Virus record (IMG/VR): IMGVR_UViG_3300042376_000854
Location: 1-32,676 of that record
Strand: one strand, 5' to 3'
Origin: a virus
DNA length: 32,676 nt
The notes below the pieces were generated by a model. It had not been told where the DNA came from. It did not search any database and saw only the letters and a program-made list of their open reading frames with translations. A program made the translations under genes and the position numbers. Of this stretch, positions 1 to 32,676 are shown piece after piece (the stretch's first letter is position 1; each line of letters begins with the position of its first letter).

Positions 1-48
1 AAGAGGCAACACTAAGATAAGGGCTATGCTGTTAATAAATTTCTTCAA
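1..48 (-). CDS. Start of an exported protein, cut by the window edge
   Basis: Only the first 16 codons lie inside the window. Read from a TTG at 48-46 they give MKKFINSIALILVLPL, a short basic start followed by a hydrophobic run, as in a signal peptide or lipoprotein signal. An in-frame TAA lies a few codons upstream, so the gene must start here if it is real. A good TAnnTTTG promoter (69-98) sits just upstream, which supports a transcription unit starting here. The start codon is not ATG and the rest of the protein is not visible, so the function is unknown. Confidence 0.4.
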   Translation of the reverse strand, partial: MKKFINSIALILVLPL

Positions 49-68
49 GTTGGCGGTTATTTAGGGTG

Positions 69-98
69 CAAATATAGCAATAATTACTTAATCTGCAA
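69..98 (-). promoter_or_regulatory. Bacteroidota-type promoter
   Basis: On the minus strand a -7 element TATATTTG (76-69) is preceded 19 bp upstream by TTG (98-96). This matches the Bacteroidota primary sigma pattern TTG/TTTG, N17-21, TAnnTTTG. It points leftward out of the window, to the partial exported-protein gene at 1-48. The -33 part lies inside the end of the Gp157-like gene. Confidence 0.55.
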
Positions 99-578
99 GT
101 TCCGATGCTCAACAATAAAACAACCAGGAACAAACACACCATCTTTGATTGCTTTCTTGATAAAAGCTTTATCGGCAGTTTCAACAATTTTCACAGTCTT
201 ATATGCCATAGGTAGTGAGTTCACATCATCCACCTCAACTGATTCAGATTTTCTAAAGTTAATCTTAACCAAAGGTGTTTTGATTTCATCAATGCTGAAT
301 AACTCCATTGCATGTTTGATACGATCCTTTAGATATTCGCTTGCCTTTTCGCGTTGTTTCTTTGCAGCCTGGAGTCGTTTTATTTCAGCATCAATGGTGT
401 CAATATCAGCATCCATTTGCTTAATCACAAAGGAATAAGCAACTGATTTGTTTTGTAGTTGTTCTTCTGTGATGGCAAGTTGTTCGGCTAACTCGGTTGT
501 AAGCTCGCCATCATTATCAATTAATTGCTCTGCTAATTGATTGTAATTCTGTTCGATTTGATAGATTGTTAGTTTCAT
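84..578 (-). CDS. Siphovirus Gp157-like protein
   Basis: A 164-residue protein with the layout of the siphovirus Gp157 family. The N-terminal half is acidic and helical. A basic coiled-coil segment (about residues 62-95) contains the family-like stretch KKQREKASEYLKDRIKHAM. It is followed by a short beta-rich part (KTPLVKINFRKSESVEV). Gp157 proteins are found beside phage recombination genes; a role in phage resistance was once proposed for a streptococcal member, but the biochemical role is not settled. The gene follows the RecT-like gene with one base between stop and start, so it belongs to the same leftward operon. The family call is fairly secure; the function is open. Confidence 0.75.
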   Translation of the reverse strand: MKLTIYQIEQNYNQLAEQLIDNDGELTTELAEQLAITEEQLQNKSVAYSFVIKQMDADIDTIDAEIKRLQAAKKQREKASEYLKDRIKHAMELFSIDEIKTPLVKINFRKSESVEVDDVNSLPMAYKTVKIVETADKAFIKKAIKDGVFVPGCFIVEHRNLQIK

Positions 579-579
579 G

Positions 580-1293
580 TTATGCTTCGGTGTTAGCTGC
601 GTTAGTAACTGCTTCGATTTTCGGTGTTAACTTCGCTTTCATTTCATCTTTGGCAGCAAGTACACGTAAATCAGACTTTTGATTAAGTGTTAGTTTTTTC
701 CATACCGCTTTGATTTCATCCAAGCTAACACACACTTGAATATCATTAATGATTTCATCAATCGTTGTGTCAATAACGGTGTGTGTTGCTTCTTCTGTTA
801 CCGATGGCATTTCTTCAGGCACATAAACTGGACCGCTAAAAACATCTGGGCAATACCATTTAACACCGTTTGAAATTGCGCGGGCAAATAGCATGTTTTT
901 TGGGAACTTATCAATGTTTTTTGTAAGTGCTTTCTTCGCATCCTCAATGGTAAATGTACTATTGCCTATCTTTGTTGCACCTTGATAAAAATCAATGCTG
1001 CAAACCTTTTCTGATGCTTCAATTACTTTGTAATCATACTTTCCGCTACCTTTAACACGTGAAGCAATTAAACCAGCCCCGATTGTCGGCTTTCCTTGAA
1101 TGATGTGTATGCCAGTCATTGCAGCAAATGGAGGTATTCCGATTTCTTGCCCTGCTTGTATTTTGACTATTGCCTGAGCTGCTGATTTCGTGTCGGCAAA
1201 CATTCCACTTTCGGCAAATGCCTTGGCCATGTTCATTAATTCTGCAATAGGCAACTGTTGCACTATTGATACTTGAGTGTTTTCTGTTTTCAT
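580..1293 (-). CDS. RecT-like single-strand annealing protein
   Basis: The 237-residue product resembles a group of phage RecT-like proteins. Visible marks are the N-terminal helix with ADTKSAAQAIVKIQAGQEIG (about residues 35-54), the IIQGKPTIGAGLIASRVKGS segment, and the conserved FPKNMLFARAISNGVKWYCP stretch followed by a PDVFSGPVY element. Such proteins bind single-stranded DNA and pair complementary strands during phage recombination and replication. Its neighbours, a Gp157-like and an OB-fold protein, fit a recombination cassette. No partner exonuclease is seen nearby; the VRR-NUC nuclease is at the far side of the window. The acidic C-terminal part is less conserved. The call rests on recalled family motifs, not a search. 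Confidence 0.72.
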   Translation of the reverse strand: MKTENTQVSIVQQLPIAELMNMAKAFAESGMFADTKSAAQAIVKIQAGQEIGIPPFAAMTGIHIIQGKPTIGAGLIASRVKGSGKYDYKVIEASEKVCSIDFYQGATKIGNSTFTIEDAKKALTKNIDKFPKNMLFARAISNGVKWYCPDVFSGPVYVPEEMPSVTEEATHTVIDTTIDEIINDIQVCVSLDEIKAVWKKLTLNQKSDLRVLAAKDEMKAKLTPKIEAVTNAANTEA

Positions 1294-1313
1294 TTGGTTT
1301 AGTTTATTAAGGT

Positions 1314-1643
1314 TTAAAATTCATCATCATATTTCTTGGTAGGGTCAAAGCCTGCGGTTAGTGCGCTTCCATCCTTAGTTATCTTCCACGCTTCAATCGT
1401 TGTGAAATAATCATGGCCGCTGCCATCTTTTTTATCATATTGCTTGCCGCGAATGTTAATGTCAACTGTAACGGTATCGCCCACTTGAAAATTATCAAGC
1501 ATAGCGCATCTATCTTGCGTACATTGCATTTTAATATACTGAGGGTAAGTTCCATCAATAGTTACGACCAAGTCGCGCTTAATGAATTTTTCGCTAACTC
1601 GGTTAGCTGCGTAGATTTCTCTAATTGTTCCTTTGATTTGCAT
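1314..1643 (-). CDS. DUF3127-like OB-fold protein
   Basis: This 109-residue protein has the pattern of the DUF3127 family: an N-terminal strand MQIKGTIREIY, a middle strand pair ending in GTYPQYIKMQCTQD, the turn LDNFQVGDTVTVDINIRGKQ, and a final strand TTIEAWKIT. The family is predicted to form an OB fold and is common in Bacteroidota phages and mobile elements, often next to recombination genes. A single-strand DNA binding role alongside the RecT-like protein is an inference from fold and position. The C-terminus ends in acidic and aromatic residues (KKYDDEF), as in many single-strand DNA binding proteins. Confidence 0.7.
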   Translation of the reverse strand: MQIKGTIREIYAANRVSEKFIKRDLVVTIDGTYPQYIKMQCTQDRCAMLDNFQVGDTVTVDINIRGKQYDKKDGSGHDYFTTIEAWKITKDGSALTAGFDPTKKYDDEF

Positions 1644-1654
1644 TTGTTTATTTA

Positions 1655-1975
1655 TTAATTATGATTACTATCTTTATGAATTGTATCTATTTTAGGCACG
1701 TGCAAAAACTGTGACAACACCATTGAGAGAAAAGCATTGTTAGGAATGAAGTCTTTACCCGGCAAATCCATTTCATTGAAACCAGCACTAACAAGCGCAT
1801 CACATTTCTTTAGTATGTCGGCTGCATCTTCTCGTTCAAATGATGCTGCTATTCTACCCTCATGCCAAAAGTAGAAATGTTGGCCATTGCTTTCAAATTC
1901 TATTCTTTGTTTTTGTTCATCGTTAAACCAAGTTGTAATGGTGTCGATTGTTTTTCTGATGTTAATTGTTTTCAT
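1655..1975 (-). CDS. Hypothetical protein in the recombination operon
   Basis: A 106-residue protein I do not recognise. It has a helical start, then a short beta region (QRIEFESNGQHFYFWHEGRI) and a helical C-terminal part. No signal peptide or membrane segment is seen. Its start overlaps the end of the upstream 60-codon gene by 14 bases and its stop lies 11 bases before the DUF3127-like gene, so it is part of the same transcript. No function can be given. Confidence 0.6.
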   Translation of the reverse strand: MKTINIRKTIDTITTWFNDEQKQRIEFESNGQHFYFWHEGRIAASFEREDAADILKKCDALVSAGFNEMDLPGKDFIPNNAFLSMVLSQFLHVPKIDTIHKDSNHN

Positions 1976-2144
1976 AAGTTTTCCAGTTTAAAAGTGATTT
2001 ATTGTCTTTAGTAAATTGCACCGCCTCAGCTTTGTTTGCAAACTGTTTAGCTTCGGTCGGATCAGTTGTTGTTTCAATAACGCCATTGCGTATTGATTTG
2101 AGGTGCAGAGTAGCATCTCGGTGTGTTGTTGTTAGTGTTGTCAT
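1962..2144 (-). CDS. Small hypothetical protein
   Basis: A 60-residue protein with a strand-rich start (TLHLKSIRNGVIETTTDPTE) followed by a helix (AKQFANKAEAVQFTKDNK). This order resembles many short phage proteins with a beta-beta-alpha shape, but no family is recognised. It is the first gene after the repeat-flanked promoter at 2164-2227, so it may be the first gene transcribed from it. It overlaps the next gene by 14 bases. Confidence 0.55.
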   Translation of the reverse strand: MTTLTTTHRDATLHLKSIRNGVIETTTDPTEAKQFANKAEAVQFTKDNKSLLNWKTYENN

Positions 2145-2163
2145 AGTTTATGGTTTTAAAATT

Positions 2164-2227
2164 AACACCCCAATCCGTCTGCATCTTCGCGCAAAAGTAG
2201 CACAGCCTCGTCTGCAATTGGGGTGTT
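2164..2227 (-). promoter_or_regulatory. Promoter nested in inverted and direct repeats
   Basis: A perfect 11-bp inverted repeat, AACACCCCAAT at 2164-2174 and ATTGGGGTGTT at 2217-2227, encloses an 8-bp direct repeat CGTCTGCA at 2176-2183 and 2209-2216. Between the direct repeats the minus strand reads TACTTTTG (2199-2192), a match to the TAnnTTTG -7 element, with TTG at 2217-2215 as a short-spaced -33 (15 bp). The element is just upstream of the 60-codon gene starting at 2144. The layout suggests an operator over a promoter. Alternatively the 11-bp arms could form an RNA hairpin with a 42-base loop. Confidence 0.5.
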
Positions 2228-2243
2228 GTGGGGTTAGTTATTT

Positions 2244-2435
2244 TCATATTGCCTCTATTTTAATATTACGCTTTGTGTTAGCAATGTAATTTGTAGCTTC
2301 TTTTTTAATCTTAAAATAATCAGAAACCAAACCTTGTGAAGTTTCAACAAAATAACCGTATGTACTCGAATACAAGTCAATAGTTATATTTTTAAATTTT
2401 ATTGTTGTTAGCAGCTTAAAAGTAAATGTTTTCAT
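2244..2435 (-). CDS. Small hypothetical protein
   Basis: A 63-residue basic protein with a predicted beta-hairpin start (TFTFKLLTTIKFKNITIDLY) and a helical end (IKKEATNYIANTKRNIKIEA). No known family is recognised. Its start is about 25 bases downstream of a good promoter (2460-2489), so it likely heads its own short transcript that runs into the rest of the leftward operon. The shape resembles the 60-codon protein downstream, but sequence similarity is weak. Confidence 0.5.
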   Translation of the reverse strand: MKTFTFKLLTTIKFKNITIDLYSSTYGYFVETSQGLVSDYFKIKKEATNYIANTKRNIKIEAI

Positions 2436-2459
2436 AATTATTTCGTTTTAAATGTTGCA

Positions 2460-2489
2460 CAAATGTAACTATAAATACCTTACCTCAAA
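2460..2489 (-). promoter_or_regulatory. Bacteroidota-type promoter
   Basis: On the minus strand TACATTTG (2467-2460) is preceded by TTTG (2489-2486) with an 18-bp spacer. It lies just upstream of the 63-codon gene starting at 2435 and in a non-coding gap of about 80 bases. The bases after the -7 element (TGC) resemble the TGG seen at the other promoters in this window. Confidence 0.55.
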
Positions 2490-2515
2490 ATATTATTTAC
2501 AACTAATTTGTTAAT

Positions 2516-2764
2516 TTATGTTAAATATGCTTTTAAGAACTGATAAATAGTAAAATGTATCGGCTTCCAATTTTCGACCTTGCCCATCATTAATCGGTCA
2601 ATACCTGGGCGTGTGTACCCAAAATGTTTAGCACATTCTTTCATTGGGTTGCATTTCGCGGGTTGCGATCCGTTGTGTTGGACCAACTTCAATAGTCGTT
2701 TGTGTTCAGCCTTTAATTGTTTGATTGTCGGCTTGATGAGGGGTTGTTCTTGGGTTATGTTCAT
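2516..2764 (-). CDS. Candidate helix-turn-helix DNA-binding protein
   Basis: This 82-residue protein has a segment that reads like a phage helix-turn-helix: MKECAKHFGYTRPGIDRLMM (about residues 41-60), where AKHFGYT would be the first helix and turn and RPGIDRLMMGK the recognition helix. The N-terminal part is basic. It is encoded near the divergent promoter at 3122-3184, so it could regulate that region or the repeat-flanked promoter at 2164-2227. This is an inference from position and motif; no repressor family was recognised. Its start overlaps the upstream gene by 4 bases (ATGA type). Confidence 0.55.
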   Translation of the reverse strand: MNITQEQPLIKPTIKQLKAEHKRLLKLVQHNGSQPAKCNPMKECAKHFGYTRPGIDRLMMGKVENWKPIHFTIYQFLKAYLT

Positions 2765-3102
2765 GATATATTAAATGTTAAATCGTTTTGTAATAAAATG
2801 GTAAAATCTTGTTTATTGTAAAATTTAGACAAATGCTCATATAAATCATTGCTTCTAAATCTCATAGTATTTGCATCGGCTGGAGATAAATGATAATTGT
2901 CGCTTTCTTTAAATTCTTTAAATACGTGTAATTTCTTATCTTTAAAGCCAAACATTAATCCGTGAATATCGGGATTAAATTCAAGTTGTTTTAAAAGAAG
3001 TTTTGACACAATAAAAATAGACTGTTTTTTTTTGGCAACTCTAATGATTGGTTTATTTTGGTAAGGGCTTGTTGCACTGCGTTTTTTTCTTAACTCTTGC
3101 AT
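2761..3102 (-). CDS. Hypothetical protein at the head of the leftward operon
   Basis: A 113-residue protein with a very basic N-terminus and no recognised domain. The middle part is beta-rich (QSIFIVSKLLLKQLEF, GLMFGFKDKKLHVFKEF), and the C-terminal part is helical. It is the first leftward gene after the divergent promoter region, and its stop overlaps the start of the HTH-like gene. A role in early takeover or regulation is possible from position only. Confidence 0.55.
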   Translation of the reverse strand: MQELRKKRSATSPYQNKPIIRVAKKKQSIFIVSKLLLKQLEFNPDIHGLMFGFKDKKLHVFKEFKESDNYHLSPADANTMRFRSNDLYEHLSKFYNKQDFTILLQNDLTFNIS

Positions 3103-3121
3103 AGTATAAATTAATTTTCCG

Positions 3122-3129
3122 CAAACCTA
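3122..3129 (-). promoter_or_regulatory. Candidate -7 element for the leftward operon
   Basis: The minus strand reads TAGGTTTG here, followed by CGG, about 20 bases upstream of the start at 3102. It fits TAnnTTTG, but I see no clear TTTG or TTG at the expected -33 distance, only a very AT-rich stretch. It is back to back with the rightward promoter at 3154-3184. Confidence 0.45.
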
Positions 3130-3153
3130 CAAATAATATTTTTAAAAATAAAA

Positions 3154-3184
3154 TTGTTTACTAATTATTTTTGTTTTATGTTTG
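3154..3184 (+). promoter_or_regulatory. Promoter for the rightward accessory operon
   Basis: TTG at 3154-3156, a 20-bp spacer and TATGTTTG at 3177-3184, followed by TGG. This is a good Bacteroidota-type promoter and lies 27 bases upstream of the ATG at 3212. With the leftward element at 3122-3129 it forms a divergent control region between the two early gene blocks. Confidence 0.6.
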
Positions 3185-3211
3185 TGGCCGAAAACTAAAA
3201 ACTAATTAATT

Positions 3212-3448
3212 ATGATACCAGTAAACACCAAATCACTATTTGCACACCTTTGCATTCAAATGGAGAAATTAGACAAAGGAGAAATTGATGCAAGCACCGC
3301 ATCGGCACAAGCAAAACTTGTTGCACAATGTAACAACCTTTTAAACTATGAATTAAAAAGGGCAGTTGTTATTAATGCTATTGAAAGCAATAATGCAAAA
3401 GAGAATATCAGAGAAATTGAAAGTAAAAAATTTGATTCTTTAGTATAA
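3212..3448 (+). CDS. Conserved small phage protein
   Basis: A 78-residue, mostly helical protein. The stretch LFAHLCIQMEKLDKGEIDAS, followed by an Ala/Gln-rich helix and NNLLNYELKRAV, resembles a small protein seen in many phages and prophages that has no assigned function. It heads the rightward operon directly behind a strong promoter, so it is probably made early and in quantity. Its stop codon shares a base with the next start (TAATG). Confidence 0.65.
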   Translation: MIPVNTKSLFAHLCIQMEKLDKGEIDASTASAQAKLVAQCNNLLNYELKRAVVINAIESNNAKENIREIESKKFDSLV

Positions 3449-4080
3449 TGAGTTACGAAATTAAATATTGCGGAGATTGCCATTGCAATCATTCATTTGG
3501 AATAACAAGTGAGATTTGCAAAAAAAGATTTTTTGACATTGCATTGCCTACAAGTATCTATGCATTAAGACTTGTTTTTTGTGCTGAATATTTGAGAAGT
3601 TGTATTCAAACAGAAATGATAAAAAGGGATACAACTTATTTAAGCAATATAGAATCAAAACATATTTTGGAAAAAATTATAATTCCACATTTGCCCAAAA
3701 TTGTTGCTGGAGGTTATAACCCTAAAAAAAGTAGAATAAACAATATTTATTTTACTGTAAACAAAAAACTTGGAATATTTTGTACTTATACTTTTGAAGA
3801 GTGTTTGGAGTTTATTATTAATAATCAAGAAGCAAGGTTTACAAATATTGTAAATTCTGTTGTTTACGAATTAAATAATTATTGCTTATCAAAACAAACT
3901 TATTTAAAGTACAAATCAACTGTTGCTAATTTAATAAGACTGTCAAAACAATTAAAAAAAACTTGTATTTCAAATGAACAAATTGCAATTATCTGTTGCG
4001 AAATAATGACAATAATATTAATGTCAGAATCAGAGGTTAAAAAACAAAACAAAATAATCTTTAAAAACCAACTAACATAA
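3448..4080 (+). CDS. Hypothetical Cys-rich protein, unusually AT-rich
   Basis: A 210-residue protein with no recognised family. The first residues hold several Cys and His (YCGDCHCNHSFGITSEICKK), which could bind a metal. The rest is helical and Lys/Asn/Ile-rich. The base composition is lower in GC than the neighbouring genes by eye, which may mean separate acquisition. It is coupled to the previous gene by TAATG, and its own stop overlaps the ATA that seems to start the 49-codon gene downstream. Confidence 0.6.
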   Translation: MSYEIKYCGDCHCNHSFGITSEICKKRFFDIALPTSIYALRLVFCAEYLRSCIQTEMIKRDTTYLSNIESKHILEKIIIPHLPKIVAGGYNPKKSRINNIYFTVNKKLGIFCTYTFEECLEFIINNQEARFTNIVNSVVYELNNYCLSKQTYLKYKSTVANLIRLSKQLKKTCISNEQIAIICCEIMTIILMSESEVKKQNKIIFKNQLT

Positions 4081-4226
4081 AAACCCTAATCCAACGCCTC
4101 CTATTCGGCTACCGACCAAACCCGAATGCAGAAACGCCCCGAAGCGGATCAAAACTAACACAATTAAGGTCGGCCCAAACATTTAATGAATTTAGTAATA
4201 ATCTAAAACAACAACTAACAAAATGA
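4077..4226 (+). CDS. 49-residue protein with an apparent ATA start
   Basis: Read from ATA at 4077 the frame gives a 49-residue protein that begins MKTLIQRLLFGYRPN (if ATA is read as Met) and ends NNLKQQLTK. The ATA overlaps the TAA of the preceding gene. The terminal TGA overlaps the ATG of the next gene (ATGA at 4223-4226), exactly as real coupled genes do elsewhere in the window. The composition is protein-like and the frame fills an otherwise empty 142-base gap. There is no ATG, GTG or TTG near its beginning, so the start would be unusual, or translation may re-initiate after the upstream stop. The function is unknown. Confidence 0.45.
   Translation: MKTLIQRLLFGYRPNPNAETPRSGSKLTQLRSAQTFNEFSNNLKQQLTK
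4197..4218 (+). repeat. 22-nt direct repeat, copy 1
   Basis: The 22 bases starting AATAATCTAAAACAACAAC and ending TAA recur exactly at 4437-4458. Each copy ends a few bases before a start codon (ATG at 4223 and 4460). It may be a duplicated A-rich translation leader. In this copy the sequence also encodes NNLKQQL at the end of the 49-residue protein. Confidence 0.7.
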
Positions 4227-4441
4227 GAAAATCAATTATTGGATTAATGGGACTTGCAGCATTGGCAATGTCCGCGCAATCAGACAACAGAATTGCAAAC
4301 GATTTGCCGCAAGTTGGCTATGGAAGTGGCAACGGTGCTGGACTGTTTCATGGCTATTCTTCACCTATCTATATCCCATACAAGCACCCAATTCAAACAT
4401 ATTGCAGCCAACAAAGGGCGGCAAAGAAAAGAAGAAAATAA
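4223..4441 (+). CDS. Small protein with a signal-peptide-like start
   Basis: A 72-residue protein starting MRKSIIGLMGLAALAMSAQS, which looks like a signal peptide with cleavage near SAQS. It continues with a Gly-rich part (VGYGSGNGAGLFHGY) and ends in a strongly basic tail (QQRAAKKRRK). No family is recognised. If exported, the mature part would be only about 50 residues. Its start overlaps the stop of the preceding 49-codon gene. Confidence 0.5.
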   Translation: MRKSIIGLMGLAALAMSAQSDNRIANDLPQVGYGSGNGAGLFHGYSSPIYIPYKHPIQTYCSQQRAAKKRRK

Positions 4442-4458
4442 TCTAAAACAACAACTAA
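4437..4458 (+). repeat. 22-nt direct repeat, copy 2
   Basis: Exact second copy of the element at 4197-4218, placed directly before the ATG at 4460. Here it covers the stop of the 72-codon gene and serves as the leader of the membrane protein gene. Confidence 0.7.
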
Positions 4459-4459
4459 A

Positions 4460-4666
4460 ATGAAACCAAATCAAACAGTACCTTTAATCTGTGGCTGCAT
4501 AGCCCTAATAGTATGTATCGGAATAGTCCTTAATTGGAATAGTGTAATTGATGCCATATCGGTGTCAGAAAGTATGTTTACCATCGGCTTTGTAGCATTG
4601 GGCATATCAGCCCCATTTGTTGCGCTAATGGCTTGTGTGTATTTCTTTTTGAAAGCAGGGAAGTAA
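4460..4666 (+). CDS. Small two-helix membrane protein
   Basis: A 68-residue protein with two predicted membrane helices, about residues 7-24 (VPLICGCIALIVCIGIVL) and 41-64 (IGFVALGISAPFVALMACVY), and short polar ends. It could be a holin or another small phage membrane protein; nothing else points to a function. It is preceded by the repeated A-rich leader and overlaps the next gene through TAATG. Confidence 0.6.
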   Translation: MKPNQTVPLICGCIALIVCIGIVLNWNSVIDAISVSESMFTIGFVALGISAPFVALMACVYFFLKAGK

Positions 4667-5115
4667 TGCTACTTTGGAAACCACATACCCTCACTTTCTC
4701 ACTTGAAATAGGCGATTGGAAGCCAGTAAAAGGCATCCAAAAGTTAATCGGTTTCAGCAAAGGTTGGCATCATTGGAACTCAATAAGATTGGGTTATAAT
4801 AGAAGCGAAAATACTAACTTTGTAAGAATATGGCTATACACCTATGTTAAAGGAAAACGCAATGAGCAACTAATTGGAACGTGGCAGGTTGGCACTAAAT
4901 TAGATGTTGAACTTACCTTTAAACACCATGTATTTGCCGCAGTTGTTTGCGGTGATTTCGGTCAATATGCTAAAGTTGAATACGCTCCTATTTGGTTCCC
5001 GATTGGCGTATTACTCAACCCCTACTTTGAAACCGATGCGCCCGAAAATAAGGTGATACCGTTTAAGGTTAATATATTTGATGTAAGAATTAATGGAAAA
5101 CTTATAAAAATTTAA
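4666..5115 (+). CDS. Hypothetical beta-rich phage protein
   Basis: A 149-residue protein when started at the ATG that shares a base with the previous stop (TAATG at 4664-4668). A longer start at 4633 would overlap the membrane protein gene and is less likely. It is Trp- and aromatic-rich (GFSKGWHHWNSIRLGYN, EYAPIWFPIGVLLNPYFETD) and alternates strands and turns, like a beta-sandwich. I recall similar proteins in Bacteroidota phages, but none with a known role. Confidence 0.6.
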   Translation: MLLWKPHTLTFSLEIGDWKPVKGIQKLIGFSKGWHHWNSIRLGYNRSENTNFVRIWLYTYVKGKRNEQLIGTWQVGTKLDVELTFKHHVFAAVVCGDFGQYAKVEYAPIWFPIGVLLNPYFETDAPENKVIPFKVNIFDVRINGKLIKI

Positions 5116-5181
5116 CGTTTTGCAGACTTGCGAAGGCAAAGGATTAGAATTACAAATTTTCAACTTAAAAATAAATATCAA

Positions 5182-5457
5182 ATGAAACACAAAATTTCAA
5201 TTAACCGATTAGCCTTTGCTTTTGCAAGTGTGCTGTTAGTGGCTGGGGCTACATCTTGTTCCCAACCAGACAAAAGAGTAGATATAAATTGCATTTACAA
5301 AGGCGCTATTATCTATAAAAAGTATGATTTTATTAAAATAGATGGCAGCACATTGTATGATATAAAGTATAAAGGAGAGATATTGAAGTATGTGGAAGTT
5401 TACGACATTGACAATGGCTATAATGTTGGTGATACGGTCAACCGCCCTTGCCACTAA
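5182..5457 (+). CDS. Predicted small phage lipoprotein
   Basis: Started at the ATG at 5182, the 91-residue product begins with a basic end and a hydrophobic run (NRLAFAFASVLLVAGATSC) and a Cys at about residue 26, followed by SQPDKR. This resembles a lipoprotein signal, although the residues before the Cys (GATS) are a loose lipobox. The mature part of about 65 residues is beta-rich. A start further upstream (TTG at 5128) would hide the signal and is unlikely. Phage lipoproteins of this size often block infection by related phages or act in lysis; neither is shown here. Confidence 0.6.
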   Translation: MKHKISINRLAFAFASVLLVAGATSCSQPDKRVDINCIYKGAIIYKKYDFIKIDGSTLYDIKYKGEILKYVEVYDIDNGYNVGDTVNRPCH

Positions 5458-5620
5458 CGGTGGCGATTGGCGAAGTAAAAGCCTTGCACTACTGTTGATG
5501 GTTAGCACTACACTTTATGGCTTTTATTTTGCCAATTGCGTGTTAGCTGCTGTTTTTTTCTATTTGATTGTTAGCACTTTAGAAAATAAATTAAAAATAT
5601 CTTTGAAAAAGTTTGCATAA
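5390..5620 (+). CDS. Possible small membrane protein, start uncertain
   Basis: The frame has an open 76-codon stretch whose end encodes a hydrophobic helix (LYGFYFANCVLAAVFFYLIV) and a basic tail (ENKLKISLKKFA). From its first ATG it would overlap the lipoprotein gene by 68 bases. The ATG at 5498 would give a 40-residue single-helix protein and avoids the overlap. No leader stands out before either start. It may be real, or only an open frame in a 209-base gap between genes. Confidence 0.3.
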   Translation: MWKFTTLTMAIMLVIRSTALATNGGDWRSKSLALLLMVSTTLYGFYFANCVLAAVFFYLIVSTLENKLKISLKKFA

Positions 5621-5643
5621 TCAAAATAAGCATTGTATATTTG
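5612..5643 (+). promoter_or_regulatory. Strong Bacteroidota-type promoter
   Basis: TTTG at 5612-5615, a 20-bp spacer, and TATATTTG at 5636-5643 followed by TGGGG. It is the best match to the consensus in the window and sits 23 bases before the ATG at 5667. The -33 part overlaps the end of the possible membrane protein frame. Confidence 0.65.
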
Positions 5644-5666
5644 TGGGGTAATTAAAAACAAACAAA

Positions 5667-5918
5667 ATGGAAGCGTACACAAAACCAACATTTACAGAGC
5701 AAGAAATTGAAAAGTTTGAGAAATTTATTGATAGCCAAATATCCAAAGGTAATCAACAGATATGCTTATCAACGGGTATAGTTACTGATGAAATGGCAAG
5801 ACTTCAAACATATTTAGGTTTTTATTATCCAAGCGGTTCTTTTAGTCCAAATGCAAATTTTAGAAATTACAGAGTAGCAAAAAATGGAAAAAAATATACA
5901 AAAAAAGAAAATTGGTAG
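5667..5918 (+). CDS. Hypothetical protein
   Basis: An 83-residue protein with an acidic helical start (TEQEIEKFEKFIDSQISKGN) and a basic, aromatic end (GFYYPSGSFSPNANFRNYR, then KKYTKKENW). No family is recognised. It follows the strong promoter at 5612-5643 and has an A-rich leader (AAAAACAAACAAA). Its last 35 bases overlap the start of the ribbon-helix-helix-like gene in another frame. Confidence 0.6.
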   Translation: MEAYTKPTFTEQEIEKFEKFIDSQISKGNQQICLSTGIVTDEMARLQTYLGFYYPSGSFSPNANFRNYRVAKNGKKYTKKENW

Positions 5919-6060
5919 GGGAGGCACTCGGCAAGGGTCGGGTGCTAAACCTAAATACAACGAAGAAACAAAAACGGTTGCCTTTCGCTGTCCATTGTCA
6001 AAAGTTGATGAATTGAAGTTAGTTGTCAAGTCTAAACTTTCGGAGTGGTCGGTAAAATAG
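5884..6060 (+). CDS. Small ribbon-helix-helix-like protein
   Basis: A 58-residue protein with a basic, Gly-rich start (KKKIGRGGTRQGSGAKPKYN), then a strand (TKTVAFRCPLS) and a helical part (KVDELKLVVKSKLSEW). This order, a GRGG-type tail followed by a strand with xVAFRxP and a helix, is that of short ribbon-helix-helix (CopG/Arc-like) DNA-binding proteins common in bacteria and phages. The C-terminal helix is short for the fold. It overlaps the preceding gene by 35 bases and could regulate the promoter just upstream. Confidence 0.55.
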   Translation: MEKNIQKKKIGRGGTRQGSGAKPKYNEETKTVAFRCPLSKVDELKLVVKSKLSEWSVK

Positions 6061-6129
6061 CAGCTAACTACCGCATAACCGAGTGATTATATCGCATATC
6101 CAACAATTTAACAAATAAAACGAAACCCT

Positions 6130-6447
6130 ATGAACACAATAACCGAAGAATATCACAAAGTGAACAATCCAGATACAAGCATATTAACCTCATTTGAGCG
6201 CAATGTGTTCAACCTATTCCACGTTGACAACATTGGAGTTAGGTCAATAGCAATTAAGTTTAACACCCCTTTAGATTCAACTTATTCATTTTTAAACAAT
6301 GCCATAAGAAAATTGGTTGAACATGAGCAGTCGAATAAAGGCGATACTGAAATTAGAGAAATGAAAAGAAAGTTAAAAATAGCCGAAGCGAAGAAAGTTG
6401 CAGAGGCGATAGGTAGTAATGAACTATTAATAATGTCAGAAATATGA
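6130..6447 (+). CDS. Sigma-region-4-like helix-turn-helix protein
   Basis: A 105-residue protein. Residues about 19-63 (LTSFERNVFNLFHVDNIGVR, then a turn and NTPLDSTYSFLNNAIRKL) have the pattern of a sigma factor region 4 or a related helix-turn-helix: a first helix after LTxxER, a short turn, and a recognition helix ending in AIRKL. The C-terminal part is a charged coiled-coil-like helix. It may guide transcription of phage genes or be a small DNA-binding protein of another type. It overlaps the next gene by 4 bases (ATGA). Confidence 0.5.
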   Translation: MNTITEEYHKVNNPDTSILTSFERNVFNLFHVDNIGVRSIAIKFNTPLDSTYSFLNNAIRKLVEHEQSNKGDTEIREMKRKLKIAEAKKVAEAIGSNELLIMSEI

Positions 6448-6722
6448 ATAAAACAGCAATGCAGCAACTAAGAAATAGGTTGCAAGCGAAAGCAGATAAA
6501 ATAAAACAACACTCCGCAATTAGCAATGTTGTTTATGGAAGATATAATGAATTGTTAGAAATTATCTCTATCATCAACACCGAACTATTGGCGATTGAGA
6601 AGCAGACCTTAATTGATGCTTTTGATTATGGATTTTCAAGCGGATATGATGATGCACAAGGAGATGGTGCAGAATTTGAAGATGGACAAGCCTATTTTAA
6701 TCAAACCTTTAACCCCAAATAA
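6444..6722 (+). CDS. Conserved phage hypothetical protein
   Basis: A 92-residue helical protein. The end, with YGFSSGYDDAQGDG and DGQAYFNQTF, resembles a small protein family seen in many phages in which a helical part precedes an acidic tail with a YFNxTF-like motif. No function is known to me. It starts within the end of the sigma-like gene (ATGA overlap) and is three bases from the next gene. Confidence 0.6.
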   Translation: MNKTAMQQLRNRLQAKADKIKQHSAISNVVYGRYNELLEIISIINTELLAIEKQTLIDAFDYGFSSGYDDAQGDGAEFEDGQAYFNQTFNPK

Positions 6723-6725
6723 AAA

Positions 6726-7157
6726 ATGAAATCAGCAATTATAACCCGAATACCACAAAGCAATCAAACACTGGGCAAGTGGATAAGTTACGAAAATGGC
6801 AATATGATATTTGCCTGCGATACAATCGAACTGCCAAATTTAGGCAATCAAAAGCAAATTAGTTGCATACCTAAAGGAGTTTACGATGTTGTTTATCGTG
6901 AATCTAAAAAGTACCCACGCCACTACCACATTTTAAACGTGCCAAATCGTGACTTTATTTTAGTGCATCAGGCGAACTTTGTTGGCAGTCCTAACCCAAA
7001 GACACGCAAACCCGATTTGCTCGGCTGTATTGGCGTTGGAAATGGCTATGGCGATATTAATGGAGATGGCATTGTTGAACTATTAAGGTCAACACCTACA
7101 TTAAAACGATTGTTGGAAGTTATGGGTAAAGAACCTTTTAAGTTAACCATCATTTAA
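6726..7157 (+). CDS. DUF5675-like protein, possible lysis role
   Basis: A 143-residue protein matching the DUF5675 pattern: TIELPNLGNQKQISCIPKGV, then YDVVYRESKKYPRHYHI, the segment NRDFILVHQANF, and a C-terminal part with GCIGVGNGYGDINGDG. The family is common in phages and prophages of Bacteroidota and Proteobacteria. The conserved His and Cys residues (YHI, LVH, LLGCIG) recall small cell-wall enzymes, but I know of no proven activity. No other endolysin is recognised in the window, so this is the best candidate for one. That link is inference. Confidence 0.65.
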   Translation: MKSAIITRIPQSNQTLGKWISYENGNMIFACDTIELPNLGNQKQISCIPKGVYDVVYRESKKYPRHYHILNVPNRDFILVHQANFVGSPNPKTRKPDLLGCIGVGNGYGDINGDGIVELLRSTPTLKRLLEVMGKEPFKLTII

Positions 7158-7158
7158 C

Positions 7159-7166
7159 TAAATTTG
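7159..7166 (+). promoter_or_regulatory. Weak candidate -7 element
   Basis: TAAATTTG directly after the DUF5675-like gene fits TAnnTTTG and begins a 73-base gap before the ATG at 7231. No matching -33 element is visible upstream, so it may be a chance match. Confidence 0.25.
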
Positions 7167-7230
7167 CCCTATGCACCCCTCCGCCACCACAATAGACCCG
7201 AATGTTCACTTAGAAATTATTTATTAAACT

Positions 7231-7446
7231 ATGGAAAACAAACTATTTGACCCAAACAAGCATAAGAAATTGTTTACGATTACTATTGAAGTGTTTGAAA
7301 ATTGCGCCTCAATTGCAATAGCAAATGAAGGTGATTATTTATGTACCTACCATGAAATTATTGGGATATTTGAAACTCAAAAAATGGGGCTAATAATGAA
7401 TCAAAGAGAAAAGAATTTAGAACACTTTAATAATGATAAGAAATGA
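7231..7446 (+). CDS. Hypothetical protein
   Basis: A 71-residue protein with a mixed strand and helix pattern (KLFTITIEVFENCASIAIAN). The end is charged. No family is recognised. It is separated from the DUF5675-like gene by a 73-base gap and overlaps the next gene by 4 bases (ATGA). Confidence 0.55.
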   Translation: MENKLFDPNKHKKLFTITIEVFENCASIAIANEGDYLCTYHEIIGIFETQKMGLIMNQREKNLEHFNNDKK

Positions 7447-7838
7447 TACAACCACACGAACTTATAGAATCACAATCAGTATTGGAATACTACATTGAAG
7501 AAACTAACGAATGGCTGCCTACTGTAATGGATTGGCAGGATATTCGCAACTGCGTTGAAGATAACACCGATTTTAATAAATGGCACAGAGGCATACCTCT
7601 CACCGAAAGGATATTGGTGGAGTGGTGTGGGTTTGAAAAGCAAACAGATTCAGCCGATGGTATAGGTGATTTTAGTTGGTTTTCTTACAATGGTTTAGAA
7701 ATTAACAACGATATTGGCGGTTGGTTTATTATTGACCCTTATAGAGCATTGCCTGCAATGAGATTTCACACCCTACACCACCTCCAAATGCTTATATTAG
7801 CAATAACTAACCAACCCCTTAAAATAACATTGAAATGA
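7443..7838 (+). CDS. Conserved Bacteroidota phage protein
   Basis: A 131-residue protein resembling a family in Bacteroidota phages and mobile elements. Two marks are visible: GIPLTERILVEWCGFEKQ in the middle, and a C-terminal helix RFHTLHHLQMLILAITNQPL that corresponds to the usual HQLQNLYFALTGEEL-like ending. No biochemical role is known to me. The gene sits in a row of small genes joined by 4-base overlaps. Confidence 0.6.
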   Translation: MIQPHELIESQSVLEYYIEETNEWLPTVMDWQDIRNCVEDNTDFNKWHRGIPLTERILVEWCGFEKQTDSADGIGDFSWFSYNGLEINNDIGGWFIIDPYRALPAMRFHTLHHLQMLILAITNQPLKITLK

Positions 7839-8053
7839 CACCTAAAGAAAAATATCAAGAACTGTTTTATAAGTTCAATACAATAACTTCAAAAGAGTTT
7901 AAATCCGATACTGTTACAAGTGCAAGTGCTGCTAATGAGTGTGTTAGAATTGCAGTTGAAGAAATATTAAAAATGGGATGGAATTTGCCACATTACGAAA
8001 ATATAAGCGGTGAACAGTATTGGAACGAAGTATTAACCCACCTTAACACATAA
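7835..8053 (+). CDS. Conserved small phage protein
   Basis: A 72-residue helical protein starting MTPKEKYQELFYKFNTITSK, with a second helix containing CVRIAVEEILKMGW and a final YWNEVLTHL. This matches the general look of a small conserved phage protein in which a MTPKEKA-type start is followed by a C-terminal YWxEV motif. No function is known. It overlaps the previous gene by 4 bases. Confidence 0.6.
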   Translation: MTPKEKYQELFYKFNTITSKEFKSDTVTSASAANECVRIAVEEILKMGWNLPHYENISGEQYWNEVLTHLNT

Positions 8054-8056
8054 ACT

Positions 8057-8239
8057 ATGAATTACCTACCCGAAAGATTATTTCAAGCATTTGTATTATG
8101 TTTAATAACATTTCTTTGCTTTGCTTTTTACGCAACAACCTTTAATATAAAACTATGGGCTGAATCGTCAAGGTTTTTTTGTGCTGCAATATTTTTAATG
8201 GGTTCGGCTATCATATTAACATACCCTAAACAATTCTAA
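8057..8239 (+). CDS. Small two-helix membrane protein, holin-like
   Basis: A 60-residue protein with two predicted membrane helices, about residues 10-29 (AFVLCLITFLCFAFYATTF) and 40-56 (FFCAAIFLMGSAIILTY), and a short charged loop. The size and the place directly before the spanin-like gene suggest a holin, but small phage membrane proteins with two helices have many roles. It follows the previous gene after 3 bases. Confidence 0.5.
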   Translation: MNYLPERLFQAFVLCLITFLCFAFYATTFNIKLWAESSRFFCAAIFLMGSAIILTYPKQF

Positions 8240-8240
8240 C

Positions 8241-8843
8241 ATGAACGCAACAAAACACCTCGCCATCACATTTGGCATAACTTGCCTACTGCTATCAATA
8301 GGTTTGCATTATTGCACCCCACACCCACAACCCACCACCACCGATTCCACCTCCATCTGGAAACAACAAGCCAAACAAGCGGGCAACGCTGCGGCAGTTT
8401 ATATGACCGAAGTAAGCAGATTGCAAAGCAGGTTACTTGAAAAGGATAATCAATTACGTGATGTAAGAGCGCACGAAAAGCAATTAACCTATACTAACTT
8501 AGGTTTGATTAAAAGACTGCGAGAAAACGCACCAAAAGACTGTGAGCCTTACATTGATTCAACTGTTACTTATTATACCGAGATAATGGATGTTAAGGAT
8601 AGCAGTTATGCAGTGTTATTTGATAAGTTATTGGTAACGGATTCTATAAGTTTGGTTAAGGATAGTGTAATAATTGAGTTGAACGTGCAAGTTGGTGCGC
8701 AAAATAAGGTTATTGAAGCAACGGATAAAAAGTTGAAGAAAGCCGAACGCAAAGCAAAAGTAGCAAAGTTCTTCAATAAAGTATTAGTCGGTGCTGCGGT
8801 TGGATTTACTGCGGTTGTGGTTTATTTTACGATGGTTAAATGA
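8241..8843 (+). CDS. Membrane-anchored coiled coil, spanin-like
   Basis: A 200-residue protein with an N-terminal hydrophobic helix (about residues 7-24), a long charged coiled-coil region (about 45-170) and a second hydrophobic segment near the end (KVLVGAAVGFTAVVVYFTMV). The N-terminal anchor plus coiled coil is like Rz-type inner-membrane spanins, while two anchors recall single-protein spanins that span the periplasm. There is no clear lipobox, although a Cys lies at residue 25. It directly follows the holin-like gene by one base. A host-wall disruption role is inferred from layout. Confidence 0.5.
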   Translation: MNATKHLAITFGITCLLLSIGLHYCTPHPQPTTTDSTSIWKQQAKQAGNAAAVYMTEVSRLQSRLLEKDNQLRDVRAHEKQLTYTNLGLIKRLRENAPKDCEPYIDSTVTYYTEIMDVKDSSYAVLFDKLLVTDSISLVKDSVIIELNVQVGAQNKVIEATDKKLKKAERKAKVAKFFNKVLVGAAVGFTAVVVYFTMVK

Positions 8844-8850
8844 TAATTAT

Positions 8851-8858
8851 TATATTTG
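8851..8858 (+). promoter_or_regulatory. Candidate promoter of a small RNA
   Basis: TATATTTG followed by TGG, identical in its core to the strong promoter at 5636. It lies 8 bases after the end of the spanin-like gene, with no gene behind it on this strand before the terminator at 8981. A -33 element is not clear. Confidence 0.45.
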
Positions 8859-8927
8859 TGGCGTTTTCATAGGTTAATTAGTTTAGGTTACAGCCCTTGC
8901 AGAGATGTGAGGGCTGTATTGTTTACC

Positions 8928-8975
8928 GCACATGACACTGCACATGATATTGCACAAGATACTGCACATGATAAA
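8928..8975 (+). repeat. Four 12-bp tandem repeats
   Basis: Units GCACATGACACT, GCACATGATATT, GCACAAGATACT and GCACATGATAAA follow each other with no gap. The core GCACAxGA is fixed and the last three or four bases vary. The array is also open in one frame (AHDT, AHDI, AQDT, AHDK), but no start codon or leader supports translation. Possible roles are protein binding sites or repeated loops in an RNA. Confidence 0.75.
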
Positions 8976-8980
8976 ACAAC

Positions 8981-9011
8981 AAAGCCCCACTAACGAATAG
9001 TGAGGCTTTTT
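8981..9011 (+). terminator. Bidirectional intrinsic terminator
   Basis: The arms AAAGCCCCACTA (8981-8992) and TAGTGAGGCTTT (8998-9009) pair over 11 of 12 positions around a 5-base loop and end in a run of T on the plus strand. On the minus strand the hairpin is followed by GTTGTTTT. It lies where the rightward accessory genes meet the leftward late genes, so it can stop both. Confidence 0.8.
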
Positions 9012-9071
9012 CAATAGCGATTCTATCCACTATTACGGAACAAGTCCATCATCATTGATATGCTCAATGTG

Positions 9072-9302
9072 TTAAGCCTCGTCTATATCGCTACTGAACT
9101 TAGTCAGAAACTTTGTATTAATCAGCAAGAATGTAGCAGCCAATCCGCCCCAAAACGCTTGCTTGGTTGTTATCAATCCTTGACTTTCTGCAAGTGCTAA
9201 TGATGTTTGAATAAAAGGCAGCAAAACATAAATCAAGTAATCCGCAATCTTCTTTAATTTCGGGTCATCTGGTGCCGTAAACCTTTCTTTTAGTGTTGAC
9301 AT
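9072..9302 (-). CDS. Small two-helix membrane protein, holin-like
   Basis: A 76-residue protein with two hydrophobic segments, about residues 22-39 (YLIYVLLPFIQTSLALA) and 49-66 (FWGGLAATFLLINTKF), and polar, charged ends. It is the last gene of the late operon, a common place for lysis genes, and one of three small membrane proteins in a row. A holin role is plausible but unproven. Confidence 0.5.
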   Translation of the reverse strand: MSTLKERFTAPDDPKLKKIADYLIYVLLPFIQTSLALAESQGLITTKQAFWGGLAATFLLINTKFLTKFSSDIDEA

Positions 9303-9350
9303 TTCACTGTATTTTTAAACCGTTTAACTTCTTTCTGATGGGCGCAACTG

Positions 9351-9539
9351 CTAAGAAGCAGCACTATTATTATTATCCTTATCATTTGCCCAAAATATTG
9401 CAATAATAGCAGCCACTAAAGGCATATTTCTTATTTTGCCAATCAATTTTTTATACTCATTATTTGAAAACCAAAACCAATAAATAACGCTAAAGGCAAT
9501 AATCGAAGCCAGTCCAATTAATAATACTATCTCTTTCAT
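9351..9539 (-). CDS. Small membrane protein
   Basis: A 62-residue protein. Residues about 3-24 (EIVLLIGLASIIAFSVIYWF) form a clear membrane helix and a second, weaker one follows (MPLVAAIIAIFW). The end is rich in Asp, Asn and Ser. Its start overlaps the stop of the preceding gene by 4 bases (ATGA). Function unknown; it may belong to a lysis group with its neighbours. Confidence 0.5.
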   Translation of the reverse strand: MKEIVLLIGLASIIAFSVIYWFWFSNNEYKKLIGKIRNMPLVAAIIAIFWANDKDNNNSAAS

Positions 9540-9739
9540 TCTTTATTTTTTTTACCTACTCTATACGAAGCCCAAATAGAAGCTATCAATGCCGCTAATT
9601 TTGCGATGTCAAATAACACTTGATAAACTCCATCAAAAGTAATATGAGCAAAGTGTTCTGTTATCCAAACACCAATTTGCACTATAAATATCATAATTAA
9701 TGTCGGTATATCGTTGCTATGTTCGTGTGATGGCATCAT
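9536..9739 (-). CDS. Small membrane protein, holin-like
   Basis: A 67-residue protein with a hydrophobic segment at about 13-28 (TLIMIFIVQIGVWITEH) and another at about 43-60 (FDIAKLAALIASIWASY), and a basic end (RVGKKNKE). Two helices and a positively charged tail are typical of holins. The first two codons are both ATG; the first overlaps the upstream stop (ATGA). Confidence 0.5.
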   Translation of the reverse strand: MMPSHEHSNDIPTLIMIFIVQIGVWITEHFAHITFDGVYQVLFDIAKLAALIASIWASYRVGKKNKE

Positions 9740-10044
9740 AAAGTTAATGTTGGTATTGTTAGTATAAATTCTTCTGATGTTTCTTCGTTAGGGTGTAAAT
9801 CTACATATTCGGCAACTAACTTGCAAGTGGGAATCCACCAATTGATTAACGATTGTGCCTCTGCCCCGTATTTGGTATCGTTAACCCACATTACAACCTC
9901 ACCAATAGATAAGTAATTCAACTCATCTAAATATCCTTGCAGCATATTATTATGATATGTGTTGGTGGGACTATCATAAGTCAACTGCCCATCAACTATC
10001 CATGATTTAACACCGTTGCCTTGTTGTTTAAATGTTATAGTCAT
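9736..10044 (-). CDS. Hypothetical protein after the tail fibre
   Basis: Started at the ATG that overlaps the fibre stop (TAATG at 10046-10042), the product has 102 residues. A start at 10080 would overlap the fibre gene and is less likely. It begins with strands (MTITFKQQGNGVKSWIVDGQ) and has a helical, Trp-containing middle (QSLINWWIPTCKLVAEY). No family is recognised. Its place next to the fibre would suit a fibre-associated or chaperone protein, but this is only positional. Confidence 0.55.
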   Translation of the reverse strand: MTITFKQQGNGVKSWIVDGQLTYDSPTNTYHNNMLQGYLDELNYLSIGEVVMWVNDTKYGAEAQSLINWWIPTCKLVAEYVDLHPNEETSEEFILTIPTLTL

Positions 10045-11750
10045 TATAAAGTCATTTGTAAAGTTAATGATGGAATCCAACTTGATGGGTTTGTTGCAAA
10101 TGTTGGAGTTGTTATTCTTATGGTATAATCCTTAGTTGTTACAAGTGAAATTGAAAGCCCACTAAACAATGTTTTTAAAGTAGTTGATGCCCCAAAATCA
10201 GATGTAAATGTTCCAATCAATGTTTCTGTGGCATCGGTTACGTTTCTAAGGTAAACAGATACGGTTTCGTTACTCCCATTGTTTACTTGCTCCAATGTGA
10301 ATGATGCTGCGGTTACTGTGCAATTAGCAGTTGGTTTAAAAGCCCTCCTTGCATCAACACTTGATGGGGCTGCTGCAATTGTCCCGATATGATAGTTAAC
10401 AGCATCGGTAACTGTTGTTAATACAAGTCCAATGCAAGTTAATGTTTGGGTGTTTGTTATGCTCGGAGCAGCAACCCAACTTGGAGCAAGTGTTGTTCCA
10501 TTGCTTTGCAAAATCTGCCCTGCTGTTCCATTGGCTAATCTTGTCGGAACACCCGAACCCCCACCGTAAATAATATCACCACCCGTTGTCATTGGGTTGG
10601 TCATCTTACCATTGATTTGCGTTTGAATGTCACTACCTGTAACACCTTTAACCAATGCTAATTCCGTCAAACTTGGATAAGTAGAAGTTGCCAATGACCC
10701 TATCACTTGACCGCTTGTAAAGTAAGCTATTTCGTTAGCAGTTCCACTGCCTGTAATAGCATCAATAGGAATGCCATCTAAATTTATAACCCAAGAAGCA
10801 AAAGTGCCACTACCAGTATGATGATTAACATCAACAATCAGCGTTGTGCCTGAATAACTTGTAACCTCTCCGTGCATGTGGTTGCTTGGACTATTAACTA
10901 TCAACACCTCTTGCAATGGAATGTAAGACAAGTTAGCATCAACTGTGAATGTTTTGCTACCATTGCCTATTGTGTTACTTGTTAACGATGATGTCTTATA
11001 CCTATCCGATAATGAGTTAATGATAGGGTTGGCAGGGTCAGTATTGTCAACATTGATGTTTGTGCCTGAGCTAACTGACGCAACACCGCCACCAGTTACA
11101 TCACTCAACATCGCAAAGGTTTCTGTGCCTCCTGATTTGTTTGGTATTTCAAAGGTTGTTGAAGTTGTAAGGTTTGGCGATGTTATTGTTGCAGTACCTA
11201 AAGCATTAGCAATGTTTATTAAATCGTGCTTAACATCTATACTTTCTCCTGCTCCATTGTCAACTGTTATACCAACTGATGTTGTAGAACCCGCAGTTGT
11301 TACTTGTTGCAGGTCGGGTGTGCCACTAACTACTATAGGTGTAAACACATCCGTTGTAATATCGTAAGTCCCTTGCTCACCCGTTGCCAAATCGGTGCCT
11401 ATTGGGTATAATGTAATATTGCTATCGGCCATAACCAACAATATTCTTGTGCTTCCAACGGCATCATTAACTTGGTAAAACTTAAATCCAACCGCTAAGT
11501 TTGCACCAAGTAAAGTAATTAAATCGGATCGTGAGATATTTTCATTGTAGTAAGATGAAAACATTTGAGAAGTTGGCCCTAATCCCACATACCCATCCGC
11601 TTGGTCTTTGTCGGATAATATATTCGGGCTTGAATCAAGTAAGTTTACAAACCTATCCTGCGCGTTTTGGCCCGTAATGTAGTTTACAATATTGTTAAAG
11701 ATATTATTTACAATATCTGTGAGCATGTTAGCCCTATTCTTTTGTGCCAT
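10044..11750 (-). CDS. Tail fibre or receptor-binding protein
   Basis: A 568-residue protein. The start is helical (residues 1-40), and the rest is low in Lys and rich in Thr, Ser, Gly and Asn with strand-turn repeats, as in trimeric fibres. A segment near residue 390 (MTNPMTTGGDIIYGGGSGVP) followed by TAGQILQSNGTTLAPSWV is a mark of phage fibres. The C-terminal part is a beta-rich tip domain. The protein probably sits at the tail end and contacts the host surface. The N-terminal part would attach it to the tail. It follows the tail-tube-like genes and precedes three membrane protein genes. Confidence 0.75.
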   Translation of the reverse strand: MAQKNRANMLTDIVNNIFNNIVNYITGQNAQDRFVNLLDSSPNILSDKDQADGYVGLGPTSQMFSSYYNENISRSDLITLLGANLAVGFKFYQVNDAVGSTRILLVMADSNITLYPIGTDLATGEQGTYDITTDVFTPIVVSGTPDLQQVTTAGSTTSVGITVDNGAGESIDVKHDLINIANALGTATITSPNLTTSTTFEIPNKSGGTETFAMLSDVTGGGVASVSSGTNINVDNTDPANPIINSLSDRYKTSSLTSNTIGNGSKTFTVDANLSYIPLQEVLIVNSPSNHMHGEVTSYSGTTLIVDVNHHTGSGTFASWVINLDGIPIDAITGSGTANEIAYFTSGQVIGSLATSTYPSLTELALVKGVTGSDIQTQINGKMTNPMTTGGDIIYGGGSGVPTRLANGTAGQILQSNGTTLAPSWVAAPSITNTQTLTCIGLVLTTVTDAVNYHIGTIAAAPSSVDARRAFKPTANCTVTAASFTLEQVNNGSNETVSVYLRNVTDATETLIGTFTSDFGASTTLKTLFSGLSISLVTTKDYTIRITTPTFATNPSSWIPSLTLQMTL

Positions 11751-11752
11751 AT

Positions 11753-12346
11753 CTAAGGTATATCAAATGAGTCATCAAAACTATTGTCAAAACTTGCACC
11801 GTAAACAACTGATGGGGCGCAAACAAATACACCATCTGGAATGTCAAATTCCAATGGCATCTTATCATGTGTCCACTTATAATTCAACATAAAGTTTACC
11901 TCATCTTTTAACGAATTTGCAACGGGATTACTTGCTATTAATGTGCCAGGTCTTTGCGATATTCGCATTATTGTTTCTGAGCAAAATGCAATATAAAAGT
12001 TACGTGAACCCGTTATTGAATTATAATGTGGTAAGTTACCTACATAATCAGGGTCTTTATAGTTAACCTCAAAGCCATAGGCCATCAATGTTTCTTCACT
12101 CCAACCAAAGCCGCGTGAAGTTATTGGGCTGCCTCCGTTGTATTCGCCTTGTGTTTGCGGCAATACAATTATAAAGCCTCCAGTTATGCCCGTTTGCCAA
12201 AACAAAGGATTTTCAAAGTCTGTTGCTAATTGATTGTAAAACGATTTATGTATCAATGCAACCGAACGAACGCGGGCAAGTTCAATACCGCATCCACAAG
12301 CCAAATGACTTTCAATTACATTACAATTTGATGGGTAGAAACTCAT
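11753..12346 (-). CDS. Second tail-tube-like protein (paralogue)
   Basis: A 197-residue protein clearly related to the product of the adjacent upstream gene, about 40% identical by eye over the whole length. Shared marks include a YPSxC start, a Cys pair with a following GIELARVR/GVELSRVR segment, a TQGEYNGG/TQGEFDGG turn and GSRNFYIAF/GSRNFHVAF. It has an extra acidic tail (SFDNSFDDSFDIP). It may be a minor tail-tube protein or a tail-tip version of the main tube protein. Identification as tube rests on position after the completion proteins and on size. Confidence 0.5.
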   Translation of the reverse strand: MSFYPSNCNVIESHLACGCGIELARVRSVALIHKSFYNQLATDFENPLFWQTGITGGFIIVLPQTQGEYNGGSPITSRGFGWSEETLMAYGFEVNYKDPDYVGNLPHYNSITGSRNFYIAFCSETIMRISQRPGTLIASNPVANSLKDEVNFMLNYKWTHDKMPLEFDIPDGVFVCAPSVVYGASFDNSFDDSFDIP

Positions 12347-12363
12347 AAATTAAAAGTATTAAA

Positions 12364-12391
12364 GGCGGCTGGCTTACGGGCCATGACCGCC
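12364..12391 (-). terminator. Hairpin between the two tail-tube-like genes
   Basis: On the minus strand an imperfect hairpin has outer arms GGCGG (12391-12387) and CCGCC (12368-12364) and inner arms TGGC and GCCA, followed by TTTAATACTTTT. It lies in the 50-base gap between the two related genes. It may reduce transcription into the second copy or stabilise the mRNA of the first. The T run is imperfect, so termination would be partial. Confidence 0.4.
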
Positions 12392-12396
12392 AATGA

Positions 12397-12939
12397 TTAA
12401 ACTACGTAACAAGTAAATAAGTTAGCAGGAATAGCCGACTCTTCAGGGAAGTTATCGCTTGTCCATTTAACCTCAACATCCCAAGTGCGCTCAACTTTTA
12501 AATCGTTTGCGATTGGGTTCTTAGGTACGATTGTGCAAGGCTCATCACTGATGGCCAACACTGTTTCACTTCTAAATGCAACGTGAAAGTTTCTTGACCC
12601 TTTAACGCTATTGAAATGGTCGCGGTTTCCTACATAGTTAGGGTCTTTGAACGATAACATGAAAGTATAAGAGTTTAAACTTTCTTCAGTGTCGCCATAA
12701 CCTTGTCCCATGTTTGGAGTTCCGCCATCAAATTCGCCTTGTGTTTCAGGATAAACAATGATTGCACCCGATGCTACGCCCGCAGCCCATAAAGCCTCAT
12801 CTTCAAAGTCGGCTGATAGGGTGGCGTAATAGCTTTTATTTACGAATGCGGTGCCACGTACGCGAGATAACTCAACGCCACATGTGCCACATGTATGGTT
12901 TGTAATGTTTTCATCACAACCCGATGGATAATATGCCAT
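12397..12939 (-). CDS. Probable major tail (tube) protein
   Basis: A 180-residue protein starting MAYYPSGCDENITNHTCGTC, beta-rich throughout. It lies just after the head-tail completion and tail-terminator-type genes, the place of the major tail protein in siphoviruses. Its length is close to many tube proteins. The Cys residues near the start (C8, C17, C20) may stabilise a loop or bind metal. It has a related copy immediately downstream, separated by a hairpin. I do not recognise a named family, so the function is inferred from position, size and copy structure. Confidence 0.55.
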   Translation of the reverse strand: MAYYPSGCDENITNHTCGTCGVELSRVRGTAFVNKSYYATLSADFEDEALWAAGVASGAIIVYPETQGEFDGGTPNMGQGYGDTEESLNSYTFMLSFKDPNYVGNRDHFNSVKGSRNFHVAFRSETVLAISDEPCTIVPKNPIANDLKVERTWDVEVKWTSDNFPEESAIPANLFTCYVV

Positions 12940-12951
12940 GATTTTTAATTT

Positions 12952-13515
12952 TTAGCACTCGCAAATCACTGTGCATGATCTGCGAAATGTTTGTTTGATT
13001 TCGTATCGCACTGCTATTAGTGCATGCTCTAAACCGACTCTCACATCGGGAACGCTACATTCCTCACGAAAAATTAAAGACGAATTCATTTCAGTTTCCG
13101 TTACCTCGAATGTGCAATCAAATATGTCAATGCTCTCACACACCAACTTACTTAATACACTGGGAATTTTTGAAACAAATATATCCTTAATAGTCTGTGA
13201 TGACTGCTTTGTTTGCGCTCTATTTGCGTAAATTATTAATTGTACGGGTATAGTTTCCTCAACCTTATCTAATTTATCGCCAAAGTTATTTTCAATTACA
13301 ACAAGTCTTGATGATTCGCTGCGATGATACCAACTAATTTTATATTGATCCTCTAAAAAACAATTTTTTACCTCGCCATTGGTTTGCACAATGCCAGGAT
13401 AACGTTTATCGCCATCGTAATAAAACTCAGCCAATCCAAATGCCTTGTTAGGTGCAAATGGAAACGCGCTTAAAATGGCGTTATCAACTTCTGATATGAC
13501 TGCTTTTAAATTCAT
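12952..13515 (-). CDS. Probable tail-terminator or neck protein
   Basis: A 187-residue protein with a mixed alpha/beta pattern. A helix at the start (LKAVISEVDNAILSAFPF) is followed by strands such as IPVQLIIYANRAQTK and a long run of strands at the C-terminus. This order, with a length near 190 residues and a position between a completion protein and the tail tube, fits a tail terminator. The end is Cys-rich (RRSCTVICEC). It overlaps the upstream gene by 4 bases (ATGA). No family is recognised by sequence alone. Confidence 0.45.
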   Translation of the reverse strand: MNLKAVISEVDNAILSAFPFAPNKAFGLAEFYYDGDKRYPGIVQTNGEVKNCFLEDQYKISWYHRSESSRLVVIENNFGDKLDKVEETIPVQLIIYANRAQTKQSSQTIKDIFVSKIPSVLSKLVCESIDIFDCTFEVTETEMNSSLIFREECSVPDVRVGLEHALIAVRYEIKQTFRRSCTVICEC

Positions 13516-13958
13516 GCGTTCATTAATGCTATTGCAGTGTTTTGGGCTACTAATTGGGTTAAATCTTTCTCACCTTGCGTTAATTGGAATATCTCTCCGT
13601 ATTGCTCGGTTAAATGTTTAACTTTCTCATCATTGTACGGGCTTGCATTGCCAATAGTGTATGCGTTTTCGGTTGCTTTTAAAACATAACCATTCTCCAA
13701 CTGTCTTGTGAGCGATGCAATTACATCGGGGTCACTTGTACGGTTATATGGTGGGCGTTGTCTTAACTTTAAGTAACTATTCGAGTATGTGCCAATAGCA
13801 CTACCATCTGATTTTTTGCCCTCAACATGAATACGATTGCGAAATTCAGGCAATACAGCAACTGCCGCAGCCCTTGAAACAGTTTCGGGATTTCCTAACT
13901 CCCTAAACTTAGCAAGTATGTTGCCAACAACGAATGGTATGTTTGAGCTTATTTCCAT
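13512..13958 (-). CDS. Head-tail completion or virion morphogenesis protein
   Basis: A 148-residue protein. The middle RNRIHVEGKKSDGSAIGTYS, followed by a basic stretch (SYLKLRQRPPYNRTSDPDVI) and a helical end (QGEKDLTQLVAQ), resembles the completion proteins of the Mu gpG/HK97 gp10 class found in Bacteroidota phages. These close the joint between head and tail. It overlaps the previous gene by TAATG and the next by ATGA, consistent with an assembly module. Confidence 0.6.
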   Translation of the reverse strand: MEISSNIPFVVGNILAKFRELGNPETVSRAAAVAVLPEFRNRIHVEGKKSDGSAIGTYSNSYLKLRQRPPYNRTSDPDVIASLTRQLENGYVLKATENAYTIGNASPYNDEKVKHLTEQYGEIFQLTQGEKDLTQLVAQNTAIALMNA

Positions 13959-14983
13959 TACGGTAACTGAGTAAAAACTTGTACTTGACTATTGCACTCC
14001 AAACATGCATCGCACTCAAATTTTAAACCGCCCAAAGCGTTTTTTAATGCTTCTTCATATCGCACGTTATACAAATCGATTAACTCTTTCGCTTCTTCAC
14101 GTTTAACTGAAGTATAGAAATTAATTCGCTCAGAAAACATGCGCTCAGTCATTAACTCAATGCCCAAAGCATACCAAAACGCTTCGGCAAATAATAAACG
14201 ATTAGCACAAACTGCGCTATCATACTCACAACCTAATGTTACAACTGCCTGCAGTGAATTTACAGTAGTATTGTTGGCTAAATTGCCACCAATTGCGCTT
14301 GTGCTGCTAATAAAACCGTTAATTTGTCCGCAGTTGCCATAGTCTAAGCCATAGCAATAATCAAAACACGAACTAAAATAACCGTTTGCATCGTTTGTTG
14401 AGTAAGTCACACCGTTAATATTGGTATCTAAGAAACCAATCCCTAAAACAGCGCAATCAAACTTTAATAATATATCGATTTCATTCCAACCTTGGACTAA
14501 ATTAGCCACCGTTAAGGTCTTAGTGAATAGTATTTCCTTACTTATATAATTGAAAAACAACACATCAATGCTCGTTGCAGTTGTTGTGCTTGATTTGTAG
14601 AATCTAATTTTATCAATTGAGGTTGATTGCAATGGCGATATTTTCCAATTTTCAACAAGCGAATAGCCCGAATTAATTATAATTCCTTTGAACTTATCAT
14701 CACTTACTGCAACAGTATCACTTCCAAAAATATCAACGGTTCTTCGCACTCTTTTAATGTCGTAGCGCGTGGACATGTAGCTTATAATTTGATTTTTTAA
14801 ACGGGCCTCAGCACGTTCATTAATTGCATCCCACAATCCAATGTAGTTTTGTTGCTCACTATTGGCAACTTGCTCAAAGGATTTTAAAGAAATGCCGGGC
14901 AGGCTGTTCAAAGAATAAACAGCCTGCGGCACCTCTGTAATGGAGCAACCGTTAAGTTTAATTAATCCATCAAAGCAACTCAT
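13958..14983 (-). CDS. Structural protein after the major capsid, possible connector
   Basis: A 341-residue protein starting MSCFDGLIKLNGC. I recall similar proteins in Bacteroidota phages that begin with the same type of motif and a LPGISLKS segment, found between the major capsid and completion genes. The C-terminal part is helical (MFSERINFYTSVKREEAKEL) and ends with a Cys cluster (ECDACLECN). The central region contains a long beta-rich domain with low similarity to anything I know. A head-tail connector or capsid accessory role follows from place and size only. Confidence 0.45.
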   Translation of the reverse strand: MSCFDGLIKLNGCSITEVPQAVYSLNSLPGISLKSFEQVANSEQQNYIGLWDAINERAEARLKNQIISYMSTRYDIKRVRRTVDIFGSDTVAVSDDKFKGIIINSGYSLVENWKISPLQSTSIDKIRFYKSSTTTATSIDVLFFNYISKEILFTKTLTVANLVQGWNEIDILLKFDCAVLGIGFLDTNINGVTYSTNDANGYFSSCFDYCYGLDYGNCGQINGFISSTSAIGGNLANNTTVNSLQAVVTLGCEYDSAVCANRLLFAEAFWYALGIELMTERMFSERINFYTSVKREEAKELIDLYNVRYEEALKNALGGLKFECDACLECNSQVQVFTQLP

Positions 14984-14986
14984 CTA

Positions 14987-16099
14987 TTAAGTGTTAGTTG
15001 CTGTGTAACGTAATGCACCGTTGTTTCCAGTTAATCTGTCCGCTGCTAAGTAAGCATCGTTAGGTACTTGCCATAAAGCAAATCTCTTAGACATGATTAA
15101 TGAATAACCTGCGCCAAGTGTAGTTTCTTCATAACCAACAGTTGTTTCAGTAGGGCAATCAAGTTCTCTTAATTGGAAGTCGATGTTTAACATTCCAAGT
15201 AAGCCATCGCTACCAGGTAGGTTAAACGGAACTGCCATGTTCCAGAAAGTTGATAAACCTAATTGCTGAGCTCTAAAGCCTCTGTAACGATCAAGTTCAA
15301 CAAGTCCAAAAGTTCCAGGTTGGAATACACCGAATTGATTTGTACCTACTGCATCTTTCATGTAGATGTCATGGTAGTAATCCATTTGACCCATAGCTGC
15401 GTTGTTGTTCAACTGTGCATATTGAGTCATTGCAGGAATCATTGCTTGCACTGCTGCTGAGTCAACTAATCCGCTACCAACTACAATTGGAGTACCTTGA
15501 CCTTCGTTAAAACGATAGTCAGTCATAATCTTTGTCCAACCTTCTGAAAAGTTGTTTACAGTTGAATCATCGTTAAAGTTCACAGTTACTGCGGTGTTTG
15601 CACCCGTTACTGCGTTCTTACCCCAAACGATTTGACCTAACAATGTTTGGTCGATTTTACCAACAAATCCATTCATTGCAGCCATTAAGCCTGCTAAATG
15701 TTCTTGCATGAATCTTGTAGGTGCGCCACCGATTGAAACGGTTGCAGAAGCCTCATCACAGTAACGTGCGATGGTAGCTTGGTCGAAATGTAATCCGAAT
15801 TTCACGATTGAAGTAGTATCAATAGTGATTTCATCATACGCTTGTACTAAATCAATATCGCAATTATCAGCAGTAGCCATTTGCGCTGGTGTAGTACGTT
15901 GGTAGTATTTCAAACGCAAATCTTTAATATGACCCGCAGTATTTGCAAGTGCTAAAGAATCAGCGATTGGTGTTGCTTGTGCGCCTTTCTCCAAAGTTGC
16001 GCGTAAAAATCCCGAAGGAGTAATCTTATGTTCCGGTGCGTTTTGTCCAATCACATATTTCATGTGTTGTAACATCGCGGGGCAATAACCTAATGCCAT
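14987..16099 (-). CDS. Major capsid protein
   Basis: A 370-residue protein with the size and position of an HK97-type major capsid protein, directly downstream of the scaffold-like gene. It starts MALGYCPAMLQHMKYVIGQN, with an early flexible arm, and has a well-ordered alpha/beta body with few Lys clusters and strong codon regularity. The segment TNQFGVFQPGTFGLVELDRY and the end YSLIMSKRFALWQV are consistent with a folded shell protein. No standard motif exists for this divergent group, so the call depends on order (portal, head protein, scaffold, capsid). Confidence 0.7.
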   Translation of the reverse strand: MALGYCPAMLQHMKYVIGQNAPEHKITPSGFLRATLEKGAQATPIADSLALANTAGHIKDLRLKYYQRTTPAQMATADNCDIDLVQAYDEITIDTTSIVKFGLHFDQATIARYCDEASATVSIGGAPTRFMQEHLAGLMAAMNGFVGKIDQTLLGQIVWGKNAVTGANTAVTVNFNDDSTVNNFSEGWTKIMTDYRFNEGQGTPIVVGSGLVDSAAVQAMIPAMTQYAQLNNNAAMGQMDYYHDIYMKDAVGTNQFGVFQPGTFGLVELDRYRGFRAQQLGLSTFWNMAVPFNLPGSDGLLGMLNIDFQLRELDCPTETTVGYEETTLGAGYSLIMSKRFALWQVPNDAYLAADRLTGNNGALRYTATNT

Positions 16100-16112
16100 G
16101 ATAGTGTAGTGT

Positions 16113-16991
16113 TTATTTCTGCACGAAACCTTGCAATGCGATATCTAATTCGCTAAGTGCATCGGCTGCCGCGGCAGACTGTTTGGGTGAGCCTTGTGGA
16201 CTCGGTGTCGGTGATGGTGGCTGTCCGCCTCCATTACCACTTACTTTCAAAAACTTGTTGTCGGCCAAGGCCATATCTGTGAGAGTGTCAAGGTCGAGTT
16301 CCTTTCCGTTGTCAAAGATAAGCATTTTATTATCATCTTTTGCAACTATTTTTAATTTTCCATCAATTTTTTTTATTGTGGCATTTTTTTCAGCAAGTTT
16401 TTTATTCAAAAACTCACGTGCAATCTTTGTTTCAACATCAATTCCGAATTGCCCTGGCAATGGTTTACTTCCTAAAATACGATTAATTTCCATTTCAGTA
16501 AACTCGCCGTCATATTGAGCAACCAACTGAGCCACCGCGTTTGCCTTATCAGTTGCTGCATCTGTTGCCGCCTTAGACAATGCTGCGCTTAGTTCGTTTA
16601 TTTTGCGTTCAAGTTCGGCTTTATCTCCTTTGTTTTCGCCACCCTTAGATTTTAACTCAGCAATCTTTTTAATTGCGGTTTCAATCTTATTATAGGTGTT
16701 TGGGTCTTCTGAGATTGATTTAATCGTATCATCATCAACTCCGTATTCTTTTAGCCATCCACCAACTTTGTTATTAAACGGATCAAGTGCCTCAGCTTTG
16801 AAATGTTTTTTAATATCAATGTTGTTTTTAGCTTCAGTCAATCCCATTAATGATGTAAGTGACTGGTCCACCTCATCAGGAATTTCAGCAACAAGTTCTT
16901 TGATGCCTATTAATTGTCTGTAAGTTTCGGAGTTTAAATCAAAACCCGCCTTAGTAAGTAACTTCTTTATTGTGTCAGCTAATATTGCCAT
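16113..16991 (-). CDS. Scaffold-like head assembly protein
   Basis: A 292-residue, charged and largely helical protein. A long Lys/Glu/Ala-rich coiled-coil part (about 110-160, KGDKAELERKINELSAALSK) is followed by mixed segments and a Pro/Ser/Gln-rich linker (GGQPPSPTPSPQGSPKQ) and a short C-terminal helix. This layout, immediately before the major capsid gene, is typical of phage scaffolding proteins, whose C-terminal helix binds the capsid protein. The start ATG follows an A-rich leader. Confidence 0.65.
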   Translation of the reverse strand: MAILADTIKKLLTKAGFDLNSETYRQLIGIKELVAEIPDEVDQSLTSLMGLTEAKNNIDIKKHFKAEALDPFNNKVGGWLKEYGVDDDTIKSISEDPNTYNKIETAIKKIAELKSKGGENKGDKAELERKINELSAALSKAATDAATDKANAVAQLVAQYDGEFTEMEINRILGSKPLPGQFGIDVETKIAREFLNKKLAEKNATIKKIDGKLKIVAKDDNKMLIFDNGKELDLDTLTDMALADNKFLKVSGNGGGQPPSPTPSPQGSPKQSAAAADALSELDIALQGFVQK

Positions 16992-17017
16992 GTTGTTTTA
17001 TTTATTTTGGTTAGTAA

Positions 17018-17071
17018 TTATTTGCCGCAGCCTTTGCAGCCGCCTTTTGGTTTTGGATATGACTTTGCCAT
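17018..17071 (-). CDS. 17-residue Cys-containing micro-protein
   Basis: The frame MAKSYPKPKGGCKGCGK starts on an ATG that shares a base with the stop of the upstream 127-codon gene (TAATG), the same coupling used by proven late genes here. It ends about 27 bases before the scaffold start. It is basic and has a CxxC pair in Gly-rich surroundings. Its small size leaves doubt; if made, it could be a minor virion or metal-binding peptide. Confidence 0.35.
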   Translation of the reverse strand: MAKSYPKPKGGCKGCGK

Positions 17072-17454
17072 TATTTTTTAGGGGTTTTAGGTGTTTGTGA
17101 CTCAATAACTGCCAATCGTTCCATTAACATTTGGTTTTGCTCCATAAGCATTTTAACGACTGCATCGCTTGTTCCGCTTTGGTTTGCAACTTGCTTCTTA
17201 GCGGGTGGATTTAGAATGTAATAAGCCTCGGCCACACCTAAATCAGATGCTTCGTTAACATCTAAGATAACTTCTTCAATCAGATACTTTTCACGCTTTT
17301 CTTTTGATAACGCTTTCTTAAAAGTTTCATGATGGTTTCTGTTCATGCGATTATCGGGAATGTAGTTTACCACTCCATGTGCATTTGTAATCTTTAATAA
17401 TTTGAATGTCGGAGCATTCGTTTCGGTTGATTGTTTTGTCGGATTGTTTTCCAT
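17071..17454 (-). CDS. Hypothetical protein in the head module
   Basis: A 127-residue protein. The start is a polar, Asn/Thr-rich linker, then a strand-rich part with TFKLLKITNAHGVVNYIP, and a C-terminal coiled-coil helix (VVKMLMEQNQMLMERLAVIE). Location between the head morphogenesis protein and scaffold suggests a head-assembly or capsid-associated role. No family is recognised. It is separated from the upstream gene by 14 bases. Confidence 0.55.
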   Translation of the reverse strand: MENNPTKQSTETNAPTFKLLKITNAHGVVNYIPDNRMNRNHHETFKKALSKEKREKYLIEEVILDVNEASDLGVAEAYYILNPPAKKQVANQSGTSDAVVKMLMEQNQMLMERLAVIESQTPKTPKK

Positions 17455-17468
17455 GTTTTTATTGGGTT

Positions 17469-18386
17469 TTATTTGGTTGTAAATGTACTAATAATATTTT
17501 TAGGAACAAGATAATTCGGTATTGGATATGCTTGATGTCCACAATTATAACCACCTCGATAAGTTTGGAAGTTAGAAACATTCGTGTCCTCAATCATACC
17601 TTGTGGCAAGCCAGTCTTATCATAAATTTGCCCTTTCATTTCTTTAAACTCGGCAAAGTTTCCTTTGATAATCTTTGGTAACTCAGAACGGTGGTAATAT
17701 TGCTTTTGTGTTAATGCTTTGCAGAACGTTCGTGTTGTCTTTATGTTGCTGCCTACATAACGAAACCACTCCCACCCTAAATCAGCACTAACAACTTGAT
17801 TGACTGTTGCAGTATATTGATTAATTGCATCGGTGGTAACTAATTTTGTGTACTTTACCAATGCGCCATCAATCGTTGGTGTGCCATTAATATAGTTGTT
17901 TAATTCTTTGCTTAATTGCGAATAGCTGCCGCCCGTAGTAACGTAGGTGTTAATCATTTCACGTACTGGATTAATCAGGTTAGTGTTCATTCCTGCTTCG
18001 GTTAACGAATCCAATACAATTGATATTGATTGCTTCTTTACCGCTTCCATAACTTTGGGCGGTTTGAATTTCTTTTCCAATGCTTTAAAATAAGCATAGT
18101 TCAATTCGCTAACCTTATCATACAACTTTGCAAACTTGGTAACGCTTTCCAAGTAATCAGAATTATCAAGAATAATGCTTTCTAAATCCGACTTTAAATC
18201 CGATAACAGTTTGATATTCTTAACCGAATTGGTGATGGTATCGCCTTGGATTATTAACTCCTTTTGAAATATTAATAGCCTACGATAAATCTGTTCTTGA
18301 ATCTTTGGCATTGCCTCATCCCAAGTAATCAAACCATCGTCAATGGCTTTTAATGTCGCTTGTATTTCTTTATTCGCTTGGGCCAA
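17469..18386 (-). CDS. Phage head morphogenesis (Mu gpF-like) protein
   Basis: A 305-residue protein with a helical first half and a C-terminal domain typical of Mu gpF-like minor head proteins: DAINQYTATVNQVVSADLGW, then EWFRYVGSNIKTTRTFCKAL, and near the end GGYNCGHQAYPIP. Such proteins assist head assembly next to the portal. The start appears to be a TTG at 18386 that overlaps the portal stop by 17 bases; the first in-frame ATG would remove 25 residues and is possible. The function call is secure, the start less so. Confidence 0.7.
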   Translation of the reverse strand: MAQANKEIQATLKAIDDGLITWDEAMPKIQEQIYRRLLIFQKELIIQGDTITNSVKNIKLLSDLKSDLESIILDNSDYLESVTKFAKLYDKVSELNYAYFKALEKKFKPPKVMEAVKKQSISIVLDSLTEAGMNTNLINPVREMINTYVTTGGSYSQLSKELNNYINGTPTIDGALVKYTKLVTTDAINQYTATVNQVVSADLGWEWFRYVGSNIKTTRTFCKALTQKQYYHRSELPKIIKGNFAEFKEMKGQIYDKTGLPQGMIEDTNVSNFQTYRGGYNCGHQAYPIPNYLVPKNIISTFTTK

Positions 18387-20085
18387 GTATAACAGTTGCT
18401 AATTTATCTTTAACGCTAATATCTTTCAATTTCTCATCCGCATATTTCGCTAATATCACTTGCTTTTGCGCCTTAGTCAACTCATTAAAGTTAGCATTTT
18501 CAGCATAAGCACGTTCAACGAAATCAAAGATATACGTACTAATAACCGCATCTTGTTTGCTCATCATTCGGTTGCTAACTAACAATGCTTTCTCATCATC
18601 CGTTTTGCCGCTTGCAGGGTCTAAACTAAACGCATCTTTCATTCTGTTTTGCAATCCGACATCGTTCGGGAATCGTTTGTTTATGTATTCCAATTCCATT
18701 TCAGAAAGCACCGCATCGTTTAACGTGCTATCCTTTGCAGCTTTGATTTCTTCAACGATTAACTGAGAGCCGATAATATCAAATGTGTTTGGCACTATCA
18801 TAATCGGCACCATTGCACGAATATCGGCATCATTTGGATAAAGTAAGTTATATCTCCACTTTGCACATAGGTAAGCAATGTTAGTCATAATCGTTCCCAT
18901 ATCAACTGCAACACCATAGAAAGTATTGTTAGTTTCATCTCTATCGTATGCCTTGGCAACACCACTTTGAGCAACGGGTGCAACCTCTAAGAACTGCATA
19001 TTAACCGCAGCAAGTGAACGGTAACGCATTTCGTTAATACGCCTATCTTGCAACTCGGCTATTTCAGTTTGCTTTTGAACATATCCCATCGGTGGTGTTG
19101 GTGCTGGAACTTCACCCATTGATGTTTTCGCGGGTCTTACTCTTAATGTTTCATAAGGGCTTTTCGGTATCTGTCCGCCTTTACACTTGCTATTCGTGCA
19201 AGGTACTTTCTCGTTTTCTTTAATTAAATATCCAACACCATTACACGCAGGGCATTGCTCATCTTGATAAATCCAAACGGTTGAAAATATGTGTTGAGTT
19301 ATCTCGGCTCTAAGGTCTGAAAATTCGACTGTTGCAACATTTAACCAAGGCAACATTGCTTGGAATCGGCTTTGATATTCGCGCCCTAACTCATCTTCGG
19401 ACTCAACAACACCTCCAATCGTAAAGCCTGGGAATATACCTAAGCCATGCTCAGTTTGTTCAACTAATTCATAGCCTTGACCACGTTTCTTTTTGCGCCA
19501 CTTTGACCATGCGAAATCGTCAATTGAGTAGAATAAATCTTTATCGTATTCATCAGTATAAACAACTGATTTTCCTTGAAATGAATAAACAATTCTATCA
19601 CTATTGATTACAAAAGGTTTAGGTTTCTTATACTCCGTTGCTGCGGTTTCTTCTGCCCACAATATAATAACGCCATTGGCATCAATAATATATTGCTTCA
19701 AACCAACTTGAAAAGCCCAATTCATTAACGAATTTGAAGCGGTAAAGTTATAAGTTAAGTAACTTTCCAAGTCCTCACCTTTGGCTATCTTTGATGGCAC
19801 TTCTTTAGGGAATTTTAAATAATACCCATCAGACCTTTGTATCTTATTTAAAGCATTTAATACACGATCAAACACCTCAGCAAACACTGCTTGATATGTT
19901 TTTTTGCGGTATTCTTTAACTTCGGGATTTTCACCTGGTCTTATTTCATCAATAAGTTTGCGCGGGTATTCGGCATCGGAATAGTATCTAAAGTTTTCGT
20001 ATTCTTCGCCCTCTCTGTGAGGGTGCTTTGCGATTGCTTCAATACTTGCAGCATCAATGCGATAGTATTTATTTTCGGTTTCCAT
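18370..20085 (-). CDS. Portal protein with an embedded Cys cluster
   Basis: Started at the ATG that shares a base with the stop of the preceding gene (TAATG), the product has 571 residues. It is the likely portal, the dodecameric ring through which DNA enters the head, from its length, position between terminase and head genes, and helical C-terminal part. At residues about 278-301 it holds CPAC and CTNSKC, a zinc-ribbon-like pair of Cys knuckles. This may be an insertion that stabilises the ring or binds another part. A longer start at 20112 would overlap the glycosyltransferase gene and is less likely. Confidence 0.65.
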   Translation of the reverse strand: METENKYYRIDAASIEAIAKHPHREGEEYENFRYYSDAEYPRKLIDEIRPGENPEVKEYRKKTYQAVFAEVFDRVLNALNKIQRSDGYYLKFPKEVPSKIAKGEDLESYLTYNFTASNSLMNWAFQVGLKQYIIDANGVIILWAEETAATEYKKPKPFVINSDRIVYSFQGKSVVYTDEYDKDLFYSIDDFAWSKWRKKKRGQGYELVEQTEHGLGIFPGFTIGGVVESEDELGREYQSRFQAMLPWLNVATVEFSDLRAEITQHIFSTVWIYQDEQCPACNGVGYLIKENEKVPCTNSKCKGGQIPKSPYETLRVRPAKTSMGEVPAPTPPMGYVQKQTEIAELQDRRINEMRYRSLAAVNMQFLEVAPVAQSGVAKAYDRDETNNTFYGVAVDMGTIMTNIAYLCAKWRYNLLYPNDADIRAMVPIMIVPNTFDIIGSQLIVEEIKAAKDSTLNDAVLSEMELEYINKRFPNDVGLQNRMKDAFSLDPASGKTDDEKALLVSNRMMSKQDAVISTYIFDFVERAYAENANFNELTKAQKQVILAKYADEKLKDISVKDKLATVILGPSE

Positions 20086-20951
20086 TAGTAAGTATGGCGT
20101 TCTGGTGCCCATCTTCTTTTGGGCTGTTGTAAAAATTTATATCGCATGTTCATTCGCATTGCGTGAATCTGCACAAGGTTGTTATAAGTTGTTAATTGAA
20201 CTTCACTTATTCTGTTGCCTCCAATGGAAACACCACAATAGTCATCTTTTAAATCTTTTAATCGCAATGTTTTAGTTGAGTCCATCGGCCAGAAAGTAGG
20301 GTGAAACATTTCTTGATGACAGTCAACACCTAACTGGCACATTGAAATCCAAAGCGGTAATTCATCGGGAATGCAACCTGCAAACTCAATGTTTTTTACT
20401 CTAATGTTTTCAAAGTTTTCTACCCATTTAGCAAATACGGGATGGCCCTTTTTCCACCATATAAACTCACTGTGAACATTCCAAATCTTTTCGTTGGTAA
20501 AGTTAAATGCCTCTTTTACTTCTAATAAATTAGCCCATTGTTTTGCATCGGGTGTGATTTTTTCGGAGTCGTAAGGTGTGAATCCACTGTTTTTGATGGC
20601 AAAATCAACACCACTAAGTTGCGAAATAACTTCATTAATCTTACCATTGTTAATCATAATTACATCGGCATCAATAAACAAGGTGTAATCATACGGTGTT
20701 AACTCATCCATGTGAGCTTTGGCCTTTATGAAACACGTTGAGTTATCGCCAAGTGTATAGCAATGTGGCTCAATGTATTTAATTTCGGTAAACAAATTAC
20801 GGTAATCGTCATCTAAACGTGTGATTGTTTCAAGTTGAGTAACCAATGTTATTGGCAACTCGCAACCGTTTGCACGTAATGACATTGCAAGGTTGGCAGC
20901 CATGCAACCGTAGTTTTTATGGCCTATTGCTATTAAAAGTATTCCTATCAT
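20085..20951 (-). CDS. GT-A-type glycosyltransferase inside the late operon
   Basis: A 288-residue protein with the look of a nucleotide-sugar transferase. It starts MIGILLIAIGHKNYGCMAAN, and at residues 90-100 has YDYTLFIDADVIMI, where DAD (94-96) is the metal and sugar-nucleotide motif. Later segments, WWKKGHPVFAKWVENFE and DELPLWISMCQLGV, fit the acceptor side of the fold. It is flanked by tail and portal genes with stop-start overlaps at both ends, so it is part of the late transcript. It may glycosylate a virion protein or a host surface sugar. The acceptor is unknown. Confidence 0.65.
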   Translation of the reverse strand: MIGILLIAIGHKNYGCMAANLAMSLRANGCELPITLVTQLETITRLDDDYRNLFTEIKYIEPHCYTLGDNSTCFIKAKAHMDELTPYDYTLFIDADVIMINNGKINEVISQLSGVDFAIKNSGFTPYDSEKITPDAKQWANLLEVKEAFNFTNEKIWNVHSEFIWWKKGHPVFAKWVENFENIRVKNIEFAGCIPDELPLWISMCQLGVDCHQEMFHPTFWPMDSTKTLRLKDLKDDYCGVSIGGNRISEVQLTTYNNLVQIHAMRMNMRYKFLQQPKRRWAPERHTY

Positions 20952-21817
20952 CCACAGTTAGAATTAAAGTTATTAAATGGCGTTTCAAAGATAGTAAAAT
21001 CTGCGGGCCAAATAGATACATTTTGCATAATTGTTGGAAATTCGTTGTTGTATTCATCCTCGAACGTGCATTTAAACCCGTTTATATTTGGGTATTCTTC
21101 AGGAACAAACCTCACATCATCATGGTTTAAAGCAACAACTAATTTTTGGTGGACATCTTCACCAACTGCATCAATGTAGCCTTTGAACTGCTTGCTTAAA
21201 CGTGCTGATAATAGTTTGCGGCTGCCATCTGAGCGAACATAAATGTTTTTATCGCTGCTAACAATCGGCTCTTTAAAATAGATAGGCAAACGAATTGCAT
21301 TTGGTTGCCCGCTTCCTAAATCATAATAAAATCCAAACGCATTGTCAGTGTTTGTATATCTTAATTTTGATGTCAAACATTTGTCATTAACTTTTTTAAA
21401 GCATTGGTTTGATACAAAATATGCTAAATCAATAACACCTCCTGCAATAATACCTATTCTAAAGCAATCGCCCTCATCTACATTTTCAGTTAAATCACTG
21501 CTAAAAAATGAAAAATAAACATTGTATATTGGGGTAGTGCCTTGAAATAAACCAACTTGATTGATTTGCAATGCTACGCCAGTTAATGTTATTCCCGTTC
21601 CGCTTGGTGGTATTCTTTGAACATCAATATTGTCGGCAGTTAATACTTCGCTTGAAATTATATTTGTTTGAAATAACAAGTCCTTTTCATCATAAATAGG
21701 ATAGCAAAAGTCTTTTTGAATGCCGCATTCGGTGTCGGTTATAAAGTAATCCGTCCCTTGGTCATTGGATAGGTTGTAAAATGTTACAAAACTATTATCT
21801 GCGTTTAATACTACCAT
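20948..21817 (-). CDS. Tail structural protein
   Basis: A 289-residue protein rich in strands, with many Asn, Asp and Tyr and several Cys (ECGIQKDFCYPIYDEKDLLF). It directly follows the large tail protein by TAATG overlap and is followed by the glycosyltransferase gene by ATGA overlap. No family is recognised. Its beta-rich composition and position after the tape measure and a large tail protein fit a distal tail or baseplate component. Confidence 0.55.
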   Translation of the reverse strand: MVVLNADNSFVTFYNLSNDQGTDYFITDTECGIQKDFCYPIYDEKDLLFQTNIISSEVLTADNIDVQRIPPSGTGITLTGVALQINQVGLFQGTTPIYNVYFSFFSSDLTENVDEGDCFRIGIIAGGVIDLAYFVSNQCFKKVNDKCLTSKLRYTNTDNAFGFYYDLGSGQPNAIRLPIYFKEPIVSSDKNIYVRSDGSRKLLSARLSKQFKGYIDAVGEDVHQKLVVALNHDDVRFVPEEYPNINGFKCTFEDEYNNEFPTIMQNVSIWPADFTIFETPFNNFNSNCG

Positions 21818-24015
21818 TATTTTCTAATTAAAAGTTTAAATTCTGCTAATCCCACATTTGGATCGTGGCTCATTTCAACAATGTTGCCTAAATAGGTATC
21901 ACTAAAACAACGGAAACGAATAGCCCCATAAACATCGGCTTTGATTAACTCAAATTGAGCCATCGTTAACGGTGCGCTAAATGTTGCATAAATCGCTTGC
22001 CATATTGGTGTTGGTGCAACAACATCGGTGCTAATTACCGTTTGATTTTCAGTTACGACTCCCGTTTCAATAAAACACTGGTCGGCAAATCTTGACTCTG
22101 CAATATAGTTACCCGTTCCGCTTGTAAACTTTAACGCCTCATTTGTTATCGTTGGTGTTGGAGCTGCTATTGATTTAAACCAACGCATTAAATTACGTAA
22201 TGGAGTTAATCTTAAATTCATTCTTGTTGATGGTGAGTATAAGTTAGCGGGGTCTGTTGTGCCTCGATAAGCATAAAGGATATCATCTTCCACTATTGCA
22301 TTGATAATAAACAAGTCATCATCATAACGCCAATCGCTTGTTCCCGTTTTTGCTTGTGATTTCCTGCGAGTTATTTCAATCGTATAACCTGCTGCAATCA
22401 AATCGGACATCAAGTCTAATTCAGTAGGGTTTGAGTCTATGTTTCTACGATATTGCCTTTGCGTATTTGTTTCATCAAGCCCGTTATATTCTTCAGCCTC
22501 CCATTTGTTATATCCAACAGTAACCGTTCCGTAAATCAAATCCTTTGCGGTTGTGAACGTAGCTTTGTCAACTAATCCAACATCGACAACTACGTTTGAA
22601 TTATAAAAATAATCAATGCTTGCAACTTTTAACTCAGTTTCGTTATTGTCAAATCCCCATCCAATGTTAAATATTTTGCGGCACTGGTCAATTAAATATT
22701 CAAAGTTTACAAATAGTTTGGGTGCGCTTGGCTCAACAACATTGCGTATAAATGAGCCTTTGGTTATTTGGTAGAAGTCCAAACAAGCCTTTAAACTTGA
22801 CTCAACTTCTAATGATGGGCAGCCACTTGGCATGTAAGCAGTTGATAAAAATTCTAATAATTCGGGTAAGTAAACAGATGTGCAAATTGTGGGGTCGCAT
22901 TCGGAGTTAAGCGACATCTCTATTTTAGATGTGTTATCGTAGTCAATATTAATATTTACCTCACGGGTGCTAAACCCATCCCATACTAAACGCTCAACAA
23001 AACATTCAAAGCAGTAAAATAAATAATCTGAATCTTGATAATTTGGAGTGCTGAAATATGTTTTATTAAATGCTAATGATTCAGGTATTCCTGAAGTGCA
23101 AGCAATAATTCCAATACTATTAGTATCAAGTTGCACAAGTGTTCCAGTTATGCTATTGTATTTAAATAGTTTTAATGTTGGTATTATTTCACCATCAAAA
23201 TTAGTAAACTCTACATTAAAAGTCCCTTTGCAAATTATATCAATAGTTGCATCATTATCAATGCAATTTAAAGGGTCTGAAGTTCGTTGCCAAATAGTCA
23301 AAAATCTACCAAATGAACTAAATGAGCCTGACGGGTTTGTTGCAAACGCCGATGAAATTGATACGTTTCCGCTTGTTGTCGGTATTAATGTTATTCCGTT
23401 TACATTAAACTCTCCTATTTCTTGCGAATTTCGCTCTGGAACTTGCATGCAAAAGTTTATGTAATAAAATGCACTCGCACCCGTTGGAAAGACTTGTGCA
23501 TTACCGCTATTTGTCCCATCATTAAAAGCCCTATTCTGCAAAAATATATCTTGCCCCTCAATGTTTAGCTGCCTTAAAGTCATCGGAGTAATCGCATCAT
23601 TGTCAAAGTTAGTTGTTGCTTCGACATCGACATCTTGCCCCATACGTGACATAAATATATCAGTACATTTTGCTGCGGTTATGGTGCATTTTATATAGCA
23701 AAAGTCATCACAAATGCGTTCAAAGGTATTGAAATCAAATGCCCCTCTAAAGTATTCGGTGTATGTTGTTTCGCCCTCACATTTATATTCTATTAACAAC
23801 TCCATTTGCCCGTTTGCGCCATTAGTAGTGTATTCAGTTAATAACATCGTAAACGCACTATCTACCCATTGAAAACTACCCGTATCAACTGTTGAGAATA
23901 TACCATGATTAACCATGTCGCGGTTAAGTGAAAACGACACGCCATCCCATCCAACTGGCTCATCAACTACTGTTGTAGTAGTATCTGCCTCAATAAATGT
24001 CCATTGCCACTCCAT
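21817..24015 (-). CDS. Large tail protein, tail-tip type
   Basis: A 732-residue protein following the tape measure gene with a TAATG overlap. The early segment VGWDGVSFSLNRDMVNHGIF recurs in large tail proteins of Bacteroidota phages by my memory. The middle contains domains of strands and turns and many Cys (FERICDDFCYIKCTITAAKC). The end part is less regular. Its place makes it the counterpart of distal-tail and tail-tip proteins. It is likely to shape the tail tip and may help cell entry, but no enzymatic motif is visible. Confidence 0.6.
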   Translation of the reverse strand: MEWQWTFIEADTTTTVVDEPVGWDGVSFSLNRDMVNHGIFSTVDTGSFQWVDSAFTMLLTEYTTNGANGQMELLIEYKCEGETTYTEYFRGAFDFNTFERICDDFCYIKCTITAAKCTDIFMSRMGQDVDVEATTNFDNDAITPMTLRQLNIEGQDIFLQNRAFNDGTNSGNAQVFPTGASAFYYINFCMQVPERNSQEIGEFNVNGITLIPTTSGNVSISSAFATNPSGSFSSFGRFLTIWQRTSDPLNCIDNDATIDIICKGTFNVEFTNFDGEIIPTLKLFKYNSITGTLVQLDTNSIGIIACTSGIPESLAFNKTYFSTPNYQDSDYLFYCFECFVERLVWDGFSTREVNINIDYDNTSKIEMSLNSECDPTICTSVYLPELLEFLSTAYMPSGCPSLEVESSLKACLDFYQITKGSFIRNVVEPSAPKLFVNFEYLIDQCRKIFNIGWGFDNNETELKVASIDYFYNSNVVVDVGLVDKATFTTAKDLIYGTVTVGYNKWEAEEYNGLDETNTQRQYRRNIDSNPTELDLMSDLIAAGYTIEITRRKSQAKTGTSDWRYDDDLFIINAIVEDDILYAYRGTTDPANLYSPSTRMNLRLTPLRNLMRWFKSIAAPTPTITNEALKFTSGTGNYIAESRFADQCFIETGVVTENQTVISTDVVAPTPIWQAIYATFSAPLTMAQFELIKADVYGAIRFRCFSDTYLGNIVEMSHDPNVGLAEFKLLIRK

Positions 24016-26279
24016 TAGTTTTTAAGTCTTAGTTTGGTGTTTCTAAATTCAACTTTGCTATTTTCTTTGATGAGGTACTTAGTGTATCCAGCCTCATCCA
24101 TTTGAATGTTAACGCTCGATTTATTACGTGCTAATACTTTGCCTAACTTATCGTAGTCGAAACCTTGATCGGCTTGTTGTTGCTTGCCTTGAAACTGCGC
24201 TGCTAAATCAAATGTTCCGTTTGCAAGTGCGGTTAAGATGTTGTTTGCAAATGTTGGCTCAACATCTCGGTTTTGTATTGCGCTCAATGCAGGAAAGTAA
24301 TCGGAGTTAATGCCGGCAGGAACAACACGTTCGCCATGTGATAAGTAAGCTAAGTTTGAATCGCTGCGGCCCGTACCTTTGCCAACTAAAAACTCAGTTC
24401 CATCAGCAAACTGCGGAATAGGTGTTGATTGAATAACTGCTATTTGTGCGGCGGTGGCTACAGTCGCTGCAATAATTCCAGGGGCTGCCGCAGGTGTCCA
24501 CCCGTAAACTGCTAATGTTTTGCTTACTGCCAATGCTCCGTTAATTATCGCTTGCGCAATCGCTGCGGCCCTATCCGCTTCAAATGCTTGTTGTTTTAAT
24601 CTACGTTCTTGTTCTTGGTAACGTTTCTCAATCTGTAATCTTTGAGCATCGGTTAAGTTTTTATTGCTTAACTCGGCATCGCGTTGTTCATTAAGGGAGG
24701 TAAGAAGTTGCTCTGTTTCGGCATTTCTGCGGTTTTGATTGATGGTGAACACTGTATCTGAAACTACTTTGGCTTGGTCGATGGCAAAGGAAGTCCACAT
24801 CTTAGCTTGTTCCTCTTGATACTTTGCAGCATCGGCTTGAAGTTTTTTAACTCGGTTTATTCTATCAATCCAAATGTTGACATAGCCATCACCTGCTTTT
24901 GTTGCTTCTTTAATATCTAAATCAGTTCTTTTTTCAAAAGTTTTTTTATACTTTTCTAATTCATCATTTAACTGTTCTTGCCTTAATATTTTCTCATTAT
25001 TAGTCAATGAATTATCAAGTTGAATTTGTGCTTTTCTTAGCCTTATTATTTCTGCATAATAATTTATTAATTTAGATGTATCAGTTGTTTCGCGCATCAA
25101 TATTTCGTAATTTGCTATCTGATCTCGAATTTGAAGTAATTGTTTTTTTATAAACTCATCATCGGCTTGCTTTTGAATCCTTGCAATGTGTTCTGCTTGA
25201 CGTATTGCGGCATCGGCTTGTTGCTTGTTGTGTTTATCATTAATATCTTTAACGTCTTGTAGGTATTTTTTATGAAGAAGTATGCTATAACGCTCAATTT
25301 CATCGCCACTTGCTTTGCTTTTTATTAATTCTTGCTTTTCTTTTTCGTATGATAGTTTTAATAACTCCAATTCTTGTTCCCTTGCATTTTTAATTAATTC
25401 TATTCTAATTTTATTGCTTTTATCTATCAAATCTTTATTTCCAGCAACAGTAGCAAGTTTTTTCTCTAACTTTGCACTTTCATCCTCTGCAAACATCATT
25501 TCAGTAACCAAGTATGCCAATCCTGCAACCAATAATGTTATTCCAGCAGTAGCCACCGCAGTTGCAGTTGCTATACTCGTTCCCATAACTCTTGCGCTAA
25601 CCGCCACCGCTTTTTGCGCTCCATCCAAAACCATCGTCCTCAAAGCCCCCTCAGTTGTTGCAATATTCGCCAACTCCTGAACGCCCTGAAGTAATGCCAT
25701 TGCGCCCTGCGCTTGCGCTAATGTTTTAGTTAACTTTTCATTCTCATTTCCAAACAAAGCGGCAGCACCAGCAGCAACAGAAGCCGCTGCCGCTATACCT
25801 CTAAACGCAGTAACAACCGCATCAATGCGCTTTGTATCGCTTGCTAATGCTTTAACCTTGTCGTTAACATCGCCAATCGTATCTTGTAATTCAGCGGCTC
25901 TCTTTGTGGCTTCACGTAATTCCTTTTCGCCAAGTGATCCGCTTGAAATTTGCGCTTTCAATTCTCGCAATTCGGCTTTCATTGACTTGAAACCAGTACC
26001 CGCTTTCTTGGTTTCGGCAGTTACTTCGGCTAAGTGGTCGGCAAATCCTTCCATAACACCTGCCTGTATTTCGGCCATTAATCCCTCAACTTCGGAGTTT
26101 AGTTTACCGAACTCAGTTGTGGATTTATTTAAGTTTTGTATGAACTCTTTTTGCTCATCGTTAATTTTAGCAAACGAAGCGGCATCGGCTTCACTTATTT
26201 TGCCTAAGAGTTGTAGTTGGTCAATCGCGGGTTTAAGCCCTGATGTGTCGGCAACAAACTTTATTATTACATTTTCCAA
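24015..26279 (-). CDS. Tape measure protein
   Basis: A 754-residue protein with the marks of a tape measure: an N-terminal KFVADTSGLKPAIDQLQLLG segment, long coiled-coil regions, a hydrophobic Ala-rich stretch with several membrane-like helices (about residues 160-265) and a second charged coiled coil. It sets tail length and helps DNA pass at infection. It lies just downstream of the chaperone gene and its frameshift extension. The start is probably the TTG at 26279. An ATG at 26286 is in another frame and would join only if one G were missing (MAVENVIIKF). Confidence 0.75.
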   Translation of the reverse strand: MENVIIKFVADTSGLKPAIDQLQLLGKISEADAASFAKINDEQKEFIQNLNKSTTEFGKLNSEVEGLMAEIQAGVMEGFADHLAEVTAETKKAGTGFKSMKAELRELKAQISSGSLGEKELREATKRAAELQDTIGDVNDKVKALASDTKRIDAVVTAFRGIAAAASVAAGAAALFGNENEKLTKTLAQAQGAMALLQGVQELANIATTEGALRTMVLDGAQKAVAVSARVMGTSIATATAVATAGITLLVAGLAYLVTEMMFAEDESAKLEKKLATVAGNKDLIDKSNKIRIELIKNAREQELELLKLSYEKEKQELIKSKASGDEIERYSILLHKKYLQDVKDINDKHNKQQADAAIRQAEHIARIQKQADDEFIKKQLLQIRDQIANYEILMRETTDTSKLINYYAEIIRLRKAQIQLDNSLTNNEKILRQEQLNDELEKYKKTFEKRTDLDIKEATKAGDGYVNIWIDRINRVKKLQADAAKYQEEQAKMWTSFAIDQAKVVSDTVFTINQNRRNAETEQLLTSLNEQRDAELSNKNLTDAQRLQIEKRYQEQERRLKQQAFEADRAAAIAQAIINGALAVSKTLAVYGWTPAAAPGIIAATVATAAQIAVIQSTPIPQFADGTEFLVGKGTGRSDSNLAYLSHGERVVPAGINSDYFPALSAIQNRDVEPTFANNILTALANGTFDLAAQFQGKQQQADQGFDYDKLGKVLARNKSSVNIQMDEAGYTKYLIKENSKVEFRNTKLRLKN

Positions 26280-26287
26280 CTGCCATA

Positions 26288-26560
26288 TTATTTAGGCTGT
26301 TTAGGTTGTGGCTTCTTTGCTTCGTTGGCAAAGAAAAAGAAATCGTACAAATTTAATAAATTTATTTGATAATTAGCAGGTAAATATTTTAACACTGTTA
26401 TTTTTAATCTTTCTCGGCTTGCAATTCCATCCCTAACGTCTGTAATGAAAGAATATCCGCTTGTATCTGTTCTACCTTTTCCACTATGCTCAAATACATC
26501 AGGGAAGTGCTGTCGGATTGTTGCAAAAACGGTACTAATTTCTTTATTGGCATTGACAAA
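26288..26560 (-). CDS. Frameshift extension of the tail chaperone (GT-like)
   Basis: A 90-codon open stretch in the -1 frame that begins at the run of nine T and ends 9 bases before the tape measure start. It has no ATG, and an in-frame TAG stands just before the T run, so it can only be made by slipping from the chaperone frame. The reading is protein-like throughout: ISTVFATIRQHFPDVFEHSG, SFITDVRDGIASRERLKITV, LKYLPANYQINLLNLYDFFF. The predicted fusion has 239 residues. Its place directly before the tape measure matches the lambda G/GT chaperone arrangement. Confidence 0.75.
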   Translation of the reverse strand, partial: FVNANKEISTVFATIRQHFPDVFEHSGKGRTDTSGYSFITDVRDGIASRERLKITVLKYLPANYQINLLNLYDFFFFANEAKKPQPKQPK

Positions 26561-27006
26561 AAAAAACTATCTCCAGCGTTATCTTTCCAATTCTTGATTT
26601 TCTTTTCGTTTGCCTTAAAGTCGTAACGTGTCAAAGGCTCATTCTTATCCACAAATGCAACTGATGCTACTTTGTAAATAATTTCTTTGCTTACAATGTA
26701 ATTACATCGTTGCTCAAAATAAGCCTGCAGTTTAATGATTTCGTTGAGGTTTATTTTCTTAGGATCACTTAACAACTTACTCATAGCCGCGTTGTAATTC
26801 TTAATGTAATCGTTGGTTACTCCGTTTTGCATTTCTTGATAGAATGTCAATGCCTCCAATCCACGCTCGTATGGTAGGTTGTTCTTATCAACAAACTCAA
26901 AGTAATCAATGCCTCCACAATTAAATGCGAATTGAAGCGGGTATTCTGCTTTATAAGTTGGTGGCAAGTTCTTGAAGCGGTTTTTTAGGTTGGTTATTAA
27001 GTTCAT
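26404..27006 (-). CDS. Tail assembly chaperone, zero-frame product (G-like)
   Basis: A 200-residue, helical protein immediately before the tape measure, the position of tail assembly chaperones. It starts MNLITNLKNRFKNLPPTYKA and has long amphipathic helices. Codons 147-149 read AGT TTT TTT, followed by TTG, which is a run of nine T that allows -1 slipping. The zero-frame product ends after another 51 codons (FLQQSDSTSLMYLSIVEKVE then the end), so both products share the first 149 residues. The first 56 bases overlap the end of the upstream small gene. No sequence family was recognised; the call comes from position and the frameshift. Confidence 0.65.
   Translation of the reverse strand: MNLITNLKNRFKNLPPTYKAEYPLQFAFNCGGIDYFEFVDKNNLPYERGLEALTFYQEMQNGVTNDYIKNYNAAMSKLLSDPKKINLNEIIKLQAYFEQRCNYIVSKEIIYKVASVAFVDKNEPLTRYDFKANEKKIKNWKDNAGDSFFLSMPIKKLVPFLQQSDSTSLMYLSIVEKVEQIQADILSLQTLGMELQAEKD
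26558..26566 (-). promoter_or_regulatory. Programmed -1 frameshift site
   Basis: On the minus strand nine T follow AG, reading AGT TTT TTT TTG in the chaperone frame. The heptamer T TTT TTT fits the slippery pattern X XXY YYZ. Immediately before it the -1 frame has a stop (TAG), and after it the -1 frame is open for 90 codons to 26288. Confidence 0.75.
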
Positions 27007-27151
27007 AGGTTTTATTTCTTGTGTTTATAATAATTTTATCTGAATCTTTGTTGTAGCTTCGTTTCTTAGCAGCACCCCCACATCCACATGTTTGACCGGT
27101 GAAAGTCCAACCAAGTGATGTTAAGAGTTTATGGGCGGTTTCAATCTCCAT
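26951..27151 (-). CDS. Small protein with a Cys motif
   Basis: A 66-residue basic protein. It has a motif TCGCGGAAKKRSY (about residues 21-33), where two Cys and Gly residues might bind metal. Its end overlaps the start of the chaperone gene by 56 bases, and its start overlaps the end of the upstream membrane protein gene by 11 bases. No function is known. The overlap means one stretch of DNA codes for two proteins. Confidence 0.45.
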   Translation of the reverse strand: MEIETAHKLLTSLGWTFTGQTCGCGGAAKKRSYNKDSDKIIINTRNKTYELNNQPKKPLQELATNL

Positions 27152-27434
27152 AATAATATAGTTTACTTATTAAAGCATTTACACCACATAGCACCAATAG
27201 ATAAGGTACTATTGCAAGGCTTGGCATGAGGTAAAACCAACCAAGTAAACCCCAAACCGAAGCCATGCAAGGTGGGCAGTCGAATAGTGGTTTGCTGCTA
27301 TATTCACCAACTATTGACCTAATATATTCAGCAACGGGTGCAAATAACATCCCATCGCGTGTTAGTACGTGAACGCCTAAACAAACGAGGCTATTCAGGA
27401 CAAGTACAAGGAATAGTTCCGTATGAATTATCAT
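27141..27434 (-). CDS. Membrane protein with a CPPCMAS motif
   Basis: A 97-residue protein with hydrophobic segments at about 5-22 (TELFLVLVLNSLVCLGVHVL) and 70-88 (YLMPSLAIVPYLLVLCGVNA). Between them it reads KPLFDCPPCMASVWGLLGWF, a CxxC pair before a Trp-rich helix. I recall similar small phage membrane proteins with this CPxCMASxWG motif but no function. The start overlaps the upstream gene by 44 bases. A role as a tail-operon membrane accessory cannot be excluded. Confidence 0.5.
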   Translation of the reverse strand: MIIHTELFLVLVLNSLVCLGVHVLTRDGMLFAPVAEYIRSIVGEYSSKPLFDCPPCMASVWGLLGWFYLMPSLAIVPYLLVLCGVNALISKLYYYGD

Positions 27435-27762
27435 CTTGTGTAATGTTTATAAAGTTAACTGTTATTGATGAGTAGGTTAAATCGCAAACGGTGAAGTTAA
27501 TTGGTGCGCAATTGCTATCTGCAGTATAAACCTCAACTAATACTGGTCCCGTTCCAACGTGCCAAAAGTTATTGTTTGCAACAACTAAATCACCAGTGTA
27601 TTCACTTGCTTCAATCGTGCGCTTTACTACCCATCCATTAGGATAAGTCATTTTAACAATGTAATCATTACCTGCAACAAGTGTCGAGTTAGTAATTACA
27701 AGTTCTTCAACACACCCGCTAATATCTTGGGTGTAGGTTGGTAGGCAGTTTAGTATTGGCAT
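27391..27762 (-). CDS. Small beta-rich structural-type protein
   Basis: Started at the ATG at 27762 the product has 123 residues (MPILNCLPTYTQDISGCVEE). A start 12 codons upstream at 27798 is a TTG and lacks a leader. The protein is strand-rich with Cys residues (NCLP, SGC, NCAP, VCD, CTC) and few charges, which suits an external virion protein. It comes before the membrane protein and chaperone genes. Nothing closer can be named. Confidence 0.5.
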   Translation of the reverse strand: MPILNCLPTYTQDISGCVEELVITNSTLVAGNDYIVKMTYPNGWVVKRTIEASEYTGDLVVANNNFWHVGTGPVLVEVYTADSNCAPINFTVCDLTYSSITVNFINITQDDNSYGTIPCTCPE

Positions 27763-27764
27763 TG

Positions 27765-27827
27765 TTATTTTCTGTATTGTGCCATGCGAGTCCACCAAAG
27801 GATTAAGGCAATTATTATTTCTATCAT
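27765..27827 (-). CDS. 20-residue hydrophobic micro-protein
   Basis: The ATG at 27827 opens a 20-codon frame (MIEIIIALILWW then TRMAQYRK) that starts 6 bases after the stop of the TOD1-like gene and ends 2 bases before the next ATG. It would be a single-span membrane peptide with a basic tail. Both ends fit tightly between the neighbours, but the frame is very short, so the case is only suggestive. Confidence 0.3.
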   Translation of the reverse strand: MIEIIIALILWWTRMAQYRK

Positions 27828-27833
27828 ATTGTT

Positions 27834-28487
27834 TTAGTTATAATTCATTAATTCTGTATTCAACAAATCGAAGTCAAAGGTAATATATTTTGTTTTAAAC
27901 TTATGCAATAAATATGGTAAACTTAATTGGTCTTGAACTGAATAAATGTTATTGTGAAAAAACCATTCTTTTAATAAATTATATTCAGTATTTTCAACCA
28001 ACTTGCTTGAATAAATAAAACAACCAGCAGCAAACAACTTATTGTCAACAAATGTTTTATCGCTTAAATAATCCTCCACTTGTTTATCCATGTGTTCGCC
28101 AACGTATCTGCTATTTAAATAATGATTGCCCTGCTCAATTAAAATGTTTACAAACTCTAATTCGGTTTGTATGCTGCATCTATGTGAATGATTAAACAAA
28201 CCTATCTCAGCATCGCCTAATTGATTAATAAGGGTTTCAATTATACCGTTATTTAATGTAAACTTTGAGTCAACCCAAATGTAATAATCATAACCAGGAC
28301 TTGAAATCCATTCTAACATTTTAGGTATTTTACCCTTCAACCTTGGGTGCATGCTCAATAACCTTGATGGTGTGTTTGAGTCATTGTATATTTTAACATC
28401 GACATTTAACCTTTCAATCTCTTCTTGATTGTTAACGATAAGACTTTGATTATCGCCAAAGTTGCATGATACAAGTCTTATTTTCAT
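27834..28487 (-). CDS. TOD1/MUCI70-like glycosyltransferase
   Basis: A 217-residue protein. Segments SRLLSMHPRLKGKIPKMLEW and YDYYIWVDSKFTL (about residues 41-78) resemble the TOD1/MUCI70 glycosyltransferase-like domain (formerly DUF616), in which a basic-aromatic stretch precedes WxD. A later DQLSLPY and a C-terminal aromatic segment fit the same family. It lies in the glycosyltransferase/methyltransferase cluster and overlaps the methyltransferase gene by 4 bases (ATGA). It may use a nucleotide sugar to modify a virion protein or host glycan; the acceptor is unknown. Confidence 0.55.
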   Translation of the reverse strand: MKIRLVSCNFGDNQSLIVNNQEEIERLNVDVKIYNDSNTPSRLLSMHPRLKGKIPKMLEWISSPGYDYYIWVDSKFTLNNGIIETLINQLGDAEIGLFNHSHRCSIQTELEFVNILIEQGNHYLNSRYVGEHMDKQVEDYLSDKTFVDNKLFAAGCFIYSSKLVENTEYNLLKEWFFHNNIYSVQDQLSLPYLLHKFKTKYITFDFDLLNTELMNYN

Positions 28488-29062
28488 TGCTTTGTTATTT
28501 TGTAAATAATTTCAACTCCGTAACCAGTTGGTGTTTTTAGCGTTTGAACTTCAACAAGTTTAGGCGAGAATGATTCTAATATTTCATTAAATTCTTTTTT
28601 TGAAATTGATAAATCAGGCACATCAACTCCATGTTTTAAATTATGCGCCAACTCTTTTGTTTCACTATCACTTAATGGAATAAACAAAGTTACTACCACC
28701 TTGTTAACTGCTGAGCATAAAGCGTTATTTAGTATTTTTTGCCAATTATAATTATGTTCTAATACATGCCTTAGATGTATTCCGTTTGCCAATGTCGTAT
28801 AATTACATAAATCAATAAATTTCTTATCTGCAAACGGAGTATCGCTGCCATCAACACCAATTGCATTTGGTAAATGATTTAAAAAACCACCTGCTCCAAC
28901 TCCCCAATCTTCAACAACATCTAAGCCTCTTAAAAAATCGGCAGCTATATTGTATGTTTCTGTTTCGGAATACTTATATGCGCTCGGTGTTGTTCCTAAG
29001 TCTTTATACCAATTATCCCACTTATTTACGTTACTTTGCATACTTTGTCTTATAAATTTCAT
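28484..29062 (-). CDS. Class I SAM-dependent methyltransferase-like protein
   Basis: A 192-residue protein with a methyltransferase motif I at about 51-60 (EDWGVGAGGF) followed by VDGSD (70-74), the pattern for S-adenosylmethionine binding. LRHVLEHNYNWQKILNNAL resembles the motif after the core sheet in class I enzymes. The next strand (KVVVTLFIPL) fits the fold. No DNA-methylase motif (DPPY or PCQ) was seen, so a small-molecule or sugar substrate is more likely than DNA. It overlaps the upstream glycosyltransferase by 32 bases; a later ATG at 29041 is possible. Confidence 0.55.
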   Translation of the reverse strand: MKFIRQSMQSNVNKWDNWYKDLGTTPSAYKYSETETYNIAADFLRGLDVVEDWGVGAGGFLNHLPNAIGVDGSDTPFADKKFIDLCNYTTLANGIHLRHVLEHNYNWQKILNNALCSAVNKVVVTLFIPLSDSETKELAHNLKHGVDVPDLSISKKEFNEILESFSPKLVEVQTLKTPTGYGVEIIYKITKQ

Positions 29063-29639
29063 TATCCCTTAACTGAATCATTCCAAACTCCTCCAGTCTT
29101 GAAGTTGTGCTAATCTCTGATTGCAACGCTAAGCCATGTAATACAAACGGTGTCGCGTGTTGAGCCAACCAATCATCACCGTTGGCGATAAGTAGGTCAT
29201 CAGGTATAGGTACATACTTTGATTTGTGTATTAACATTAAACAACCCCATCCATAAGGTCGGTCTTTCATTGGTTTTAAGTGAATATTATGGTCTGCCTT
29301 TAGTTGGTAGTTGCTAAAGTCCATGCCGATTATGCCAGTGTGCTGCAAACTGTCATCATAGATACCTAAGAATGATGGATTGAAGTTAATATCATCGTTG
29401 CAAATTAATATGTTCTCAAATTGGGAACGTTCAACTCCGTAATTCCATGATGGGTTGACGTAGGTGTTTTCGGGCATTAAGTGGATTGATAACTTTGCGC
29501 TTTCGGGCGTTGGCCTATACTCACTTGGGTTGTTATCAATAACTATCACCTCTCCCACAAACTCACACGCGCAAAGGTCAGCTATGAGTTGCGTTATACG
29601 TGGTGACTTCCAAAGTGTAGGGATTATTGCTGTGAACAT
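29031..29639 (-). CDS. GT2-like glycosyltransferase
   Basis: A 202-residue protein with the start of a family 2 glycosyltransferase: MFTAIIPTLWKSPRITQLIA, followed by VIVIDNNPSEYRP (residues 31-43). The middle has ENILICNDDINFNP with NDD (81-83) in the metal site. It is short for the family, so it may be a trimmed version. It is the first gene of the modification cluster and lies right behind a promoter-like element at 29658. It likely adds a sugar with the other two enzymes, but the target is unknown. Confidence 0.55.
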   Translation of the reverse strand: MFTAIIPTLWKSPRITQLIADLCACEFVGEVIVIDNNPSEYRPTPESAKLSIHLMPENTYVNPSWNYGVERSQFENILICNDDINFNPSFLGIYDDSLQHTGIIGMDFSNYQLKADHNIHLKPMKDRPYGWGCLMLIHKSKYVPIPDDLLIANGDDWLAQHATPFVLHGLALQSEISTTSRLEEFGMIQLRDNEIYKTKYAK

Positions 29640-29654
29640 TTAGTTGGTTTTTCG

Positions 29655-30893
29655 CTACAAATATATAAAATTTTTTAAATATGTATTACAAGCATATCGA
29701 AAAGTATCTAAAGCATCGGCTTGTTGTGTTGGATCGTTTCGGTCTGTTTTTTTAATAGTGCCATCTGGAAGTACTGCCACGTTTTCTAAATCGAATTGTA
29801 AACCCTTAGTTCCATCAGGGTCAAGTTCAATAATGCCACGTGCAAGTAATGAATTAACCAACATACGATTTTCTTCCAATGATGGGTTAACAGTCGGCAC
29901 CAACATTTGATTCATTGATAGCCCAAACTTTTGCCTTATCACAGTGTAATAGTTGAGGTTATCTTGCACTAATGCGCTTGATGATTTGCCACTTGCATCA
30001 CCCGTTACTTGGTAAAGTGCATTGCCATACTTTGATTTAATCACATCGCAAAGTTCGTAGATGTCGGAGTTGGCAAGTTTTATTGTTTCCTTAACGCGAA
30101 TTGTCATCGGTGGTATTGCCTGCAACACTGAGCAACAAATCGGGTTACGGTTAAAATCGAAGCTAAGTATTATTGGGAATTGTTTGTTTAGCGTTACCGG
30201 TACAAGATGCTTTTGGGAGTCGTAGGCGTAGGCCCATCTCATTGAGCCGATGCTAACATCCTGAGCCATGTACTCACAATTAAAATAAAGAATATCCAAC
30301 GTTGCTGCCGCTTGGTCTATTTCTTCCTTGCTCATGTGTGGATTGTCATAGGTTGTAAATGTCCATGACTGCCAAATGTTATAAGGGTCGTTCAAATGGT
30401 TTTTAGCCAACTGTTTGAAGTAGGTGTTGCCAAAAGCGGGAGTTGATAGAAACCAACAATCGCCAATGTAATCGGTTAATGTTGCCCTGATAACTCCTTT
30501 CCATGCGATTTCTAACTTTGATGCCTTTTCGCACTCATCAATAACCACGCGCTTATATTTTCGGCCTCTGCCTCCGTTGCCATCTTCTAAACTCCACATA
30601 TCAATTATGCCGCCCGTAATTAACCTCAACTGTTTTACTTGTTCATCCTTTGACTTTATTATTGGGTAAAGTATTTCTTTAATCTTAAGCCAAAAGTCGT
30701 TTAAATCTTTATAAGTTGGTGCATAATAAGCAACTGGGAAACCATCTAATGCGGGGTCGATTACTAATTCCTCTGCCATTGTTGTTTTACCAAAACGCCT
30801 ACCACATTTCAAAACATTAAATCGCTTCTTTGTTTCTAAAATGTGTTGCTGCTTAGAATGTAACTTCTTGAGTTTAATTATGGTTTCACTCAC
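29655..30893 (-). CDS. terL: Terminase large subunit
   Basis: A 412-residue protein with the full TerL layout. Walker A-like GRRFGKTT is at 31-38, Walker B VVIDE at about 116-120, the coupling motif STPAF at 150-154, and the nuclease acidic residues SFDFNRNP (D246), TGDASG (D299) and QADALDTFRY (D393, D396). The protein moves DNA into the portal and cuts it. It starts within the end of the small terminase gene (8-base overlap). The length is typical. A promoter-like element sits at its very end (29658-29691). Confidence 0.9.
   Translation of the reverse strand: MSETIIKLKKLHSKQQHILETKKRFNVLKCGRRFGKTTMAEELVIDPALDGFPVAYYAPTYKDLNDFWLKIKEILYPIIKSKDEQVKQLRLITGGIIDMWSLEDGNGGRGRKYKRVVIDECEKASKLEIAWKGVIRATLTDYIGDCWFLSTPAFGNTYFKQLAKNHLNDPYNIWQSWTFTTYDNPHMSKEEIDQAAATLDILYFNCEYMAQDVSIGSMRWAYAYDSQKHLVPVTLNKQFPIILSFDFNRNPICCSVLQAIPPMTIRVKETIKLANSDIYELCDVIKSKYGNALYQVTGDASGKSSSALVQDNLNYYTVIRQKFGLSMNQMLVPTVNPSLEENRMLVNSLLARGIIELDPDGTKGLQFDLENVAVLPDGTIKKTDRNDPTQQADALDTFRYACNTYLKNFIYL
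29658..29691 (-). promoter_or_regulatory. Promoter-like element for the modification cluster
   Basis: On the minus strand TATATTTG (29665-29658) fits TAnnTTTG, with TTG (29691-29689) 23 bp upstream, a little longer than usual. It overlaps the last codons and stop of terL and points at the GT2-like start at 29639, 18 bases downstream. If active it would let the cluster be expressed apart from the packaging genes. Confidence 0.4.
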
Positions 30894-31125
30894 GAATAAC
30901 TTTAATTATGCCAGTGTTTTTAACATCTCCTTGAATGGCAGTCGGTATCAATTTTGCTGCCAACTTATAAAACTCGGTTGTGTTTTCTTTAGCCCAATTA
31001 GCAAGGTTGGCATTTTCGTCACCTTGCAATTCATTGAACGCAATCTCAAACGCTTCTTTAACCGATTTGGTCAGTTTGTTTTGCGCTCCTTTTGGTTTTC
31101 CGCTATTTCCTTTAGTAAAAGCCAT
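30886..31125 (-). CDS. terS: Terminase small subunit
   Basis: A 79-residue protein starting MAFTKGNSGKPKGAQNKLTK and ending after TEFYKLAAKLIPTAIQGDVK. The basic GNxGxPKGAxN start and the xEFxKLxxKLIP segment are typical of short small-terminase proteins upstream of terL. It binds the packaging site on phage DNA. It is shorter than most TerS proteins. It overlaps terL by 8 bases and lies behind a good promoter at 31168-31196, which heads the packaging operon. Confidence 0.65.
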   Translation of the reverse strand: MAFTKGNSGKPKGAQNKLTKSVKEAFEIAFNELQGDENANLANWAKENTTEFYKLAAKLIPTAIQGDVKNTGIIKVIRE

Positions 31126-31167
31126 TAATTAATGTATTTTCGTGTATTTTACAGACTTTTCACCCCA

Positions 31168-31196
31168 CAAAGATACAAATTATTTTAGAATTGCAA
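31168..31196 (-). promoter_or_regulatory. Promoter for the packaging operon
   Basis: On the minus strand TATCTTTG (31175-31168) followed by TGGGG, with TTG (31196-31194) 18 bp upstream. The core and following TGGGG match the other strong promoter at 5636. It lies in the gap before the terS start at 31125, with the -33 part inside the end of the nuclease gene. Confidence 0.6.
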
Positions 31197-31710
31197 GTAT
31201 TTCTTCTTGCACCTGCTCAAACGAAGTAGCAACAATGTAATAACCTCCATCAGATTCAACTGCTGCTTTGCGTTTTTTCTGTTCGTCACTCATTCGATCA
31301 CTGGGACTTTTAACCTCAATAGCAAATAGTTTGCCTTTTAAAATACATTGAATGTCCTCCATGCCTGTATGTGTGCCTTTAAGAAATCCAACTCCAGGTC
31401 GATAACGGCCTTCAGATGATATTCGCCTTGCACTGTTGCATTGATGTACTGATTTAAGGTAGGCAATAATCAAGTCAGTAAACTTATTAGTGTTGAATGC
31501 ATCCTTGGTTACCTTATGCTCAATGATGTTGTTAATGGGAACATCTAAATGGTTGGTTGTAAGTTCCGTTTTACGTTTCTTAACTACTTTCTTCTTTGTG
31601 AGGTTAAATCGTTCAATCGGTAATGTTTGCCACAATGCTAACGGTTGCTTGTTGCGTTTGTAGGTGTTGTGGTAGAATAGTTCAAATTCGGGGATGCTAA
31701 AAATCTTCAT
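31180..31710 (-). CDS. VRR-NUC domain nuclease
   Basis: Started at the ATG at 31710, the product has 176 residues. A longer start at 31743 would overlap the helicase gene further and is less likely. The C-terminal part matches the VRR-NUC fold: a basic-Gly stretch (RRISSEGRYRPGVGFLKGTH), MEDIQC with the metal-binding Asp (about 119), FAIEVKSPSD with the E-x-K pair (132, 134), and later DEQKKRK (Q144). The N-terminal third is basic and not conserved. Such phage nucleases act on branched or recombining DNA. The gene overlaps the helicase gene by 14 bases. Confidence 0.7.
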   Translation of the reverse strand: MKIFSIPEFELFYHNTYKRNKQPLALWQTLPIERFNLTKKKVVKKRKTELTTNHLDVPINNIIEHKVTKDAFNTNKFTDLIIAYLKSVHQCNSARRISSEGRYRPGVGFLKGTHTGMEDIQCILKGKLFAIEVKSPSDRMSDEQKKRKAAVESDGGYYIVATSFEQVQEEILAILK

Positions 31711-32676
31711 TAGGTTGTAATTTAGTTGTGAATACTGGTGCATCTGTAATTATAGCCTCATTAATATCTCTAAACTTGGTATATTGCCCATCCCATCCAA
31801 GCATAATTTCATCAGTTGTTGCACCGTTTCGATGTTTTGCAATAATAAACTTTGCTTTGCCAACGGTGCTATTTCCATCACCATCTTCCATTATTCCATG
31901 TGCTTCAGGTCTGAATAAAAACGTAACCATGTCGGCATCTTGTTCAATACTTCCCGATTCTCTAAGGTCTGAAAGTATTGGAGTTTTATCGGCACGTTCC
32001 TCCACCTTTCGGCTAAGTTGTGACAGTGCAATAATTGGAATGTTTAACTCTTTAGCAATGCCTTTCAACGAACGTGAAATAAATCCCACTTCCTGCTCAC
32101 GACCATTAACGTTGTCAACTTTGCCAGCAGTCATTAGTTGAATGTAATCAACAATGGCAAGTTTAATATCGTGATCGCGTTTGAGTTTTTTAAGTTTAAC
32201 TTTTAATTCAAATACTGATATTGCAGGGGTATCATCAATAAAAATTTTACTATCAACTAATTTTTGACATTTTAACCGCTTTTGTTGCACCTCAGCATCA
32301 TTCAATCCGGTACGCATAAATTTTTCTAAAGGTATTTCACTTTCTGCACTTTGCAAACGATTTATTAATTGCATTGATGACATTTCTAAACTAAATAGTG
32401 CAATGGGCTCATTAAAATCAACGGCAGCATTTCGGGCAATATTTAACACAAACGCAGTTTTACCCATTCCTGGTCTTGCTGCTAAAATTATCAAATCACT
32501 ACTTTGCCAACCTCCAGTAATTTTATCAATATCAAAATAGCCACTTGGAACACCGCTAATTCCTTGCTTTGATCTAATTTCTAAATTGCGCTTTTCACTT
32601 TCAAAAAACAAATCAGTAACATTGTCAAACTTACCTACGTGAATAGTTTGCGTAACTTTATCAATCATACTTTGCC
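31697..32676 (-). CDS. DnaB-like replicative helicase, probably cut by the edge
   Basis: A DnaB C-terminal ATPase domain. Walker A ARPGMGKT is at residues 64-71, SLEMS at 93-97, Walker B with D174 (LAIVDYIQLM), and the ending GRxxEVGFISRSLKGIAKEL and LRESGSIEQDAD are all present. It unwinds DNA at the replication fork. The first in-frame ATG is at 32668, but the frame stays open to the window edge, so the usual N-terminal domain may lie beyond it. If 32668 is the true start, the protein would lack that domain, which is also seen in some phages. Confidence 0.8.
   Translation of the reverse strand, partial: QSMIDKVTQTIHVGKFDNVTDLFFESEKRNLEIRSKQGISGVPSGYFDIDKITGGWQSSDLIILAARPGMGKTAFVLNIARNAAVDFNEPIALFSLEMSSMQLINRLQSAESEIPLEKFMRTGLNDAEVQQKRLKCQKLVDSKIFIDDTPAISVFELKVKLKKLKRDHDIKLAIVDYIQLMTAGKVDNVNGREQEVGFISRSLKGIAKELNIPIIALSQLSRKVEERADKTPILSDLRESGSIEQDADMVTFLFRPEAHGIMEDGDGNSTVGKAKFIIAKHRNGATTDEIMLGWDGQYTKFRDINEAIITDAPVFTTKLQPNEDF

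Follow-up and report, generated by a model that had tools for sequence, protein, structure and literature searches.

Glycosyltransferase and methyltransferase genes behind terL

The window, by which we mean the whole stretch of DNA analyzed, is a viral contig of 32,676 bases from a water-borne phage. It is probably a near-complete phage genome of approximately 33 kb because the 36-kb record of a relative carries a probable capsid gene at both ends. One virion protein showed weak matches to Polaribacter, Tenacibaculum, and Leeuwenhoekiella phages, among others, which suggests a Bacteroidota host. A gene for a DnaB-like helicase (32668-31697) is cut by the end of the window and encodes 323-325 aa, versus 478 aa in the relative L028.

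The first-pass annotation placed three overlapping genes between terL and the tail genes. This arrangement was confirmed: all three are minus-strand ORFs (Table 1), terL ends 15 nt upstream of GT2, and virion genes are located downstream of the slot, which we define as the interval from terL to the small gene g27391. The MT2 ORF opens at 29062 (29062-28484, 192 aa), and the ATG at 29041 is its probable translation start, given that a homolog in a large phage begins near this position. With this start, the overlap is 11 nt between GT2 and MT2 and 4 nt between MT2 and TOD1. A scan for promoters and terminators revealed nothing above the chance level. Homologs of the three ORFs occur in many contigs, and dN/dS was 0.07-0.21 in pairs with unsaturated dS. 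Therefore, the ORFs are not chance products, and the enzymes are under purifying selection where this is measurable.

Table 1. Coordinates of the genes and features discussed in the text.
Feature	Coordinates	Strand	Remarks
GT2, GT-A-fold, GT2-like glycosyltransferase (predicted)	29031..29639	-	202 aa; resident after terL in almost all of the group
MT2, class I SAM-dependent methyltransferase (predicted)	28484..29041	-	185 aa from the likely start; first half of the cassette
TOD1, TOD1/MUCI70-family (PF04765) GT-A-fold glycosyltransferase (predicted)	27834..28487	-	217 aa; second half of the cassette
Exchangeable MT2+TOD1 cassette	27834..29041	-	Delimited by DNA identity steps and low G+C
GTx, GT-A-like glycosyltransferase candidate	20085..20951	-	288 aa; between two virion genes; universal in the group
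terL	29655..30893	-	Upstream neighbor marking the slot
g27391, small gene	27391..27798	-	Downstream end of the slot; start probably the ATG at 27762
Probable major capsid protein	14987..16099	-	By conservation and position; candidate glycan acceptor

GT2 scored 13.8 bits against PF00535, below the curated Pfam cut-off of 23.3 (best relative, 22.0), and is, therefore, only named GT2-like. Its structure model, based on 24 aligned relatives, reached a pLDDT of 92 and matched GT-A glycosyltransferases in the PDB with E values of 5e-9 to 1e-6, including B4GALNT1, the fucosyltransferase WrtF, TarS, and TarP. The motifs I6 P7 T8 and N81 D82 D83, representing an N-terminal IPT-type strand and an acidic metal motif, were invariant in the 24 sequences. 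A BLAST search with GT2 against named phages gave no match. The profile and structure evidence provides good support for the prediction that GT2 is a GT-A-fold, GT2-like glycosyltransferase.

TOD1 exceeded the cut-off of PF04765 (38.9 bits; cut-off, 21.4), as did a homolog in the contig L006 (31.6). The TOD1 model (pLDDT 85) adopted a GT-A fold, with Z scores of up to 11.8 against GT-A chains in the PDB. The Z score was 11.2 against 2p72, the solved glycosyltransferase domain from PBCV-1 capsid glycosylation, at a low sequence identity (14%). The top match in the viral library BFVD was a TOD1/MUCI70 protein (E 9e-15), and the fold also resembled S0A439 of the Cellulophaga phage phi18:2 (E 2e-12). 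By sequence, a profile search with TOD1 against solved structures gave no match, and BLAST against named phages only yielded weak cyanophage, marine, and gut matches. Arabidopsis TOD1 is reported to be an alkaline ceramidase (PMC4309442). The assignment of the window protein as a predicted TOD1/MUCI70-type glycosyltransferase of the GT-A fold is well supported by the profile and the model. TOD1 relatives with 34-41% identity were also found in Synechococcus/Prochlorococcus contigs (L159-L165), mostly as lone genes and with two copies in some genomes.

MT2 did not reach the Pfam cut-off of PF13489 (15.6 bits; cut-off, 27), and 5 of 7 relatives gave weak matches to this family (best, 0.0017). 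Motif I (EDWGxGxGG) and IGxDGSD, which contains the acidic residue after strand 2, were invariant in 7 sequences. Furthermore, distant members of the MT2 family matched the profile of MT1 (phrog_32762, E ~3e-6), a methyltransferase that differs from MT2 and is the usual gene after GT2. MT2 had no BLAST match among named phages, and the best hit in a profile search by sequence against solved structures only had an E value of 0.4. Both MT2 and MT1 were weakly or moderately similar to Methyltransf_23 and small-molecule methyltransferases, but not to DNA methyltransferase families. We consider MT2 to be a predicted class I SAM methyltransferase, which is well supported by the invariant motifs and the bridging relatives. 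The three enzyme classes proposed by the first-pass annotation (GT2-like, SAM methyltransferase-like, and TOD1/MUCI70-like) were thus supported by Pfam for TOD1, by motifs and bridging relatives for MT2, and by structure models for GT2 and TOD1; in the structure search that it had recommended, both models fell among GT-A glycosyltransferases.

GTx is a further glycosyltransferase-like gene of the late operon and was absent from that earlier finding. It was present in 17 of 17 relatives, with D94 and D96 of its DxD motif invariant. Similarities to the mannosyltransferases of PF11051 (best, 1.4e-4 among the relatives, with the window copy below the cut-off) and to glycogenin (E 0.13) were weak. 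Identity to near relatives was 86-91% for GTx and approximately 51-76% for its structural neighbors. On these sequence comparisons, GTx is probably a second resident glycosyltransferase of the group. No clear membrane segment was detected in the four proteins checked (GT2, MT2, TOD1, and GTx).

Resident and exchanged parts of the slot

Searches of viral contigs returned 66 loci with a GT2 relative and 76 with a terL relative, and the slot was read in 45 distinct relatives. GT2 followed terL in all 45. The order terL-GT2-MT1 was found in 41, terL-GT2-MT2-TOD1 in three, and terL-GT2-TOD1 in one. Therefore, the relatives generally pair GT2 with a methyltransferase and differ in which methyltransferase module they carry. 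The slot of L028 contained GT2-MT3-TOD1, in which MT3 is a third kind of methyltransferase, and the slot of L106 contained neither GT2 nor a methyltransferase gene. An extra small gene was observed in L102 (10855-11181) between genes of the g27391 and g27141 types. The comparison provides good support for the view that, in the window, an imported MT2+TOD1 cassette has replaced the usual MT1 behind GT2. The set had previously been regarded as the most unusual cargo of the window. This does not apply to GT2 with a methyltransferase behind terL, which is the norm (41/45); however, the imported MT2+TOD1 replacement is unusual.

DNA identity between the window and two relatives, L025 and L021, was 64-81% over most of GT2. 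It increased to 87-99% at the end of GT2, stayed in this range through TOD1, and decreased to 49-63% in the next gene. Silent divergence was 0.09 in MT2 and 0.19 in TOD1, whereas it was saturated in the adjoining GT2. When 36 genes were compared across nine relatives, the late genes of the window, apart from the cassette, were no closer to those of the two full-cassette carriers than to those of the six with MT1. The cassette genes were also AT-richer (G+C 30-33%) than the flanking late genes (~38-41%). Since the cassette is approximately 90-99% identical to two relatives at the DNA level between flanks of approximately 50-80%, its recent transfer is well supported by the sequence comparison. 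Co-variation of g27391 with the cassette was ruled out; this gene was 84% identical to that of the MT1-bearing L083 and 50% identical to those of the cassette-bearing relatives.

Other parts of the window also differed in their relationships. A gene at 3448-4080 was 99% identical to G008 and was not found in the eight other relatives compared, making it another recently exchanged gene. terL was a mosaic: residues 219-412 of most near relatives (e.g., L025 6698-8008) were approximately 91% identical to the window, and the N-terminal ATPase half was unmatched. The terL of L083 was 94% identical to that of the window over its full length. These patterns suggest that the ATPase half was exchanged within the gene.

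Relatives of MT2 and TOD1 with 47-65% identity were adjacent in L006 (a 368-kb contig), L008, and L009; the pair also occurs in large phages that are unrelated to that of the window. Of 26 distant MT2 loci, 11 contained a TOD1 gene, which always touched MT2 but could precede or follow it. Glycosyltransferases were frequent among the genes neighboring distant MT2, with 20 of 73 matching PF00535. Moreover, L010 (7386-8684) encoded a different methyltransferase domain fused to a TOD1 domain (MT::TOD1), directly behind a GT2 relative. The exchange of MT2+TOD1 between phages as a swappable pair is well supported by these loci, and it appears as if the final decoration of a glycan were being exchanged. 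We tentatively speculate that unrelated lineages, from 33-kb to giant phages, draw on a common pool of methyltransferase/TOD1 'glycan tip' cassettes, which they exchange at fixed positions of the virion operon, and that the particle surface type switches by replacement in a manner similar to a phage serotype system; at present, we regard this as possible rather than probable.

Putative target of the glycan and alternative roles

The first-pass annotation proposed a sugar pathway expressed with virion genes. The enzyme classes and gene order agree with this proposal, and position and analogy make particle decoration the best reading. We propose, with a probability of approximately 0.6, that a virion protein receives a glycan from a late pathway, with the exchangeable module setting the methylated tip of this glycan. 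A short glycan would be produced in the cytoplasm of the host while the late genes are expressed, with the late timing taken from gene order only. GT2, and probably also GTx, would attach and extend sugars, presumably from the nucleotide-sugar pool of the host. A SAM-dependent methyltransferase may then cap the sugar, and MT1 would make this cap in most of the group, assuming this order of reactions. In the window, TOD1 would add a further sugar and MT2 would methylate that sugar or its neighbor, resulting in a different particle tip. The acceptor would most likely be a virion protein of the phage itself, and the benefit may be an altered antigenic or adhesive particle surface.

The probable major capsid protein is a candidate acceptor and was found in 16 of 17 relatives with 78-87% identity; its C terminus (TATNT/TATNS) is conserved, which proves nothing about a role as an acceptor. 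A search for a conserved Ser/Thr-rich acceptor tail did not reveal an outstanding candidate. A late-region protein of 568 aa (11750-10044) contains 25% Ser/Thr, is poorly conserved (36-62%), and is possibly a tail fiber or receptor-binding protein. In the phage contig L169, which also carries TOD1, a protein with a long threonine-rich tail (5280-5777) is encoded beside a sugar-transferase-like gene and may be a glycan acceptor.

A virion target is favored, at a similar level of confidence, by gene position and by the parallels with Corndog and PBCV-1. In the mycobacteriophage Corndog, gp35-gp38 (an O-methyltransferase, two glycosyltransferases, and a putative N-acetylglucosaminyltransferase) are encoded between the portal and protease and have been proposed as capsid modifiers (PMC4351075). 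Corndog proteins are reported to be glycosylated, with gp38 named as essential for capsid glycosylation (PMC12363180). Corndog and the window both have glycosyltransferase and methyltransferase genes within the virion structural operon. However, the Corndog set does not lie behind terL, as in the window, and the hosts differ. In PBCV-1, the tip of the capsid glycan is built by A064R, which combines two glycosyltransferases with a methyltransferase (PMC9614988). A064R/A061L and the window set share this composition of two glycosyltransferases and a methyltransferase, and A064R both builds and methylates the tip; however, A064R is one fused polypeptide of a eukaryotic giant virus, whereas the window has three separate overlapping genes.

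Other phages show a partial likeness. In the Synechococcus phage S-CBS4 (gp14-16) and the Pontimonas phage phiPsal1 (gp10-12), a GT2-like gene adjoins MT1 in the head module; however, these unrelated phages of other hosts have MT1 instead of MT2+TOD1 and an extra larger glycosyltransferase. The Cellulophaga phage phi18:1 (gp41), likened by gene content, has a glycosyltransferase and a methyltransferase in its structural module, but the methyltransferase has been described as acting on DNA (PMC11946311). In Che8, another glycosylated mycobacteriophage, the glycosyltransferases are located at the right genome end and not in the virion operon. Profile comparisons of GT2 with Che8 gp110 and of TOD1 with Che8 gp109, the two Che8 enzymes tested, detected no similarity. 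A glycosyltransferase with a methyltransferase in a virion operon is a known theme that is normal in this group, and the new element is the TOD1-bearing imported cassette and its exchange.

A late change of the host surface polysaccharide is a serious rival, although we consider it rather unlikely. In this case, the cap would alter the receptor and not the particle, leading to receptor masking, superinfection exclusion, or progeny release. Soluble glycosyltransferases can use lipid-linked sugars in the cytoplasm, and cap swapping would suit hosts with varied surfaces. One cellular TOD1 relative was located near a sugar transferase, and long glycosyltransferase/methyltransferase islands are present in large phages and in the Synechococcus phage S-SCSM1, in which the island includes nucleotide-sugar epimerases. 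However, the slot showed no membrane glycosyltransferase, flippase, or acyltransferase of the sort found in serotype-converting gtr/oac modules, and the proteins are without clear membrane segments. Furthermore, three unrelated phage groups keep these genes within the head/tail module, which suggests that their timing and target lie with virion assembly.

It is improbable that the cassette is a passenger without a role in the particle, such as a moron producing a secreted or intracellular glycoside. Its mobility, AT-richness, and absence from most relatives are consistent with this possibility; however, it takes the place of the methyltransferase instead of being inserted beside it, its reading frame overlaps GT2, and it is under purifying selection. 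Decoration of phage DNA against restriction, by glycosylation and methylation of modified bases, is very improbable: glycosylation of DNA by virus glycosyltransferases is reported (PMC12619734), but no thymidylate-synthase/hydroxymethylase-type enzyme (PF00303) was found in 14 records (the window and 13 relatives; a control search was positive in 9 of 14), and MT2 and MT1 are unlike DNA methyltransferases, as described above.

Glycosylated phage particles have been documented in few phages. If the proposed decoration of the particle is correct, a conserved glycosyltransferase with an interchangeable methyltransferase module in a common group of aquatic phages would suggest that the glycosylation of particles is both widespread and diversifying. 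With related phages carrying different caps, adsorption and recognition of the particle could then be compared in a natural experiment.
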